From Alloalcanivorax xenomutans (lineage in GTDB: Bacteria > Pseudomonadota > Gammaproteobacteria > Pseudomonadales > Alcanivoracaceae): a DNA stretch of 64,000 nt. Every line of letters begins with the position of its first letter. Positions within the stretch are counted from its first letter, which is position 1. The translations under genes and the position numbers were made by a program. Shown here in pieces: positions 1-64,000 of this stretch. The stretch spans positions 1 through 64,000 of the forward strand of contig NZ_OBMO01000012.1 of assembly GCF_900217905.1 (NCBI RefSeq). Reading direction: 5' to 3'. The notes below the pieces were generated by a model. It was not told where the DNA came from, did not search any database, and saw only the letters and a list, made by a program, of their open reading frames with translations.

Positions 1-211
1 GCTGTTTCATGGGCTCGCCCTCGCTGTCGTTGACATGTTTAGAATGCCACCGTGGCGCCTAGACGCCTCGGCGAGGGCGAGTCCATCCGATTACACCGGC
101 TTAGTGATTTTTCTGTAGGAGCCAGCCCTGCAGGCGAAGGTTTTGCGGCACACCCATTCGCCGCCAGGGCAGCGAATGATGGTACTGCAGGACCCATGAA
201 TCGGGTACGGA
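1..211. other. Intergenic segment at left edge, no gene
   Basis: No reading frame here has a ribosome site or a recognisable product. It contains an imperfect inverted repeat (11-24 with 71-84, one mismatch) and a REP-like stretch at 113-138 that shares the GTAGGAGC...GGCGAA pattern with other repeats in the window. A prpD gene often follows prpF in related clusters, but none is visible before the edge. Confidence 0.5.
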
Positions 212-1381
212 TTAGCCGGGTACCCGCACCCAGCCTTCCATCAGTACTCGCGCACTGCGACTCATGATGGCCTTGGTGGCGGTCCATTCGCCGTTGACCT
301 CGGCGGCTTCGGCACCGACCCGCAGGGTGCCGGAGGGGTGCCCGAAACGCACCGCGTTGCGCTCACCGCCACCGGCGGCCAGGTTCACCAGAGTGCCGGG
401 AATCGCCGCCGCAGTGCCGATGGCTACCGCCGCCGTCCCCATCATGGCGTGATGCAGTTTGCCCATGGACAGAGCCCGTACCAGCAGATCCACATCATCG
501 GCACTCACCACTTTGCCACTGGAAGAGGTGTAACCGGCCGGCGGCGCGACAAAAGCCACCTTGGGCGTGTGCTGGCGCGCGGCCGCTTCGCTGACGTCCT
601 TGATCAGACCCATGCGCACGGCACCGTGGGCACGAATGGTTTCAAAACGCGCCAGCGCTTCGGCGTCCTCATTGATGTCACCCTGCAGTTCGGTGCCGGT
701 GTAACCAATGTCCGCCGCGTTGACGAAAATGGTGGGAATGCCGGCGTTGATCAATGTCGCTTTCAACGTACCGATACCGGGAATGTCCAGCTCATCCACT
801 CGATTACCGGTAGGAAACATGGCGCCATCGCCATCCGCCGGATCCATGAACTCAATGCGCACTTCCGCCGCCGGGAACGTGACGCCGTCCAGTTCAAAAT
901 CACCCGTCTCCTGTACCGCGCCGTTGGTAACCGGCACATGGGCGATAATGGTCTTTTCAATGTTCGCCTGCCAGATCCGTACCACTACCGTTCCGTTTTC
1001 CGGAATACGAGCCGGATCCACCAGCCCATTGCTGATGGCGAAGGAACCGACCGCCGCGGTGAGATTGCCGCAGTTGCCGCTCCAGTCGATAAAGGGTTGA
1101 TCAATGGAAACCTGACCGAACAGATAATCCACATCGTGGTCCGGTTTTTCGCTTTTCGACAGGATCACCGTTTTGCTGGTGCTGGACGTGGCGCCGCCCA
1201 TACCGTCGGTGTGCTTGCCGTAGGGATCGGGGCTGCCGATCACCCGCAGCAACAGCTTGTCCCGGGCCTCACCGGGAACCTGCGCTGCTTCCGGCAGATC
1301 CTTCAAATTGAAGAAAACGCCCTTGCTGGTGCCACCGCGCATGTAGGTGGCGGGAATTTTTATTTGCGGTGGATGTTGCAT
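212..1381 (-). CDS. prpF: 2-methylaconitate cis-trans isomerase PrpF
   Basis: The 389-aa product matches PrpF, a cytosolic isomerase of the diaminopimelate-epimerase-like fold. It converts the 2-methylaconitate isomer made by AcnD into the form that is rehydrated to 2-methylisocitrate. The N-terminal MRGGTSKG segment and the CGN motif in WSGNCGNLTAAVG (about residues 100-112) are family hallmarks. It is the last visible gene of the prp operon, 99 bp after acnD, and a strong hairpin lies in that gap. The ribosome site is weak (GAGAAAATC before ATG), so expression may depend on the upstream message. Identification is firm from family and context. Confidence 0.93.
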   Translation of the reverse strand: MQHPPQIKIPATYMRGGTSKGVFFNLKDLPEAAQVPGEARDKLLLRVIGSPDPYGKHTDGMGGATSSTSKTVILSKSEKPDHDVDYLFGQVSIDQPFIDWSGNCGNLTAAVGSFAISNGLVDPARIPENGTVVVRIWQANIEKTIIAHVPVTNGAVQETGDFELDGVTFPAAEVRIEFMDPADGDGAMFPTGNRVDELDIPGIGTLKATLINAGIPTIFVNAADIGYTGTELQGDINEDAEALARFETIRAHGAVRMGLIKDVSEAAARQHTPKVAFVAPPAGYTSSSGKVVSADDVDLLVRALSMGKLHHAMMGTAAVAIGTAAAIPGTLVNLAAGGGERNAVRFGHPSGTLRVGAEAAEVNGEWTATKAIMSRSARVLMEGWVRVPG

Positions 1382-1412
1382 GATTTTCTCACTTTATGAG
1401 TAAGGATGGCGT

Positions 1413-1450
1413 GCGACACGCCCAACACGGAGCCGGGTTGGGCGTGTCGC
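1413..1450. promoter_or_regulatory. Intercistronic hairpin between acnD and prpF
   Basis: The arms at 1413-1426 and 1437-1450 are perfectly complementary over 14 bp (GCGACACGCCCAAC), with a 10-nt loop. There is no T-run on either strand, so it is not a standard terminator. It could stabilise the acnD message end or reduce prpF expression. Confidence 0.6.
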
Positions 1451-1480
1451 TTTCTGCCCACGAGCGTGCCAGTGTGGCTC

Positions 1481-4087
1481 TCAGCCCGCTTCCGCCATGA
1501 ACTCCTTGGCGAATTTCTGCAGGATGCCGCCGCTGGTGTATACCGATACCTCCTCCGCCGTATCCAACCGGCAGATCATCGGCACGCGATCCACGTCACC
1601 GTTGTTGCGGGTAATCACCAGCGTCAGGGTCGCACGCGGTGCCAGCTCGCCTTCCACGTCATAGATTTCGGTGCCGTCGAGCTTGAGTGTGTTGCGAGTG
1701 GTGCCTTCCTCGAACTGCAGCGGCATCACGCCCATACCGATCAGATTGGTACGGTGAATCCGTTCGAAACCTTCGGCGGCGATCACCTCCACACCGGCCA
1801 GCGCCACGCCTTTGGCGGCCCAGTCACGGGACGAGCCCTGCCCGTAATCCGCGCCGGCGATGATGATCAGCGGCTGCTTGCGCTCCATGTAGGTTTCGAT
1901 GGCTTCCCACATGCGCATCTGCCGGCCTTCCGGTTCCACCCGTGCCAGCGAGCCCTGGATCACGTTACCGCTGTCGTCACGGCACATCTCGTTGAACAGT
2001 TTCGGGTTCGCAAGAGTGGCACGCTGAGCGGTCAGGTGATCGCCACGGTGCGTCGCGTACGAGTTGAAGTCCTCTTCCGGCAGGCCCATCTTGTGCAGGT
2101 AGGCACCGGCGGCGCTGTCCAGCAGGATGGCGTTGGAGGGCGACAGGTGATCGGTGGTGATGTTGTCCGGCAGGATCGCCAGCGGACGCATACCCTTCAT
2201 CTGACGCTGCCCCGCCATGTTGCCTTCCCAATAGGGAGGGCGGCGGATGTAGGTGGATTGTGGACGCCAGTCGTACAACGGGCTGGCGGCACGGGCGCCG
2301 TCGCCTTTCTTCTCGAACATCGGGATGTAGGTCTTGCGGAACTGCTCGGGTTTCACCGCCGACTTCACAATGGCATCGATCTCTTCATCGGAAGGCCAGA
2401 TGTCCTTCAGATAAATCGGGTTGCCGTCCTGATCCTTGCCCAGCGCGTCCTTTTCGATGTCGAAACGGATGGTGCCGGCGATGGCATAGGCCACCACCAG
2501 CGGCGGCGAAGCCAGGAACGCCTGCTTGGCGTAAGGGTGGATACGGCCGTCGAAGTTGCGGTTACCGGAAAGCACCGCGGTGGCATACAGATCGCGCTCG
2601 ATGACCTCTTTCTGGATCTTGGGATCCAGAGCTCCGGACATGCCGTTACAGGTGGTGCAGGCGAACGCCACCACGTCGAAGCCCAGGTTCTGCAGTTCCG
2701 GCAGCAAACCGGATTCCTCAAGGTACATCTTCACCGTTTTGGAGCCCGGCGCCAGGGAGCTCTTCACCCACGGCTTGCGTACCAGGCCCAGCTTGTTGGC
2801 GTTGCGGGCCAGCAGACCGGCGCCGATGATGTTGCGCGGATTGGACGTATTGGTGCAGCTGGTGATGGCCGCGATAATCACCGCGCCATCGGGCATCAGC
2901 CCTTCTTCCTCTTCCCACTCCCTGGCGATGCCGCGATCGTGCAACTGAGACACCGGCAGCAGTGCATGCGGATTGGACGGGCCGGCCAGGTTACGCTCAA
3001 CCTGGGACAAATCGAACTTCAGAACGCGTTCGTATTCGGCGGTCTTCAGGCTGTCCGCCCACAGCCCGGTTTCCTTGGCGAACGTTTCCACCAGAGCCAC
3101 CTGCTCGTCTTCGCGGCCAGTCAGCTTCAGATACTCGATGGTCTGATCGTCGATGAAGAACATACCGGCGGTGGCGCCGTATTCCGGTGTCATATTGGCG
3201 ATGGTGGCGCGGTCGCCCACGGACAGGCTGTCAGCGCCTTCACCATAGAATTCCAGATAGGCGCCGACCACCCGCTCGCGGCGCAGGAATTCGGTCAATG
3301 CCAGTACCAGGTCAGTACCGGTGATGCCCGGCTTCAACTTGCCGGTGAGTTCCACGCCGACAATATCAGGCAGGCGCATCATGGACGGATTGCCCAGCAT
3401 CACGTTTTCGGCTTCCAGACCGCCCACCCCCACGGAGATCACGCCCAGGGCGTCGACCATCGGCGTGTGACTGTCGGTACCCACGCAGGTATCCGGATAA
3501 GCCACGCTCCGCCCGCTGCCATCAGAACCGACCTGCACCACCGGGGACATTTTCTCCAGATTGATCTGGTGCATGATGCCGTTACCCGGCGGAATCACAT
3601 CCACGTTATCGAACGCGGTCTTGGTCCAGTTGATGAAGTGGAAACGATCCGCGTTACGGCGCTCTTCCACCTCCCGGTTTTTCTCGAACGCGTCTTTCTC
3701 GAACCCCGGATGTTCGACCGCCAGGGAGTGATCCACGATCAGCTGGGTCGGCACCACCGGGTTCACCTTGGACGGGTCCCCGCCTTTTTCGGCGATGGCG
3801 TCACGCAGACCGGCCAGGTCCACCAGTGCGGTCTGGCCGAGAATGTCGTGGCACACCACACGAGCCGGGTACCAGGGAAAGTCCAGGGTGCGCTGGCGTT
3901 CGATCAACTGCTTCAGGGAATCGGTGAGCGATTCCGGTGCACAGCGGCGAACCAGCTGCTCGGCCAGGATGCGGGAGGTATAGGGCAGCTTGTCGTAAGC
4001 GCCGGGCTGGATGGCGTCGACCGCGGCACGGGTGTCGAAGTAGTCGAGATCGGTACCGGGCAACGGTTTGCGGTAGTCAGTGTTCAT
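1481..4087 (-). CDS. acnD: Fe/S-dependent 2-methylcitrate dehydratase AcnD
   Basis: The 868-aa protein is an aconitase-family [4Fe-4S] enzyme that dehydrates 2-methylcitrate. Cluster cysteines are visible in SCTNTS near residue 410 and in ACTTCNG near 475-478, and a C-terminal swivel domain carries GADYGQGSSRDWAAKG. The length and the prpC/prpF neighbours separate AcnD from the housekeeping aconitase AcnA. It lies 69 bp after prpC in the same direction. A long open frame on the opposite strand (1406-4093) is a codon-bias shadow. Some AcnD enzymes also act on citrate, so partial overlap with AcnB (46404-49004) is possible. Confidence 0.95.
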   Translation of the reverse strand: MNTDYRKPLPGTDLDYFDTRAAVDAIQPGAYDKLPYTSRILAEQLVRRCAPESLTDSLKQLIERQRTLDFPWYPARVVCHDILGQTALVDLAGLRDAIAEKGGDPSKVNPVVPTQLIVDHSLAVEHPGFEKDAFEKNREVEERRNADRFHFINWTKTAFDNVDVIPPGNGIMHQINLEKMSPVVQVGSDGSGRSVAYPDTCVGTDSHTPMVDALGVISVGVGGLEAENVMLGNPSMMRLPDIVGVELTGKLKPGITGTDLVLALTEFLRRERVVGAYLEFYGEGADSLSVGDRATIANMTPEYGATAGMFFIDDQTIEYLKLTGREDEQVALVETFAKETGLWADSLKTAEYERVLKFDLSQVERNLAGPSNPHALLPVSQLHDRGIAREWEEEEGLMPDGAVIIAAITSCTNTSNPRNIIGAGLLARNANKLGLVRKPWVKSSLAPGSKTVKMYLEESGLLPELQNLGFDVVAFACTTCNGMSGALDPKIQKEVIERDLYATAVLSGNRNFDGRIHPYAKQAFLASPPLVVAYAIAGTIRFDIEKDALGKDQDGNPIYLKDIWPSDEEIDAIVKSAVKPEQFRKTYIPMFEKKGDGARAASPLYDWRPQSTYIRRPPYWEGNMAGQRQMKGMRPLAILPDNITTDHLSPSNAILLDSAAGAYLHKMGLPEEDFNSYATHRGDHLTAQRATLANPKLFNEMCRDDSGNVIQGSLARVEPEGRQMRMWEAIETYMERKQPLIIIAGADYGQGSSRDWAAKGVALAGVEVIAAEGFERIHRTNLIGMGVMPLQFEEGTTRNTLKLDGTEIYDVEGELAPRATLTLVITRNNGDVDRVPMICRLDTAEEVSVYTSGGILQKFAKEFMAEAG

Positions 4088-4156
4088 GGCTAGGCATCAA
4101 TCGAGTCGGGTTGGCGGGCTGGGTCGAGGGAGCGGCGCACCGCCCCCCTTCCCGGA

Positions 4157-5299
4157 TCAGCGTTGCGCGATCGGGGTTACCTTGCGAAGCTCCGGACCGG
4201 TGTACTCGGCACTCGGGCGGATAATGCGATTGTCCGCGCGTTGCTCGAAGACATGGCCGGCCCAACCGGTCAGGCGGCTCATCACGAAAATCGGGGTGAA
4301 CAGCTTGGTCGGGATTCCCATGAAGTGGTACGCCGAGGCGTGGAAGAAGTCGGCGTTACAGAACAGTTTCTTCTCCCGCCACATGACCTCCTCGCAACGT
4401 ACCGAAACCGGGTAAAGAACGGTATCGCCCACATCGGCGGCGAGCTTCTCGGACCAGCTCTTGATGATGGCGTTGCGCGGGTCGGACTCACTGTAAATGG
4501 CGTGACCGAAGCCCATGATTTTTTCCTTGCGCTCGAGCATGCCCATCATGCCCTGCTCGGCGTCGTCGGCGTCCTTGAACTTCTCGATCATGTCCATGGC
4601 CGCTTCGTTGGCGCCGCCATGCAACGGACCGCGCAGGCTGCCGATGGCACCGGTGACACAGCTGTGGATGTCACTCAGGGTGGAGGCGCAAACCCGGGCA
4701 GTGAAGGTGGAGGCGTTGAACTCGTGCTCCGCGTACAGGATCAGAGAGACGTTCATGACCCGCTCATGCAGCTCGCTGGGCGCTTCATCACGCAGCATGT
4801 GCAGGAAATGGGCGCCGATGGAATCATCATCGGTGTTCTCTTCCACACGAACGCCGTCGTGGCTGAAACGGTACCAGTAACAGATGATGGACGGGAAACA
4901 GGCGAGCATGCGGTCGACACAGTCTTCCTGGTTCGGGAACACGCCCAGAACCGAGGTATCTTCCTGCTCAAGGTTGCCGAGCATGGAACAGCCGGTGCGC
5001 ATCACATCCATCGGATGGGCGTCCTTGGGGATACGCTCGAGCACCTCCTTGAGAGCCTGAGGCAGACCACGCAGTGTCTTCAGTTTGGCCTTGTATTCGT
5101 CCAATTGCGCCTGGGTGGGCAGTTCGCCCTTGAGAATCAGGTAGGCCACTTCCTCGAACTGGCAGTGTTCCGCCAGATCCTTCACGTCGTAGCCCCGGTA
5201 AGTCAGCCCGGAGCCGGATTTGCCCACGGTGGACAGAGCGGTTTTACCTGCTACCTGGCCTCGCAGGCCGGCGCCCGCCAGTTTCTTGCCTTCTGCCAT
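4157..5299 (-). CDS. prpC: 2-methylcitrate synthase PrpC
   Basis: This citrate-synthase-family enzyme condenses propionyl-CoA with oxaloacetate, the entry step of the methylcitrate cycle. The catalytic His regions GPLHGGANEAAM and GFGHAIY are present, and the 380-aa length suits the short PrpC type rather than GltA. Two ATGs lie two codons apart. AGGAG is only 1 nt from the first (5305) but 7 nt from the second, so the start is placed at 5299 (MAEGKKLAG). The gene sits between prpB and acnD in the operon. Confidence 0.95.
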   Translation of the reverse strand: MAEGKKLAGAGLRGQVAGKTALSTVGKSGSGLTYRGYDVKDLAEHCQFEEVAYLILKGELPTQAQLDEYKAKLKTLRGLPQALKEVLERIPKDAHPMDVMRTGCSMLGNLEQEDTSVLGVFPNQEDCVDRMLACFPSIICYWYRFSHDGVRVEENTDDDSIGAHFLHMLRDEAPSELHERVMNVSLILYAEHEFNASTFTARVCASTLSDIHSCVTGAIGSLRGPLHGGANEAAMDMIEKFKDADDAEQGMMGMLERKEKIMGFGHAIYSESDPRNAIIKSWSEKLAADVGDTVLYPVSVRCEEVMWREKKLFCNADFFHASAYHFMGIPTKLFTPIFVMSRLTGWAGHVFEQRADNRIIRPSAEYTGPELRKVTPIAQR

Positions 5300-5366
5300 T
5301 ATCATTCTCCTGCTTCAATTCCGGTGTTTACGTCTGCCCGCTCCTCTGCCGGGAGAGGCGTTGTCA

Positions 5367-6257
5367 TCAGCCCTTGCCCTTGGCGAACAACTCGTCCAGC
5401 TTGCGCTCGTAGTCGTGATAGCCGAGGAAATCGTACAGTTCCATACGTGTCTGCATGGTGTCGACCACTTCTTGCTGAGTGCCCTTCTCGCGGATTTCGC
5501 GATACACCTTCAGAGCGGCCTGGTTCATGGCGCGGAACGCCGACAGCGGGTACAGAATCATGCTGGCGCCGGCGTCGGCCAGCTCTTCACGGGTGAACAG
5601 CGGCGTGGCACCAAACTCGGTGATATTGGCCAGCAACGGCGCGCCACCGATGCCATCGGCGAAGGCCCGATAGTCATCCAGGGTGTGCACGGCCTCGGCG
5701 AAGATACCGTCGGCCCCGGCTTCCAGACAGGCGCGGGCGCGTTCCACCGCTGCTTCCAGGCCTTCTTTCTGGAACGCATCGGTACGGGCGATGATGAAGA
5801 AATCATCATCGGTGCGGGCGTCGGCGGCGGCCTTGATGCGGTCCACCATTTCTTCCTGGGAGACGATTTCCTTATTGGGACGATGGCCGCAGCGTTTCTG
5901 CGCCACCTGATCTTCCAGGTGCACGGCTCCGGCGCCGGCACGAATCATCTCCTTGACGGTACGGCCAATGTTGAAGGCCCCGCCCCAGCCGGTGTCGATG
6001 TCCACCAGCAGCGGCACTTCGCTGGCGGCGGAAATCCGGCGGACATCCTCCAGCACGTCGTTCATGGAGGTCATGCCCAGATCCGGCAACCCATAGGAGG
6101 CGTTGGCCACGCCGCCGCCGGACAAGTAGATCGCCCGGTAGCCCACCTGTTCCGCCATCATGGCGCAGTAGGCATTGATGGTGCCCATGATCTGCAGGGG
6201 CTTTTCTTCGGCCAGTGCCCGTCGAAAACGGGCGCCGGCGCTGTTCGGCTGGCTCAT
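5367..6257 (-). CDS. prpB: 2-methylisocitrate lyase PrpB
   Basis: PrpB splits 2-methylisocitrate into pyruvate and succinate, the last step of the cycle. The 296-aa protein has the PEP-mutase/isocitrate-lyase signature KRCGH near residue 120 and the metal-binding LEDQ and DIDTGWGG segments. An upstream in-frame GTG at 6290 is less likely: AGGAG lies 6 nt before the ATG at 6257 (MSQPNSAG). It is the first enzyme gene after the regulator and is separated from prpC by 67 bp. Confidence 0.95.
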
Positions 6258-6302
6258 TGTCATCTCCTGTGTCGGTTCCACCCGGCTCACGGCGCGGCAC
6301 GC

Positions 6303-6998
6303 TCAGACAGCGCCCGACTCTTTCCGCTTCGCCTGCTGTTCGATATTTTCTCTTGCCCGGCTGATATGGCGGCGCATCAACAACTCCGCCAGGTCCGCGT
6401 CCCGAGCCTCGATCGCCTCGACGATACGGCGGTGCTCATTGAGGGCCTTCTGCGGCCGGTTGGACACGGTACTGAACTGATAACGGTACATCCGCACCAA
6501 GTGATACAGCCCGCCCACCAGCATCTGGATCAGCGTGGCGTTGTGGCTGCCCTGGATAATGCGGTAATGGAAATCCAGATCGCCCTCGCGCTGGAAGTAC
6601 GCGGTGTCCTCACGCAGGTCCTGCTGCTGTTCATGCTGACCGAGCAAGGCGGTCAGACCGCGCACTTCCTCATCACTCATGTTCTCGGCGGCAAGGCGCG
6701 CGGCCATGCCTTCGAGCGCTTCGCGCACATAGTAGATTTCGATCAGATCGTCGAAGCTGAGGGAAGTCACGCGGGTACCCACATGAACCACTCTTTCAAG
6801 CAGCTTGCGGGATTCCAGACGGCGCAGGGCTTCGCGCAGAGGGCCACGGCTGACGCCGTAGCGGCTGGCGAGATCGGTTTCGCTGACTTTGGTGCCGGGA
6901 GCGATCACACCGCGCACGATATCGTCCTGGAGACGGGCAAACACCCGATCCGCCAGGGTTCTTACGTTATCGTCGAGGGCGTGGGTCATGGCATCCAT
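6303..6998 (-). CDS. GntR/FadR-type regulator of the methylcitrate operon
   Basis: The protein (231 aa from the ATG at 6998) has an N-terminal winged helix (SETDLASRYGVSRGPLREALRRLE) and a C-terminal FCD ligand domain with the metal-binding pattern DLDFHYRIIQGSHN and a late His. A GntR gene heading prpBC-acnD-prpF is the usual Pseudomonas-type arrangement, so it probably senses a cycle intermediate such as methylcitrate. The start is uncertain: ATG at 6998 or 6989, or TTG at 7007, none with a strong ribosome site. A palindromic operator overlaps the start region, so autoregulation is likely. Confidence 0.88.
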   Translation of the reverse strand: MDAMTHALDDNVRTLADRVFARLQDDIVRGVIAPGTKVSETDLASRYGVSRGPLREALRRLESRKLLERVVHVGTRVTSLSFDDLIEIYYVREALEGMAARLAAENMSDEEVRGLTALLGQHEQQQDLREDTAYFQREGDLDFHYRIIQGSHNATLIQMLVGGLYHLVRMYRYQFSTVSNRPQKALNEHRRIVEAIEARDADLAELLMRRHISRARENIEQQAKRKESGAV

Positions 6999-7008
6999 TG
7001 TCGACAAT
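6997..7008. promoter_or_regulatory. Operator 1 for GntR regulator
   Basis: ATTGTCGACAAT is a perfect 12-bp palindrome overlapping the start codon region of the gntR gene. An identical copy lies exactly 63 bp upstream. Binding by the adjacent GntR protein is inferred. Confidence 0.75.
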
Positions 7009-7025
7009 TGAAGGATCAGGTGGCG

Positions 7026-7054
7026 ACTTTACCCGGCGCCCTCCGATCTTTCAA
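7026..7054 (-). promoter_or_regulatory. Sigma70-type promoter of gntR-prpBC-acnD-prpF
   Basis: On the minus strand TTGAAA (7049-7054) is followed after 17 bp by TAAAGT (7026-7031). The predicted transcript start near 7019 lies between the two operators and heads the whole prp operon. Confidence 0.6.
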
Positions 7055-7059
7055 TGGTT

Positions 7060-7071
7060 ATTGTCGACAAT
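7060..7071. promoter_or_regulatory. Operator 2 for GntR regulator
   Basis: This second perfect ATTGTCGACAAT palindrome sits just upstream of the -35 element. Its centre is 63 bp (six helical turns) from operator 1, which would put bound dimers on the same DNA face. Confidence 0.75.
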
Positions 7072-7086
7072 GATGCCGGATTGGAT

Positions 7087-8853
7087 TCAGAGATCACAAT
7101 CACTGCCCTGATAGCGCCATTCCACCGAGCCGCGGCTTTCCGAGTCCTGGCGTCCCTGGTCATTGCTTCCGGCGGCCCTCAACTGGGCCGGGCGGTAGAG
7201 ATCACGCCAGGTACCACGTAGCCGCTCACTGTAGCGATCCGTGCGATACAACGGGCGGATACCATTGGTCAGATCCAGAGTGCCATCAATGCGGGCGCCA
7301 AAGTGAGGCGTGCCGGCCTTGTTGGCAGCCCCCGGCGCCAGCAGCAACGCCAGTGTCGCACGGCTCTGGCTGGCGGCGGTGACCAGCCCGGCGGGAACCA
7401 GTTCATCCTCACAGGACTTGGCGGCGTAAGCGGTGCCATCGGCGGAGATACGCACCACGAAGGTTTCAATCTGGTTTTCATCCGCCCGGTTACGCTCACG
7501 GGCCTGGTTTGGTTCCAACGGCTGGCAATTGCCATCGCTGTCATGCAGGCACGCCGGATAGTTGCCGTTGCTGCCCAGTTCCTTGGTGGGAATAAAATCC
7601 GCGCACTGCTCCGAGTTGCTGGTACAGGCCCGTTTCAGGGTCACCGAGTAATAGCCTGCGGCCTCACTGGCGCCGTCCATCCTCACCGGGCCGGTCTGTG
7701 TGGCGCGGATACTCAGGCCAATGTTGCCGGCGCCAAGCACACTCCCCTGAACCCGCCCGGTTTCACCGCCACTGGGCGTGGACGGACTGCCCGGCAGATC
7801 CAGAGCGAAATCGGTGACGAAACCACCCTGCACGCGCTGATTGATATAGAGCGCGCGATGCCCCAGCAAACGCCCGGTCAGGGTGGCATCGGTGGCGGCG
7901 GCGCTGTTCAGCAGGCCGACGATATTCCCCTGCTGGACGGTCAGTCCCGCCGCCAGCGTGGGAACCCCCTCCCAGGTCACCAGATCCTCGCTGCCGCCGT
8001 TTTCCGGATCCCCTTTTTGCAACTGCCCCAGGCCCAGCACGCGGCCATCCGGCAGTACCAGGGTTTCCATTCGCAATGCGTTCTGGTTGGTATCGAACGC
8101 CTTGAGCTCATCGCAGGGCGCGACCCCGTCCTGACAAGTCTCCAGAACGTACTCCCCCGCGCGCGTCTCCGTATTGGCGTTGCTGATCCGGGCGGACACC
8201 GTGGACGGATCCGCCGGAAAACCGGAAACCGTTGCTTCCGCGGACACCGCATCCAGCAACGGCTGCCAGGCCGCACGGAAAGCGGCGTAGTCCGGATAAT
8301 CAAACTCCAGCGGCGGTATCAGGGTGTCGAAATTCTCGCTGACCAGTTGGTTGATCCCTTCCGGCAATTCCAGACGGGAAGTGGCCGGATCGCTGTCCAG
8401 GGCCATCAACAACGCCGCCCGGTTGCGCACCCGATAGTCATCACCGGCGCCGATCCGCCGAGGCGCTTCCACCATATCCGCCAGAGTGAAACGATAATCG
8501 CGGGTTGTCAGCCGTTGCGGCAAATAGGCTTCCCCCAGGGTGACCCAGCGCCCCTTGTAGCGGCGGTCCCCGAGAAAGAAAGCGATGCTTTCAGCGTCCG
8601 ACGGACACAGGGCCTGGTTGGCCGGCAACTGCTCGGAGGCGGTATCCAACACATAATAGAGGGAACTGCCGCACTCATAGGAGAGATTGGTCGCCACGGT
8701 GCCCTCCAGTGTTACCCGGTGCTCTCCACCAGGGTTCAGCAAGCACCGCGCCGTCGAGGGGCAGACCCCCACATCATGCTCGGCATAGCTTTTACCCCCA
8801 CCGCCGCAAGCCGCCAAGGCCAGAAAAGCGGACATCAACAACAGTTTTTTCAT
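7087..8853 (-). CDS. Large lipoprotein of unknown function
   Basis: The 588-aa product has a lipoprotein signal (MKKLLLMSAFLALAAC, lipobox LAAC with Cys16) followed by a glycine-rich linker, so it should be an envelope lipoprotein facing the periplasm or surface. No enzymatic motif was recognised. The body holds many scattered cysteines in short-spaced pairs (for example GVCPSTARC, CQDGVAPC, CTSNSEQC and CLHDSDGNC), which suggests several disulfides, and a middle stretch of alternating hydrophobic residues that suggests beta structure. It is transcribed divergently from pabB with 96 bp between. It does not belong to the prp pathway on any visible evidence. Confidence 0.7.
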   Translation of the reverse strand: MKKLLLMSAFLALAACGGGGKSYAEHDVGVCPSTARCLLNPGGEHRVTLEGTVATNLSYECGSSLYYVLDTASEQLPANQALCPSDAESIAFFLGDRRYKGRWVTLGEAYLPQRLTTRDYRFTLADMVEAPRRIGAGDDYRVRNRAALLMALDSDPATSRLELPEGINQLVSENFDTLIPPLEFDYPDYAAFRAAWQPLLDAVSAEATVSGFPADPSTVSARISNANTETRAGEYVLETCQDGVAPCDELKAFDTNQNALRMETLVLPDGRVLGLGQLQKGDPENGGSEDLVTWEGVPTLAAGLTVQQGNIVGLLNSAAATDATLTGRLLGHRALYINQRVQGGFVTDFALDLPGSPSTPSGGETGRVQGSVLGAGNIGLSIRATQTGPVRMDGASEAAGYYSVTLKRACTSNSEQCADFIPTKELGSNGNYPACLHDSDGNCQPLEPNQARERNRADENQIETFVVRISADGTAYAAKSCEDELVPAGLVTAASQSRATLALLLAPGAANKAGTPHFGARIDGTLDLTNGIRPLYRTDRYSERLRGTWRDLYRPAQLRAAGSNDQGRQDSESRGSVEWRYQGSDCDL

Positions 8854-8949
8854 GCGCGTTTATTCCTTCGCCACGGGTCGCCGCCCGGCGCCGGGAGCGC
8901 TACACTAGCCGGCCTGTTTTCGCCGTCCGCGAGCCTTTCCCGACACCTC

Positions 8950-10047
8950 ATGCTTGATAGCGTTCACGTCGTCTTTCATCAAAATGGCCGTTTGCTGGCC
9001 CTCGGGCCGCCCGATCACACCCTGTACGCGCAAGACCGGGAGACCCTTGAGGCCCTGCCGGAGCGGGTCGCCGAGGCCCTCGCTCAGGGTTACCGGTTCG
9101 CCTGCGGCCTGCTGCCGTACACGGCGGGCCTGGCCCTGCACGGCATTGGCCACTGCGATCAGCCGGCGGTGGTGCATCTTTACCGGTCCACACCTCGGCC
9201 GTTCCATCAACAACCCGGCGAGTTCCACCTGACCCGGCCGTTCCGGGCACAGCAAACTGCTGATAAGTATGCCTATGCACTGCAAAGGATCAGTTGCTAT
9301 CTCGTAGCCGGAGATTGCTATCAGGTAAATTACAGTCAACGTTTCGATGCCCGCTTCGAAGGCAACCCGCTGATCGCCTTCCAACGGCTGGTGCACGCGC
9401 ACCCCGCGCCCCATGCCTGTTTTTTCCGCGATCGTGGCGAAGCAGTGTTCGGCGTATCACCGGAGCGCTTCTTGCGGGTGGACGGCCGCGAGGTGGTCAC
9501 CGAGCCGATCAAAGGCTCACGGCCACGCGGTAACAACGAAGAGGAAGATCGGCGCCTGGGAGAAGCTCTGCTGGCCAATCCCAAGGACCGCGCCGAAAAT
9601 CTGATGATCGTGGACCTGTTGCGCAACGACTTGGGGACGGTTTGCGAACCGGGCTCAATAACGGTGGACCCGCTCTTCGAATTGCGCCGCTTCAGTAATG
9701 TGCAGCATCTGGTGTCCACCGTGCACGGCCGCCTGCGCGCGGACGTGACGCCCCTGGCCGCGCTGATCAGCGCCTTTCCCGGAGGCAGCATCACCGGCGC
9801 GCCGAAGAAACGGGCCATGGAAATCATTCAGGAACTGGAACCCGTGCCGCGCGGCCCCTATTGCGGCACGCTGTTCTGGCAGGACGATCAGGGCCGGTTG
9901 GACAGCAACATTCTGATCCGCACCCTCTACACCCGGGGCAACGCGCTGTACTGCCACGGCGGCGGTGGCATCGTGATGGATTCCACCACCGAGGAAGAGT
10001 ATCGGGAGAGCCGCTTCAAGGTGGAAAAGCTGATGGCGGTGTTATAA
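8950..10047 (+). CDS. pabB: Aminodeoxychorismate synthase component I
   Basis: PabB makes 4-amino-4-deoxychorismate from chorismate with ammonia from PabA, for folate synthesis. The 365-aa protein is mainly the chorismate-binding domain. It has PIKGSRPRG with Lys188, the residue that distinguishes PabB (PIKG) from TrpE (PIAG), and later FPGGSITGAPKKRAMEII and a GGGIV-type end. It is shorter than E. coli PabB because the N-terminal region is reduced. The frame is open far upstream, but that part is antisense to the lipoprotein gene. ATG at 8950 (MLDSVHVVFH) is the most reasonable start, although it lacks a clear ribosome site. Confidence 0.9.
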   Translation: MLDSVHVVFHQNGRLLALGPPDHTLYAQDRETLEALPERVAEALAQGYRFACGLLPYTAGLALHGIGHCDQPAVVHLYRSTPRPFHQQPGEFHLTRPFRAQQTADKYAYALQRISCYLVAGDCYQVNYSQRFDARFEGNPLIAFQRLVHAHPAPHACFFRDRGEAVFGVSPERFLRVDGREVVTEPIKGSRPRGNNEEEDRRLGEALLANPKDRAENLMIVDLLRNDLGTVCEPGSITVDPLFELRRFSNVQHLVSTVHGRLRADVTPLAALISAFPGGSITGAPKKRAMEIIQELEPVPRGPYCGTLFWQDDQGRLDSNILIRTLYTRGNALYCHGGGGIVMDSTTEEEYRESRFKVEKLMAVL

Positions 10048-10132
10048 CCCAGCGCTAAAGGAACATTGCGGTCCGTGGATCATTGCTGTGCCGCAATTCG
10101 CCAGCACGCTTACCGCGCCACGGTGGCGCTCC

Positions 10133-10203
10133 ATTCGCGGCCAAGGCCGCTCCCACAGCGGCTCTGTAGTGCTCTCTGTGGGAAGCGAGCTGGCTCGCGA
10201 ATG
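10133..10203. repeat. REP-like inverted pair
   Basis: Two REP-type half elements face each other: ATTCGCGGCCAAGGCCGCTC at 10133-10152, continuing into CCACAG, and CTGTGGGAAGCGAGCTGGCT at about 10176-10195, continuing into CGCGAA. They lie between the convergent pabB and dnaQ genes in a 216-bp gap that otherwise holds nothing recognised. They resemble Pseudomonas REP sequences and the pair at 23287-23352. Confidence 0.7.
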
Positions 10204-10263
10204 CAGCGCGCGTTCATGTTTCCAAACCCCATGGACTACCGCGATATTCTTTCGCCTTCGGTA

Positions 10264-10983
10264 TCAGCCTTCTTCGGTCTCCCACAAGGTGGGCTGGCCG
10301 TTTTGCTCCGCCATGGAACGCAGCTTGTCCAGATGGCGCTGCAGATCGTCGCCGTCAGCGGACACCACCCGCAGCGAAGGGCGATCCGCGCTCAGCCGGC
10401 GAATCGCCTCCGCCTGCCGCTGGCCGCCGCCGCCACTATCCTGTCCGCCCAGGGAAAGGTTGGTCTGGCCACCGGTCATGGCCAGATAAACGTCGGCAAG
10501 AATCTCCGAGTCAAGCAGAGCGCCGTGCAACTCCCGGTGGCCATTGTCCACGTCGTAGCGGCGGCACAACGCGTCCAGGCTGTTCTTCTGCCCGGGGTGC
10601 ATTTCCCGCGCCAGCCGCAGGGTATCCAGCACCCGGCAGCGCTGCTCCACCGTGCCCCACCTGGCGCCCAGCAACTTCAGCTCATGGTTGATGAAGCCCA
10701 CATCGAAAGGCGCGTTGTGGATCACCAGCTCGGCGCCGTCGATGAAATTGACGAATTCCTCGGCGACCTGCGCGAACACCGGCTTGTCGGCGAGGAACTC
10801 CAGGGTGATGCCGTGCACCTCCATCGCCCCCTCGTCGATCTCCCGCTCCGGATTGATGTACAGGTGCAGGTTGTTACCGGTAATGCGGCGGTTCACCACC
10901 TCCACACAACCGATCTCGATAATACGGTGTCCGGCGGCGGGTTCCAGGCCGGTGGTTTCCGTATCCAGTACGATCTGTCTCAT
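10264..10983 (-). CDS. dnaQ: DNA polymerase III epsilon (proofreading exonuclease)
   Basis: The 239-aa protein is the 3'-5' proofreading exonuclease of the replicative polymerase. Exo I (VLDTETTG), Exo II ([11 protein letters not shown]) and Exo III ([15 protein letters not shown]) are present with the catalytic acidic residues. After the nuclease domain, QTNLSL near residues 173-178 resembles the beta-clamp-binding motif found at this place in E. coli. The variable tail then leads to the region that contacts the alpha subunit. Its ATGA start overlaps the stop of rnhA by 4 bp, so the two genes are translationally coupled. Confidence 0.95.
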
Positions 10984-11423
10984 CGGTCCACACTCATCTG
11001 ATCAATTCCACGGTTGGCCAGGCGGTCCGCCCGTTCGTTCTCCACGTGCCCGCTGTGGCCTCGCACCCAGCGCCATTCCACCTCGTGGGGGGCGGCGGCC
11101 TGATCCAGACGCTGCCACAGATCGGCGTTTTTCACTGGCTGGCGGGAAGCCGTGCGCCAGCCACGCCGCTTCCAGTTGGCCATCCATTCGGTGATACCCT
11201 GACGCACATACTGGGAATCCGTGGTCAACACCACTCGGCAGGGTGACTTCAAGGTTTCCAGAGCCACGATGGCCGCCATCAATTCCATGCGGTTATTGGT
11301 GGTCAACGGCTCGCCGCCGAACAGTTCCTTCTCGTGCTCGCCGTGGCGCAGTAACGCCCCCCAGCCGCCCGGCCCTGGATTACCCCGGCAAGCACCGTCG
11401 GTAAAAATTTCCACTGTCTTCAA
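10980..11423 (-). CDS. rnhA: Ribonuclease HI
   Basis: RNase HI removes RNA from RNA-DNA hybrids. The 147-aa protein keeps the DEDD catalytic set: Asp in [18 protein letters not shown], Glu in [10 protein letters not shown], Asp in TTDSQYV, and the late Asp in NERADRLAN. The longest frame begins at GTG 11435, but that codon overlaps AGGAG. A TTG at 11423 has GGAG 6 nt upstream and gives the usual family start [10 protein letters not shown], so TTG is preferred. The gene overlaps dnaQ by 4 bp and follows the methyltransferase gene by 37 bp. Confidence 0.94.
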
Positions 11424-11460
11424 GAACCACTCCACTCCTGTCCACTTTTATCTTCGATAT

Positions 11461-12243
11461 TCATTCCACGTTGCGTTGCCAGCGGGCCAGGGGCACGGAA
11501 ATGACCGTCGGGCGCGATGGCTCGCCGCGCCGGAACGACGGCGCCAGCGGTCGCACCATGGCGGCCCGCTTGCGCGCCACCAACAGATAACAGGCGCCGT
11601 GGCGCCACCACAGGCGCCGCCCCAGCCATTCCAGCCACGCCAACCGGCGGCGGCCGCGTTCACCGAGCGGCAAATTGTGGAAGCCGCTGGCCAGGCCTTC
11701 CACCTCAAACCCGAGCACCTGCAACCAGTCACTCACTCGATAGGGGGTGAAATAACGCCCCACCCAGCCAGGCCGGCGGCTGGCACCGGGCCGGAACCAA
11801 CGCGCCAGCCCCAGCAAACTGACCGGTTGAAACGACACCACCGCGATCATGCCTCCCGGCGCCACGCAGCCAGCCGCCTCCCGCAGCACCTGATGCGGCT
11901 CGTCCTGAAACTCGAGACCATGGTGCAGTAGCAACACATCCACGCTGTTCTTGGCGATGGGCAAGGCCTTGGCCTGGGCCTGTATCTGCCCGCCGCCCAG
12001 TTCCGGCGGCGTGACGTTGCAACACCACGGGATACGAATGCCTTCCAGCATGTCCCGGCTGGCGCTGGAACCCACCGACACCGCCCTCTGCCCCACCAGT
12101 CTGGGCAGCCAGTCGGCGAGCAGCTCACGCTCCTCGTTGAGCAGGGCGCGGCCGGCGTCGCTATCCAGCCAGCGATCAAAACGATGCGGCATATCCTGGG
12201 GATGACGCCGGTAGGGGCCGCGGGGCAATGGGGGTAACTGCAT
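11461..12243 (-). CDS. SAM-dependent methyltransferase, YafS-like
   Basis: The roughly 260-aa protein has a class I methyltransferase fold. A glycine/serine-rich first loop (AVSVGSSASRDMLEG) replaces the usual GxGxG, and the motifs SVDVLLLHHGLEF and VAPGGMIAVVSF are recognisable. E. coli yafS also sits with rnhA, dnaQ, gloB and mltD, so this is probably the yafS counterpart. Its substrate is unknown. GTG at 12252 is also possible; ATG at 12243 (MQLPPLPRG) is preferred. It diverges from gloB with about 80 bp between. Confidence 0.82.
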   Translation of the reverse strand: MQLPPLPRGPYRRHPQDMPHRFDRWLDSDAGRALLNEERELLADWLPRLVGQRAVSVGSSASRDMLEGIRIPWCCNVTPPELGGGQIQAQAKALPIAKNSVDVLLLHHGLEFQDEPHQVLREAAGCVAPGGMIAVVSFQPVSLLGLARWFRPGASRRPGWVGRYFTPYRVSDWLQVLGFEVEGLASGFHNLPLGERGRRRLAWLEWLGRRLWWRHGACYLLVARKRAAMVRPLAPSFRRGEPSRPTVISVPLARWQRNVE

Positions 12244-12322
12244 CCGTGACACTCTCCCTGGTAGGCTCGACTCCGTGGTAGGCTAAATGCTGACGTTCAG
12301 TGCCAAATAAGGGTAGCACGAC

Positions 12323-13096
12323 ATGCTTCAGACCCCTACGGCGATCGCCGCCTTCCAGGACAATTACATTTGGGCCCTGCGCCGTGACAATCACTGCGTG
12401 GTGGTTGACCCCGGCGACGCCGCCCCGGTGGAATCCTGGCTGCGCCAGCAGGGCCTGCTTCTTACCGGCATCCTCATCACCCATCACCATCCCGATCATG
12501 TCGGCGGCGTCAACGCCTTGCTGGAGCACCGGGATATCCCGGTATACGGCCCGGCCCGGGAAACCATTCCAGGCCTCACTCACCCTCTCAATGACGGTGA
12601 CCGGGTGAAGCTGGCCGAATTGGATCTGGAACTGGAAGTGCTGGACGTGCCTGGCCACACCCTCGGACACATCGCCTACCATGCCCGCCAGCCGGGCTGG
12701 TTGTTCTGCGGTGACACCCTGTTCGCCGGAGGTTGCGGGCGCCTGTTCGAGGGCACGCCGGAGCAGATGCACCATTCCTTGTCGCGACTGGCGGCGCTAC
12801 CAGAAGACACCCAGGTCTTCTGCGCCCACGAATACACCCTGGCCAATCTCACTTTCGCCGCCAAGGTGACACCGGAGGACCCGGACGTGCGGACGCGTCT
12901 GAACGACGTCAAGGCCCTGCGCGACGCCGGGCATATCACCCTGCCCTCCACCATCGCGGTGGAGCGCCGCACCAACCCCTTCCTGCGTGCCACCGAGCCC
13001 GCTCTGCGTCAGTCCTGTGAGCGCCACTTCGACGCGCCGCTGGACACCCCGGTGGACAGCTTCGCCGCCCTGCGGCGCTGGAAGGACAACGGCTGA
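12323..13096 (+). CDS. gloB: Hydroxyacylglutathione hydrolase (glyoxalase II)
   Basis: The enzyme hydrolyses S-lactoylglutathione to lactate and glutathione, completing methylglyoxal detoxification. The 257-aa protein has the metallo-beta-lactamase metal motif THHHPDH at residues 53-59, a following His in VPGHTLGH, the bridging Asp in FCGDTLFAGGCGRLFEG, and a last His in CAHEYTLANL. The C-terminal glutathione-binding domain has VERRTNPFLR. AAGGGT precedes the ATG. The neighbours yafS-like and mltD match the enterobacterial order. Confidence 0.96.
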   Translation: MLQTPTAIAAFQDNYIWALRRDNHCVVVDPGDAAPVESWLRQQGLLLTGILITHHHPDHVGGVNALLEHRDIPVYGPARETIPGLTHPLNDGDRVKLAELDLELEVLDVPGHTLGHIAYHARQPGWLFCGDTLFAGGCGRLFEGTPEQMHHSLSRLAALPEDTQVFCAHEYTLANLTFAAKVTPEDPDVRTRLNDVKALRDAGHITLPSTIAVERRTNPFLRATEPALRQSCERHFDAPLDTPVDSFAALRRWKDNG

Positions 13097-13125
13097 CGCC
13101 GGACACATTCAGCGGTTCTTTAACC

Positions 13126-13154
13126 TTGCCGTAACCTTTCCCGGTCCCTAGAAT
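13126..13154 (+). promoter_or_regulatory. Probable promoter of mltD
   Basis: TTGCCG (13126-13131) and TAGAAT (13149-13154) are separated by 17 bp and end 31 bp before the mltD start. Confidence 0.5.
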
Positions 13155-13185
13155 TCACCGGAATTTCAATAGCCATATAATTGAC

Positions 13186-14760
13186 ATGCATAAACTTCTA
13201 GGCGTTTTTGCCTTGGGGGTGTTGTGGTTTGGCGGGGGCTGCTCACTGACACCATCCGTGGATGAACTGCCGCCCATGCCACCGGCGGCACCGGAACCAA
13301 TACCGGAACCAGAGGCAGGCACAGCCGGCCTCGCCAACGGCATGGCGGAACCCGAGCCCACGGCCATCGCCGAGCCGGCGGACCAGGACCAGGATCTCTG
13401 GGCGCGACTGCGTGAAGGATACGGCCTGCCCCGGGTGGACAATCCCCGAGTGGAAGAGCAGCGGGTGTTCTATACCCGCCACCCGGTCTATTTCACCCGG
13501 GTCACCACGCGCGCGGAGCGCTACCTGAAATTCATCGTCGACGAAACCGAAGCCCGGCAAATGCCCACCGAGCTGGCGCTGCTGCCGGTGGTGGAAAGCG
13601 CCTTCGACCCCTTCGCCTACTCCCATGGCCGCGCCGCCGGGCCCTGGCAGTTCATTCCCTCCACCGGCCAGCATTTCGGTCTGCGCCAGGATTGGTGGTA
13701 CGACGGCCGCCGCGACATCATCGCTTCCACCCGCGCCGCTCTCACCTATCTGCAACAGCTCGCCGACCGTTTCGACGGGGACTGGCTGCTGGCGCTGGCC
13801 TCCTACAACGCCGGTGCCGGCACCATTCTCCGGGCTCAGAAACGCAACGAAGCGGCGGGCAAGCCCACCGACTTCTGGAGCCTGGATCTGCCCACGGAAA
13901 CCACCGCCTATGTACCCAAGCTGCTGGCGGTGGCGGATATTGTCAGAAACCCCAAGCAATATGGCGTGGCTCTGCACCCGATCACCGATGTGCCCTACTT
14001 CATCAGTGTCGACACCGGTGGGCAATTGGATCTGACCCAGGCCGCCCGGCTCGCCGAAGTGCCCATGGAAGAACTGTATCTGCTCAATCCCGGCTTCAAT
14101 CGCTGGGCCACGGCCCCCGCCGGCCCGCACCGCCTGCTGGTGCCCGCGGACAAGGCGGACCGGTTCAAGGCCGGGCTGGCCAGCTTACCCGCCGGCCAAC
14201 GGATGCGCTGGCAGCGTTACACCATCGCTCGCGGCGACAATCTGCAAAGCATCGCCCGCCGCCATCGCACCAAGGTGCAGGTCCTGCGCGAGATCAATCA
14301 CCTCAAGGGCAACACCATCATCGCCGGCAAGACCCTGCTGATTCCTCAATCCGCCCGCGGCAGCGCGGCTCCGGCCGGGGACGGCGCCAAGCCGCGGGGC
14401 CGGCGGCTGGCACACAAGGTCGACAGCGGCGATACCCTGTGGGACCTGGCCCGGCATTACCAGGTGTCGGTACGCGACCTGGCCCAATGGAACGATCTCG
14501 ACCCCAAGGATCCACTGCGGGTCGGGCAGACCTTGCAGGTATGGAGCGGCAACGAAAGCGGCGATCAGGGGCAACGTTCCGAAATGGTTCGCCAGGTCCG
14601 CTATTCGGTACGCCACGGTGATTCGTTGTACACCATCGCCAATCGCTTTAATGTGTCCGTGAACGACATTCGCAGTTGGAATAATACCCTGAGCAAGCGC
14701 CGCTACCTGCGTCCCGGTGATCGTGTCACGCTGTTCGTGGACATTCGCGACGCCCCCTGA
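13186..14760 (+). CDS. mltD: Membrane-bound lytic transglycosylase D, three LysM domains
   Basis: MltD cleaves peptidoglycan with formation of 1,6-anhydro-muropeptides. The 524-aa precursor has a lipoprotein signal ending at Cys19, a proline/glutamate-rich linker, then an SLT domain with the catalytic Glu in LLPVVESAFDPFAYS and the motifs AAGPWQFIPSTG and ASYNAGAG. Three LysM repeats follow, at about 345-388, 406-450 and 472-518, for binding glycan chains. E. coli MltD has two LysM domains, so a third is an extension seen in other gammaproteobacteria. No strong ribosome site precedes the ATG. Confidence 0.94.
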   Translation: MHKLLGVFALGVLWFGGGCSLTPSVDELPPMPPAAPEPIPEPEAGTAGLANGMAEPEPTAIAEPADQDQDLWARLREGYGLPRVDNPRVEEQRVFYTRHPVYFTRVTTRAERYLKFIVDETEARQMPTELALLPVVESAFDPFAYSHGRAAGPWQFIPSTGQHFGLRQDWWYDGRRDIIASTRAALTYLQQLADRFDGDWLLALASYNAGAGTILRAQKRNEAAGKPTDFWSLDLPTETTAYVPKLLAVADIVRNPKQYGVALHPITDVPYFISVDTGGQLDLTQAARLAEVPMEELYLLNPGFNRWATAPAGPHRLLVPADKADRFKAGLASLPAGQRMRWQRYTIARGDNLQSIARRHRTKVQVLREINHLKGNTIIAGKTLLIPQSARGSAAPAGDGAKPRGRRLAHKVDSGDTLWDLARHYQVSVRDLAQWNDLDPKDPLRVGQTLQVWSGNESGDQGQRSEMVRQVRYSVRHGDSLYTIANRFNVSVNDIRSWNNTLSKRRYLRPGDRVTLFVDIRDAP

Positions 14761-14810
14761 TCGAACCGTGCGGGCCGCCGGAACGCCGCGCGCCGCTCAT
14801 GGTCATATAC

Positions 14811-14853
14811 CCTGTCGAAGGCGCTGAAAGCTGGCACCGAGGCCTTCGACAGG
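14811..14853. repeat. Inverted repeat upstream of yejA
   Basis: CCTGTCGAAGGC (14811-14822) and GCCTTCGACAGG (14842-14853) form a perfect 12-bp stem with a 19-nt loop. It lies between mltD and yejA and may end mltD transcription, although the following T content is low. The CTTCGACAGG core is a repeat seen in many bacterial genomes. Confidence 0.6.
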
Positions 14854-14896
14854 CTCTAATATGAGATTCGATGACGATCAGGAGTGGATAATAACG

Positions 14897-16696
14897 ATGA
14901 GAGCCGTCACCATTTTGTTGGGTTTGCTGCTGGTCCTGCCGGCCTTCGCCGAGGTGCACAGCGGCCATGCCATCACCATGTACGACGCTCCCAAGTATGG
15001 CCCTTCCTTCCGTCACTTCGACTACGTCAATGCCGACGCCCCCAAGGGCGGTCAGATCAAACTCCATGTGATCGGCGGCTTCGACAGCTTCATGCCCTAC
15101 CTGCCCAAGGGCAGTGCCGCCGCCGGCGTCGGCGGTCTCGGTCCCAGCTATATTTACGACAGCCTGACCGTGCGCAGCCTGGACGAGCCGTTCACCGAAT
15201 ACGGACTGCTCGCCGAACGCATGGAATGGCCGGACGATCGCGGCTGGATCACCTTTACTCTGCGTGACGAAGCCCGCTTCGCCGATGGTCACCCGGTCAC
15301 CGCCGAGGACGTGGTATGGAGCTTCAATCAGCTGACCGAACATGGCCAGCCGCTTTACGCCTACTACTATGCCGACGTGGAAAAGGTGGAGGCACTCTCC
15401 GAGCGCAAGGTGAAGTTCACCTTCAAACCCGGCGACAACCGGGAACTGGTAATGATCGTCGGCCAGCTTCCGGTATTGCCCAAGCACTTCTGGAAAGACA
15501 AGGATTTCACTCAGGCGGATCTCACCGTGCCAATGGGGTCCGGCCCTTATCGCATCGCCAGTTTCAAGCCCGGCAAACAGGTGGTGTATGAGCGCCGTGA
15601 TGACTACTGGGCCTGGGACCTGCCTGTCATCCAGGGCCAGTACAACTTCGACCGGGTGATCTTTGAGTATTATCTGGACCAGACCGTGGCGCTGGAGGCC
15701 TTCAAGAAAGGCGATTACGACTTCCGCTTCGAGATGAACTCCAAACTCTGGGCCACCGCCTACACCGGGCGGGATTTCAACAGCGGCAAGCTGGTGAAGG
15801 AAGAAGTCCATCACCAGAACCCTTCAGGCATGCAGGGCTTTATCTTCAATACGCGCCGCCCGTTGTTCCAGGACCCGGTGTTGCGCGAGGCCATGGCCTA
15901 CGCGCTGGACTTTGAATGGTCCAACAAGCAGCTGTTCTATAACCAGTACAAGCGCACCCGCAGCTATTTCCAGAACTCGGAGATGGCCGCCACCGGACTG
16001 CCCTCCGAAGCCGAGCTGAAACTGCTGGAACCTTTACGTGATAAGCTGCCTGAGCGGGTCTTTACCGAGGAGTATCAACCACCGGTCTCCGACGGCACCG
16101 GCCGTCCGCGGGAGAATCTGCGTACCGCCCAGACCCTGCTCAAGAAAGCCGGCTATGAGGTGCGTAACGGTCAGTTGTTCAATCCCGAAGGGAAGCCGGT
16201 GAAGTTCGAGTTTCTGCTTTACAGCCCGGCCTTCGAACGTGTGGTCCTGCCCTTCTCCCGCAACCTCAAGGCTCTGGGTATCAGCGCCGATGTGATCCGC
16301 GTGGATGAGTCCCAATACCTGCAGCGGGTGCGAAATTTCAATTTCGACATGATCGTCGGCGGCTGGGGCCAGTCCTCCTCTCCGGGCAACGAACAGCGGG
16401 ACTTCTGGTCCAGCAAGGCGGCGGACCGGCCCAGCAGCCGCAATTACGCCGGCATCAAGGATCCGGCCATCGACAGCCTGGTGAAAACCCTGATTTCCGC
16501 CAAGGACCGTGAGGCCCTGGTGACCAGTAGCCGGGCGCTGGATCGCGCCCTGCAGTGGGGATTTTATGTGATCCCCAATTGGGGGATGGATTACCACCGC
16601 TTCGCCTACCGCTCCCGGTTGGCCCATCCGGATTTGCCGCCGTACCTTGGCGTCGACGGGGCCCTGGATCTTTGGTGGGATACAACGGCGGAATAA
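14897..16696 (+). CDS. yejA: Peptide ABC transporter substrate-binding protein YejA
   Basis: This periplasmic receptor (599 aa from 14897) belongs to the SBP family 5 used for oligopeptide import. A Sec signal peptide (MRAVTILLGLLLVLPAFA) is followed by mature sequence with DYVNADAPKGGQIKL, a typical YejA opening. An earlier in-frame ATG at 14861 would put 12 charged residues before the signal, and AGGAG lies upstream of 14897, so the later start is used. The stop codon is directly followed by the yejB ATG. Related systems import peptides including microcin C-type compounds. Confidence 0.92.
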   Translation: MRAVTILLGLLLVLPAFAEVHSGHAITMYDAPKYGPSFRHFDYVNADAPKGGQIKLHVIGGFDSFMPYLPKGSAAAGVGGLGPSYIYDSLTVRSLDEPFTEYGLLAERMEWPDDRGWITFTLRDEARFADGHPVTAEDVVWSFNQLTEHGQPLYAYYYADVEKVEALSERKVKFTFKPGDNRELVMIVGQLPVLPKHFWKDKDFTQADLTVPMGSGPYRIASFKPGKQVVYERRDDYWAWDLPVIQGQYNFDRVIFEYYLDQTVALEAFKKGDYDFRFEMNSKLWATAYTGRDFNSGKLVKEEVHHQNPSGMQGFIFNTRRPLFQDPVLREAMAYALDFEWSNKQLFYNQYKRTRSYFQNSEMAATGLPSEAELKLLEPLRDKLPERVFTEEYQPPVSDGTGRPRENLRTAQTLLKKAGYEVRNGQLFNPEGKPVKFEFLLYSPAFERVVLPFSRNLKALGISADVIRVDESQYLQRVRNFNFDMIVGGWGQSSSPGNEQRDFWSSKAADRPSSRNYAGIKDPAIDSLVKTLISAKDREALVTSSRALDRALQWGFYVIPNWGMDYHRFAYRSRLAHPDLPPYLGVDGALDLWWDTTAE

Positions 16697-17785
16697 ATGC
16701 CACGTTATATTCTCAAACGACTATTGCTGATCATTCCCACCCTGTTCGGCATCCTTTTGCTGAACTTCCTGGTGGTACAGGCGGCGCCCGGCGGCCCGGT
16801 GGAGCGCGTGCTCGCCGAGCTTCAGGGTCAGGGCGGTGGCGCGGGCCCCGGCGGCGGCTTCGCCGGCACCACGGCCGATACCATCGGCGGTGGCGGACAC
16901 TCCGGCTATCGTGGCTCCACCGGGCTGTCACCGGAGCTGGTGGCCCGTATCGAGCAGTTCTACGGCTTCGACAAACCGGCCCTGGAACGCTTTTGGATCA
17001 TGCTGCGCAACTACCTGAGATTCGACTTCGGCGAGTCCTATTATCGCGACCGTCCAGTATCAGATCTGATCATCGAGCGCATTCCAGTGTCGGTATCATT
17101 GGGGCTGTGGAGCACGCTCATCGCCTACCTGGTGTCGATTCCTCTGGGCATTCGCAAAGCGGTGAAGGACGGCTCCCGATTCGATGTCTGGAGCAGCACC
17201 GCCATCGCCATCGGTTACGCCATTCCCAGTTTTCTGTTCGCCATACTGCTGGTGGTGCTGTTCGCCGGCGGTTCCTATTTTGAGTGGTTCCCGCTGCGCG
17301 GCCTGACTTCGGACAATTTCGAGCAGTTGTCCTGGTTTGGCAAGATCATCGATTACCTGCACCACATCGCACTGCCCACCCTCGCCATCGTCATCGGCAA
17401 TTTCGCCACCCTCACCATGCTGACCAAAAACTCGTTCCTCGACGAGATCGGCAAGCAGTATGTGCAGACCGCCCGGGCCAAGGGGCTGAGTGAAAAGCAG
17501 GTGCTCTACCGCCATGTTTTCCGCAATGCCATGCTGATCATCATCGCCGGTTTCCCGGCCGCTTTCGTCAGTGTGTTTTTCACCGGCGTGTTGTTGATCG
17601 AGTATATCTTCTCCCTGGACGGTCTCGGGCTGCTTGGCTTCGAATCGGTGATCAACCGGGACTATCCGGTGGTGTTCGGTACCCTGTTCATCTTCACCCT
17701 GCTGGGCATGCTGCTGAAACTGGTCTCCGACCTGACCTACATGTGGGTGGACCCGCGTATCGATTTCGAGCGGAGGGCCCACTGA
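16697..17785 (+). CDS. yejB: Peptide ABC transporter permease YejB
   Basis: The 362-aa inner-membrane permease has the N-terminal segment of the DppB family ([24 protein letters not shown]), the EAA-loop region [23 protein letters not shown] that docks the ATPase, and several membrane spans. A glycine-rich insert at about residues 40-75 is typical of YejB and lies in the first periplasmic loop. The start abuts the yejA stop, and the stop overlaps the yejE ATG by one base, so the genes are co-transcribed. Confidence 0.93.
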
Positions 17786-18819
17786 TGATGGCGACGGCAA
17801 GCGCCCCTCTCTGGCGGCGGCAATGGCGGGCGTTCCGGGCCAACCGCCGCGGCTTCTGGTCCCTGCTGGTATTCCTGGTGCTGTTTGTGCTCAGTCTCGG
17901 CGCGGAATGGATCGCCAACGACAAACCTTTGTTGATTCGTTATGACGGCGCTTTCTATACCCCGGTGCTGAACACCTATCCGGAAACCACCTTTGGCGGT
18001 TTCTTCGAGACCGAAGCCAATTACCGGGATCCGGTGGTGCGGGAGTTGATCGAGGAAAAGGGCTGGATGCTTTGGCCGGCGATCCGCTACCACTACACCA
18101 CCATCAATTACGAGCTCACGGTACCGGCGCCGGCGCCACCTTCGGCGGAGAACTGGCTCGGCACCGATGATCAAGGCCGGGACGTGCTGGCGCGCCTGAT
18201 CTACGGTTTCCGTACCTCGGTGCTGTTTGGTTTGATGCTGACCCTGAGCGCCAGCGCCATCGGCATCATGGTCGGCGCCATCCAGGGCTATTACGGTGGC
18301 TGGACCGATCTTGCCGGACAGCGCTTCATCGAAATCTGGTCGAGCATGCCGATCCTCTATCTGATCATCATCCTCTCCAGTTTCGTGGTGCCCAGTTTCT
18401 GGAGCCTGCTGGTGATCATGCTGCTGTTCTCGTGGATGACACTGGTGGATCTGGTGCGCGCCGAATTCCTGCGTTGCCGCAACATGGAATACGTGCGTGC
18501 CGCCCAGGCCATCGGCGTGCGCACACCGGTGATCATGTTCCGGCACATGCTGCCCAATGCCATGGTCGCCACCCTCACCTATCTGCCGTTCGTACTCAAT
18601 GCCGCGGTGATCACTCTCACCTCCCTGGACTTCATCGGTTTCGGCCTGCCACCGGGTTCACCGTCACTGGGTGAGTTGCTGGGCCAGGGCAAAGCCAACC
18701 TGCAGGCCCCGTGGCTGGGACTCAGCGCCTTCGTCACCCTGGCGTTGATGTTGTCTCTGCTGGTGTTCATCGGTGAAGCCGTGCGCGATGCCTTCGACCC
18801 GAGGAAATTCCTGTCATGA
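17785..18819 (+). CDS. yejE: Peptide ABC transporter permease YejE
   Basis: This 344-aa partner permease is of the DppC type. An N-terminal RRQWRAFRANRRGFWSLLVF segment leads into the first span, followed by a long periplasmic loop, LGTDDQGRDVLARLIYG, and the EAA loop YVRAAQAIGVRTPVIMFRHMLPNA. The open frame runs 42 bp further upstream into yejB, but GGAGGG precedes the ATG at 17785, which overlaps the yejB stop (TGATG). The end overlaps yejF by 4 bp (ATGA). Confidence 0.93.
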   Translation: MMATASAPLWRRQWRAFRANRRGFWSLLVFLVLFVLSLGAEWIANDKPLLIRYDGAFYTPVLNTYPETTFGGFFETEANYRDPVVRELIEEKGWMLWPAIRYHYTTINYELTVPAPAPPSAENWLGTDDQGRDVLARLIYGFRTSVLFGLMLTLSASAIGIMVGAIQGYYGGWTDLAGQRFIEIWSSMPILYLIIILSSFVVPSFWSLLVIMLLFSWMTLVDLVRAEFLRCRNMEYVRAAQAIGVRTPVIMFRHMLPNAMVATLTYLPFVLNAAVITLTSLDFIGFGLPPGSPSLGELLGQGKANLQAPWLGLSAFVTLALMLSLLVFIGEAVRDAFDPRKFLS

Positions 18820-20420
18820 GCCTGCTGGAGCTGGAGCAATTGACGGTCCGTTTTGGCGACACCGCGCCGGTGGTGGACCGGGTCAGCCTTAAACTGGAAC
18901 GGGGCCGCATGCTGGCACTGGTTGGGGAGTCCGGTTCCGGCAAATCACTCACCGCCATGTCGATCCTTGACCTGCTGCCCGCCAGCGCTACCCGTGAAGC
19001 CAAGGCCCTGCGCCTGGATGACGAGAATCTGCTGGCCTGGTCGGAAACCGAACGGCGGCGGCTGCGCGGCGGGCGTATCGGGACGATATTCCAGGAACCG
19101 CTGACGGCGCTGAATCCTTTGCACACGGTGGAAAAACAGATCGGTGAAACGCTGCGCATTCACCAGGGGCTCAGCGGCGCCACCGCGCGCCAACGCAGCC
19201 TGTCGCTGCTGAGCCAGGTGGAGCTGCCCGCCAGCGAAGCCATGCTGTCGCGCTACCCCCACCAGCTCAGCGGCGGGCAACGTCAGCGAGTGATGATCGC
19301 CATGGCCCTGGCCAATGATCCGGAGTTACTGATCGCCGACGAGCCCACCACCGCCCTGGATGTGACCGTCCAGGAAACCATCATGGACCTGCTCAAACGC
19401 CTGCAGCACGAGCGTAATCTGGGCATCCTGCTGATCAGCCATGATCTCGGGCTGGTGGGCCGGTTCGCCGAGGATGTGGCGGTGATGCACCAGGGCAAGG
19501 TGGTGGAATGCGGCCCGTCGGAGCAGGTGTTGAGTCAGCCACAAGCGGAGTACACCCGTCATCTGATCGACGCCGAGCCCAGCGGAACCGCGGTACCGGT
19601 GGCGGCCGATGCGCCGACTCTGCTCCGGGCGGATGATCTTGAGGTGAGCTTCAAAGGCAGCCGCCGCGGTTGGTTCGGCCCACGGGAGGAAACCCGGGCG
19701 GTGGACCGCATTTCTTTTCAGCTGCGCCGTGGTGAAACCCTGGGTGTGGTCGGTGAATCCGGCTCCGGCAAATCGACGCTGGCGCTGGCGCTGCTGCGGC
19801 TGGTCGCCTGTCAGGGACGCGTCGTGCTGCTGGATCAGGATCTCACCCGCCTGCGTGGTGGTGCCCTGCGTCCCTGGCGACGCCATATGCAGGTGGTCTT
19901 CCAGGACCCCTTCGGCAGTCTGAATCCACGCCTGACGGTGCTGCGAGCCGTGGAGGAAGGGCTTCGCGTGCACCAACCGGATCTGAGCCGCGACCAGCGC
20001 CGGGAGCGGGTGCGGCAGCTGCTGCGGGAAGTGGGTCTGGACCCCGGGGCCCTGGAGCGTTACCCCCACGAGTTCTCCGGTGGTCAACGCCAGCGCATCG
20101 CCATTGCCCGGGCGCTGATCATGAAACCGGATCTGCTGATCCTGGACGAACCCACTTCCGCTCTGGACCGCAGCGTGCAGGCCCAGGTGCTGGATCTGCT
20201 GCGCGATCTGCAACGCCGGCACGGGCTCAGCTACCTTTTCATCAGCCATGACCTCAAGGTGGTGCGCGCGCTCAGTCACCGGTTGCTGGTGATGCGCCAG
20301 GGCCAGGTGGTCGAGCACGGCGACACCGAAACCGTCTTTCAGCGGCCTGCCCACGACTATACGCGCACCCTGATCGACGCTGCTTTCAGCACCGAGAAGA
20401 AACACGCCGTTGCACATTGA
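18816..20420 (+). CDS. yejF: Peptide ABC transporter fused ATPase YejF
   Basis: The 534-aa protein carries two complete ABC ATPase domains, so it replaces the DppD/DppF pair. Each half has a Walker A (GESGSGKS), a signature (LSGGQRQRV and FSGGQRQRI), a Walker B with DEPT, and an H-loop (ISHDL). A short linker joins the halves near residue 265. It completes the yejABEF operon that imports peptides across the inner membrane. Each ATPase half shows the full set of catalytic motifs, so both sites should be active. Confidence 0.95.
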
Positions 20421-20501
20421 AAGGCCCCCACCGTTTATCCCCGGCCGGTTTTCTCTATACTTGAGCCAGGTATCTTCAACACCAATATTCGAGGACAGAC
20501 C

Positions 20502-21305
20502 ATGGGTTTTCTCGCGGGCAAACGCTTCCTGATCGTCGGCATCGCCAGTGATCGCTCCATCGCCACCGGTATCGCCGAAGCCATGCACCGGGAAGGCGCC
20601 GAACTGGCCTTCACCTACCAGAACGACAAGCTGAAAAAGCGGGTACTGAAAGCCGCCGAAGCCTACGGCAGCAACGAAAGCCTGTGCTTCCCCTGCGACG
20701 TGACCTCCGATGAGGAGATCACCCGGGTGTTCGCCGACCTAGGACAACAGTGGGATGGCCTGGACGGCGTGGTGCACGCGGTGGGTTTCGCTCCCGCCAA
20801 CGAGCTGGATGGTAACTTCGCCGAGGTCGCCACCCGGGAAGGCTTCCGCATTGCTCACGATATCTCCGCGTACAGCTTCGTGGCGCTGGCCAAGGCGGCA
20901 CGGCCTCTGATGCAAGGCCGCAACGGCGCCCTGCTGACGCTGTCCTATCATGCATCCCGCCAAACCGTACCGAACTACAACGTCATGGGCCTGGCCAAAG
21001 CCAGCCTGGAGGCCTCGGTGCGCTATCTGGCCTCCAGCCTGGGGCCGGAAGGCATTCGCGTGAACGGCGTCTCCGCCGGTCCGATCCGTACCCTGGCCGC
21101 TTCCGGCATCAAGAAATTCCGTACCATGCTGGAGTACAACGCCGCCAAGGCACCGCTGCGCCGTAACGTCACCATCGAGGAAGTGGGTAATACCGCCGCT
21201 TTCCTGTGTTCCGATCTGGCTTCCGGTATTACCGGCGAGATCACCTACGTGGATGCTGGCGCCGCCACCGTTTCCATGCCGTTCGAGGAACCGGGCGAGG
21301 ACTGA
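20502..21305 (+). CDS. fabI: Enoyl-ACP reductase (NADH) FabI
   Basis: FabI reduces the enoyl-ACP double bond in each round of type II fatty acid synthesis. The 267-aa short-chain-dehydrogenase fold has the FabI-type cofactor site [13 protein letters not shown] and the catalytic Tyr149/Tyr159/Lys166 arrangement ([18 protein letters not shown]). The segment between the tyrosines differs from the common LGAERAI form, so it is a diverged FabI rather than the E. coli type. GAGGA precedes the ATG. A -10-like TATACT lies at 20456-20461, about 40 bp before the start, so it may have its own promoter. Confidence 0.93.
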
Positions 21306-21386
21306 TCCTCGCCCTCCCCACCATCACCAGACTGACATATTCGACTGTCAGGCTGGCGGCTCCTAACCGATCAATAAAGGAGCCTG

Positions 21387-23219
21387 ATGGTGAGCCCGAA
21401 AACGTCTCTGGCCCTGTTGCCGCTGGTATCCGCGCTGGCCCTGGCGGGCTGCGGTGGCGACAGCAGCGATAACGATAACAGCGGCGGTGGGGAGCCGCTG
21501 TCCCTGACCATCCTTCATATCAACGATCATCACTCCAATCTTGAGGCATCGAGCCTGACGCTGGATATCGCCGGCGCCGAAACCACTTTTGACTCGGGTG
21601 GCTTCCCCCGCGTAGTGGCCAAGATCGCCGAACGGGAAGCGGCGCGGAGCAATGTCCTCAAGCTGCATGCGGGGGACGCCATCACCGGCACGCTGTACTT
21701 CTCCAGCTTCGAAGGTGAGGCCGATGCCGAACTGATGAACCAGGTGTGTTTCGACGCCTTCGCTCTGGGTAATCACGAATTCGATCGGGGTGACGCCGGC
21801 CTCAAGAAGTTTCTCGACTACCTGGCCGATGACAGTTGCGGGACTCCGGTTCTGGCCGCCAACGTCAAGCCGCAAGTAGGCACCCCGCTAGCGCCCAACG
21901 CCGGGGACGACTACATCAAGCCCTACGTGATCCACGAAGTGGACGGGCAACAGGTCGGTATCATTGGTATCGACATCGCCGGCAAAACCCAGAACAGCTC
22001 CAGCCCGCTGGATACCACGGAGTTTCTGGACGAGCAGGAAACCGCTCAGGCCATGATCGACGAACTGGCCGATCAGGGCGTCAATAAAATCATCCTGCTG
22101 ACCCACTATCAGTATCAGAATGATCTGGAAATGGCCGCCAATCTGTCCGGCGTCGATGTGATCATCGGAGGTGACTCACACACTCTACTCGGAGATTTCG
22201 CTGATTACGGCCTGGCCGCATCCGGTGATTACCCCACCATTGTGACCAACGCCGATGGCGATCAGGCCTGTGTCGCCCAGGCCTGGCAGTACTCCCAGGT
22301 GGTGGGAGAGCTGAACGTGGAATGGGATGCCGACGGCAATGTCACCGCCTGCGCGGGCGTGCCGTACTTGCTGCTGGGAGACTCGATCACCCGTAAAACC
22401 GCCGATGACGAATCCTATGAGCCCGAGGGTACGGAACGGCAACAGATCCTGGCCGCCGTTGACGCCGACGCTCAACTCAGTCTGACCAGCCCCGACCTCA
22501 ATGCCCAAACGCTGCTCGCCGGTTTTACCGAGCAACTGGACGAGTTCCAGAATATCGAGATCGGCACCGCCACCGAAGACCTGTGCCTGGCCCGGATCCC
22601 CGGTCGGGAGTATGGCGACCCTTGCCCCAGCGAGGACCCGGATCGTGGCGGTGACATTCCCAATGTGGTGGCCAACGCCTTTCTGTTCATGAGCAAGGAG
22701 GCCGACGTCTCCATCCAGAATGCCGGCGGCGTGCGCATCGACATCCCGGCAGGTCCCATCACCATCGGTGATGCCTACACCTTGCTGCCATTCGGCAACA
22801 CCCTCACCAACCTGGATATGACCGGCGCGGAAATCCGCCAAGTGCTCAATGAGGCGGTGGATTATGCTCACAGCGACTCTTCCGGTGCCTATCCCTATGC
22901 CTCCGGACTGCGCTGGTACGTGGACATGAACCGGGCGGAAGGCGAGCGCCTCTATGACATAGAATACCGTCTGCGCAACGAAGGCGAGTGGCAGCCGCTG
23001 GACGATACCACCGAGTTGACCGTGGTGAGCAACAGCTTCACCGCCAGCGGCCAGGATGGCTACCTCACCTTCGGTACGGTCAGCGAAGACGGACGCGCCG
23101 TGGACACTTTCCTCGATTACGCGCAGTCCTTTGTCGACTACATGATGGAAGTCGGCACGGTTGGCAAGCCTGCCCTGGAAGCTTACTCCACCCGCCACTA
23201 CACCTCGGCGGCGGAATAA
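21387..23219 (+). CDS. 5'-nucleotidase/metallophosphatase family lipoprotein
   Basis: The 610-aa precursor has a lipoprotein signal with lipobox LAGC (Cys22), then a two-metal calcineurin-like phosphoesterase domain: LTILHINDHHSN, HAGDAITG, GNHEFDRG and IIGGDSHTLLGDF. A C-terminal 5'-nucleotidase domain includes NAGGVRIDIPAGPITIGDAYTLLPFGN and the substrate-binding ASGLRWYVD. It should be an envelope enzyme releasing phosphate and nucleosides from nucleotides (UshA/NucA type). AAAGGAG precedes the ATG; a GTG one codon later would be better spaced. No phosphate-regulon box was recognised. Confidence 0.88.
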   Translation: MVSPKTSLALLPLVSALALAGCGGDSSDNDNSGGGEPLSLTILHINDHHSNLEASSLTLDIAGAETTFDSGGFPRVVAKIAEREAARSNVLKLHAGDAITGTLYFSSFEGEADAELMNQVCFDAFALGNHEFDRGDAGLKKFLDYLADDSCGTPVLAANVKPQVGTPLAPNAGDDYIKPYVIHEVDGQQVGIIGIDIAGKTQNSSSPLDTTEFLDEQETAQAMIDELADQGVNKIILLTHYQYQNDLEMAANLSGVDVIIGGDSHTLLGDFADYGLAASGDYPTIVTNADGDQACVAQAWQYSQVVGELNVEWDADGNVTACAGVPYLLLGDSITRKTADDESYEPEGTERQQILAAVDADAQLSLTSPDLNAQTLLAGFTEQLDEFQNIEIGTATEDLCLARIPGREYGDPCPSEDPDRGGDIPNVVANAFLFMSKEADVSIQNAGGVRIDIPAGPITIGDAYTLLPFGNTLTNLDMTGAEIRQVLNEAVDYAHSDSSGAYPYASGLRWYVDMNRAEGERLYDIEYRLRNEGEWQPLDDTTELTVVSNSFTASGQDGYLTFGTVSEDGRAVDTFLDYAQSFVDYMMEVGTVGKPALEAYSTRHYTSAAE

Positions 23220-23240
23220 GCTTCAACGACGACCCGCAGG

Positions 23241-23264
23241 ATGACCGCCATGGACGGCGGTCAT
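23241..23264. repeat. Single-copy relative of the 75-bp array hairpin
   Basis: ATGACCGCC (23241-23249) and GGCGGTCAT (23256-23264) form a perfect 9-bp stem around ATGGAC. Read on the plus strand it matches the minus-strand half-unit of the array at 32845-33219 (GGCCGCC-ATGGAC-GGCGGCC), with paired changes that keep the stem. Confidence 0.75.
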
Positions 23265-23286
23265 AAGAGGCCACCACGGAGCCGCT

Positions 23287-23352
23287 GTGGGAGCTTGCCT
23301 GCAAGCGAATCCAGGGACCCGGAAGTCCATTCGCTTGCAGGCAAGCTCCCAC
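23287..23352. repeat. REP-like perfect inverted pair
   Basis: The arms at 23287-23310 and 23329-23352 are perfectly complementary over 24 bp, with an 18-nt loop. Each arm contains GTGGGAGCTTGCCTGCAAGC. It sits in the convergent gap between the nucleotidase gene and ppiD and looks like a palindromic pair of REP elements. Confidence 0.85.
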
Positions 23353-23445
23353 CCTTCTGTGCCAGCGACCCCGGAAGGCCTTCGTACAGACCAGTGTCCC
23401 AATGGAGACACTCACTCTCACTCCCGCTATTGCGCACGGAGCCAT

Positions 23446-23482
23446 AAAAAAGCCCGCTCTGATTCAAGAGCGGGCTTTTTAT
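23446..23482. terminator. Bidirectional terminator at the ppiD 3' end
   Basis: AAAAAAGCCCGCTCT (23446-23460) and AGAGCGGGCTTTTT (23467-23480) form a GC stem flanked by A- and T-runs. It can end ppiD transcription from the right and the nucleotidase transcript from the left. Confidence 0.9.
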
Positions 23483-23503
23483 TATCGCCGTGACTGTTGC
23501 GGC

Positions 23504-25420
23504 CTATTCGGGCTTGGCGCGCAGCTCATCGGCATGGATGGTGACGTCGCGGGTATCGCGCAGGAACGCCATGACCTGCTCGAAATCGCGCTCGCCTTCC
23601 ATCTCACCCAGTTGCAGCAAAGCCTGCTTCTGCTGACTTTCCGGCAACGGTTCCTGACCACCATCAGTGACTCCGGTAACCTGGAAGGCCACCCAGCCAC
23701 CATTGGGCAAATCCGCCACCTGAATTTCAGAAGCGCCCTGCTCCCGCGTCCATGGCAGCGTGAAAGCTTGCTGTACCACCATCGGCGCCGGTTGGCGGGC
23801 ACCGCGATGCACCTCGCTTTGCTCTTCGATCCGGGCGTTTGCCAGCGCCGCGATCTCATCCAACGCCTTGCCTTCCTTCGCCAGCTCGCGAGCCTGTTCA
23901 GCCAGGGAAAGTGCTTTTTCCCGTGCTTGTTGCCCTTTAAGGGTGTCGCGAATCCGGTCCGCCACCTGATCAAGCGGCAACGGCTCCGGCTCCTGGCGAT
24001 CCTCCAGGTGCACCGCCAGATAGCGCCCGCCATCCAGCTCCAGCACATCACTGTTATGGCCCTGCTCCTTCACCGCCGGAGTATTCAGGGCTTCACGCAC
24101 CTTTGGAGAGTCCAGTTCCGCCGGCAGATCATTGACCGCCACCCAATCGGTGGTCTCGACTTTCAGGCCCAACTGCTCCGCCGGGGTTTGCAGATCACCG
24201 TGCTCGAATACCAGCTCTTCCATCTGTGCCAGCGCGTCCATCATCATGGACTGAGCACGGGCGGCTTTGAGATCGGCGATCAGACCCTCGCGCATTTCGT
24301 CCAGCGGCGGGAAGGTCTGTTTGTCCTCCCGCAGTACGGTCAGCAAGTGCACACCGGATTCAGACACCACCGGCTCGGAAACATCTCCCACGGACAAGGA
24401 CTTGAGCGCCTCATCCAGTGCCTCCGGCAGCGAACCGGGGGCCAGCATGCCCAGATTACCGCCATTATCGGCACTGCCCGGATCGTCGGAATAGGTCTTC
24501 GCGGCATCGGCGAAAGACTCGCCACCTTCGATGGCCTCGCGCACTTCACGGGCGCGCTCAAGCGCCTCATCCGCACTGCGCTCGTCCGTGCCAATCAGAA
24601 TATGGGCCACTTCCTTGGAGCCGTTGGCGCGACTCTCCGCCATGCTGCGGCGAGCTTCGTATTCGGCGCGAATATCATCGTCGCTGACATCAACTTGCGC
24701 CTCGTACTGCTCCGGGCTCAGCACCAGATAGCTGATGCGATAGCGCTCGGGGCGCATGAACTGGTCCTGGTGATCCTGGTAATACTGCGCCACCTGCTCA
24801 TCGGTGGCGTTGAACTGGCTTTCCAGATCCGCCAGGGGCAACTGCACGTAACGCAGATCACGGGTCTGCTCGCCCAAGCGACGCTGCTCGGCAAGTTCAC
24901 CGGGTAACGCGAAGTCGGTGCCGGTAAAAGCGAAGCGGTATTGTTGGGTCAGCCGGTCCTGACGATAGCCATCGAGATAGCCTCGTGGGGTCATGCCCTG
25001 GCTGCGCAATAAACGCTCAAACTGTTCGTCGGAAAATTTTCCGTTCTCGAAAAACGCCTGATTGGAACGGATCTCCGCCGCGGCCTGCACTTCGCTGAAA
25101 GCCATATCAGCGCTATTGGCGGCGGACAAAGTAAGCTGCTCGTTGATGATGCCTTCCAGCACCATCTCCGGGCGCACGTAGGCATCAAGCATGGCCTCGC
25201 TCACACCCGGGCTTTGCTGACGCAGCATCTGCCGCAACCGCTCGGTTCTCGCGGTCACGTAGTTGCGATAAATTTTATTGCCGTCCACCTCGGCCACCGA
25301 GACCGAGTCACCCCCACCGGTGAAATAACCATAAAACCCGGAAATAATAAAAGGGAGAATAATGGCGGCGAGCAGAACCTTGCCCACGGGCCCGCGGACA
25401 AATCGCCTGAACTCCTGCAT
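23504..25420 (-). CDS. ppiD: Periplasmic folding chaperone PpiD
   Basis: PpiD is an inner-membrane-anchored chaperone at the SecYEG exit. The 638-aa protein has one N-terminal span (GKVLLAAIILPFIISGFYGYF, about residues 13-33), a SurA-like N domain, a parvulin-type region near 265-365 (KEVAHILIGTDERSADEA through EPVVSESGVHLLTVL), and a C-terminal SurA-like half. GGAG precedes the ATG. It lies at the end of the lon-hupB block as in E. coli, but here tRNA-Asp lies between hupB and ppiD. Confidence 0.93.
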   Translation of the reverse strand: MQEFRRFVRGPVGKVLLAAIILPFIISGFYGYFTGGGDSVSVAEVDGNKIYRNYVTARTERLRQMLRQQSPGVSEAMLDAYVRPEMVLEGIINEQLTLSAANSADMAFSEVQAAAEIRSNQAFFENGKFSDEQFERLLRSQGMTPRGYLDGYRQDRLTQQYRFAFTGTDFALPGELAEQRRLGEQTRDLRYVQLPLADLESQFNATDEQVAQYYQDHQDQFMRPERYRISYLVLSPEQYEAQVDVSDDDIRAEYEARRSMAESRANGSKEVAHILIGTDERSADEALERAREVREAIEGGESFADAAKTYSDDPGSADNGGNLGMLAPGSLPEALDEALKSLSVGDVSEPVVSESGVHLLTVLREDKQTFPPLDEMREGLIADLKAARAQSMMMDALAQMEELVFEHGDLQTPAEQLGLKVETTDWVAVNDLPAELDSPKVREALNTPAVKEQGHNSDVLELDGGRYLAVHLEDRQEPEPLPLDQVADRIRDTLKGQQAREKALSLAEQARELAKEGKALDEIAALANARIEEQSEVHRGARQPAPMVVQQAFTLPWTREQGASEIQVADLPNGGWVAFQVTGVTDGGQEPLPESQQKQALLQLGEMEGERDFEQVMAFLRDTRDVTIHADELRAKPE

Positions 25421-25503
25421 GCTTCACTCCAAAGAGATACCGATCAATCGATTCGTTTTTATTTGGAACACCAAAGCGTCAGACGGTTCCGGGTTCCAGA
25501 GAG

Positions 25504-25597
25504 CCTGTTCATGATTTTTCGCCGTATGAGGATCGACTCCTTCGACCCCATCATCCCAAGAGCCAGGAAGCGAAGCGATATAAAAATCAGGAACAGG
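25504..25597. repeat. 94-bp inverted-repeat element beside tRNA-Asp
   Basis: CCTGTTCATGATTTTT (25504-25519) matches the complement of 25582-25597 at 15 of 16 positions. The 62-bp interior shows no gene. The layout resembles a very short MITE or a hairpin element inserted between ppiD and tRNA-Asp. Confidence 0.55.
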
Positions 25598-25607
25598 TTC
25601 TCAAAGC

Positions 25608-25636
25608 AAAAAAGCGCATCCGCTCTCCGGATACGC
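25608..25636 (-). terminator. Terminator of tRNA-Asp transcript
   Basis: On the minus strand, stem arms 25628-25636 and 25614-25622 (GCGTATCCG with CGGATGCGC, one G-U pair) are followed by six Ts at 25608-25613. Confidence 0.8.
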
Positions 25637-25646
25637 TTCCTGGGAC

Positions 25647-25723
25647 TGGCGGAGCGGACGGGACTCGAACCCGCGACCCCCGGCGTGACAGGCCGGTATT
25701 CTAACCAGCTGAACTACCGCTCC
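25647..25723 (-). tRNA. tRNA-Asp (anticodon GTC)
   Basis: The 77-nt gene folds as a standard cloverleaf with acceptor stem GGAGCGG/CCGCTCC, T-loop GGTTCGAGTCC and encoded CCA. The anticodon GTC lies in CCTGTCACG. It ends 11 bp from the hupB stop codon and has its own terminator, so it may be made by processing of the hupB transcript. Confidence 0.97.
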
Positions 25724-25733
25724 CGAAACCAGT

Positions 25734-26006
25734 TTAGTTCACCGCGTCTTTCAGTGCCTTGCCGGCTTTGAAGCCCGGCACGGTGGCTGCGGCGATCTTG
25801 ATGGTCTCACCGGTCTGCGGATTGCGGCCTTCACGAGCGGCACGCTGCTTCACGGAGAAAGTACCGAAGCCAACCAGAGAAACGCTATCGCCTTTCTTCA
25901 GTGCACCGGTGATCGCTTCCAGCGTCGCATCCAGAGCACGACCCGCGTCGGCTTTGGAAATGTCAGCAGCCGCTGCGATCGCATCAATCAGTTCTGATTT
26001 ATTCAC
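25734..26006 (-). CDS. hupB: DNA-binding protein HU-beta
   Basis: The 90-aa protein is a nucleoid-associated HU subunit. It has the conserved [21 protein letters not shown] start, the [25 protein letters not shown]-binding arm and the terminal [14 protein letters not shown]. The start is GTG with GGGGAA upstream. A gene in this place (after lon, before ppiD) is typically hupB. It has its own promoter in the 186-bp gap to lon. Confidence 0.96.
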
Positions 26007-26077
26007 AAAATTCCCCTTTTGCTGTTTCCCGGTTTCGTGGTCGAGGCGTAACGCACTCTCCTTACGACGAAGCCGCC

Positions 26078-26107
26078 TTTATACCAATCGCTTTAGGCAG
26101 GCGTCAA
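26078..26107 (-). promoter_or_regulatory. Promoter of hupB
   Basis: On the minus strand TTGACG (26102-26107) and TATAAA (26078-26083) are 18 bp apart, about 70 bp before the hupB start. Confidence 0.6.
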
Positions 26108-26192
26108 GAAAGGAAAGGCGCTGTACCGACAACTCACGTGATTGTAAAAAAGTCTGCCAAATCAAACTGTTAAACGCGGAAAAAAAGGCGGC

Positions 26193-28589
26193 TCAATGGG
26201 TGCTTGGCCGCTCTGATTCTCGCTGCGCTTTTTCATCGGCCAGGGCCAGATCCTCTTCCACTTCCGCTTCGCTCAAAGGCGTCGGCGTTTGCGTTAAAGC
26301 CACTTCCAGCACCTGATCGATCCATTTTACCGGACGAATATCCAATGACGCTTTGATATTTTCCGGCACTTCCTTCAGGTCGCGCTCATTTTCCTGAGGA
26401 ATCAAGACGGTTTTTATGCCGCCGCGGTGAGCGGCCAGCAGTTTTTCTTTCAATCCACCGATGGCCAGAACCTGACCACGCAGTGTGATCTCCCCGGTCA
26501 TCGCCACGTCGGCGCGAACCGGAATCCCGCACAACACCGAAACCATGGCGGTGCACATGGCAATCCCTGCACTGGGGCCATCCTTCGGGGTCGCCCCTTC
26601 CGGCACGTGAATGTGCAGGTCATTACGCTCCAATTGCCGGCGGCGAATCCCCAGCATACGGGAACGGCTTTTCACCACCGTCCACGCCGCCTGGATCGAC
26701 TCCTGCATCACATCCCCCAGGGAGCCCGTGGTGGTGACACGGCCTTTACCCGGCGTGGACACGCTCTCAATGGTCAGCAGCTCGCCGCCGACGGAGGTCC
26801 AGGCCAGGCCGGTAACCTGCCCGATCTGATCCTGCTCCTCGGCCAGGCCGTAGCTGAACTTGCGCACTCCCAGATAGTGATCGAGATTGTCCTCGGACAA
26901 TGTCACCGTCTCGGTGGAACGGCTCAGCGAATGCTCTTTCACCACCTTGCGGCAGATCTTGCTGATCTCCCGCTCCAACCCGCGCACCCCGGCTTCACGG
27001 GTATAGTGGCGAACGATATGGCGCAGACTGTCGTCGCTGAACGCCACTTCGTCCTTCTTCAGGCCATTGGCTTTGATCTGCTTCGGAATCAGGTATTGAG
27101 AAGCGATGTTGACTTTCTCTTCCTCGGTATAGCCGGGAAGACGAATCACTTCCATGCGATCCAGCAACGGAGCGGGAATGTTCATTGAGTTGGAAGTGCA
27201 GATGAACAGCGTCTCGGAGAGATCGTAATCCACTTCCAGATAATGATCGTTGAAGGTGTTGTTCTGTTCCGGATCCAGCACTTCCAACAGCGCGGAAGCG
27301 GGATCGCCGCGCATATCCATGCCCATCTTATCGACTTCGTCGAGCAGAAACAGCGGATTACGCACTCCCACCTTGGAGAGTTTCTGGATCACCTTGCCCG
27401 GCAATGAACCGATATAAGTACGGCGGTGGCCACGGATTTCCGCTTCATCACGGACACCGCCCAGCGCCATCCGCACGAACTTGCGGTTGGTAGCTCTGGC
27501 CACGGACTGGCCCAGGGAGGTCTTGCCCACCCCCGGCGGCCCCACCAGGCACAGCACCGGCCCTTTGACCTTGCCGACCCGGCTTTGCACGGCGAGGAAC
27601 TCCAGAATCCGTTCCTTCACCTCTTCCAGACCGTAATGATCCTGGTCCAGCACATCACGGGCATGGGCCAGATCGTGACGCACCCGGCTGCGTTTTTTCC
27701 ACGGCACCGAGGTCATCCAGTCCAGGTAGCTGCGGACTACCGTGGCCTCGGCGGACATTGGCGACATCATGCGCAGCTTGCTCAATTCAGCTTTGGATTT
27801 CTCCAAGGCGTCCTTGCTCATGCCGGCGCTGTCGATGCGTTTTTCCAGATCCTCGAGCTCGTTGCCGCTGTCGTCCAGATCGCCGAGTTCCTTCTGAATC
27901 GCTTTCATCTGCTCGTTCAGATAGTACTCGCGCTGGCTCTTCTCCATCTGCTTCTTGACCCGGCCACGGATGCGCTTTTCCATCTTCAGCACATCCATAT
28001 CGGATTCCATCAGCGCCACCAGGTGTTCCACCCGCTCGCGCACATCGGCCATTTCCAGCACGTCCTGTTTTTCTTCCAGCTTCAGCTGAAGATGGGCGGA
28101 AATAGTGTCCGCCAGACGGCTGATGTCCTCGATCGATTGCACCGAGTTCATTACTTCCGGTGCCACTTTCTTGGACAGCTTGACGTATTCCTCGAACTGC
28201 GCCAGCAGCGACCGGGCCAGAGCCTCCTGCTCGCTCAGCGACGGCAACTGGTCATCCAGTTCCCGCACATCCGCCACCCCGCCCTGCTCGTCAAAGCGGG
28301 CCCGGGTGACATGGCCGCGCACGCCGCCTTCCACCAGCACTTTCACGGTGCCATCGGGCAGTCGCAGCATTTGCAGGATGGTGGAAACGGTGCCCACCCG
28401 GTAGATATCGTCCTCGCCGGGGTCATCGTCCGAGGCATTGCGCTGGGCGACCAGCATGATCTGCTTGTCGTCGCTCATGGCCGCTTCCAGAGCGGCGATG
28501 GATTTCTCCCGCCCGACAAACAGCGGGATCACCATATGGGGATACACCACCACGTCTCTGAGCGGAAGCAAAGGAATATCTTTCAGCAC
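26193..28589 (-). CDS. lon: ATP-dependent protease Lon
   Basis: Lon degrades misfolded and regulatory proteins in the cytosol. The 798-aa protein has the N-terminal substrate domain, an AAA+ module with Walker [10 protein letters not shown] and Walker [12 protein letters not shown], and a C-terminal protease domain. The catalytic Ser673 lies in PKDGPSAG, and the partner Lys in [15 protein letters not shown]. The start is GTG with GAGG 6 nt upstream. It lies 32 bp after clpX, so read-through from clpPX is likely. The acidic C-terminal tail is variable in the family. Confidence 0.97.
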
Positions 28590-28621
28590 TTAGGGCCTCT
28601 ATCGGTTCACGGGGCGCCCGA

Positions 28622-29902
28622 TCAATCGGGCGCCACTCGGGACGTTTGCTCGCTGTTTTCGTAGATCAGCAACGGCTCCGATTCACCTTGGATGGTGGCG
28701 CTGTCGATCACCACTTTGACCACGCCCTCCATGGAAGGCACCTGGTACATGGTATCCAACAAAACGCTTTCCAGGATGGAACGCAGACCACGGGCGCCGG
28801 ACTTTCGTTCCATCGCCTTGCGAGCCACGGAACGCAAGGCGTCCTCGCGGAAGTCCAGTTCCACGCCTTCCATCTCGAACAGGCGCATGTACTGTTTGGT
28901 CAGGGCATTACGTGGCTCGGTAAGAATCTGCACCAGCGCGTCCTCGGACAACTCTTCCAGGGTCGCCACCACAGGCAGACGGCCGATGAATTCCGGAATC
29001 AGGCCGTATTTGACCAGATCCTCCGGTTCCACGCCGACCAGGGTCTCGCCCACATTGCGGTCCCCTTCCTTGCTTTTCACCTCGGCGGAAAAACCGATGC
29101 CGCCCTTCTCGGAACGGTCCCGAATGACCTTGTCCAGGCCGGCGAAAGCGCCACCGCAGATGAACAGGATATTGGAGGTGTCCACCTGCAGGAATTCCTG
29201 CTGCGGATGCTTACGTCCTCCCTGGGGCGGCACCGAGGCCACCGTGCCCTCGATCAGCTTCAACAGGGCCTGCTGCACCCCCTCCCCGCTGACGTCACGG
29301 GTGATGGAGGGGTTGTCGGATTTACGCGAGATCTTGTCGATCTCGTCAATGTAGACGATGCCCTTCTGGGCCTTCTCCACATCGTAATCACATTTTTGCA
29401 ACAGCTTCTGGATAATGTTCTCCACATCCTCACCCACATAACCGGCCTCGGTCAGCGTGGTGGCGTCAGCAATGGTGAAGGGAACATTGAGCAGGCGCGC
29501 GAGGGTTTCAGCCAGCAGGGTCTTACCGCTGCCGGTGGGACCGATAAGCAAAATATTGCTTTTGCCCAGCTCCACGTCGTCACGACCGCGCAGGGTGCTG
29601 TTGAGCCGCTTATAGTGGTTGTATACAGCCACGGAAAGCACTTTCTTGGCCCGTTCCTGACCGATCACGTACTCATCGAGCGTGTTCTTGATCTCGTCGG
29701 GCTTGGGCAGGCTTTCCTGACCACTGTTGTCGCCGTCTTCCTGGACTTCCTCGCGGATGATGTCATTGCACAGATCCACGCACTCATCACAGATGAAGAC
29801 CGACGGGCCCGCGATCAGCTTGCGGACTTCGTGCTGGCTCTTGCCACAGAACGAGCAGTACAGCAGCTTGCCGTCGTCGCTCTTTCCGGTGTTATCGGTC
29901 AT
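28622..29902 (-). CDS. clpX: ATP-dependent Clp protease ATP-binding subunit ClpX
   Basis: ClpX unfolds substrates for ClpP. The 426-aa protein starts with a zinc-binding domain (Cys16, Cys19, Cys38 and Cys41 in YCSFCGKSQ and [10 protein letters not shown]). The AAA+ domain has Walker A GPTGSGKT, Walker [11 protein letters not shown] and the pore loop with GYVGED. An IGF-type loop for ClpP docking should lie in the GGIGFSAEV region. It is 102 bp after clpP, with an intercistronic hairpin at 29970-29992. Confidence 0.97.
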
Positions 29903-29969
29903 CGAATCGCCTCTGAACCTGATTTAACTTTGAAGATGCAGGGAGAACCCGCTTTTTTCAAGCCCGGAA

Positions 29970-29992
29970 GCTCTGGGGAGGTGCCCCGGAGC
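29970..29992. promoter_or_regulatory. Hairpin between clpP and clpX
   Basis: GCTCTGGGG (29970-29978) pairs with CCCCGGAGC (29984-29992), with one wobble and a 5-nt loop. No T-run follows directly, so it may be a processing or mRNA-stability element rather than a full terminator. Confidence 0.45.
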
Positions 29993-30004
29993 CGTTCCAG
30001 ACCC

Positions 30005-30655
30005 TCAGCGCCGATGGACCACCTGGTCAATCAGACCGTATTCCCGCGCCTGCTCCGCGGACATGAAATTGTCGCGGTCGGTGTCACGCTCCAGCACTTC
30101 CAGCGGCTGGCCGGTGTGTTTGGCCAGCAACTCATTGAGCTGGGCCTTGATCTTGAGAATCTCCTTGGCATGGATCTCAATATCGGAAGCCTGGCCCTGG
30201 AAACCGCCCAGCGGCTGGTGAATCATCACCCGGGAGTGCGGCAATGCCAGGCGTTTACCTTCGGCGCCGGCCGCAAGCAGGAAAGCGCCCATGCTGGCCG
30301 CCTGGCCCACGCACATGGTGGACACCTCCGGCTTGATGAATTGCATGGTGTCGTAAATGGACATCCCCGCGGTTACCGAACCTCCGGGGCTGTTGATATA
30401 CAGATGAATATCCTTGTCCGGGTTCTCGGACTCAAGAAACAACATCTGCGCCACGATCAGGTTGGCCATGTAGTCTTCCACCTGGCCAATCAGGAAGATC
30501 ACCCGCTCCTTGAGCAGTCGGGAGTATATATCGAACTGCCGCTCGCCCCGGGAGGTTTGCTCCACCACAATCGGCACCAGCCCCGTGGCGGTGGGGTCGG
30601 CCATCAGCGTTTTCATCTCCGGGGTCAGCGAGGTAATCCGGCTCAGATCGATCAT
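30005..30655 (-). CDS. clpP: Clp protease proteolytic subunit ClpP
   Basis: ClpP forms the tetradecameric serine protease barrel used by ClpX. The 216-aa protein has the catalytic triad Ser121 (GQAASMGA), His146 (MIHQP) and Asp195 (DTDRDNFMS), and the oxyanion segment [14 protein letters not shown] lies 8 nt before the ATG; shorter starts at Met14 or Met18 are possible because the N-terminus is processed. It is the first gene of clpP-clpX-lon, with a heat-shock-like promoter upstream. Confidence 0.96.
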
Positions 30656-30712
30656 CTAGCGTTTCCTTTGTCTACGGGATCATGGGCAGCGTGCCCGGCT
30701 TGATACCGCGGG

Positions 30713-30740
30713 TGTTGGGGCGGCACCCTCGAATCACAAG
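30713..30740 (-). promoter_or_regulatory. Possible sigma32 (heat-shock) promoter of clpP
   Basis: On the minus strand CTTGTGA (30734-30740) is followed after 13 bp by CCCCAACA (30713-30720). This is close to the RpoH pattern CTTGAAA...CCCCAT and sits where heat-shock control of clpP is expected. A second hairpin (30767-30787) lies just upstream. Confidence 0.45.
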
Positions 30741-30852
30741 GGCCTGCCCGTTTTTTCCGATACTATGACGCCCTTCGGCAGGGCGTCCACAAAGGCGGTG
30801 CCAGAAGTGGGTTAACTGCGCAAAACTTGGTCAATACGGTTACTTTCACAGC

Positions 30853-30874
30853 AAAACGGGGCCAAAAGGCCCCG
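30853..30874 (-). terminator. Terminator of tig
   Basis: The arms CGGGGCC (minus strand, 30868-30874) and GGCCCCG (30857-30863) have a 4-nt loop and are followed by TTTT. It lies 22 bp after the tig stop. Confidence 0.8.
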
Positions 30875-30895
30875 CTCTTCGTAGGTCTATTCGGC

Positions 30896-32221
30896 TCAGG
30901 CCGTCTCGTCGGCCTGCTCCGGCTGGCGGGGTTTCACCGCCTCCTGGTAGGACATGGTCTTCTCCTCGACCTTGGCCCCTTCCAGGACCAGATCCACCAC
31001 CTGATCCTCCAGCACCGCGCCCTCGATCTGCTGCAGCTGCTGCGGGTTGTTGTAGATCCAGTTGATCAGTTCCTGCGGCTGCTCGTACTGAGCGGCGATG
31101 TCTTCGACCCGGGCCTTGACGCGATCAGCATCCGGTTTCAGGTCATTCTTCTCGAGGATGGCGCGCACCACCAGACCCAGACGAACGGAACGCTCGGCCT
31201 GGTCACGGAACAGCTCTTCGGGAAGCATGGAGGCATCAAACTGCTGACCGCCACCGAACTGCTGCACCATCTGCTGGCGCATGCGATCGATTTCCTGCTT
31301 GATCAGCGCCGCCGGCAGATCGAACTCGTGCAGTTTGGCCAGGCCGTCCATGGTTTGCTCTTTGACCTTGCCGGATACCGCGTTCTTCAGTTCGCGTTCC
31401 ATGTTGTTGCGAACTTCGGTCTTGAAGGTCTCCAGATCACCATCCTCAACGCCAAATGCCTTCATGAACTCGGCGTCCACTTCCGGCAGAGCCTTGGCTT
31501 CCACTTTGTTGACCTTGATCTGGAACACCACCGCCTGACCTTTCAATTCCTCGGAGTGGTACTCCTCCGGGAAGGTCACGTCGATGTCTTTCTCTTCACC
31601 GGCTTTCATGCCGACGATGCCGTCCTCGAAGCCCGGAATCATGCTGCCGGAGCCCAGCTCCAGGTTCTGCCCTTCGGCGCTGCCGCCTTCAAAAGCCTCG
31701 CCGTCTTTCAGGCCTTTATAATCGATATTGACGCGATCGCCCTGCTCGGCGGCACGGTCCACTTCAGCGAAGTCGGAGCGCTGGGAACGCAGCGTCTCGA
31801 TCATTTCGTCAACGTCGGCGTCGGTGATTTCCGCTACCGGTTTCTCCACCTCGATGGTGGACAGGTCAGCCAGTTCCACTTCCGGAAACACCTCGAAAGT
31901 GGCCACGAATTCCAGGTCCTGGCCGCCCTCATTACGGGTGGCTTCGAAACCCGGCAGACCGGCGGGTTGCAGGTTTTCCTTCTCAACCGCTTCCAGGAAG
32001 GACTCGCGCATCACATCGGCCAGTACTTCGTTACGTACGGCGGCGCCGAAACGGCGCTTTACCTCACGCAACGGCACTTTGCCAGGGCGGAAACCGTCCA
32101 GACGGATGTTTTTCTGCGCTTCGCGCAGCTTGTTTTCCACCGCCTGATCCACTTTATCCGCGGGAACACCGACGGTCATGCGTCGTTCCAGACCTGAAGT
32201 CGTTTCTACAGAAACCTGCAT
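30896..32221 (-). CDS. tig: Trigger factor
   Basis: Trigger factor is the ribosome-bound chaperone and peptidyl-prolyl isomerase. The 441-aa protein has an N-terminal ribosome-binding domain (the GFRPGKVPLREVKRRFG signature near residues 44-60), a central FKBP-like domain (GDRVNIDYKGLKDGEAFEGG through GMKAGEEKDIDVTFPEEYH, about 160-230), and a helical C-terminal chaperone domain. GAGGATGTT precedes the ATG. It leads the tig-clpP-clpX-lon block in the normal order and is separated from clpP by a terminator. Confidence 0.97.
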   Translation of the reverse strand: MQVSVETTSGLERRMTVGVPADKVDQAVENKLREAQKNIRLDGFRPGKVPLREVKRRFGAAVRNEVLADVMRESFLEAVEKENLQPAGLPGFEATRNEGGQDLEFVATFEVFPEVELADLSTIEVEKPVAEITDADVDEMIETLRSQRSDFAEVDRAAEQGDRVNIDYKGLKDGEAFEGGSAEGQNLELGSGSMIPGFEDGIVGMKAGEEKDIDVTFPEEYHSEELKGQAVVFQIKVNKVEAKALPEVDAEFMKAFGVEDGDLETFKTEVRNNMERELKNAVSGKVKEQTMDGLAKLHEFDLPAALIKQEIDRMRQQMVQQFGGGQQFDASMLPEELFRDQAERSVRLGLVVRAILEKNDLKPDADRVKARVEDIAAQYEQPQELINWIYNNPQQLQQIEGAVLEDQVVDLVLEGAKVEEKTMSYQEAVKPRQPEQADETA

Positions 32222-32395
32222 AACATCCTCTATTTAAAAGACTTTTCAAATCCCGCGGTCCCCGGTGTACGGATGGACCCCGTATGAAGGGCGCAAATTA
32301 TAATCAATGGCAGCCGCCCTGCCTACGCCCACGAGACGCCAGATGCTCACTGGGTCGGACGCCGGCGTCCAGCGTCTGGCTTCCAGCGCCCTAAT

Positions 32396-32425
32396 AAAAA
32401 AGCCCCCGGGTTTTCACCCGGAGGC
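32396..32425 (-). terminator. Terminator of tRNA-Pro/Arg/His operon
   Basis: On the minus strand a 10-bp stem (32416-32425 with 32402-32411, one wobble) closes a GAAA-type loop and is followed by six Ts at 32396-32401. It starts 9 bp after the tRNA-His end. Confidence 0.88.
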
Positions 32426-32433
32426 TCCATGTT

Positions 32434-32510
32434 TGGGGTGACTGATGGGATTTGAACCCACGACCACCGGAGTCACAATCCGGGGCTCTACCAACTGAGC
32501 TACAGTCACC
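32434..32510 (-). tRNA. tRNA-His (anticodon GTG)
   Basis: The 77-nt gene has anticodon GTG in ATTGTGACT, the extra 5' G (G-1) opposite C73 that is required by histidyl-tRNA synthetase, and encoded CCA. It is the last gene of a three-tRNA operon. Confidence 0.97.
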
Positions 32511-32534
32511 ATAAATCGCTTGAGCCGCCAGCGA

Positions 32535-32611
<77 letters not shown>

Positions 32612-32638
32612 TTAACTACCTCTCAACCTTCGCTGAGT

Positions 32639-32715
32639 TGGTCGGGGTGGAGGGATTCGAACCCCCGACATCCTGCTCCCAAAGCAGGCGCGCTACCAGG
32701 CTGCGCTACACCCCG
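32639..32715 (-). tRNA. tRNA-Pro (anticodon TGG)
   Basis: The 77-nt gene has acceptor CGGGGTG/CACCCCG, anticodon TGG in CTTTGGGAG and encoded CCA. It is the first gene of the operon, directly after a strong promoter. The equivalent E. coli operon (argX-hisR-leuT-proM) also carries a tRNA-Leu, which is absent here. Confidence 0.97.
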
Positions 32716-32738
32716 CCGAGCAGGTCGAGCGAGGCGGC

Positions 32739-32767
32739 ATAATACTCGCCGCCCCCAGGAGCGTCAA
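32739..32767 (-). promoter_or_regulatory. Promoter of the tRNA operon
   Basis: On the minus strand TTGACG (32762-32767) and TATTAT (32739-32744) are 17 bp apart. The GC-rich discriminator GCCGCCTCGC follows, as expected for stringently controlled stable-RNA promoters. The predicted start lies about 17 bp before tRNA-Pro. Confidence 0.8.
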
Positions 32768-32844
32768 CGCCGCGAACCCGCTATCTGACCTGTTCGCTGG
32801 AATTATAAACAACCGGGGAAGAAAAGTGCGGTGACTCTGTTTTT

Positions 32845-33219
32845 GTGGCCGCCGTCCATGGCGGCCATCCTCCGGACCGTCACTGCCGCGACGTCAAAAA
32901 TCGCTCCCGGCGATTTTTTGTGGCCGCCGTCCATGGCGGCCATCCTCCGGACCGTCACTGCCGCGACGTCAAAAATCGCTCCCGGCGATTTTTTGTGGCC
33001 GCCGTCCATGGCGGCCATCCTCCGGACCGTCACTGCCGCGACGTCAAAAATCGCTCCCGGCGATTTTTTGTGGCCGCCGTCCATGGCGGCCATCCTCCGG
33101 ACCGTCACTGCCGCGACGTCAAAAATCGCTCCCGGCGATTTTTTGTGGCCGCCGTCCATGGCGGCCATCCTTCGGACCATCACTGCCGCGACGTCAAAAA
33201 TCGCTCCCGGCGATTTTTT
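32845..33219. repeat. Five tandem 75-bp double-hairpin repeats
   Basis: Units begin at 32845, 32920, 32995, 33070 and 33145. The first four are identical and the fifth has two substitutions. Each unit contains GGCCGCC-GTCCAT-GGCGGCC (7-bp stem) and AAAAATCGC-TCCCG-GCGATTTTT (9-bp stem). Because 75 is a multiple of three and the unit lacks stops in several frames, long repetitive open frames appear on both strands, but no ribosome site or unique sequence supports a protein. The array fills most of the 587-bp gap between the tRNA operon and folD. Function is unknown; transcription blocking or a nucleoid or helicase target are possibilities. Confidence 0.95.
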
Positions 33220-33302
33220 GCTCCAACCCGCCGACCGTGCGAGAATCGCCGCGCGATTCCCACCGCTTTCCTTTTATATGTTCCAAGGACCAAGAGAGAC
33301 CC

Positions 33303-34151
33303 ATGAGCGCGCAGATTCTGGACGGCAAGGCCCTGGCTCAACGCTTCGAGCAAGAGATGTCACAACGGGTGGAAGCCCTGAAAGCCGCTTCCGGCGGCCG
33401 CACGCCGATTCTCGCCACCATTCTGGTGGGCACCGATCCGGCCTCCGCCACTTATGTAAAGATGAAGGGCAATGCCTGCCGCCGCGTCGGCATGGATTCC
33501 CAGGCCATCGAGTTGCCCCAGGACACCACCACCGAGCAGCTGCTGCAGCGTATCGAGGAGCTCAATGCCAATCCGGACGTGCATGGCATTCTGCTGCAGC
33601 ACCCGGTGCCGGAACAGATCGACGAGCGCTTGTGCTTTGACGCCATCGCCCTGGGCAAGGACGTGGACGGCGTTACCTGTCTCGGCTTTGGCCGCATGGC
33701 CATGGGCGAGCACGCTTATGGCTGCGCCACGCCCAAGGGCATCATGCGCTTGCTGGAGCACTACCAGGTGCCGCTGGAGGGCCAACATGCCGTGGTCGTG
33801 GGCCGCAGCGCCATTCTTGGCAAACCGATGGCAATGATGCTGCTGGGCGCCAACACCACCGTCACCATTTGCCACAGCCGGACCCGCAATCTGCCGGAGC
33901 TGGTGAAACAGGCCGACATCGTGGTCGGCGCGGTGGGCAAGCCGGAATTCATCAAGGCCGATTGGATCAAGGACGGCGCCGTGGTGGTCGACGCAGGTTA
34001 CCATCCGCAGAAGTGCGGCGATATCGAGCTGGCACCGCTGGTGGAGCGCGTCGCCGCTTATACGCCGGTGCCCGGTGGCGTCGGCCCGATGACCATCAAC
34101 ACCCTGATCTTCCAGACCCTGGAAGCCGCGGAAAAAGCACTCAAAGGGTAA
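33303..34151 (+). CDS. folD: Methylenetetrahydrofolate dehydrogenase/cyclohydrolase FolD
   Basis: FolD interconverts methylene-, methenyl- and formyl-tetrahydrofolate with NADP. The 282-aa protein has the active-site YVKMKGNA (Lys), LLQHPVP, the Rossmann segment [17 protein letters not shown] and the closing [15 protein letters not shown]. The segment [16 protein letters not shown] departs from the common VDVGIN form, so it belongs to a FolD subgroup. A longer frame from 33237 runs out of the repeat array. AAGAGAG before 33303 and the family N-terminus [13 protein letters not shown] fix the start. Confidence 0.95.
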
Positions 34152-34157
34152 CTCCGA

Positions 34158-34188
34158 AGGTCTGGCGCCAGCCCCTGACGCCAGACCT
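34158..34188. terminator. Bidirectional stem between folD and the HlyD gene
   Basis: AGGTCTGGCG (34158-34167) pairs perfectly with CGCCAGACCT (34179-34188) across an 11-nt loop, between two convergent genes. The T-run is missing, so termination is only inferred. Confidence 0.55.
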
Positions 34189-34193
34189 CCTCC

Positions 34194-35066
34194 CTACTCC
34201 GGCAACACCTGCACGCTGGCGGTCATACCGGAACTGAGCAGCAGCGTGTCCGGGATCTCGTCAAACTCCACCCGTACCGGAATCCGCTGCGCCAGCCTTA
34301 CCCATTCGAAGGTCGGCGCCACGGAAGGCAGTCCCTTGTCCGCCGTCACCGCATTGCTGTTGGCGATACCGCGACCAATGCCGGTGACCTTGCCGGTCAG
34401 CGCTTTGCCGGCGCCCAGCAGATGAATACGGGCCGCATCCCCCACCCTGATCTGATGCACCTGGGTTTCCTTCAGGTAGGCCTCGACCCAGAACGACTGG
34501 TCATCCACCAGCGTCACCACCGGCTGCCCGGTCTGGGCGTAATCGCCGGTATGCGCCAGCAAATGAGTGACAAAGCCGGCCACCGGAGCCTTCACTTCAC
34601 TGCGAGCCAGATCCAGTTCCGCCCGTGCCAGGGCCGCTTCCGCCGCTTGCAGATCGGCCCGCGCCAAAGCCGCTTTGTTATCCGCTTCCTCCCGCTCCTC
34701 CTGGGAAATGGCTCGCCCGAGGCTGCGACGGCGGCTGGCTTCCCGGGACAGCAGATTCAGTTCCTGGCGCCGGTGCGCCACCTCGGCCCTGGCCTGATCC
34801 AGCGCCAGTTGATAACGGCGCGGGTCCACCAACAGAAGGGTTTCGCCCTCCTCCACGTACTGATTATCCACCACCTTCAGGGATTGGATCGCTCCGGACA
34901 CGTCCGGGGCCACGCTCACCACCACCGCGCGCACCCGGGCATCCCGGGTCCAAACATCCTCGAAATAGTGGCGCCACAGATACCACACCGCCACCGCCGC
35001 GGCCGCCACCAGCAACGCGGTGAACAGATAAGCGCGCCAGCGGCCGCCTTCCTTATTATTAGCCAT
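34194..35066 (-). CDS. HlyD/AaeA-type membrane fusion protein
   Basis: The 290-aa protein has one N-terminal span (LFTALLVAAAAVAVWYLW), a lipoyl-type half (VSVAPDVSGAIQSLKVVDNQYVEEGETLLLVDP), a coiled-coil hairpin at about 90-155, and the second lipoyl half with VKAPVAGFVTHLLAHTGDYA. It should bridge the inner-membrane pump to an outer-membrane channel. It overlaps the DUF1656 gene by 8 bp and follows the FUSC gene, the same trio as E. coli aaeXAB, which exports aromatic carboxylic acids. No outer-membrane factor or LysR regulator is adjacent. Confidence 0.88.
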   Translation of the reverse strand: MANNKEGGRWRAYLFTALLVAAAAVAVWYLWRHYFEDVWTRDARVRAVVVSVAPDVSGAIQSLKVVDNQYVEEGETLLLVDPRRYQLALDQARAEVAHRRQELNLLSREASRRRSLGRAISQEEREEADNKAALARADLQAAEAALARAELDLARSEVKAPVAGFVTHLLAHTGDYAQTGQPVVTLVDDQSFWVEAYLKETQVHQIRVGDAARIHLLGAGKALTGKVTGIGRGIANSNAVTADKGLPSVAPTFEWVRLAQRIPVRVEFDEIPDTLLLSSGMTASVQVLPE

Positions 35067-35277
35067 GCATACTCCCCAGCGACAGCCACGCCCCCATCAC
35101 CAGGGCGAGCACGATCAAGAACACACAGAATCCGGCCAGGGCCGGATGCCATAGGTGCCGGTAGCCATCAAAACGACTGATCAGACCGTGCACCAGCAGA
35201 AATAACAGCAGGGCCAACAGCACCTGCGGCACCAAGGGCGGCAGCAACACGCCGCCCAGTTCAATCTCATACAGCAT
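35059..35277 (-). CDS. Small DUF1656 (AaeX-like) membrane protein
   Basis: The 72-aa protein has two hydrophobic segments (LLPPLVPQVLLALLLFLLVH and GFCVFLIVLALVMGAWLSL) and the DUF1656 opening MLYEIELGGVLLPP. It overlaps both neighbours (11 bp with the FUSC gene, 8 bp with the HlyD gene), so the three are one translation-coupled operon. The role of AaeX-type proteins in these pumps is unknown. Confidence 0.87.
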   Translation of the reverse strand: MLYEIELGGVLLPPLVPQVLLALLLFLLVHGLISRFDGYRHLWHPALAGFCVFLIVLALVMGAWLSLGSMHG

Positions 35278-37372
35278 GTGCTATCTCCAGCCCCCGCCAG
35301 CGGCCGGCTCCGGATCCGGCCAGGAAGAAGCCGCCATAATTTCCGATCATATTGATCTGCATACGCAGACGCACCACCGCCCGCACCAGCCGGCGGCGCT
35401 CACCCTCGCCTTCCGCTTTGTTATAGGCTTGCTGACACTGCCGCAGTGCGCGCTCGGTGTCCGCCGACAATTGCCGCCAACGGGCCTCGTCACCGTCTCT
35501 CAATACTCTCTGAGTGTCCCGGATAAGCCGCGTCAGGGTGAACCGGATCGGATCAGGCACGCCACGCCGACACAAGGCGTCGAGAAACAGTAACCCCAGC
35601 CCCAGCGTCACCGCCGCCATCGCGCCGTGCAACAGTTCCCCGTCCTTTGCACTCTCCGGACTCAGTCGCGGCAAGGTTCGGGCAATGCGGTCATACAGCA
35701 CGGTTTCCATTTCGTGACGGGGGCGGCGGCGGGACATGGGCCAGCGCCCGAGGGTGCGGCACAGATCCCGGCATAAACGGGTACGGGCGGTGGCAGCATC
35801 ATCGCCGGGCCAGATCAGTAGAAATGCCAGCACTGGCAATAACAATCCCATCGCCAGCCCGAGCACGTTATTGAACAGCGGCAGAGCCGAGAAGTCCTGT
35901 TGCGGCCCGAGATCCAGCAGGATCGGGAAAAAGATCACGGTGGCGGTCCCCATGGCCATGCTCGGCAACTGCGTCATCGCCAGGCCGGCCAGCAGATACA
36001 CCGGCGCCAGCCACAGTACCAGAGCGGCGAAGCCTTCCGTGCCCGGCAGCAGAACCAGACGATAGAGCGTGGCCAATACCACCGCCAGGGACGCCCCCTT
36101 GAGGAACCCGGACACCGCCTTGAGCGGATCATCCCGGGTGGAGAACAACGCGCACACCACCCCGGTCTGGATCACCATCAAAGTGCCTTGATCCGATGGC
36201 GCGGCGCTCCAGAACCAAAGGCTCAGGGCCGCGGCAATGGCAATCGCGGTACGCCCGGCGCTGCGCAACGCCTGCCCATGATCCAGGTGCAATCGTGACG
36301 TGCCGGACCGCCACGACTGTGTCAGGGCCTGGTCGCTCAGCATGGCGTACAGCACGACACTGGAGCGCAGGCGATCGCACAGTTCGCCACAGTGTTCCAG
36401 TGCCAGTTGCAAGGCATGGAAACGTTGTTCGTTGTCGCCCACCGTCTCCTTGCGCAGACCGCGGGCCAGATCCCGGGCCTGATCGTGGAGTCCGGAGAGA
36501 CACACCCGCAGGCTCTCCGGATCCAGTTCGCCATCCAACTCGGACATGCCGCGCAGCAATTCGTCGAGACGGTCCTGCTGATGCACCGAGGCATACCGAT
36601 TGACGTAGGCTCCCAACGGACCCACTGAGGAAATCAGTGCCAGCATTTCGTGACCGAGGCGGCGGCACAGCCCGGCCCGCCGCCGCAACTGCTGGGAGTC
36701 GAACAGAGCATTCTCGCGCAGGGCTTCCAGCGCCATGCCGCTGGCGATCAATTCACGCCGGCGCTGCTGCAGGGTGCGATTGTCCGCGCGGCCACCGGCG
36801 GTGTCCGCCACCAGTGCGATCAAATCCCGCAGTTGCTGCCGACAACGGTGCAGGTAGGCGGTGGCGGCGGAACGGGGCCAGACCAGCACACTGGCGGCGG
36901 AAGCACAGAGGATACCCAGGCCGATCTCGGTGACCCGGGCCACCGCCACGGTGAACATCTGATCCGGCTGCGACAGGGCCGGCAAACCGATGATCAACGC
37001 GGTGTAACCGGAAAGCACGAAGGCATAGGAGCGGAAGTTGCGCAGCAGATTGGCCAGGTAGGTACACAGGGCCAGCCAGGCACCAATGGCGATAAAGAAC
37101 AGCAGTGGCTGCTGCGCGAGCCCGCCCACCAGCAACAGTGCCATCACCGCGCCCAACACCGTGCCCACCAGTCGTGACAGCCCCTTGGCGATCACCATGC
37201 CGCCCAGCGGCTGGGCCACGATGTACACCGTCATCAGCGCCCACTGGGGCTGATCCAGCCCCAACAACAGCGCCAGATACAGTGCCAGCATGCCAGCGGC
37301 AAAGGTCCGCAGGGCGAATTGCCACTCCTTGCGCCCGGATTCGCGTATGAACGCCGGCACCGCCAAGATCAT
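35267..37372 (-). CDS. FUSC/AaeB-type aromatic acid efflux pump
   Basis: The roughly 701-aa inner-membrane protein has two clusters of about five to six spans, one N-terminal (FAAGMLALYLALLLGLDQPQ) and one in the middle (RTAIAIAAALSLWFWSAAPSDQGT), each followed by a cytosolic helical region. This duplicated layout is typical of FUSC proteins such as AaeB and of p-hydroxybenzoate pumps. The frame opens at 37450, but GAGGA 7 nt before the ATG at 37372 (MILAVPAFIRE) supports the shorter start. It is the first gene of the efflux trio. Substrate is inferred only from family. Confidence 0.87.
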   Translation of the reverse strand: MILAVPAFIRESGRKEWQFALRTFAAGMLALYLALLLGLDQPQWALMTVYIVAQPLGGMVIAKGLSRLVGTVLGAVMALLLVGGLAQQPLLFFIAIGAWLALCTYLANLLRNFRSYAFVLSGYTALIIGLPALSQPDQMFTVAVARVTEIGLGILCASAASVLVWPRSAATAYLHRCRQQLRDLIALVADTAGGRADNRTLQQRRRELIASGMALEALRENALFDSQQLRRRAGLCRRLGHEMLALISSVGPLGAYVNRYASVHQQDRLDELLRGMSELDGELDPESLRVCLSGLHDQARDLARGLRKETVGDNEQRFHALQLALEHCGELCDRLRSSVVLYAMLSDQALTQSWRSGTSRLHLDHGQALRSAGRTAIAIAAALSLWFWSAAPSDQGTLMVIQTGVVCALFSTRDDPLKAVSGFLKGASLAVVLATLYRLVLLPGTEGFAALVLWLAPVYLLAGLAMTQLPSMAMGTATVIFFPILLDLGPQQDFSALPLFNNVLGLAMGLLLPVLAFLLIWPGDDAATARTRLCRDLCRTLGRWPMSRRRPRHEMETVLYDRIARTLPRLSPESAKDGELLHGAMAAVTLGLGLLFLDALCRRGVPDPIRFTLTRLIRDTQRVLRDGDEARWRQLSADTERALRQCQQAYNKAEGEGERRRLVRAVVRLRMQINMIGNYGGFFLAGSGAGRWRGLEIAHAV

Positions 37373-37540
37373 CCGCGCTTCCTCTTCCCCTGTCCTCGTT
37401 GCGGCAGTATACAACGAGGCGACGCTGGCGCTTCTACGAAGCGAAACCAACGCTAAACACTTTTACAACCCTTGTCACATCACAATGGCACACTCTCTTA
37501 TAGCCCCCGCTTCCGGAGGCGCGAACCAAGGAGAGATACC

Positions 37541-37876
37541 ATGGCAGGAAAGTTTGAACTGGATAAAGCGAGCAACGGACAATTCATCTTCCGACTGAAA
37601 GCCGCCAACGGTCAGGTCATTCTCGGCAGCGAGCAATACACCACCAAGGAAGCCTGCAAGAACGGCATCGAATCGGTGCAGACCAATGCCGCCAAGGACG
37701 AGCGTTATCAACGCAAGGAAGCCAAGGATGGCCGGCACTACTTCAATCTGCTGGCCGGTAATCATCAGGTCATCGGCACCAGCCAGATGTACAAGGACAC
37801 CGGTGGCATGGAAAACGGTATCGACTCGGTGAAGACCAACGCACCGGGCGCCGCCGTGGACGATCTCACCGACTGA
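37541..37876 (+). CDS. YegP family (DUF1508) protein
   Basis: The 111-aa protein is two tandem DUF1508 repeats: GKFELDKASNGQFIFRLKAA through NGIESVQTNA, and RYQRKEAKDGRHYFNLLAG through NGIDSVKTNA. E. coli YegP has the same two-repeat design. Its biochemical role is not established. AAGGAG lies 7 nt before the ATG at 37541; the longer open frame from 37472 is not supported. It diverges from the FUSC gene and is followed by a strong terminator, so it is monocistronic. Confidence 0.9.
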   Translation: MAGKFELDKASNGQFIFRLKAANGQVILGSEQYTTKEACKNGIESVQTNAAKDERYQRKEAKDGRHYFNLLAGNHQVIGTSQMYKDTGGMENGIDSVKTNAPGAAVDDLTD

Positions 37877-37882
37877 AGTACA

Positions 37883-37905
37883 GGGGCGGCGGTCGCCGCC
37901 CCTTT
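37883..37905 (+). terminator. Terminator of the YegP-family gene
   Basis: GGGGCGGCG (37883-37891) and CGCCGCCCC (37894-37902) form a 9-bp GC stem followed by TTTATA. It also faces the glnS stop at 37930. Confidence 0.75.
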
Positions 37906-37929
37906 ATACACCCAGCGCCGTGGCCCGAT

Positions 37930-39612
37930 TCAGGCCTCGCGAGGCCAGGATTCGCGCAACCCCACGGTGCGATTGAAGATCAGACCATTCTTATCGCTGT
38001 CCGTGTCCACGCAGAAGTACCCTTCCCGCTCGAACTGGTAACGGGTTTCCGGCAATACCCCTTTCAGGCCAGGCTCCACCACGCAGTGGTCCAGCACCTG
38101 CAAGGACGCTTCATTGATGTGATCAAGAAAGTCCTCGCCCTCACCCACCCGGGTCGGCATCGGCACCTTGAACAGACGGTCGTATAAGCGCACCTGGCAT
38201 GGCAACCCGAGAGGGGCGCTTACCCAGTGGATCACGCCACGCAGTTTGCCCTGCCCTTCATCATTCTCCGGGTTCTTGCCGAGCGTGTCCGGATCATAGC
38301 TGCAGTGGACCTCGACGATCTCCCCGGCATCGTCACGCACCACCTCCTCGGCACGCACCACATAGCCGTAGCGCAACCGCACCCGATCCCCGAGCACCAA
38401 ACGCTTGTACTTCTTGTTGGCTTCCTCGCGAAAGTCCTCACGGTCGATATAAACCTCGCGGGTCAGCGGCATTTGCCGGGTACCCATGGTTTCGTTCTGC
38501 GGGTGCACCGGCGCCTGCAGCCACTCGGTCTTGTCCTCAGGCCAGTTGCGGATCACCAGCTTGAGCGGGTTAAGCACACAGAAGGCCCGGGGCGCATGCT
38601 GATTGAGGTCGTCGCGCACCGAGTCTTCCAGAATCGACATGTCGATCACCGAGTCCGCGCGGCTGACTCCCAAATTCTCGCAGAACCCGCGAATCGATGC
38701 CGGCGTGAAACCACGGCGGCGCAGACCGCTGAGCGTGGGCATGCGCGGATCATCCCACCCGGCCACGTGGCCTTCATCCACCAGTTGTTTGAGGCGACGC
38801 TTGCTGGTCACGGTGTAATTGAGGTTGAGCCGGGCGAATTCGTATTGCCGGGGCTGAGCCGGCACCTCAACGTGTTCCACCAGCCAGTCATACAGGGGAC
38901 GGTGATCCTCGAACTCCAAGGTACAAAGGCTGTGCGTGATTCCCTCGATGGCGTCCGACAGCGGATGGGTAAAGTCGTACATCGGGTAGATGACCCACTT
39001 GTCACCGGTCTGGTGATGCGCTTTTTTGCGCACCCGGTACAGGATCGGGTCACGCAGATTGATGTTGGCGCTGGCCATGTCGATCTTGGCCCGCAACACC
39101 GCCTCGCCTTCTTCGAAGCCGCCCTCCTTCATACGTTCGAACAAAGCCCGGTTCTCTTCCACGGACCGCTCCCGGTGCGGGCTGTTCTGGCCCGGCCGGT
39201 TGTAGTTGCCGCGCATTTCCGCGATTTGCTCCGGGCTCTGGGTGTCCACATAGGCCAGGCCCTTGTCGATCAATTGCAGCGCATATTGATACAGTTGATC
39301 AAAATAGCCGCTGGCGAAACGCACCGGTCCGGCCCACTGAAACCCGAGCCATTCCACGTCCCGCTGGATGGAGACGATGTACTCCTCCTCTTCCTTCTCC
39401 GGATTGGTGTCGTCGAAGCGCAGATGGCAAGCGCCACCATAGCTTTCGGCGATACCGAAATTCAGGCAGATGGACTTGGCGTGGCCAATATGCAGGTAGC
39501 CATTGGGTTCCGGCGGGAACCGGGTGACCACCCGGCCGTCGTTTTTACCTTCGGCAAGGTCACGATCGATGATCTGTCTGATAAAATTACTGGGCGCTTT
39601 CACGTCACTCAT
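37930..39612 (-). CDS. glnS: Glutaminyl-tRNA synthetase
   Basis: The 560-aa class I synthetase charges tRNA-Gln. It has [22 protein letters not shown] with the HIGH motif, the [11 protein letters not shown] (KMSKR-type) loop near residue 270, the GlnRS-specific [13 protein letters not shown], and the C-terminal anticodon-binding beta-barrels. Length matches the bacterial family. It has its own promoter and diverges from ppiB. Confidence 0.97.
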
Positions 39613-39645
39613 TAAGCCGCCTGCGGCTGAAATACGGGGGGCATT

Positions 39646-39673
39646 AGTGTACAGTGCGCCCCTTTACAGTCAA
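39646..39673 (-). promoter_or_regulatory. Promoter of glnS
   Basis: On the minus strand TTGACT (39668-39673) and TACACT (39646-39651) are 16 bp apart, about 34 bp before the glnS ATG. Confidence 0.55.
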
Positions 39674-39741
39674 AGACTCAGGAGCCGGTCGAAGCGCCCC
39701 CAGACGCGCCAGACCTTCCGGCTCCCACCAAGGAGAACTCC

Positions 39742-40239
39742 ATGAAAGTGGTGCTGACGACCACCTACGGCAAAATCACTCTGCAATTGGATAGCGAACG
39801 TGCGCCGAAAACCACGGAAAATTTCCTGTCTTACGTGCGGGAAGGCTTCTATGACGGCACCATTTTCCATCGCGTCATCGGCAACTTCATGATCCAGGGC
39901 GGCGGTTTCACCGCGCAAATGGAACAAAAACCGACCCAGGCGGCGATCGAGAACGAAGCCGCCAATGGCCTCTCCAACGAAATCGGCACCATCGCCATGG
40001 CGCGCACCTCCGACCCGCACTCCGCCACCGCTCAGTTTTTCATCAATGTGGCGGACAACCACTTTCTGGACCAGGCCCGCTCCCCGGACGGCTGGGGCTA
40101 CGCCGTGTTCGGCAAGGTAGTGGAAGGCATGGAAACCGTGGAAAAGATCAAGGAAGTGCCCACTGGCCGCAGCGGTTTCCATCAGGACGTGCCGCAGGAT
40201 CCGGTGCTGATCGAATCCGCCCAGATCATCGAGGACTGA
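39742..40239 (+). CDS. ppiB: Cytosolic cyclophilin PpiB
   Basis: The 165-aa peptidyl-prolyl isomerase lacks a signal peptide, so it is the cytosolic form. The active site includes [15 protein letters not shown] (Arg and Gln), [21 protein letters not shown], and [23 protein letters not shown] precedes the ATG. Only 3 bp separate it from the exported cyclophilin gene, and lpxH follows, giving a ppiB-ppiA-lpxH operon. Confidence 0.94.
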
Positions 40240-40242
40240 TCC

Positions 40243-40833
40243 ATGCGCCTGCTGATCGCTCTGTCCGCCCTGCTGATAAGCTCTCTGACCTGGGCCGCCA
40301 ACCCTCAGGTGCGCCTGCAGACCTCCATGGGTAACATCACCATCGAGCTGTTCCCGGAACAGGCGCCCGAAACGGTGGAGAACATTCTGCGCTATGTGGA
40401 CGAAGGCTTCTACGACGGCACCGTGTTTCACCGCGTGGTACCGGGATTCGTGATCCAGGGCGGCGGTTTTGACCGCGATCTGCAGCAGAAGAAAACCCAC
40501 GCTCCGATCAAGAATGAAGCCGACAACGGTCTGAAGAATGAGCGCGGCACCCTGTCCATGGCCCGCACCTCCAACCCCGATTCCGGTACCTCCCAGTTCT
40601 TCGTCAACCTGAAGGACAACGCCATGCTCGATCACACCGCTCCGACCCCGCGCGGCTGGGGTTACGCGGTGTTCGGCAAGGTGGTGGACGGCATGGACAC
40701 AGTGGACCGGATCGCCAAGGTGCGCACCGGCGTCGGCCGTCTCAACGGCGCCCACAGCGTCCGCGACGTGCCCAGCACGCCGGTGATCATCGAGCGGGCG
40801 GTACGCCTGGATGAAGACGGCCAGGCTGACTGA
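40243..40833 (+). CDS. ppiA: Periplasmic cyclophilin PpiA
   Basis: The 196-aa protein has a Sec signal ([19 protein letters not shown]) and a full cyclophilin domain ([46 protein letters not shown]), so it acts on proline bonds in the periplasm. It is nearly co-linear with PpiB, and the pair looks like a tandem duplication in which one copy gained or kept export. It lies 3 bp after ppiB and 5 bp before lpxH. Confidence 0.92.
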
Positions 40834-40838
40834 GTATC

Positions 40839-41570
40839 ATGAGCTATACGCTGTTTATCTCCGATCTGCATCTGGATCCGGCGCGGCCGGAACATCTGGC
40901 CGCCTTGGAACGCTTGCTGGAGGAGCACGCCGGCAAGACCGACGCTCTGTATGTGCTCGGTGATCTGTTCGAGGCCTGGATCGGCGACGACGACGATGCC
41001 CCCTTCAACCGCCAGGCCATCGACGCCTTCCGTCGCTTCAGTGACGCCGGCAGCACCCTCTATTTCATGCACGGTAATCGCGATTTCCTGCTCGGCGAAC
41101 AATTCGCCGCCCAGTGTGGTGGCCAGTTGCTGGATGAAGGCACCGTGGTGGATTTGTACGGAACCCGCGCTCTGCTCATGCACGGCGACAGCCTGTGTAC
41201 CCTGGATACCGCCTATCAGCAGTTCCGCGCGCTCGCTCGCAATCCGCAATGGCAGCAGGCAATGCTGGCGAAGCCCCTGGAAGAACGCCGCGCCATCGCC
41301 CAGGGCATGCGCATGCAGAGCCAGGGCAACAACGCCAACAAAGCCGAGAACATCATGGACGTGACCCCGGAAGAAGTGGTCCGGGTAATGAATGAGGCCG
41401 GCGTCAAACACCTGATCCATGGCCACACCCACCGCCCCGCGGTCCATGAGGTTCCCCTCTCCGGCGGCACCGGCACCCGTTGGGTACTCGGCGACTGGGG
41501 CGATCTGAGCTGGTGGATCATTGCTGATGATCAGGGATTGCGGCTGGAAAGCAAGGAAATTAGTGAATAG
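40839..41570 (+). CDS. lpxH: UDP-2,3-diacylglucosamine pyrophosphatase LpxH
   Basis: LpxH hydrolyses UDP-2,3-diacylglucosamine to lipid X and UMP in lipid A synthesis. The 243-aa metallophosphoesterase has FISDLHLD, the LGDLFEAWIGDDD segment specific to LpxH, HGNRDFLLG, MHGDSLCT and GHTHRP. It is the last gene of the ppiB-ppiA-lpxH operon, an association also seen in E. coli (ppiB-lpxH). Its stop codon lies inside an AT-rich inverted repeat. Confidence 0.96.
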   Translation: MSYTLFISDLHLDPARPEHLAALERLLEEHAGKTDALYVLGDLFEAWIGDDDDAPFNRQAIDAFRRFSDAGSTLYFMHGNRDFLLGEQFAAQCGGQLLDEGTVVDLYGTRALLMHGDSLCTLDTAYQQFRALARNPQWQQAMLAKPLEERRAIAQGMRMQSQGNNANKAENIMDVTPEEVVRVMNEAGVKHLIHGHTHRPAVHEVPLSGGTGTRWVLGDWGDLSWWIIADDQGLRLESKEISE

Positions 41571-41686
41571 TTAACAGTGAATAATGAATAATTCGCGGGA
41601 ACACGCGGAGGTAATTTCAAGCCGCCGTGCCCGCGCTTTTCGCTGTTAACTATTAGCTATTCACTATTCACTATTCACTGTTAACT
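41569..41686. repeat. AT-rich inverted repeat holding both stop codons of lpxH and miaE
   Basis: The arms 41569-41592 and 41663-41686 match at 22 of 24 positions (core AGTTAACAGTGAATA) and are built of TGAATAG-type heptads, three in a row on the right. A GC-rich imperfect stem followed by CTTTT lies in the loop (about 41595-41640). The repeat separates two convergent genes and puts stop codons in all frames. Confidence 0.75.
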
Positions 41687-42289
41687 GCTCCTCGGTGTGC
41701 CGGAATGAAAGCGAAAGACCTCGTCCGGCTCCTCGATTAACGCCCTTTCTTTCTCCTTAAAGAACGCCACCCGGTCCTCGATGTCCGTATCGCTGTAGCG
41801 CCGGGCGAGGTCGAGGTAATCCTCGAAATGACGGGATTCGCTTTTCAGCAGGTAGCGGTAGTAGCGGCCCAGCTCCTCGTCCACATGGGGGGCCAGCGCG
41901 GCGAAACGCTCGCAGGAGCGGGCCTCGATCAGGGCGCCGATGATCAGGGTGTCCACCAGCCGCCCGGGCTCACTGGTGCGCACATGGCGGCGCAGCCCCT
42001 GAGCGTAGCGTGACGGCGACAGATGGTCATAACGCACGCCGCGCTCGCGCATCATTTTCACCACCTGTTCAAAATGCAGTAACTCTTCCCTGGCCAGTTG
42101 ACTCAAGGCATCCAGCAATTCTGGCCGGTCCACATAGCGGAACATCAGGTTGAGCGCCGTGGAAGCCGCCTTTTTCTCACAGTGAGCGTGGTCGATCATC
42201 AACAGATCGGGGTTTTCCAGCGCCCAGTCGATCCAGGCCCGGGGCGTGGCACACGGCAAAAAGGCTTGCAGGGCGGATATGTCGGTCAT
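41681..42289 (-). CDS. miaE: tRNA 2-methylthio-N6-isopentenyladenosine hydroxylase MiaE
   Basis: MiaE is a diiron monooxygenase that hydroxylates the ms2i6A37 side chain of tRNA. The 202-aa protein has repeated metal-binding Glu/His motifs in helices: HAHCEKKAASTAL, REELLHFEQV, EARSCERFA and ESRHFEDY. Six acidic or His positions match a ferritin-like four-helix bundle. GAGGA before the ATG at 42289 (MTDISALQ) fixes the start; a longer frame from 42424 runs across the promoter region. It diverges from the acyltransferase gene. Confidence 0.94.
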   Translation of the reverse strand: MTDISALQAFLPCATPRAWIDWALENPDLLMIDHAHCEKKAASTALNLMFRYVDRPELLDALSQLAREELLHFEQVVKMMRERGVRYDHLSPSRYAQGLRRHVRTSEPGRLVDTLIIGALIEARSCERFAALAPHVDEELGRYYRYLLKSESRHFEDYLDLARRYSDTDIEDRVAFFKEKERALIEEPDEVFRFHSGTPRSS

Positions 42290-42388
42290 GGCGTCCTCGT
42301 TTGGTCCGGCGGCGATTATAGCGGCACGCCGGCACCATCGTCTCCATGGCCGACGGCCATTCCCTCTGGCGTCCCGCGCCCAGCGCCG

Positions 42389-42394
42389 TATACT
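42389..42394 (+). promoter_or_regulatory. Possible -10 element of the acyltransferase gene
   Basis: TATACT at 42389-42394 is a consensus -10 in the divergent miaE/acyltransferase gap; the -35 region is poor. A start near 42401 would make translation from ATG 42403 nearly leaderless, which favours the later GTG. Confidence 0.4.
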
Positions 42395-42453
42395 TGCCCG
42401 CCATGGGACGTCGAACCAATCCACGCATACAAAAACTGAAAGGGAGTCTGGTG

Positions 42454-43305
42454 GTGACCGGATTGCGCCTGCTTGGCCTGCTGCCTTTCAGACTGAACCG
42501 GGCGCTTGCCACCGCCGTGGGCCGCCTGCTCGCCGCCCTGCCCAGCGAGGCCCGGCGCGTCACCCGCATCAATTTATCACTGTGTCTGCCTAACCAGCCG
42601 AACCCGGATCAACTGGTCAGGGACTCCCTGGTGGAAACGGTGAAGAACACGTTTGAGATCGCCCTGTTCTGGCGCCGCCCGGAGGAAGGCCTGGACCGGG
42701 TGGTGTCGGTGGATGGCGACGGCCCGCTGCGTGAAGCGGTGGACGCCGGTCAGCCGGTATTGATCCTGGCACCGCACATCGGCTGCTGGGAGGTGCTGAA
42801 TTTCTGGCTGGCACGGGATTTCCCGCTACATGTGATGTTCGCTCCTTCCGGCATGGCCGAGGTGGACGATCTGATCAAGCGGGGCCGTGAGCATTTCGGC
42901 TCCACCATGTACCCGGCCAGCGCCCGTGGCGTCGCCGGTCTGGTGCGGGCCATGCGCAAGGGAGCAATGACCGCGATTCTGCCGGATCAGGTGGCGGACC
43001 GCCGTAGCGGCCGATTCGCTCCGTTTTTCGGCCAGCCCGCCTACACCGGCACGCTCAGTTGCAAGCTGGTGCAACAGACCGGTGCCCGGGTGTTCATGGC
43101 CTGGGCCCGCCGTCTGCCCGGCGCCGGCGGCTTCGAGATCCGCGTGCGCCCGGCCCACCAGGACATTCACGACAGCGATCTGGATCACGCGCTGAAGGCC
43201 ATGAACCGATCCATCGAAGCGCTGATTCTGGAGGAACCATCCCAGTATCTGTGGAGCTACAAGCGCTTTCGCCGCCAACCTCCCGGTGGCACTCTGCCGT
43301 ACTAG
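42454..43305 (+). CDS. LpxL/HtrB-family lipid acyltransferase
   Basis: The protein (283 aa from 42454) belongs to the lysophospholipid/lipid A acyltransferase family. It has the catalytic HX4E motif in APHIGCWEVLNFW, the GMAEVDDLIKRGREHFG segment and ILPDQVADRRSGRFAPFFG. It probably adds a secondary acyl chain to lipid A at the inner membrane or makes a related lipid. The start is uncertain: ATG 42403 lacks a ribosome site, whereas AGGGAG lies 4 nt before GTG 42451 and 7 nt before GTG 42454, and the latter gives the hydrophobic N-terminus usual in the family. Confidence 0.85.
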   Translation: MTGLRLLGLLPFRLNRALATAVGRLLAALPSEARRVTRINLSLCLPNQPNPDQLVRDSLVETVKNTFEIALFWRRPEEGLDRVVSVDGDGPLREAVDAGQPVLILAPHIGCWEVLNFWLARDFPLHVMFAPSGMAEVDDLIKRGREHFGSTMYPASARGVAGLVRAMRKGAMTAILPDQVADRRSGRFAPFFGQPAYTGTLSCKLVQQTGARVFMAWARRLPGAGGFEIRVRPAHQDIHDSDLDHALKAMNRSIEALILEEPSQYLWSYKRFRRQPPGGTLPY

Positions 43306-43317
43306 GGCCGGTTCACA

Positions 43318-43896
43318 CTACTTGCGCCCCGCCTCCAACGCCGCTGCCGATGCGGCCCGCCGCAGGCCACGGGCCAGATCGGCATCGTCGGTGGCGCGGG
43401 ACAGTACCAGGGCACCCACCAAGGTCGACAGCACCGCCATGGCCCGTTCCTCGCGCTGCTCCTCGTCATCGCCGTCGCACAACTCGGCCACGAAGCCCAG
43501 GAAGGTCCTCAGGTTATCGGTGAACGCCTCTTTCAATGCCTCCGGCTGGCGGGCCGTGTCCACCGCCAGCGCCGCCAGAGCGCAGCCATCTTCCGGGTGT
43601 TGTTGGTGATAGCGCGACAGATAACCGCCGATAAGATTCTGCAAAGCCTGTTGCCGGGGTTGCTCCGCCAACGGACGCCAGCGCTCCAGGTTGTGCTGCT
43701 GGGCCCGGCTCAAAGCCCGCACCGCCAGATCCAGCTTTGACTCGAACTGCCCGTAGAATCCGCCCCGGGTCAGCCCCGCGGCCTGCATCAGATCGTTCAG
43801 GCCCACACCGTCAAATCCTTTCTCTCGAAACAAACGCCCCGCCGTTTCAATAACCCGCTCACGGTTCTCTTCGGCCTGAGCCCGGGTGACCCTCAT
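43318..43896 (-). CDS. TetR-family regulator beside hydrolase/MFS operon
   Basis: The 192-aa protein has an N-terminal TetR helix-turn-helix (AGRLFREKGFDGVGLNDLMQAAGLTRGGFYGQFESK) and a C-terminal ligand domain containing GGYLSRYHQQHPEDGCALAAL, similar to regulators of electrophile or drug responses. AAGGAGGA precedes the ATG. It diverges from a hydrolase-MFS operon across a 149-bp gap with a large palindrome, so it most likely represses that operon and itself. The effector is unknown. Confidence 0.9.
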   Translation of the reverse strand: MRVTRAQAEENRERVIETAGRLFREKGFDGVGLNDLMQAAGLTRGGFYGQFESKLDLAVRALSRAQQHNLERWRPLAEQPRQQALQNLIGGYLSRYHQQHPEDGCALAALAVDTARQPEALKEAFTDNLRTFLGFVAELCDGDDEEQREERAMAVLSTLVGALVLSRATDDADLARGLRRAASAAALEAGRK

Positions 43897-43962
43897 GATT
43901 CATCCTCCTTGCCAAGGAGCGGCAATCGCTCCGGCCATCAGTCTGAAAGTGCTTGACGAATT

Positions 43963-44008
43963 TTAAATGATGGGCGACATTTAATCAAACATGTCACCCA
44001 TCATTTAA
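43963..44008. promoter_or_regulatory. Large palindromic operator between TetR and hydrolase genes
   Basis: TTAAATGATGGGCGACAT (43963-43980) and ATGTCACCCATCATTTAA (43991-44008) are complementary at 17 of 18 positions, 10 bp apart. The palindrome lies centrally between the divergent starts, in an AT-rich stretch where both promoters should be. Confidence 0.82.
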
Positions 44009-44045
44009 CCGGCTCGCCAATCCGAGCCCTTTTCAAGGAGGCCCC

Positions 44046-44876
44046 ATGCCCTCTCCACAACAGTCGAAGTCCATACCGCCCGCCCTCATCAACGCCTTCG
44101 CGGTGCCGGAGCGTCCGCCCTTGATGCCCCAGGAACAGGAACGGCTAGACAGCGCCGAGAAAAACACTCACTCCACCGCCATGGGTACCCTGGTGAGCTG
44201 GACCTTCGGCGTCGGCCCCCGGGTGGTTCTGGTCCACGGATGGAGCAGCCGCGCCGCGCACATGCTGGGTTTCGTCGATCCGCTGCTCGCCGCCGGATAC
44301 AGTGTCACGCTGTTCGACGGCCCGGCCCACGGCGAAGCCACTGGCGAACGGGCCAGCGTGGTGCACATGGGGGAAGCACTGCTGGCCCTGACCCGGGAAT
44401 GGGCACCCGTGCATGGCGTACTCGCCCATTCAGTAGGCTCCGCCGCCGCCCTGTGGGCGTTTCATCGTGGTCTGAGCGTTCACGCCAGTGTCCATCTGGG
44501 CGGCCCGGTCTCGTTGTCGGCAATGGTGCGACAGCTGGCCATTGGTGTGGGGCTGGACCGGGCGAGCACCGCCGCTTTCGAGAAATGGGTGGAGGACTTC
44601 ATCGGTCATCCGCTGGCGGCGTTGGATCTTGACGTCTTGAAGGATGGCCTGCGTCACCCCGGATTGATCGTGCATGACCCGGAAGATGACACCGTGCCAT
44701 TCAGCGCCGCCGACACCCTTCATCGAAACTGGCCGCAATCCGAGCTGATCCGCGCCGGCGGGCTGGGGCATCGGCGTCTGCTACGGGATCCAGCGATGAT
44801 CGGGCTTTGTAGCGACTTCATTGCTGCCGCCGGCGCCCAGGAAATGACGCGGGCAAACGTGGGAGGCGAGGCGTGA
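44046..44876 (+). CDS. Alpha/beta hydrolase
   Basis: The 276-aa protein has an alpha/beta-hydrolase core: VVLVHGWSSRAAHM (oxyanion HG), LFDGPAHGEATG, the nucleophile elbow AHSVGSAAAL (Ser), a late Asp in VHDPEDDTVPF, and His in GLGHRRLLRD. The elbow begins with Ala-His rather than Gly-His, a mild variation. No signal peptide is seen, so it is cytosolic. AAGGAG precedes the ATG, and the stop overlaps the MFS start (GTGA). Function in detoxifying a compound exported by the MFS pump is plausible but unproven. Confidence 0.85.
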   Translation: MPSPQQSKSIPPALINAFAVPERPPLMPQEQERLDSAEKNTHSTAMGTLVSWTFGVGPRVVLVHGWSSRAAHMLGFVDPLLAAGYSVTLFDGPAHGEATGERASVVHMGEALLALTREWAPVHGVLAHSVGSAAALWAFHRGLSVHASVHLGGPVSLSAMVRQLAIGVGLDRASTAAFEKWVEDFIGHPLAALDLDVLKDGLRHPGLIVHDPEDDTVPFSAADTLHRNWPQSELIRAGGLGHRRLLRDPAMIGLCSDFIAAAGAQEMTRANVGGEA

Positions 44877-46105
44877 CCGGCCCGATGCCCGAGCGTGGCG
44901 AAGCCTCCGTTCCATCCCTGGAAACGGCTCGAGAATTCAGCGGTAACCTGTTGATATTACTGGCTGGCCTCGCGGCCATTGGTACCCTTTCCACCAATAT
45001 TATTTTGCCTTCGTTCGCGTCCATGGCCAGCGACATCGGTGTGCCGGCGCGGGAGCTTGGGTTGTTGTTGTCGAGTTTTTTCGCCGCCTTCGCCGTCGGC
45101 CAGTTGTTGGTGGGCCCGTTATCCGATCGGTATGGCCGCCGGCCTCTGGTGGTATTGGGGCTGCTGGTATTCATCGCCGGCAGTCTCTGGTGCAGCCGTG
45201 CCGACAACATGAATGAACTGATACTGGGCCGGGTGATTCAGGCGCTCGGAGTATGCGCCGCTTCGGTTCTGTCCCGGGCCATTGCCCGTGATCTGTTTGA
45301 CGGGGAGGTTCTGGCCCGGGCTCTGGCGTTGACCATGGTGGCGATGGCAGCGGCTCCAGGATTCTCGCCTTTGCTGGGCGGGGCTCTGGAGCAGGCGCTG
45401 GGCTGGCGTGCCAACTTTCTGGTTGTGGCCGTGCTTGGCGCCATCCTGATTCCTCTTTATTTGTCAGGGGCGGGTGAAACGCTGCCGCCATCCCGCCGCG
45501 GCCACAAGGCGCTGGCCTCCGCCGCGCCGGGTTACCTGCGCCTGCTGCTTGACCAGCGGTTTCTACTGCCAGCCCTGGCGGTGAGCCTGGTGATCGGGGG
45601 GCTGTACGGTTTCTTTGCCGCGGCGCCGGCGATTCTGATGGGCCGTCTCGGGCTCAGTGCTTTGCAATTGGGCGGGTTCTTCGCCGCCACGGTCTTCGTG
45701 GTGTTTGCCGCCGGCTTGCTGGCCCCGCGCTTCGCTCGGCGGTTCGGCGTCGTCAAGGTGGGGCTGGCGGGCATTCTCGTTGCCCTGATCAGCGGCCTTA
45801 GCCTGTTGCCCGCCATCGCCGATGGGTTGATCCCGTTTTCCCTGGCGATCACCCTCTTTCTGTTCGGCATGGGACTGATCAATCCGCTGGGCACGGCCCT
45901 CACGCTGCATCCCTTTCCCGACAGAGCCGGGCTGGCTTCGGCGCTGCTCGGTTGTCTGCAAATGAGTTGCGCGGCGGCGATGACGGCGCTCGCCTCGGCA
46001 TTACCGCTGCCGCCGGTAACGGCCTTGGGAACGATTCTGGCCACGACCTCGGCGCTGGCTATGGCCGCTTTTCTGCTGTACCGGAATCGAGGCGCCGCCA
46101 GTTAA
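44873..46105 (+). CDS. Bcr/CflA-family multidrug MFS transporter
   Basis: The 410-aa protein has 12 predicted spans. The loop 2-3 motif GPLSDRYGRRPLVVLGL and the spans before and after it (FSGNLLILLAGLAAIGTLSTNIILPSF, AFAVGQLL) match the DHA1 Bcr/CflA drug-export group. GTG at 44873 overlaps the hydrolase stop; an ATG at 44885 is an alternative. It is co-transcribed with the hydrolase under the divergent TetR regulator. An REP-like hairpin follows 26 bp after the stop. Confidence 0.88.
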   Translation: MTGPMPERGEASVPSLETAREFSGNLLILLAGLAAIGTLSTNIILPSFASMASDIGVPARELGLLLSSFFAAFAVGQLLVGPLSDRYGRRPLVVLGLLVFIAGSLWCSRADNMNELILGRVIQALGVCAASVLSRAIARDLFDGEVLARALALTMVAMAAAPGFSPLLGGALEQALGWRANFLVVAVLGAILIPLYLSGAGETLPPSRRGHKALASAAPGYLRLLLDQRFLLPALAVSLVIGGLYGFFAAAPAILMGRLGLSALQLGGFFAATVFVVFAAGLLAPRFARRFGVVKVGLAGILVALISGLSLLPAIADGLIPFSLAITLFLFGMGLINPLGTALTLHPFPDRAGLASALLGCLQMSCAAAMTALASALPLPPVTALGTILATTSALAMAAFLLYRNRGAAS

Positions 46106-46131
46106 CGCGGGAGACGATACGCCTGCATTCT

Positions 46132-46205
46132 GATTCGCCGCCCAGGCAGATCCCACAAGGGGGGCTACGAAGCGCCGCTTTGGGAAGCCGCCTGGGCGGC
46201 GAATC
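46132..46205. repeat. REP-like inverted repeat after the MFS gene
   Basis: GATTCGCCGCCCAGGC (46132-46147) and GCCTGGGCGGCGAATC (46190-46205) are perfectly complementary over 16 bp, and GGTTTTTG follows. It resembles the other ATTCGC-bounded REP pairs here and may also end the MFS transcript. Confidence 0.75.
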
Positions 46206-46256
46206 GGTTTTTGACTTTAGTCCAGCGTCCGGGCTGCGCTTCCAGTGATTACGAAC

Positions 46257-46271
46257 ATTCATGTCATGAAT
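46257..46271. promoter_or_regulatory. Short palindrome upstream of acnB
   Basis: ATTCAT-GTC-ATGAAT lies about 25 bp before the acnB -35 element, a position suited to an activator or repressor. No regulator is identified. Confidence 0.4.
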
Positions 46272-46291
46272 GGCCACAGACCCCGTTTGGC

Positions 46292-46320
46292 TTAACAGAT
46301 GATGGGGTTTCCGCTATACT
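46292..46320 (+). promoter_or_regulatory. Promoter of acnB
   Basis: TTAACA (46292-46297) and TATACT (46315-46320) are 17 bp apart. The predicted start near 46327 gives a leader of about 77 nt. Confidence 0.7.
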
Positions 46321-46357
46321 CCGCGCGCAATTCCGACCCCCAGAGACACCCTAACCA

Positions 46358-46380
46358 GCTGATTTTCAAAAGAAATCAGC
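46358..46380 (+). promoter_or_regulatory. Leader hairpin of acnB mRNA
   Basis: GCTGATTT (46358-46365) pairs with AAATCAGC (46373-46380) around a 7-nt loop and ends 12 nt before the ribosome site. It could affect translation or mRNA stability. Confidence 0.5.
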
Positions 46381-46403
46381 CAAGACGAAACGAGGGATAC
46401 GCT

Positions 46404-49004
46404 GTGCTAGACGCCTATCGCAAACATGTCGAAGAGCGCGCCGCCGAAGGTGTGCCGCCCAAGCCGCTGAACGAGCAGCAAGTTGCCGAACTGGTTGAAC
46501 TGCTGAAAAACCCGCCGGCCGGCGAAGAGGAGTTCATTCAGGATCTGTTCGTCAACCGCGTTCCGCCGGGCGTGGACCAGGCCGCTTACGTCAAGGCCGC
46601 GTTCCTGACCGCGATCATCAAAGGCGAAGCCAGTTCTCCCCTGATCGACCGCAAACGCGCCGTTCAACTGCTGGGCACCATGCAGGGCGGCTACAACGTC
46701 GCCACCCTGGTGGAAGCACTGGATGATGCCGAACTGGCGGAAATCGCCGCCGACGAGCTCAAGCACACCCTGCTGGTGTTCGATGCCTTCCACGACGTGG
46801 AAGACAAAATGAAAGCCGGCAACGCCAAAGCCAAGGAAGTGATCGAGTCCTGGGCCGAAGGCGAGTGGTTCACCAAGCGCCCGGACCTGGCGGAGAAAAT
46901 GTCTCTGACCGTCTTCAAGGTCACCGGTGAAACCAACACCGACGACCTGTCCCCGGCCCAGGATGCCTGGAGCCGCCCGGACATTCCGCTGCACGGCAAC
47001 GCCATGTTGAAGAATGCCCGTGAAGGCATCTTCCCGGAAAAAGACGGCGAAATCGGCCCGCTCAAGCAGATGGAAGAACTGAAGGCCAAAGGTCTGCCCG
47101 TTGCCTATGTGGGCGACGTTGTTGGTACCGGCTCCTCCCGTAAGTCCGCCACCAACTCCGTGCTGTGGCACTTCGGCGAAGACATTCCGTATGTTCCGAA
47201 CAAGCGTGCCGGCGGCGTTTGCATCGGCGGCAAGATCGCTCCGATCTTCTTCAACACCATGGAAGATTCCGGCGCCCTGCCGTTCGAATGTGATGTTTCC
47301 AAAATGGAAACCGGCGACCAGATCGACGTCTACCCCTTCGAAGGCAAGGTCGAGAAAAACGGCGAAGTGATCGCCGAATTCGAGCTGCGTTCTCAAGTGC
47401 TGCTGGACGAAGTGCGCGCCGGCGGCCGGATCAACCTGATCATCGGCCGCGGCCTGACCACCAAGGCTCGTGAAGCCCTGGGGCTGGCTCCGTCCGAACT
47501 GTTCCGCAAACCGGAACAGCCCGGCGATTCCAACAAGGGTTACACCCTGGCCCAGAAGATGGTCGGCAAGGCCTGTGGCATGGAAGGCGTTCGCGCCGGC
47601 ATGTACTGCGAGCCGAAGATGACCACCGTGGGCTCCCAGGACACCACCGGCCCGATGACCCGTGACGAGCTGAAAGACCTGGCCTGTCTGGGCTTCCAGG
47701 CGGACCTGGTGATGCAGTCCTTCTGTCATACCGCCGCGTACCCGAAACCGGTGGACGTGGAAACCCAACACACCCTGCCCGACTTCATCATGAACCGTGG
47801 CGGTGTTTCCCTGCGCCCGGGCGACGGCATTATCCACTCCTGGCTGAACCGCATGCTGCTGCCCGACACCGTGGGCACCGGCGGCGACTCCCACACCCGC
47901 TTCCCGATGGGGATTTCCTTCCCGGCCGGCTCCGGTCTGGTGGCCTTCGCCGCCGCCACCGGCGTCATGCCGCTGGATATGCCGGAATCCGTACTGGTGC
48001 GCTTCAAAGGCAAACGCCAGCCGGGCATCACCCTGCGTGACCTGGTCCACGCGATTCCGCTGCAGGCTATCAAGGAAGGTCACCTGACCGTGGAGAAAGC
48101 CGGCAAGAAGAACGTGTTCTCCGGCCGCATCCTGGAAATCGAAGGCCTGGAAGATCTCACCGTGGAACAGGCGTTTGAGCTGTCCGACGCTTCCGCCGAG
48201 CGCTCCGCCGCGGGTTGTACCATCACCCTGTCCGAGGACAGCGTGACCGAGTACCTGAAGTCCAACATCACCATGCTCAAGTGGATGATCGCCAATGGCT
48301 ACGGCGACGCCCGTACCATTGAACGCCGTATCCAGGGCATGGAAGAGTGGCTGGCCAACCCGAGCCTGATGCGTGCCGACGCCGATGCCGAGTACCACAC
48401 CGTCATCGAGATCGACATGGATCAGATCAAGGAACCGGTGCTGTGCTGCCCGAACGATCCGGACGACGCCAAGACCCTGTCCGACGTGGCCGGCGCCAAG
48501 ATCGATGAAGTGTTCATTGGTTCCTGCATGACCAACATCGGTCACTTCCGCGCCGCCGGCAAGCTGCTGCAGAAAGTGGAAAGCGGCACCATGCCGACCC
48601 GTCTGTGGATCGCGCCGCCGACCAAGATGGATCAGCGCCAGCTCACCGAAGAGGGTTACTACAACATCTTCGGCAGCGCCGGTGCCCGTACCGAAATGCC
48701 CGGCTGCTCCCTGTGCATGGGTAACCAGGCCCGGATCGCGCCGAAGTCCACCGCGGTGTCCACTTCCACCCGTAACTTCCCCAACCGTCTGGGGCAAGGC
48801 GCCGACGTCTATCTGGCGTCCGCGGAACTGGCGGCGGTGGCCTCCATTCTGGGCAAACTGCCCTCCGTGGAGGAATACATGCAATACGCCGCGGATATCG
48901 ATTCCATGTCCGGTGAGATCTACCGCTACATGAACTTCGACCAGATGGAGGAGTATCAGGAAGTAGCGGACAAGGTGAAGATTCCGGTAGCCCAGGCAGG
49001 CTGA
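46404..49004 (+). CDS. acnB: Bifunctional aconitate hydratase 2 / 2-methylisocitrate dehydratase
   Basis: AcnB is the main TCA-cycle aconitase. The 866-aa protein has the AcnB order (N-terminal HEAT-like domain, swivel, then catalytic domains) and cluster ligands Cys708 ([14 protein letters not shown]), Cys768 and Cys771 (GCSLCMGNQ). The frame opens at 46299, but the family N-terminus [16 protein letters not shown] begins at GTG 46404 with GAGGG upstream. AcnB also rehydrates 2-methylaconitate, so it links functionally to the acnD/prpF pathway at the left end. It is flanked by its own promoter and terminator. Confidence 0.97.
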
Positions 49005-49023
49005 TGGAAGCGCTTCGCTGTTG

Positions 49024-49054
49024 AAAAAAGCCCGGCCCCGCGCCGGGCTTTTTT
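49024..49054 (+). terminator. Terminator of acnB
   Basis: AAAAAAGCCCGGC (49024-49036) and GCCGGGCTTTTTT (49042-49054) form a GC stem flanked by A- and T-runs, about 20 bp after the stop. Confidence 0.92.
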
Positions 49055-49158
49055 ATGGCCGCCATACAAACCCGCATCCGCCAAATGGAGCCCTCACCTT
49101 CAACCGGGTATGATGATTTTTTTGTGACCTTTTGAACGCTTGCGCCAGGAGCTTTTTC

Positions 49159-50541
49159 TTGCCTGACAGTACATCGGGTCAACACCGTCCGGACCAGGAC
49201 GGTCTGCCCATGGAGCAACGACGCTGGGCCATGTTCGCTATCGTGGTAAGCGTCGGCCTGGCGGTGTTGGACAGCAACATCGTCAACGTGGCGCTACCCA
49301 CCATTGCCGGGGATCTGGAGATCAGTCCGTCGCAATCGGTGTGGATCGTGAATGCCTATCTGCTCGCCGTGGCCACCACCTTGCTGCCGCTGTCGTCGCT
49401 GGGCGACATCGTCGGTTATCGCCGCGTCTATCAGACCGGGCTGGCGGTGTTCACCATCGCGTCCCTGGTGTGCACTCTCGCGGACTCCCTGGTAACACTC
49501 ACCGCCGCCCGTTTTTTTCAGGGACTGGGTGCCGCCGGGGTCATGAGCGTCAACGCTGCCCTTGTGCGCTTTATCTATCCGTCACGCTTATTGGGCCGGG
49601 GCATCGGCCTGATCGCCATGGTGGTGGCCCTATCCTCGGCGGTCGGCCCCACCGTGGCGTCCGGCATTCTGTCAGTGGGATCCTGGTCCTGGCTGTTCGC
49701 GGTGAACATCCCCCTGGGCTGTCTGGCCTTCGTGCTGGCCCGCCACAATCTGCCCGAGACCGGCCAGGCTCCACGCCGCTTTGACTGGGGCAGCGCGCTC
49801 CTCAATGCACTGGGCATCGGCTTGCTGGTCATGGCGGTGGACAGTCTTGCCCATGGCATGGGCGGTACCGTGGCGGCGCTGGCACTGGCCGCCTCGCTGG
49901 TGGTGATCGCGCTGTTGGTACGCCGGCAGCTGTCCCAATCGTCGCCGCTGTTGCCGGTGGATCTGCTACGTATTCCGCCGTTCGCCCTGGCCATCGGCAC
50001 CTCGTTTTGCGCCTTCACCAGTCAGATGGCCGCGTTTATCGCTCTGCCCTTTTATCTGCATGACATTCTCGGCTACAGCGCGGTGGAAACCGGGCTGCTG
50101 ATGACACCTTGGCCCGCGGCGGTGGCGGTCACCGCCCCCATCGCCGGGCGATTGGCGGATCGTTATCCCATCGGCGTGTTGTGTTCCCTCGGGCTGCTGC
50201 TGAAAATGACCGGATTACTATTACTTGCCGCGCTACCGGAACAACCGTCATTGCCAGCGCTGCTGGGATCCATGGCACTGTGCGGCATCGGTTTCGGGCT
50301 GTTTCAGGCGCCCAACAATCGCGCCATGATCGGGTCGGCGCCAAGAGAGCGTAGCGGTGGCGCCGGCGGCATGCAGGGCACCACCCGGCTGATTGGACAG
50401 ACCCTGGGCGCGGCGCTCACTGCCCTGGTGTTCGGACAGTTGACCAACGGCATCACCCCGGCGTTGATCATGGCCGCCACCTTTGCCGCCTGCGCCGCGG
50501 CAATCAGTCTGTTACGGATCCGCTCCACACCCCGGCTATAA
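49159..50541 (+). CDS. EmrB/QacA-type MFS drug exporter
   Basis: The 460-aa protein has about 14 spans and the DHA2 signature LDSNIVNVALPTIAGDLEISPSQSVWIVNAYLL at its first span and loop, followed by LSSLGDIVGYRRVYQTGL. ATG 49132 has no ribosome site. AGGAG lies 7 nt before a TTG at 49159, which is preferred, with ATG 49210 as another option. Its end overlaps the convergent TetR gene by 6 bp. A drug or metabolite efflux role is inferred from family; no membrane-fusion partner is adjacent. Confidence 0.88.
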   Translation: MPDSTSGQHRPDQDGLPMEQRRWAMFAIVVSVGLAVLDSNIVNVALPTIAGDLEISPSQSVWIVNAYLLAVATTLLPLSSLGDIVGYRRVYQTGLAVFTIASLVCTLADSLVTLTAARFFQGLGAAGVMSVNAALVRFIYPSRLLGRGIGLIAMVVALSSAVGPTVASGILSVGSWSWLFAVNIPLGCLAFVLARHNLPETGQAPRRFDWGSALLNALGIGLLVMAVDSLAHGMGGTVAALALAASLVVIALLVRRQLSQSSPLLPVDLLRIPPFALAIGTSFCAFTSQMAAFIALPFYLHDILGYSAVETGLLMTPWPAAVAVTAPIAGRLADRYPIGVLCSLGLLLKMTGLLLLAALPEQPSLPALLGSMALCGIGFGLFQAPNNRAMIGSAPRERSGGAGGMQGTTRLIGQTLGAALTALVFGQLTNGITPALIMAATFAACAAAISLLRIRSTPRL

Positions 50542-51126
50542 GCTGCCTCGGGCAGCCAACGCGCTCCAGGTCACGGTCACCAGTTCGCGCAGATGCGTGG
50601 TTGGCGCGGCGGCGCTCTCCGACGCCAACCAGGCCCGGCACAGCAGCTGGGCCGGCCCCAACAAGGTGGCCACCACCACCTCCGGGGACACCGGTTTGAG
50701 TGTGCCCTCCGCCACATGTCGCCGCACCCAGGCGGACACCGTCGACATCAATTTGGTATTGGCCTGTTCCACCTGACGGGCCAGATCCTCGCCCCATCCC
50801 GTGTAGCCGCGCTCGGACAGGAATCGCGCCCAGTCCCGGTTTCCCTCGGTCCATTCCAGGTGGTAACGCAGCAACGCCGCGACGACGTCACGAGCGCCAC
50901 CGCCTTGCTCCAACTGTGCCGCCAAGCCGCCCTGATAGTCCCGGATCCCCTCCAGATAAACCGCCTCGCACAGGCTCTGCTTGTTGGCGAAGAAGTGAAA
51001 CAAGCTGCCATTGCTCACCTCGGCCCGCTCACGAATTGCCTGCATGGTGGCGCTGGCCACGCCCTTTTCCACGAAAGTGGTCAGCGCGGCGACGATGATC
51101 TTGTCACGTGTGTCCGAACTCGGCAT
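50536..51126 (-). CDS. TetR-family regulator beside thioesterase gene
   Basis: The 196-aa protein has a TetR DNA-binding domain (ALTTFVEKGVASATMQAIRERAEVSNGSLFHFFANKQSL) and an all-helical ligand domain. An upstream ATG at 51165 adds 13 unlikely residues; GAGGG precedes the ATG at 51126. It diverges from the PaaI-like thioesterase gene, and the gap contains a long palindrome, so it probably controls itself and that gene. It converges on the EmrB-type exporter with a 6-bp overlap of coding ends, so antisense interference is possible. Confidence 0.9.
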   Translation of the reverse strand: MPSSDTRDKIIVAALTTFVEKGVASATMQAIRERAEVSNGSLFHFFANKQSLCEAVYLEGIRDYQGGLAAQLEQGGGARDVVAALLRYHLEWTEGNRDWARFLSERGYTGWGEDLARQVEQANTKLMSTVSAWVRRHVAEGTLKPVSPEVVVATLLGPAQLLCRAWLASESAAAPTTHLRELVTVTWSALAARGSL

Positions 51127-51207
51127 TCCCGGCCCTCGAGTGGGGGAGTGGAAAGTGGAGAGCAAAGCACCCTAATGCGATTCGCCACAAGGCACAACCT
51201 GTGTGGA

Positions 51208-51236
51208 TTGACGCTAATAGAGTATACCTCTAGAGT
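51208..51236 (+). promoter_or_regulatory. Probable promoter of the thioesterase gene
   Basis: TTGACG (51208-51213) and TAGAGT (51231-51236) are 17 bp apart. The palindromic operator covers the spacer and the -10, so repression by occlusion is expected. Confidence 0.5.
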
Positions 51237-51248
51237 AATACTCCATTA
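51215..51248. promoter_or_regulatory. TetR operator between regulator and thioesterase
   Basis: The 34-bp dyad is centred at 51231/51232. Outer TAAT/ATTA, then GAGTAT (51220-51225)/ATACTC (51238-51243) and the inner palindrome CTCTAGAG (51228-51235) are all symmetric; only a few positions break the symmetry. Confidence 0.82.
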
Positions 51249-51293
51249 ACGGTATCGCTATTCCGGTGATGCCCCGAACCCGGGAGACTCTCC

Positions 51294-51713
51294 ATGCACG
51301 CCTCTTTGCAGCAGGCCCGGCAGGTCCTGGCCGAGCAAGCCTTCAGCGCCCTGTTGGGGACGGAATTACTGGACTATCAGCGGGGAAAAGCGACTCTGCG
51401 CCTGAAGGTGAAGGACGATCTGCGCCAGCAATACGGCTTCGTCCACGGCGGCGTCCTGAGCTATCTGGCCGATAACGCGCTGGCGTTCGCCGGTGGCACG
51501 GTTCTGGAGCCGCTGGTATTTTCCTCGGAATTCAAGATCAACTACTTGCGCCCCGCCGGCGGCGACACCCTGCTGGCGGAGGCCACGGTGATTCATGCCG
51601 GCCGTAATCAGGCCGTGGTCCGTTGCGACATTTACGATTGCCGTGAGGAGCAGCGCAAACTCTGCGTGGCGGCCCAGGGCACCATCGTCCGCAGTCCGCC
51701 TCCATCGAACTGA
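51294..51713 (+). CDS. PaaI-family hotdog thioesterase
   Basis: The 139-aa protein has the hotdog-fold thioesterase motif GFVHGGVLSYLADNALAFAG, with the HGG and the Asp six or more residues later, and the second strand set FKINYLRPAGGDTLLAEATV. Such enzymes hydrolyse acyl-CoA or aryl-CoA esters in the cytosol. The natural substrate cannot be read from sequence. It is probably a single-gene unit under the divergent TetR regulator; tag converges from the right 20 bp after its stop. Confidence 0.88.
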   Translation: MHASLQQARQVLAEQAFSALLGTELLDYQRGKATLRLKVKDDLRQQYGFVHGGVLSYLADNALAFAGGTVLEPLVFSSEFKINYLRPAGGDTLLAEATVIHAGRNQAVVRCDIYDCREEQRKLCVAAQGTIVRSPPPSN

Positions 51714-51733
51714 GCGGCCGGCCGCGCCTCGTT

Positions 51734-52345
51734 TTACCCGCGCGGACGGATGAACTTTTCACGCGCCCGCGCTACTTCCTCTCTCATGACACAACCGTGG
51801 GCGTGATCATTGACCAGCCCCATTGATTGCATGAAGGCGTACATCGTGGTCGGCCCAACGAACTTCCATCCGCGTTTCTTCAGCGCCTTGGAAAGCGCCG
51901 TAGACTCCGGAGAGATGGAGACGGTCTGGGGCGCCGGCAGGCCCGCCTCATCCGGTTCATAGCGCCAGAGAAACGCCGCCAAGGTCCCTTCTTGTTCCAC
52001 CATGTCCCGGGCCCGTCGGGCGTTGTTGATCACCGCCTCGATCTTGCCACGGTGGCGGATAATACCCGGGTCCTCCAGCAGCCGCGCCACGTCCCGGTCG
52101 CCGAAGCGGGCAATCCTGTTGAAGTCAAAGTGGCGGAAGACTTCACGGAAACGGGGCCGCTTGTTCAGAATGGTTCGCCAACTGAGCCCGGACTGAAACC
52201 CTTCCAGGCAGAGTTTTTCGAATAGCCGGTGATCATCGTCCACCGGAAAGCCCCACTCATTGTCGTGATAATGCAAAAACTCTGGCGCCGCCTGGCACCA
52301 GCGACAGCGAGTTTGGCCGTCGGCGCCAACCATGGTATCCGTCAT
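51734..52345 (-). CDS. tag: DNA-3-methyladenine glycosylase I
   Basis: Tag removes 3-methyladenine from alkylated DNA. The 203-aa protein has the zinc-binding ends typical of Tag: CRWCQAAPEFLHYHDNEWG near the N-terminus and NDHAHGCVM near the C-terminus. The catalytic-pocket segment GFQSGLSWRTILNKRPRFREVF and the HhH-like FGDRDVARLLEDPGIIRHRGKIEA are present. AAGGAG lies 6 nt before the ATG at 52345. It is 18 bp downstream of the YciI gene and appears to be the last gene of a tetR-yciI-tag operon. Confidence 0.95.
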   Translation of the reverse strand: MTDTMVGADGQTRCRWCQAAPEFLHYHDNEWGFPVDDDHRLFEKLCLEGFQSGLSWRTILNKRPRFREVFRHFDFNRIARFGDRDVARLLEDPGIIRHRGKIEAVINNARRARDMVEQEGTLAAFLWRYEPDEAGLPAPQTVSISPESTALSKALKKRGWKFVGPTTMYAFMQSMGLVNDHAHGCVMREEVARAREKFIRPRG

Positions 52346-52363
52346 CACCTGCTCCTTGTACGA

Positions 52364-52666
52364 TCAAATGGCCGCGGCGTCATCGGCCAGAAACCGCAAA
52401 CGCGGATCCGCTCGGCCCGGCTCGATCTCAATGATCTCGGCGCTGACCACGCCTTCCTGGACGAAAGGGTCTTCACCAACTCGCTCCTTCAGGTCGGACA
52501 TCGATACACCGCGGGCCATCAACGCGCCACCCGTGCCGCCGGGCAAACTACCCACCAGTACAAACACACCGGCGGCGAAACCCTGTTCGATCCAGTCCTT
52601 GTGCGCCGCCATCAAGCGGCCAGCCTCGGCTTTGTCACCGGTGAACTTCAATAACACGATAAACAT
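52364..52666 (-). CDS. YciI-family protein
   Basis: The 100-aa protein has the YciI ferredoxin-like fold features: MFIVLLKFTGDKAEAGRLMAAHKDWIEQG at the start (with the conserved His) and a Gly-rich strand, followed by DLKERVGEDPFVQEGVVSAEIIEIEP with the conserved DPF. Members are small cytosolic enzymes of mostly unknown activity. GAGGGGGAAG precedes the ATG at 52666. It lies 40 bp after the TetR gene and 18 bp before tag. Confidence 0.88.
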   Translation of the reverse strand: MFIVLLKFTGDKAEAGRLMAAHKDWIEQGFAAGVFVLVGSLPGGTGGALMARGVSMSDLKERVGEDPFVQEGVVSAEIIEIEPGRADPRLRFLADDAAAI

Positions 52667-52706
52667 GGGTGCTTCCCCCTCTTTCCAGGATTCCCAGCTG
52701 TTGTCC

Positions 52707-53279
52707 TCACGCCGCTTCGGCGCAGTTTTCAAGCCATTGTTCCAGGTGCGCCACTTCCTCGCGGATAAAGCGCTCATCGTGAAAGGCATTGGCCAGGGTG
52801 GCCACACCCTGGCTCCAGGCCAGAACATGCAAGGCGAAACGATCCGCGTTCCTGCTGCAGCCGAGTTGTGAAAATTGATGCCGCAACCAGTCGCGAAACA
52901 AAGTGAACAGACGATTGGCCTCCGCCCGTGAAGGATGGTCGAGTTTGGCCAATTCCGAACACAACGTTCCCACCGGGCAACCGTGCTGCATGATTCGGGT
53001 GCGATTGGCGATCAGGATGTGGATGAAACTGCGGATACGGGCTCGCGGTGAATCCCCCCGCGCGTGCCACTGATCCAGCATCACCTGAGTCTTGCCGAGA
53101 CGCGCCTGGATCACCGCGTCAAGAATGTCGTCTTTGGTTTTGAAGTGATAATAGAAATTGCCCCGGGAAATGTTCACCGCCTCGGCAATGTCGGAAAACG
53201 AAGTCCGCTCGAATCCCTTGCGGTAAAACAGCTCATCCGCCTCCGCGACAATACGCTCCCGCGTGCTGACCTTTGCCAT
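52707..53279 (-). CDS. TetR-family regulator of yciI-tag operon
   Basis: The roughly 190-aa protein has a TetR DNA-binding domain (ADELFYRKGFERTSFSDIAEAVNISRGNFYYHFKTKDDIL). Its ligand region includes GCPVGTLCSELAKLD, a pattern seen in the TetR_C subgroup near aldehyde or quinone-stress genes. ATG at 53279 is used; GTG 53288 is an alternative. Two similar palindromes overlap its promoter, so it should repress itself and the downstream yciI-tag genes. The combination with a DNA-alkylation repair enzyme suggests a reactive small molecule as signal, which is inference. Confidence 0.9.
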   Translation of the reverse strand: MAKVSTRERIVAEADELFYRKGFERTSFSDIAEAVNISRGNFYYHFKTKDDILDAVIQARLGKTQVMLDQWHARGDSPRARIRSFIHILIANRTRIMQHGCPVGTLCSELAKLDHPSRAEANRLFTLFRDWLRHQFSQLGCSRNADRFALHVLAWSQGVATLANAFHDERFIREEVAHLEQWLENCAEAA

Positions 53280-53315
53280 GAACGCCACCCTGTCCGGCCG
53301 TTATTAACCTTGCAA

Positions 53316-53331
53316 TAGGACGCTTGCCCTA
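53316..53331. promoter_or_regulatory. TetR operator site 1
   Basis: TAGGACGCTTGCCCTA shares TAGGAC-N6-CCTA with site 2, whose centre is 27 bp away. It lies just downstream of the predicted transcript start. Confidence 0.65.
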
Positions 53332-53338
53332 AAAAGCC

Positions 53339-53367
53339 AAACTAGGACATGCATCCTATTTTGTCAA
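53339..53367 (-). promoter_or_regulatory. Promoter of tetR-yciI-tag
   Basis: On the minus strand a perfect TTGACA (53362-53367) is followed after 17 bp by TAGTTT (53339-53344). Operator site 2 lies between them. Confidence 0.72.
53343..53358. promoter_or_regulatory. TetR operator site 2
   Basis: TAGGACATGCATCCTA lies within the promoter spacer, with TAGGA/TCCTA arms. Occupancy would block RNA polymerase. Confidence 0.7.
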
Positions 53368-53409
53368 CTGGCGGTGATAGTGGCGAAAAATCTCTCTCCT
53401 GGAAATCGT

Positions 53410-54342
53410 TCAGCGCCAGGGCGAGCTGTCCCGTTTTCCCAGCAGTTGCCAGACCCTCGCCGCGGCGTCGGACAATGGATGAGAGCGTAGCCGGCAGGCA
53501 CTGACATCGACCCGCACTCCGGTATCCAAAGGCAGTGTCAGCAGATGTCCCGAGGCGATATCCGCCTCGATCAGCAAATCCGGCGCCACCGTGATCGCCT
53601 GTCCGGCCCGGCACAACGCCAGACAGGAACTGATCGCCGCCATCTGATACTCGGCACCCTTGCGCTGCTCCAGCAAGGCCTGGAACCAGGGTGACAGCCT
53701 TTGCCGATACTCCATGGGCACAATCGGCAATGCCCATGGCATCCGTGCCATGAATGCCCGGGCAGCGGCAGGATCCTCTCCGACCGGTTCTTTCTCCCCG
53801 CGGACCCAGGCCGCCGGCGCCACCACCCGCAGCGGCAAATGACGCAACGGCTGAACCACGGTATCGGCCTGATCCGCCAGGGTTTCCAATTGCGGGCGGT
53901 CATAGACCAGAAAGTCGTACCGGTAGGCGTACAGCCCCTCCTGCAGGGCATCAAACTGATCCGCGTGCAGATCCAGCCGGATCCCGCTGCCCTCGCGCCG
54001 TAACGGTCCGGCCAGGCTCTGGCCGAGAATATCCGGCGCGAAAGGTCCGCAGCCGATCCGCACCAGGCCGCTGCGCCCTTCGTGGAAACGGGCCACCAGC
54101 AGGTCCAGCCCGGCCACTTCGTCGAGCACCCTGCCCGCCTGCTTGTACAACGCCCGGGCCAGGTCGGTGGGGCGCAGGGAGCGCGTGTGTCGTTGGAACA
54201 GAGCACCGCCGAGACGCGCTTCCAGCTTACCGAGACTGTGGCTCAGGGCCGGTTGTGACATCCCCAGGGCACGCGCCGCCGCCGACAGGCTGTCGTGCTC
54301 GTACACCGCCCGGAATTGAACCAGCTGCTGCAGGGGCCACAT
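53410..54342 (-). CDS. LysR-family regulator of the sulfatase gene
   Basis: The 310-aa protein has the LysR winged helix (FRAVYEHDSLSAAARALGMSQPALSHSLGKLEARLGGALFQR) and a type 2 periplasmic-binding-like ligand domain. AGGAG lies 7 nt before the ATG at 54342, which overrides an ATG at 54381. It is divergent from the sulfatase gene with a T-N11-A box in the 128-bp gap, so it likely activates the sulfatase in response to a substrate or product. Confidence 0.9.
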   Translation of the reverse strand: MWPLQQLVQFRAVYEHDSLSAAARALGMSQPALSHSLGKLEARLGGALFQRHTRSLRPTDLARALYKQAGRVLDEVAGLDLLVARFHEGRSGLVRIGCGPFAPDILGQSLAGPLRREGSGIRLDLHADQFDALQEGLYAYRYDFLVYDRPQLETLADQADTVVQPLRHLPLRVVAPAAWVRGEKEPVGEDPAAARAFMARMPWALPIVPMEYRQRLSPWFQALLEQRKGAEYQMAAISSCLALCRAGQAITVAPDLLIEADIASGHLLTLPLDTGVRVDVSACRLRSHPLSDAAARVWQLLGKRDSSPWR

Positions 54343-54383
54343 CGGCGCTCTCCTTGTTGTCATCCGGCCATCTTGGAACATTC

Positions 54384-54406
54384 ATAAATAACAAGAATGG
54401 ATTTAT
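54384..54406. promoter_or_regulatory. LysR box
   Basis: ATAAAT (54384-54389) and ATTTAT (54401-54406) are perfect inverted arms separated by 11 bp, the classic T-N11-A layout, placed between the divergent lysR and sulfatase genes. Confidence 0.7.
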
Positions 54407-54470
54407 TCACCCTGTTTATCAATGATCCCGGCATACTCCGGTCATCCAATAACCAATAGCAGGGCACATC

Positions 54471-56177
54471 ATGACCGGACCGGATCGGCGCACCGTTCTC
54501 AAACACCTGGCCTTGGGGGCCGCCGCGCTGGGAGTCAGCCGCCCCGCCGGCGCCCGCGCTCCCTCGCCGACCGGCGGTGACCGGCCGCTTAATGTACTGC
54601 TGCTGGTATCGGACCAGGAACGCTCCTGGATGGATCTGCCGGCGGAGCTGGATCTGCCGGCGCATCGGACCCTGCTCGCCGAGGGCGTGGGCTTCAACCA
54701 ATATCATGTGAACACCTCGCCGTGTTCTCCGTCGCGCTCGGTGATGTACACCGGACAGCACACCATGCGCACCGGCATGACCGCCAACCTGCATGCGCCG
54801 CCCTTTCCCACTCTGAACCCGGATCTGCCCACCGTCGGCCACTTCTTTCAGGAGATGGGTTATCACACCGCCTATAAGGGCAAATGGCACTTATCGGACA
54901 TTGAGGACGGTCCGGGTCTGCTCTATGGCAGCTACCCAAGCCGGGACAAGGCTCTGGAGGAATACGGCTTCCACGACTACAACCTCACCGGCGATGTGCA
55001 CGGCTCGGTATGGCAGGGTTATCTGGCCGATCGCATGGTGGCCGGCGAAGCCAGTCACTGGCTGGCGCGGCGCAGTCACCAGGTGGACAAGCCATGGATG
55101 CTGGCGGTGAATTTCGTCAACCCCCACGACATCATGTTCTTCTCCAGCGGCGCGCGGCAGGAACAGTCGCGGGTCAATCCTGATTTCATGGCGCCGCTGC
55201 GGCCGCCGCCCAACGACCCGGTGTACGAGGCGGATTGGCGTCATATTCCGCTACCGCGCTCCTTCCATCGCGCCAATCTGATCGACAAACCCTGGTGCCA
55301 CCGCTCTTACGCCCAGGTACTCGACGCCATTTATGGCCACATCGATAAACAGGACGAAGCCGCCTGGCGCGCCAATCAAAGCTACTACTTCAACTGCATT
55401 CGCGATGTGTCCCGTCAGGTGGAGCATGTGCTGCAGGCACTCAAGGCCAGCGGCCAGTGGGACAACACCATCATCGTCTATACCGCCGACCACGGCGAAA
55501 TGGCGGGCGCCCAGGGACTGCGCCAAAAAGGCCCGCTGATCTACAAGGAAAACAGCCGCGTGCCCCTGATCATCCGCCATCCGGATGTTCAGGGCGGACG
55601 CCGGGTGGACAATCTGGGCAGCACGGTGGATTTGCTGCCCACTCTGGTGGGGCTCGCCAGCGCGGGCAAACACAAGTGCGACACGCCAGGCGTGGACCTG
55701 AGCCCGGCACTCAACGGCAAAACCACCGAACGAGATGATCGGGGCGTGCTGTTCGCCTATGGCGTGCTGCTTTACACCGATCCGGAAGCGACCCGGCGGC
55801 TGGCCAAGGAGGGGGATGAGATCACGCCCATGGCCATGCTCGCCGACTTTTTCAAGCAACTGCGCCTGGGCCCCGAATTGGGTAATCGGGGTCTGCATAG
55901 GGGGGTGCACGACGGCCGCTATAAGTTCGCGCGCTATTTCAGTCCCGACAGCCATCACACGCCGACGGACTGGGAAACGCTGCGAGCGCATAACGATCTG
56001 GAGTTGTATGACACTCATACCGATCCGGATGAGCTCAACAATCTCGCGGCCGACCCGGAGAAGGTAAAGCCTCTGCTGATGGCCATGAACGAAAAAACCA
56101 ACCAATTGGTGGCCGCCGAAATTGGCAAGGACGAAGGCCAGGAATTCCCCGGCCCGACCTTTCTTTACCGACTTTGA
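54471..56177 (+). CDS. Tat-exported formylglycine sulfatase
   Basis: The 568-aa precursor opens with a twin-arginine signal (DRRTVLKHLALGAAALG) and then a sulfatase/alkaline-phosphatase fold. The motif CSPSR places Cys85 for conversion to formylglycine, with metal-binding Asp48 in VSDQ, KGKWHL and TADHGEMAG later. Tat export fits a folded metalloenzyme acting in the periplasm. The substrate is not clear from sequence; choline sulfatase, arylsulfatase or phosphonate monoesterase activity are alternatives. No formylglycine-generating enzyme is visible nearby. A LysR gene lies divergently upstream. Confidence 0.88.
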   Translation: MTGPDRRTVLKHLALGAAALGVSRPAGARAPSPTGGDRPLNVLLLVSDQERSWMDLPAELDLPAHRTLLAEGVGFNQYHVNTSPCSPSRSVMYTGQHTMRTGMTANLHAPPFPTLNPDLPTVGHFFQEMGYHTAYKGKWHLSDIEDGPGLLYGSYPSRDKALEEYGFHDYNLTGDVHGSVWQGYLADRMVAGEASHWLARRSHQVDKPWMLAVNFVNPHDIMFFSSGARQEQSRVNPDFMAPLRPPPNDPVYEADWRHIPLPRSFHRANLIDKPWCHRSYAQVLDAIYGHIDKQDEAAWRANQSYYFNCIRDVSRQVEHVLQALKASGQWDNTIIVYTADHGEMAGAQGLRQKGPLIYKENSRVPLIIRHPDVQGGRRVDNLGSTVDLLPTLVGLASAGKHKCDTPGVDLSPALNGKTTERDDRGVLFAYGVLLYTDPEATRRLAKEGDEITPMAMLADFFKQLRLGPELGNRGLHRGVHDGRYKFARYFSPDSHHTPTDWETLRAHNDLELYDTHTDPDELNNLAADPEKVKPLLMAMNEKTNQLVAAEIGKDEGQEFPGPTFLYRL

Positions 56178-56189
56178 CGGAGAACAACA

Positions 56190-56213
56190 CCGCGGCTCCC
56201 CCGCGGCGCTTTT
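56190..56213 (+). terminator. First terminator after the sulfatase gene
   Basis: CCGCGG (56190-56195) and CCGCGG (56201-56206) pair around CTCCC, followed by CGCTTTTT. Confidence 0.75.
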
Positions 56214-56218
56214 TATGG

Positions 56219-56254
56219 CGGTTCCATGTGAAACGGCATGGGACCGTTTTTTTT
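56219..56254 (+). terminator. Second terminator after the sulfatase gene
   Basis: CGGTTCCATG (56219-56228) pairs with CATGGGACCG (56237-56246), one wobble, followed by eight Ts. Two terminators in tandem insulate the sulfatase from the convergent lipoprotein gene, whose stop codon abuts the T-run. Confidence 0.85.
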
Positions 56255-57743
56255 AACCTTCCCGCCCCCAATAGAAGTCCTCCCGCCAATAACGGAACTT
56301 GCCGAAATCGCCGTGATTCTGCGGCACGCTGTCGTCGTTGGCGGGAAACACTTTCAGGTAGGCATTGCCGGCATCACGGTAAAACGGCAGTAAATGCCGG
56401 GCGTTGGTCCAACGGCCGGAGCGGCGATCCAGCATGTGATCCGGTTGCGTCAGCATGTCATCCAGCCACACCAGCAGACTGCCGTTGGGAATCAGAAAAT
56501 AGCCGCGCACTTCCCTTTCTTCGCTGGTGGGATGCAAGACCAGATTATAGAACGCCACGTCCGGATCATCGGCGTGCGCCTTCAACCAGGGATAGGTTTT
56601 GTCGATCCAGTTGCGGCTGCTGTCGGCGGCCCCCATATGGATGATGGTTTTATACGGCAGTTGCGGGTACAAAGACACCAGCTCGTTGGCGACGATGGCG
56701 CCCATACTGTGCCCGACCAATGTGATTTCCATGGTCATGCCCGCCGGCAAACGCCGGTTCAGCTCATCAAGACGCCGTGCCAGCACCGCCACCACGCCAT
56801 TGCCTTCCACCGCGCAATCGTCACCACAATAGTCCTCGTTGTAGCCAAGCACGTCCGCTTCCATGGTGGTCAGATGCTTGGTGCGCCGCAGCATCATGCT
56901 CCAGGCCGGTGTCCCCAGGCCCTGCACCGCCGGCGTGGTCACCAGACGGACCACGCCCGGCACCACCTGCCCGGTGCGATACAGCGTCTGATCCAGGAAG
57001 GAATAGGGCTCGCTCTCCGGCCAGTACAGGGCCTCATCGTCCTGGTAGTCGGGCCGGTCCCGATCCATGCCGCGCTGTCTCGCGTCAGCGGCGGCGATGC
57101 TGTTGGCGGTCACGTCCCAACCGGTTTCCGGAAATTTCACCAGACCGCTCAAGGTGTCGCTCAGGGTATAAACCGTGCCTCGCACCGGGGCCATCGGGCC
57201 ACGGGCAATGCCACCGTTACGCACCGAGGTGAAGCGGTCCCAGAACGAGACAAAAGCACCAGAGCGCCAACTGACATAGAGCGGATAAAAACCGTCACAC
57301 TCCATCTCCGCCAGATAACGGTCCAGGCGTTCGTCGTTATAACTGGGGTGGTTAAGACCGCCATGGAAAAACAACAGTACCTTGAGCGTGTCTCCGCCAC
57401 GTCCCTTTTCCCGCCGCGCCCGCGCCAGCATGTCTGCTTCAATGTCGTCCAACAGCGCCTGGTAGCGGGCATATAGATTACGGTTGCCGGCATCATCCTG
57501 GGGGACAACACCACGCTCGGCCTGGAACCGGTCCATTGATTTGAAGTCGGCCGGTTCGATGGAATACGGATCATAGGCCCCGTTGAGGTCGCTGCCGATG
57601 TGGTGCAGGCGATTGGGGTCGCCCTGATCGTATTGGGGTTTGGGGAAAAGCCGGGCGCAGCCGGACAACATCATCAGGCTAACGGCAAGCAGCACTACAC
57701 CTGACAAACGGGTCCGGCCAGTCACGTTGCAGGTGGATGGCAT
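56253..57743 (-). CDS. Lipoprotein with alpha/beta-hydrolase (lipase-like) domain
   Basis: The 496-aa protein has a lipoprotein signal ending in LSGC (Cys29). An oxyanion-type VLLFFHGGLNHPSYN near residue 125 and the nucleophile elbow LVGHSMGAIVANEL near 345 mark an alpha/beta-hydrolase core; the long stretch between holds WESEP-type surface segments of no known motif. It could be a surface esterase or lipase, but the distance between the oxyanion and the nucleophile motifs is unusually large. AAGGA lies 7 nt before the ATG. A consensus CRP/Vfr site lies 69 bp upstream. Confidence 0.82.
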   Translation of the reverse strand: MPSTCNVTGRTRLSGVVLLAVSLMMLSGCARLFPKPQYDQGDPNRLHHIGSDLNGAYDPYSIEPADFKSMDRFQAERGVVPQDDAGNRNLYARYQALLDDIEADMLARARREKGRGGDTLKVLLFFHGGLNHPSYNDERLDRYLAEMECDGFYPLYVSWRSGAFVSFWDRFTSVRNGGIARGPMAPVRGTVYTLSDTLSGLVKFPETGWDVTANSIAAADARQRGMDRDRPDYQDDEALYWPESEPYSFLDQTLYRTGQVVPGVVRLVTTPAVQGLGTPAWSMMLRRTKHLTTMEADVLGYNEDYCGDDCAVEGNGVVAVLARRLDELNRRLPAGMTMEITLVGHSMGAIVANELVSLYPQLPYKTIIHMGAADSSRNWIDKTYPWLKAHADDPDVAFYNLVLHPTSEEREVRGYFLIPNGSLLVWLDDMLTQPDHMLDRRSGRWTNARHLLPFYRDAGNAYLKVFPANDDSVPQNHGDFGKFRYWREDFYWGREG

Positions 57744-57811
57744 ATCGAAATCCTTTTTGTATTGTTATGTGGTTCTGGTCATTCCCGCCCTGAATAAAGC
57801 ACAGTCAAAAA

Positions 57812-57827
57812 TGTGACGTCAATCACA
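57812..57827. promoter_or_regulatory. Consensus CRP/Vfr-type binding site
   Basis: TGTGA-CGTCAA-TCACA is a perfect match to the TGTGA-N6-TCACA core, with A-rich flanks. It lies 69-84 bp upstream of the lipoprotein hydrolase start and just past the end of the neighbouring membrane protein gene. Confidence 0.72.
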
Positions 57828-57830
57828 AAA

Positions 57831-58826
57831 TCAGCGCTCCCCGTGGCCAAGCATCGCCGTGGCTTCTCGGCCGGCCAGTGCCAAAAGACAGCCGCCGCCG
57901 ACCAGCAAGTACAGATAAAAGGTCATGAACCGCCACACCAGCAACACCGTGGCGGTGGTCACCGCTCCCAGCCAGGGGGTCAGTAAGGCGGCGCCGGCAA
58001 CCTCAGCCCCGCCGGCGCCACCGGGCAGCAAGGTCAGATACCCTGCTCCCATCGCCATCATCTGTACAAAGAAGCCGTACACCCAGTCCACATGTTTGCC
58101 CAGCGCCAGCACGGTGAGATAAATCACCGAATAACGCAGCAACCAGTGCGCCAGACACAGACCGAACAGGGCCATCAACCGGCGGCGCGGCACTCGCAGA
58201 GTTTCCGCCATGCTCTGGCGAAAGCGCAGCAGCGCCCGTGCCAGGGCACGCCGTCGCCGCAGCGGCACCTGCCAGCGTTCCAGCCAAGGGTCGGTGAACC
58301 GCAGGATGTCACTGAACCGGTTCGCCACCAGCCAGCACAGCAACAGTGCCAGCCCCAGCAGTACCATCGGTAAAACCAGTTGCCACCAGCCCTCCAAATC
58401 CAGATAACGGCTCAACCCATACAGCGCCACTGTCGGCAATAACACCAGAAACACCACCAGGTCGGTGATCTGATCCACCGCGAACACCGCCGTGGCGGTG
58501 GCCGGTGTCACCTGGTAGCGGCGCAGCAGCGCCACCAGCGTAAAGGGCGCGCCACTACCGCCGGGGGTGGCGTTAAGCGCGCATTCGGTGGCCATCACCG
58601 TGGCGAGCGCACCGCCGTGGCCCAGCCCTTCGGCGCGCTCCGCCAGCATGATGCGCAGCCGCCAGGCATTGAGGTTCCAGCACAGGAAGATCATCGCCAC
58701 CATCAGCAGCAACCAACCCGCCGGAATAAGCGTCAGCCCGTGAAAGGCGCCGGCGCCCCCCAGCACCAGCGGCACCAGCGCGCCCAGCCCCAGAGCCAGG
58801 AGCAACAGCCACCAGCGGCGCCTCAC
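57831..58826 (-). CDS. LPG-synthase-type (UPF0104) integral membrane protein
   Basis: The 331-aa protein has about eight hydrophobic spans and the two family signatures NATPGGSGAPFTLVALLRRY and LLPGGAGGAEVAGAALL. It belongs to the family of lysylphosphatidylglycerol synthase membrane regions and AglD-like flippases, but lacks the cytosolic aminoacyl-transfer domain of MprF. A lipid-flipping role is therefore likely. The frame opens at 58883; AGGGG lies 7 nt before a GTG at 58826 that overlaps the upstream stop (GTGA), so that start is chosen. It ends the three-gene glycolipid-like operon. Confidence 0.87.
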   Translation of the reverse strand: MRRRWWLLLLALGLGALVPLVLGGAGAFHGLTLIPAGWLLLMVAMIFLCWNLNAWRLRIMLAERAEGLGHGGALATVMATECALNATPGGSGAPFTLVALLRRYQVTPATATAVFAVDQITDLVVFLVLLPTVALYGLSRYLDLEGWWQLVLPMVLLGLALLLCWLVANRFSDILRFTDPWLERWQVPLRRRRALARALLRFRQSMAETLRVPRRRLMALFGLCLAHWLLRYSVIYLTVLALGKHVDWVYGFFVQMMAMGAGYLTLLPGGAGGAEVAGAALLTPWLGAVTTATVLLVWRFMTFYLYLLVGGGCLLALAGREATAMLGHGER

Positions 58827-59596
58827 ACCGCGTCCCCTGTCAACTCGTCCAGCCATTGGGACTTGGTCAACGCCCGGCGGCACCCGGCCAGCCGCTCAAT
58901 GGTGGCGATCCAGGCCCGCCGCGAGCGTTGGTGGCGCATGTCCACCGGGTGCACCGCCAGACGCAATACCGGCGCGGAGCGATACACCCATTCCCGTGCC
59001 AGATTGACGCCCTGGAACAAACCGCGGCGCCACGGCGAGCGGGCGGACCATACCAGTGTCGGTGTCGCCAGAAACAGGCCGCTGCCCGGGCAATGGAAGC
59101 CGTCCCGGTCGGTCCAATAAGAAAACCCGGCCTCGGCGATGGCGGCGCGGGAGCCTGCGCTGGTCATCCACCCCGGTGGCACGAAGCCGCGGGCTGGCCA
59201 GCCGAGCTGGTGAAACATCGCCAGGCCTCGCTGTATGCGCGCTGCCGCCGTTTCTCCGTCGAGGGCGGCGAACTCACCTTCGTGCGTCAACAAACGCCGG
59301 CGCACCCACCCCCCCGGCGTGGTCGGTGGCGGGCTGTCGTCATGATGGAAATAACCGTGCAGCACCAGTTCGTCACCGCGTCGGCGGCGCTGTTCCAGCG
59401 CCTGACAAAAAGGCTCGTCGTCGATAAAGCGCCCGCCGCCATGAAAGTCCGGTACCACCAGTAGAGTCAGCGGAATTCGCGGGTGGCGCTCCAGGGCACG
59501 CAATAACGGTTGATAATCCGCCCAGGTCGCCGGGCATACATCGTGCAGCGACAACAGGAAGGCGCTGTCGGGGCGGGAATCAGGTCTGGGGGCCAT
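58823..59596 (-). CDS. DUF2334-type polysaccharide deacetylase
   Basis: The 257-aa protein resembles the NodB-like/DUF2334 deacetylase fold: FLLSLHDVCPATW (metal Asp), FHGGGRFIDDEPF, ELVLHGYFHHDD (metal His pair), and GFVPPGWMTSAGSRAAIAEAGF. No signal peptide is visible from ATG 59596, so it should be cytosolic and may act on a nucleotide-sugar-derived or lipid-linked N-acetyl sugar. It overlaps the GT4 gene by 17 bp and the LPG-type gene by 4 bp, which indicates coupled expression. Confidence 0.87.
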   Translation of the reverse strand: MAPRPDSRPDSAFLLSLHDVCPATWADYQPLLRALERHPRIPLTLLVVPDFHGGGRFIDDEPFCQALEQRRRRGDELVLHGYFHHDDSPPPTTPGGWVRRRLLTHEGEFAALDGETAAARIQRGLAMFHQLGWPARGFVPPGWMTSAGSRAAIAEAGFSYWTDRDGFHCPGSGLFLATPTLVWSARSPWRRGLFQGVNLAREWVYRSAPVLRLAVHPVDMRHQRSRRAWIATIERLAGCRRALTKSQWLDELTGDAV

Positions 59597-60710
59597 GATG
59601 TTCCGATATCCGCGTTTCAGGACGGGCGCCAATCAGCCGGCGATAGTGGCGCACCAGACTGTCCACTACCTTGTCCCAGCCATGCTCCGCTTCCACATGG
59701 CGTCGGGCCCGCTCACCCAGGGACACCGGATCGTGCTCCTCGAACAAGGCGCGTACCGCCGCCGCCATGGCCACCCCGTCATGGGGAGGCACCCTTAATC
59801 CGCAGTCCTCCGGCACCACTTCCGGCAAGGCGCCGCCGTCGGCGCAAATCACCGGGATGCCGGAAGCCATCGCCTCCAGCGCCACCAGACCGAAGGTTTC
59901 CTGATCTCCGGCATGCAGCAGCGCATCCGATGACGCCAGCCAGACCGCCACTTCCGCCGCTGGCATGAAATGCTCGAATACCGTGGCGTTACCCGGCGCC
60001 TCCGGTTGCGGCCCGGTCCCGATCAGCAACAAGTGGTAACCCGAACCCAGTTCCCGCAAGGCGTCGAACAACACCGGCAGATGTTTTTCCTGGGAGCCCC
60101 GGCCGGCGAACACCAATAACCGTTCGTGCTCTCCGAGTCCCAGCCGCGCCCGGGCTAGAGGGTCGGCCCGATTGGGGTGAAAAACGTGGGCGTCCACGCC
60201 AAGCGGCTGGATTTCCACATTATGCAGTCCACAGTCCCACAGCCGCTCGGCCATCACCCGGGACGGGCTCAGCACCAGGTCGAATCCGTCGTACAGCTTC
60301 CGGACGTAGGCGCGGGTGGCCCCGTCCAGCACCGGGCTGATGCGGTTGTGCAGAAGCGTGATCAGATCGGAGTGGTAAAACGCCACCGCCGGCACGTCCA
60401 GCATTCGCGCCGCTCGCCGGGCCGCCCAGGCAGGCGTGTAGGGATCACCGGCCTCGATCAGATCCGGCTGCAAACCGGCGACGATGTGACTCCACAATCC
60501 CACCCGGGTTGGGAAGCGGAAGCCCGGCGCCATCGGCAGGTTGAGTGCCGGCAGTTGTATGAAGTCCCCCTGCAGCACCGTCTCCGCGCCCGGGTACACC
60601 ACCTTATGTTCCATGTCCCTGGCCAACAGCCCCTTGCGCTTGCTGTCCACATAGGTGTGCACCCCGCCGCTGGACTGCGCATAAAACAAAGTGGTATCGA
60701 TGACTCTCAA
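59580..60710 (-). CDS. Family 4 glycosyltransferase
   Basis: The 376-aa GT-B enzyme has an N-terminal acceptor domain (YAQSSGGVHTYVDSKRKGL, GDPYTPAW) and a C-terminal donor domain with VFAGRGSQEKHLPVLFDAL and the EX7E motif in ETFGLVALEAMASG. It resembles lipid-directed GT4 enzymes such as sulfolipid or mannosyl-lipid synthases. No ATG fits: the upstream frame from 60815 is unsupported, whereas AAAGGAG lies 6 nt before a TTG at 60710 that gives LRVIDTTLFYAQ. It is first in the GT4-deacetylase-membrane protein operon. Confidence 0.9.
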   Translation of the reverse strand: MRVIDTTLFYAQSSGGVHTYVDSKRKGLLARDMEHKVVYPGAETVLQGDFIQLPALNLPMAPGFRFPTRVGLWSHIVAGLQPDLIEAGDPYTPAWAARRAARMLDVPAVAFYHSDLITLLHNRISPVLDGATRAYVRKLYDGFDLVLSPSRVMAERLWDCGLHNVEIQPLGVDAHVFHPNRADPLARARLGLGEHERLLVFAGRGSQEKHLPVLFDALRELGSGYHLLLIGTGPQPEAPGNATVFEHFMPAAEVAVWLASSDALLHAGDQETFGLVALEAMASGIPVICADGGALPEVVPEDCGLRVPPHDGVAMAAAVRALFEEHDPVSLGERARRHVEAEHGWDKVVDSLVRHYRRLIGARPETRISEHHGPQT

Positions 60711-60794
60711 GCGTGACTCCTTTCTCTCGCCTGTGGTGAGCGCCCGGGACAGCACCGATTTGTGACCCGGTAATGACCCGGGGGTTTCAATATT

Positions 60795-60823
60795 GTGATA
60801 GGACGAACGGCGCAAGCGTTCAA
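60795..60823 (-). promoter_or_regulatory. Probable promoter of the GT4 operon
   Basis: On the minus strand TTGAAC (60818-60823) and TATCAC (60795-60800) are 17 bp apart. The spacer holds an inverted repeat GAACG-N7-CGTTC, a possible operator. Confidence 0.5.
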
Positions 60824-60895
60824 TAGGAAAGGAGGAAAAATTTCACAACCCCGCGAATTCCCTGAGGCCGGACTGGTAAAGGGTTGTAAAACGCG

Positions 60896-61657
60896 TCAGC
60901 GGGCGCGCAGCGGGTCCTGGCGATAGAATTGCGCCAGCTGGCCATAGACCTCCGGCAGAATCTGTTCGAGAGGCTCCGGTGTCTCGAAAAAGCTTTCCGT
61001 GATCACGGCGAAGAATTCCCCCGGATCCTGCAGGGCATAGGGATCGAGGAAAGGCTCCCCGTCCCGCTCCGCCTGTTCCAGCGCGCTCCAGGCCCGCGTG
61101 AAGGTATCATGCCAGACCCGGGCATCCATGCCGTGGTGCAGAGGAGGCGCGCCGTTGGCGCTGCCGCTGCGCATATCCAGCTTGTGCGCCATCTCGTGCA
61201 GCACCACATTGAACCCCGGCTCCGATGACGCCGCCTGCACGTCCTGCCAGGACAGCAGCACCGGCCCCCGGTCCCAGGCTTCGCCAGCCAGCACCCGTCC
61301 CTCACTGTGAACAATGCCGAACTCGTCCATTTCATCGCCGGGTGTGACGAAAGCGTCCTCGTAGACGATCACCGTGTACCAACCGTCATACCAATCCAGA
61401 TCCAGGCCCATGATCATCACTACCGCCATGGTGGCGATCTTCAATTCCATGGCCGGAGTCACCTGGAAATCACCGCCGCCGCGAAACTCCTTACGCAACA
61501 GGAAGCGCAACGTCTGCTGGAACAGCCTCTCGCGGCGCTCTCCCTGGTAACGCCGTGCTGGCGCCCAGTCGGCAATGGCGTCTTCCCATTGTTCCCGGGT
61601 CACCGGCAAACGGGCCAAACGTCGGTTTTCCAGCCACAGACGGGTACGGTCAAACAT
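60896..61657 (-). CDS. mtfA: M90-family zinc peptidase MtfA
   Basis: MtfA was named for binding the glucose repressor Mlc in E. coli and is a zinc aminopeptidase. The 253-aa protein has HEMAHKLD (His154, Glu155, His158) and the third ligand Glu221 in AVITESFFE, plus the conserved GPVLLSWQDV. No signal peptide is present, so it is cytosolic. No mlc or ptsG gene is in the window, so its partner here is unknown. It is transcribed alone, 185 bp upstream of the GT4 operon. Confidence 0.92.
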   Translation of the reverse strand: MFDRTRLWLENRRLARLPVTREQWEDAIADWAPARRYQGERRERLFQQTLRFLLRKEFRGGGDFQVTPAMELKIATMAVVMIMGLDLDWYDGWYTVIVYEDAFVTPGDEMDEFGIVHSEGRVLAGEAWDRGPVLLSWQDVQAASSEPGFNVVLHEMAHKLDMRSGSANGAPPLHHGMDARVWHDTFTRAWSALEQAERDGEPFLDPYALQDPGEFFAVITESFFETPEPLEQILPEVYGQLAQFYRQDPLRAR

Positions 61658-61769
61658 GAGAGGTCCAGCAGGTGGAACAGGGTCGCGCGGAAGCGCTCAG
61701 GCAGCTTGCCCCGTTCCCGCCACACGTACAAGCACGGAACGATTGCAGGCTGTTTCAGCACACCCGCAC

Positions 61770-61799
61770 GCCGATTCGCTGGCAAGCCAGCGGATCGGC
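61770..61799. repeat. REP-like hairpin upstream of mtfA
   Basis: GCCGATTCGCTGGC (61770-61783) pairs with GCCAGCGGATCGGC (61786-61799) with one wobble and a two-base centre. The core matches the ATTCGC...GGCAAGCC type of the other REP-like elements. It lies in the 255-bp divergent gap of mtfA and the CopD-like gene. Confidence 0.65.
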
Positions 61800-61912
61800 C
61801 TGGCGTATTGCATGAGCGGCGATTGTCGTGCTGCCCCCTCCGCCTCCTGCTACACTTCGTTCCTGCGTCCGTGCTGATGCTTTTTCCGCTTTTATCCCTG
61901 GGAGAGAAAACA

Positions 61913-62380
61913 ATGGTGTTGTCCATGGCCGTGCCTTTGGTGCTGCATATACTGGCGGCGGTGATTTGGGTTGGCGGCATGTTTTTCGCCTACATGGCTT
62001 TGCGCCCCGCCATGGGCGCCACTCTGGATCCGGAGTCCCGGCCACGCCTGTGGCTGCACACGCTGGACCGTTTTTTCCGCTGGGTGTGGGGTTGCGTGGC
62101 GGTGCTGCTGATCACCGGCCTGTGGATGGTGTTCGGTGTCTATGGCGGCATGGGTTCCACTGGCGCCTATGTGCATACCATGCTGGCGCTGGGCCTGGTA
62201 ATGATGGCGCTGTTCGCCCACGTCTACTTTGCGCCCTTTCGCCGCCTGCGCCAGGCGGTAACGGTCCGCCATAACGCCGACGCCGCGTTTCAGATCGGAC
62301 AGATCCGGCGCATTGTCGGCATCAACCTGCTGCTGGGTCTGCTGGTGATCAGCATCGCCGCCGCCGGCCCCTATTTCTAA
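61913..62380 (+). CDS. CopD-family membrane protein
   Basis: The 155-aa protein has four hydrophobic spans. The first carries VLHILAAVIWVGGMFFAYMALRP, with the His and the WxGG of the CopD/DUF2269-like family; a second His follows in span 2-3 (VHTMLALGLVMMALFAHVYF). Such proteins are linked to copper uptake or heme-related membrane functions. GGGAGAG precedes the ATG at 61913. The long open frame beginning at 61307 is antisense to mtfA and is not real. A GC palindrome at 62404-62423 follows the stop. Confidence 0.83.
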   Translation: MVLSMAVPLVLHILAAVIWVGGMFFAYMALRPAMGATLDPESRPRLWLHTLDRFFRWVWGCVAVLLITGLWMVFGVYGGMGSTGAYVHTMLALGLVMMALFAHVYFAPFRRLRQAVTVRHNADAAFQIGQIRRIVGINLLLGLLVISIAAAGPYF

Positions 62381-62403
62381 GAGTCTGTTTCGGATCCAGC
62401 GAT

Positions 62404-62423
62404 GCCACGGCCTGGGCCGTGGC
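62404..62423. terminator. GC-rich palindrome after the CopD-like gene
   Basis: GCCACGGCC (62404-62412) and GGCCGTGGC (62415-62423) are perfect inverted arms. There is no T-run, so it is only terminator-like. Confidence 0.4.
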
Positions 62424-62496
62424 CGGTGAAGCCGCCATGCCGCCGTGCTAGAATCCGCATCGCCGTGCAATGCGGCCCCACACTTGTAGCGGAGTT

Positions 62497-63465
62497 ATGG
62501 CCCTTCCCAGTTCGACCAAATCGGATCTTCTGCTGGTCTGCGTGACCTTGCTGGCGGCGGTCAGTTGGATGTTCTCCAAGGAGGCGGTGTTACTGATGCC
62601 GCCTCTTCTATTCATGTGTCTGCGTTTCCTGCTGGCCGGCCTGATTCTGGCGTTGGTGGGTCATCGGCAATTGCGCCGCATGAACCGGGACAAATATTGG
62701 CGCAGCGTCCAGGTAGGCATGGTGTTCGGCACCGCCATGAGTTTCTGGATCATGGGATTGCACTACGGCAATCACGTCGGTGAAGGCGCTTTCATCACCA
62801 GCCTTGGCGTGGTGCTGGTCCCGGTCATGGCGCGCCTGGTGTTCAAGGAGCAGCCGCCGCTGAGTACCTGGCTGGCCCTGCCGGTGGCGGTGTGCGGGCT
62901 GGCGCTACTGTCGCTGGATGGCGGTTTCCAGGCTGAACTGGGGCAATTGTTCTTCCTTGCCTCGGCGATGATTTTCGCCCTGTTTTTCACCCTCAATACC
63001 CGCGCCGCCAATAACGCCACCATCACCGGCAGCGGCGGCCGGATCACCACCCGGGAACGGGTACCGGCACTGGCGCTGACCTCGGTGGTGCTGGTTACCG
63101 TGGGCCTGGTCACCGGCACCGCGTCCCTGTTGCTGGAGCCTTGGCGCCCCACTTTCCAGTCCGGCGAACTGGGGCTGGTGATCGCCGCCTGGGTGATCGC
63201 CAGCGCCACCCTGGGCACCGCCGCGCGTTTCTTTCTGCAGACCTACGCGCAGAGCTTGTCCATGCACAGTCATGGCGTGGTAATCATGATCCTGGAGCCG
63301 ATGTGGACCGCGCTGCTGGCCGCCCTCTGGTTCGGTGAGACCATGAGCGCCACCCAACTGGGCGGCTGCGCGATGATCTTCCTGGCGCTGCTGGTCAACC
63401 GCTGGGGCGCGATACGGCGAGTGCTAAAGCGCTGGATCGATCAGCGCCGGGCCGCCCGCGCATGA
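62497..63465 (+). CDS. EamA/DMT-family transporter
   Basis: The 322-aa protein has ten predicted spans in two EamA repeats (first with LLLVCVTLLAAVSWMFSKEAVLLMPPLLFMCLRFLLAG, second ending LEPMWTALLAALWFGETMSATQLGGCAMIFLALL). The C-terminal GETMSATQLGG is a family signature. An uncharged metabolite or amino acid exporter is likely, but the substrate is unknown. ATG at 62497 has GGAG only 2 nt upstream, and the frame is open from 62470, so the exact start is uncertain. It overlaps the next small gene by 4 bp. Confidence 0.87.
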   Translation: MALPSSTKSDLLLVCVTLLAAVSWMFSKEAVLLMPPLLFMCLRFLLAGLILALVGHRQLRRMNRDKYWRSVQVGMVFGTAMSFWIMGLHYGNHVGEGAFITSLGVVLVPVMARLVFKEQPPLSTWLALPVAVCGLALLSLDGGFQAELGQLFFLASAMIFALFFTLNTRAANNATITGSGGRITTRERVPALALTSVVLVTVGLVTGTASLLLEPWRPTFQSGELGLVIAAWVIASATLGTAARFFLQTYAQSLSMHSHGVVIMILEPMWTALLAALWFGETMSATQLGGCAMIFLALLVNRWGAIRRVLKRWIDQRRAARA

Positions 63466-63707
63466 TCCAACCGGACCGTGGCGGCCCGCTACTGGTACTG
63501 GCAGTGGTCAGCCTGTTGTTGTTCGCCCCATTGGGACCGGTGGTCTGGTGGTGGGCACACCGGGATCTGCGGGCCATGGCCGAAGGTCGCATGGATCCCA
63601 CGGGCCGGCCCTCGACCTTATGGGCCCGGGGCCTGTCCATGGCGGCTACCTTGCTTTTAGCCATGATGTTGATTGGAGTCCTGATTGCTTTAATTTCAAT
63701 GATATAG
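63462..63707 (+). CDS. Small two-span membrane protein, DUF4190-like
   Basis: The 81-aa protein has two hydrophobic segments (LLVLAVVSLLLFAPLGPVVWWW and LSMAATLLLAMMLIGVLIAL) joined by a charged loop with RAMAEGRMDPTGRPSTLWARG, a pattern that recalls DUF4190 proteins. It overlaps the EamA stop by 4 bp (ATGA) and is probably co-translated. No function is known. Confidence 0.65.
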   Translation: MIQPDRGGPLLVLAVVSLLLFAPLGPVVWWWAHRDLRAMAEGRMDPTGRPSTLWARGLSMAATLLLAMMLIGVLIALISMI

Positions 63708-63880
63708 GCAATCTTATTAAGGCCAATTCTATATCACGATTTCGATTTTCCACTGCGCTCATTGAAGTCGATCCTCGCCGCCCCCATTTGATCGCGCTAC
63801 CATCCACTATTGTCCAGCAGTAGCCTGGATCAAGCCGGTTCAACCTGGCGACCTGAGTTCACCACCACCGGATATTCGAT

Positions 63881-64000
63881 TTGGCCGTACCGCCGTCCCG
63901 CAGCCTTCGCTCCCACCGCCGTGCCCCGGCGGGGAGCCTGCTCGCCCATCTGCTATGGGTGCTGATGCTGCTTGCCGCGCCGCATTCCGGCCAGGCATTG
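63881..64000 (+). CDS. Start of an exported protein, cut by the window edge
   Basis: From a TTG at 63881 the frame stays open to the edge and encodes a basic N-terminus (RSLRSHRRAPAG) followed by the hydrophobic core LLAHLLWVLMLLAAP, a typical signal peptide. A TGA lies nine codons upstream and no other start fits before the core. Only 40 codons are visible, so the product cannot be named. The 173-bp gap before it shows nothing recognised. Confidence 0.45.
   Translation, partial: MAVPPSRSLRSHRRAPAGSLLAHLLWVLMLLAAPHSGQAL

Follow-up and report, generated by a model that had tools for sequence, protein, structure and literature searches.

A tandem array lies between a tRNA operon and folD

In the window, the 64-kb stretch of Alloalcanivorax xenomutans DNA analyzed here, a tandem array separates three tRNA genes from folD (Table 1). 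TRF placed it at 32840-33220 with a period of 75, 5.1 copies, 99% matches, and a score of 748; the second-best tandem score in the window was 55. The original prediction of five 75-bp repeats, four of them identical and the fifth with two base changes, is borne out, as unit 5 departs from units 1 to 4 by a C to T change at unit position 28 and a G to A change at position 35. The copy number rests on a draft assembly of 47 contigs. Three open frames of 126, 153, and 269 aa cross the array. They look like a by-product of the period being a multiple of three, as had been proposed. The promoter expected beside the array is likewise predicted, on the minus strand.

Table 1. Features of the array and its surroundings (window positions).
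Feature	Position	Strand	Basis
Tandem array, five 75-bp units of the putative mobile repeat	32845..33219	+	TRF; CM R1 matches
Unit 1, same sequence as units 2-4	32845..32919	+	
Unit 2	32920..32994	+	
Unit 3	32995..33069	+	
Unit 4	33070..33144	+	
Unit 5, probable founder; two bases in common with the single A. balearicus unit	33145..33219	+	
Hairpin H1, unit 1; loop GTCCAT (minus strand ATGGAC)	32846..32867	+	Alignment, pair counts
Hairpin H2, unit 1	32868..32876	+	Alignment, pair counts
Hairpin H3, unit 1; imperfect in unit 1	32878..32893	+	Alignment, pair counts
Hairpin H4, unit 1; A-run/T-run stem	32896..32918	+	Alignment, pair counts
T-run left of the array, taken as target remains	32840..32844	+	
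T-run at the right array end; with the next GC, the conserved TTTTGC 5' of folD	33214..33219	+	Alignment of relatives
Truncated family copy, model positions 1-44	23220..23263	-	CM match
tRNA-operon promoter, predicted, TTGACG-17-TATTAT	32767-32739	-	
tRNA-His, tRNA-Arg, tRNA-Pro (context)	32434..32715	-	
folD (context)	33303..34151	+	99% identity to Alcanivorax sp. 24 protein

The unit is dispersed in the genome and the genus

BLAST of one unit gave 58 matches in the genome of the window (G000), the weakest of no weight. A covariance model (CM R1) built on 41 aligned units matched 66 places in this genome at E ≤0.1, 61 of them below 0.001, E-values from the model being rough. The stretches fetched from this genome contain 44 arrays; these have one to five units each, and some are cut short on the left or on the right. 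The family-level search found matches in 17 of 46 genomes at E 0.001. At that threshold we counted 61 copies in G000, 39 in G006, which we take to be A. dieselolei B-5, 44 in A. balearicus MACL04 (G007), 80 in Alcanivorax sp. 24 (G008), and 1 to 12 in each of nine other same-genus genomes; G014 and G025 have three each, G023 nine, and G029 one. A search of related genomes, as the original prediction advised, thus places the unit in several of them and not in one assembly only. The truncated copy elsewhere in the window corresponds, at the orthologous place in G006, to a full unit and a partial unit.

The gene contexts, taken from home-made gene calls, are mixed. A gene 3' end lies on the left of 21 of the 37 G000 arrays with both neighbors called; five further arrays fall inside a called frame and two of the 44 are without a neighbor. 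ARAGORN places a tRNA within 500 bp of one of the 44. In Alcanivorax sp. 24 many units are embedded in a larger mosaic repeat that contains a ~92 bp tandem repeat as well (L275, about 1000-2140), and 11 of 19 other loci compared in that genome have over 400 bp in common with this locus.

Four hairpins are kept by compensatory changes

The unit had been described as two hairpins. Both are present, and the aligned relatives reveal two more, CCC-loop-GGG and CGTCRC-loop-GYGACG, so that the count was short. The consensus runs T-run, R, TG at the start of H1, then CCC-GGG (H2), H3, and an A-run/T-run hairpin (H4). In the 41 aligned units 92.6% of cells are paired, and 14 pairs are double-changed against 6.9 in shuffles; sliding the partners out of register lowers pairing to 32-50%. 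Further pair types in these units do not rise above shuffles (29 vs. 28.5). By mutual information over 3003 column pairs, the top four fall in H4, H1, H4, and H2, and some unpaired columns also score high, partly from shifted rows.

Units from other genera have the same fold. An alignment of 72 matches from 58 sources, fitted to the model, is 95.4% paired with 25 of 26 pairs double-changed (441 cells vs. 134). When 51 units were aligned independently by MAFFT, without fitting to the model, H1, H2, and H4 came out again, with 13 of 16 pairs double-changed, and H3 did not. The retention of four hairpins through compensatory changes shows that selection acts on a folded single strand, of DNA or of RNA. 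Cells that are not Watson-Crick are more often A.C than G.T on the plus strand (124 vs. 58 raw, 46 vs. 33 weighted). As A.C on the plus strand is G.U on the minus strand, this excess would suit minus-strand folding, the bias being modest.

The foot of the unit is T-run, R, TG, and its T and G are paired in H1 in 32 and 37 of the 41 units, respectively. Among units chosen for a T at the foot, the figures are 114 and 112 of 118. An additional stem, P0, pairing TTTTTR with YAAAAA to close a four-way junction, is not claimed. A single pair of it covaries, R7-Y59, which is Watson-Crick in 104 of 118 units and comes 13th among the 3003 column pairs in mutual information; the remaining five P0 pairs are 107th or lower. 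R7-Y59 may equally be H4 extended by one pair (tandem or circular form). No Rfam family reaches its gathering threshold over the unit, and in the window Rfam gives tRNAs alone. Identity with a known sRNA was accordingly set aside.

Insertions are found at T-runs

Filled and empty alleles were compared between G000 and G006. A flank query gave 41 matches in G006, and 25 of the 44 sites were taken, those without a full unit in G006. Six of the 25 (sites 1, 8, 11, 12, 30, and 34) are clean pairs in which the G006 flanks are continuous and the extra sequence in G000 is one unit, or two at site 12. Five of these empty alleles have at least five T's; site 12 has just TTT. Sites 25, 33, 35, and 38 fit insertion with small extra differences, sites 3 and 28 gave no usable pair, and at the remaining compared sites, that of the window included, G006 has remnants or other sequence. 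In the reverse comparison, 10 of 20 G006/G007 copies matched a stretch among eight G000 regions. One clean insertion, at a T6 run, is the G007 copy L302 (against L314 in G000). Two others (L293 and L308) fit insertion with diverged flanks, the empty allele of L308 being TT only, and the rest were not clean or had a single flank only. No target duplication besides the T-run overlap was found at the filled/empty sites. As judged from these alignments, what is inserted is one unit or a dimer, and in nearly all clean cases the site is a T-run and T's flank the insert left and right.

A T-run of at least four precedes 34 of the 40 arrays with an intact 5' end; no T-run precedes the other six. A strong hairpin stands before the T-run in 15 of the 40, against 19% of 430 T-runs (≥5 T) in the same loci, hairpin strength being our own score and background T-runs inside units being retained. 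By this measure insertion is behind a terminator-like hairpin in a good part of cases. At site 11 the empty allele (L271, G006 about 4758121) is ~150 bp from the coordinate that names sRNA4758272 of A. dieselolei B-5 in the available text of the report on that strain (PMC9788540), if G006 is indeed A. dieselolei B-5. At this site the G000 insertion may sit in the terminator of that sRNA.

The array at folD probably grew after insertion

Counting copies across relatives at the folD gap, another step named in the original prediction, gave five in the window, one in A. balearicus (L056), two diverged units ~350 bp apart in Alcanivorax sp. 24 (L055), and otherwise none. No unit is present in the gap in G006 or in the other 16 of the 18 relatives compared, two of which (L071 and L072) reach only 243 and 440 bases upstream of folD. 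Unit 5 matches the A. balearicus unit at both diagnostic bases and units 1 to 4 do not. The simplest history suggested by these differences would be one insertion followed by duplication of a mutated copy. Identity within arrays averages 0.947 over 21 pairs (10 from the window), against 0.778 over 1410 pairs between arrays, in keeping with the expectation of a young or homogenized array. The 11 within-array pairs outside the window, averaged by hand, have a mean of 0.908.

The three filled species keep TTTTTTGC, then GTGCGAGAATC, ahead of folD. The 14 unfilled relatives that reach that far, and G006, have TTTTGC or TTTGC followed by the same motif at similar spacing. By this conservation, the region looks like a folD promoter, and the insertion would sit at the T-run of that putative promoter and rebuild it.

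A RAYT-like gene adjoins one array

A Y1_Tnp gene encoding 231 aa adjoins one G000 array (L052:1135-1830). Its product scores 38.7 bits against the NCBI RAYT model, for which the cut-off is 80, and by alignment is without the catalytic Tyr and the first His. Among the 46 family genomes, orthologues of at least 95% identity are encoded only in G000, G006, G007, and G008, and in all four the gene starts 113-114 bp away from a unit. No unit was found at 30 other Y1_Tnp loci fetched, a set without orthologues of this gene, nor outside the genus beside a RAYT-like gene among the matches listed. Class-wide, RAYT-like genes and the repeat co-occur weakly (60/114 vs. 101/254, odds 1.7, p 0.023). The gene is the only candidate partner for the unit, and a weak one.

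Up to five members of a RAYT-like group (L052, L053, and L214-L233) are encoded per Alloalcanivorax genome. In most of these proteins the first His of the HuH motif is replaced, and many have a C-terminal GRGRP, which we take to be an AT-hook-like motif. The group alignment matches 162 of 369 Gammaproteobacteria. Beside a Y1_Tnp remnant in G000 there is also a gene that by eye is TnpB-like (L054, 1670-2767).

Range across bacteria

At E 1e-5 the model matches 115 of 369 sampled Gammaproteobacteria, representing 98 of 272 genera, with copy counts that are lower bounds, 12 candidates having been scored per genome. Tandem arrays recur with a period of 72 in G202 and of 77-78 in G366. Of 398 genomes sampled from the phylum 64 match; 35 of these belong to the class, and of the 29 that do not, 25 are from one family. 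The unit of E. coli O157:H7 is matched in 604 of 5426 E. coli genomes. By eye, copies in E. coli, Klebsiella, and Salmonella lie inside a larger palindromic repeat, as does the O157:H7 copy between rpnC and panC (L332, 1467-1542). A link with Rpn nucleases was discarded: rpnC stands beside two E. coli copies of a single locus, and the gene tables around seven other enteric copies, incomplete for plasmids, list no rpn gene.

ARAGORN finds a tRNA within 200 bp in 13 of 51 class-level loci, tRNA-Ser in eight of the 13, these being raw counts. In another raw count, GATT and CGAA-like sequence border the unit in eight of the 51, as though it had gone into a T-loop. Units in other genera also lie in apparent duplicated tRNA 3' ends beside tRNA-Ser (L357, L375, L350, and L331). 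As for mobile replicons, the window unit has no match in the phage collection, the G202 and L366 units none in the plasmid collection, and a pattern search of viral contigs gave none. The E. coli unit matches 11 plasmid records and eight phage-collection records.

A small mobile repeat and the alternatives

Taken together, the sequence comparisons favor reading the array as one insertion, with later tandem amplification, of a small non-autonomous mobile repeat; we put the probability of this reading at about 0.6. The unit would move as a folded single strand of DNA, its left end marked by the nearby H1 and its right end by H4. Its target would be a T-run or, in some other genera, the apparent T-loop of a tRNA 3' end. 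A single-strand enzyme of the Y1/RAYT kind acting in trans is the most likely candidate for the mover, and the H1 and H4 loops, TCC on the plus strand, could be its recognition marks. Because the unit ends in a T-run, it would rebuild its own target, which favors tandem arrays. The rebuilt T-run could also leave T-rich signals of the host in place, as with TTTTGC at folD. The array can be explained without any function for the host.

Four other explanations were weighed against a mobile repeat of this kind. One makes the unit a REP/BIME-type repeat moved by its RAYT-like neighbor, a REPtron at the level of the genus. The close orthologues are confined to the four genomes with 39-80 copies and the spacing to the unit is nearly constant, both in its favor. 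Yet by alignment the protein is without the catalytic Tyr and the first His, and the adjacency is found at one locus only; since the four genomes have that orthologous locus in common, it counts as one event. The unit-free Y1 loci among the 30 fetched and RAYT-like loci among the matches listed, and the absence from the unit of an unpaired GTAG or CGTC tag, its TG foot being paired in H1, also speak against it, and we consider it unlikely. CsrA/RsmA prefers an ANGGAN hexaloop, and another explanation is that minus-strand transcripts act as CsrA/RsmA decoys with two GGA hairpin loops per unit. On that strand, 139 of the 147 distinct units of the Alloalcanivorax set have an H1 loop that fits ANGGAN, as do 44 of 58 other sources; GGA is present in the H1 loop of 54 of the 58 and in the H4 loop of 57. 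The lean toward A.C on the plus strand, also seen as 14 vs. 7, agrees with it, as does an RsmW match on the minus strand that is weak (E 0.032, below the Rfam gathering threshold). ANGGA is given as the CsrA motif in A. dieselolei B-5 work (PMC9788540). Against decoys, the arrays have no clear orientation to genes, the right-hand neighbor ending toward the array in 14 of 37, and the clean insertions point to a mobile element. The dRNA-seq paper on that strain, in its available text, puts its two CsrA-related sRNAs elsewhere (PMC9788540). Decoys as the explanation of the array are thus very unlikely to our minds; a CsrA/RsmA link through the minus-strand GGA loops is possible on the loop sequences.

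The original prediction favored a role in transcription control, with the array kept between the tRNA operon and folD as an insulator or a bidirectional terminator. Each unit does have an A-run/T-run hairpin, and the array stands 5' of the tRNA promoter and of the folD TTTTGC motif. The likeness to a terminator on both strands proved to be resemblance only, as a strict scan of 32600-33400 gave 0 terminator-like sites against 1.1 expected. On our own reading the reason is that the T-run pairs with the A-run in the H4 stem and is not left free. In other genera the right end of the unit is mostly ATTTGT or TTTTGT (40 of 58), a poor terminator tail. A local role is further weakened by the dispersal of the unit over all kinds of gene gaps, nearly always away from tRNAs, and by the lack of the array at the folD gap in G006 and 16 of 18 relatives, which makes an insulator improbable by a wide measure. 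That the assembly is at fault and the copy number wrong would fit identical units in a draft; unit 5 differs, however, and in several assemblies there are other arrays whose units have diverged or number two to five, so that an artefact seems remoter still.

More tentatively, and with rather more doubt than belief, we suggest a superfamily of minimal mobile elements that spans the class and includes the unit, its members being 75-85 nt long, without a gene, and distinct from the GTAG and CGTC REPs. Such an element would move single-stranded, folded into four hairpins of which the two at the ends have a TCC loop motif in common, and would target T-runs, terminator tails, and tRNA T-loops, rebuilding its own target together with the host signal. 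If this is right, about a third of sampled Gammaproteobacteria carry a structured mobile repeat without an Rfam match above threshold. Its insertions would be datable by sister genomes, and the filled/empty pairs would make the mechanism testable. Landing in terminators and in a promoter-like T-run would bear on the evolution of intergenic regions, and the GGA loops would suggest a concrete, checkable link to CsrA/RsmA control.

Comparison with known systems

The family was not found in the literature searched; many subscription journals lie outside that coverage, and a description may already have been published elsewhere. Class C group II introns, which integrate 3' of terminators, are like the unit in having a target behind terminator hairpins, and the unit is unlike them in being 75 bp long, intron features having been searched by Rfam alone. 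Bacterial MITEs such as ERIC/RU-1, YPAL/RU-2, RU-3, and Correia/NEMIS are, in the parts of the reports available, also small, non-autonomous, mobile, palindromic, and intergenic (PMC2229807, PMC2759123). By eye, the RU-2 and RU-3 sequences printed in one of these reports differ from the unit (PMC2759123). Unlike MITEs, the unit is without terminal inverted repeats on inspection of the consensus, no TA duplication was seen, and its enteric copies lie inside a larger palindromic repeat.

REP, BIME, and REPIN sequences with RAYTs are, as far as the available text of the sources goes, short, dispersed, intergenic, and hairpin-forming, present in dozens of copies with no gene of their own, and a Y1-type single-strand enzyme is thought to move them (PMC3733652, PMC8266576). 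All of these traits but the mover have their counterpart in the unit. Whereas REP/BIME have a single palindrome of 20-40 bp, the unit is 75-85 bp with four covarying hairpins in one direct unit, and it arrays head-to-tail, not mainly as inverted pairs. It also differs in its T-run target and in having neither an unpaired GTAG/CGTC tag nor a dedicated intact RAYT that we could find. IS200/IS605 elements and their small derivatives resemble it in their hairpins near both ends, apparently in oriented insertion 3' of a short target, and in the lack of a clear target duplication apart from the T's, to the extent that the available text describes them (PMC8266576). The unit differs from them in that no transposase was found for it and in that all four of its hairpins are conserved.
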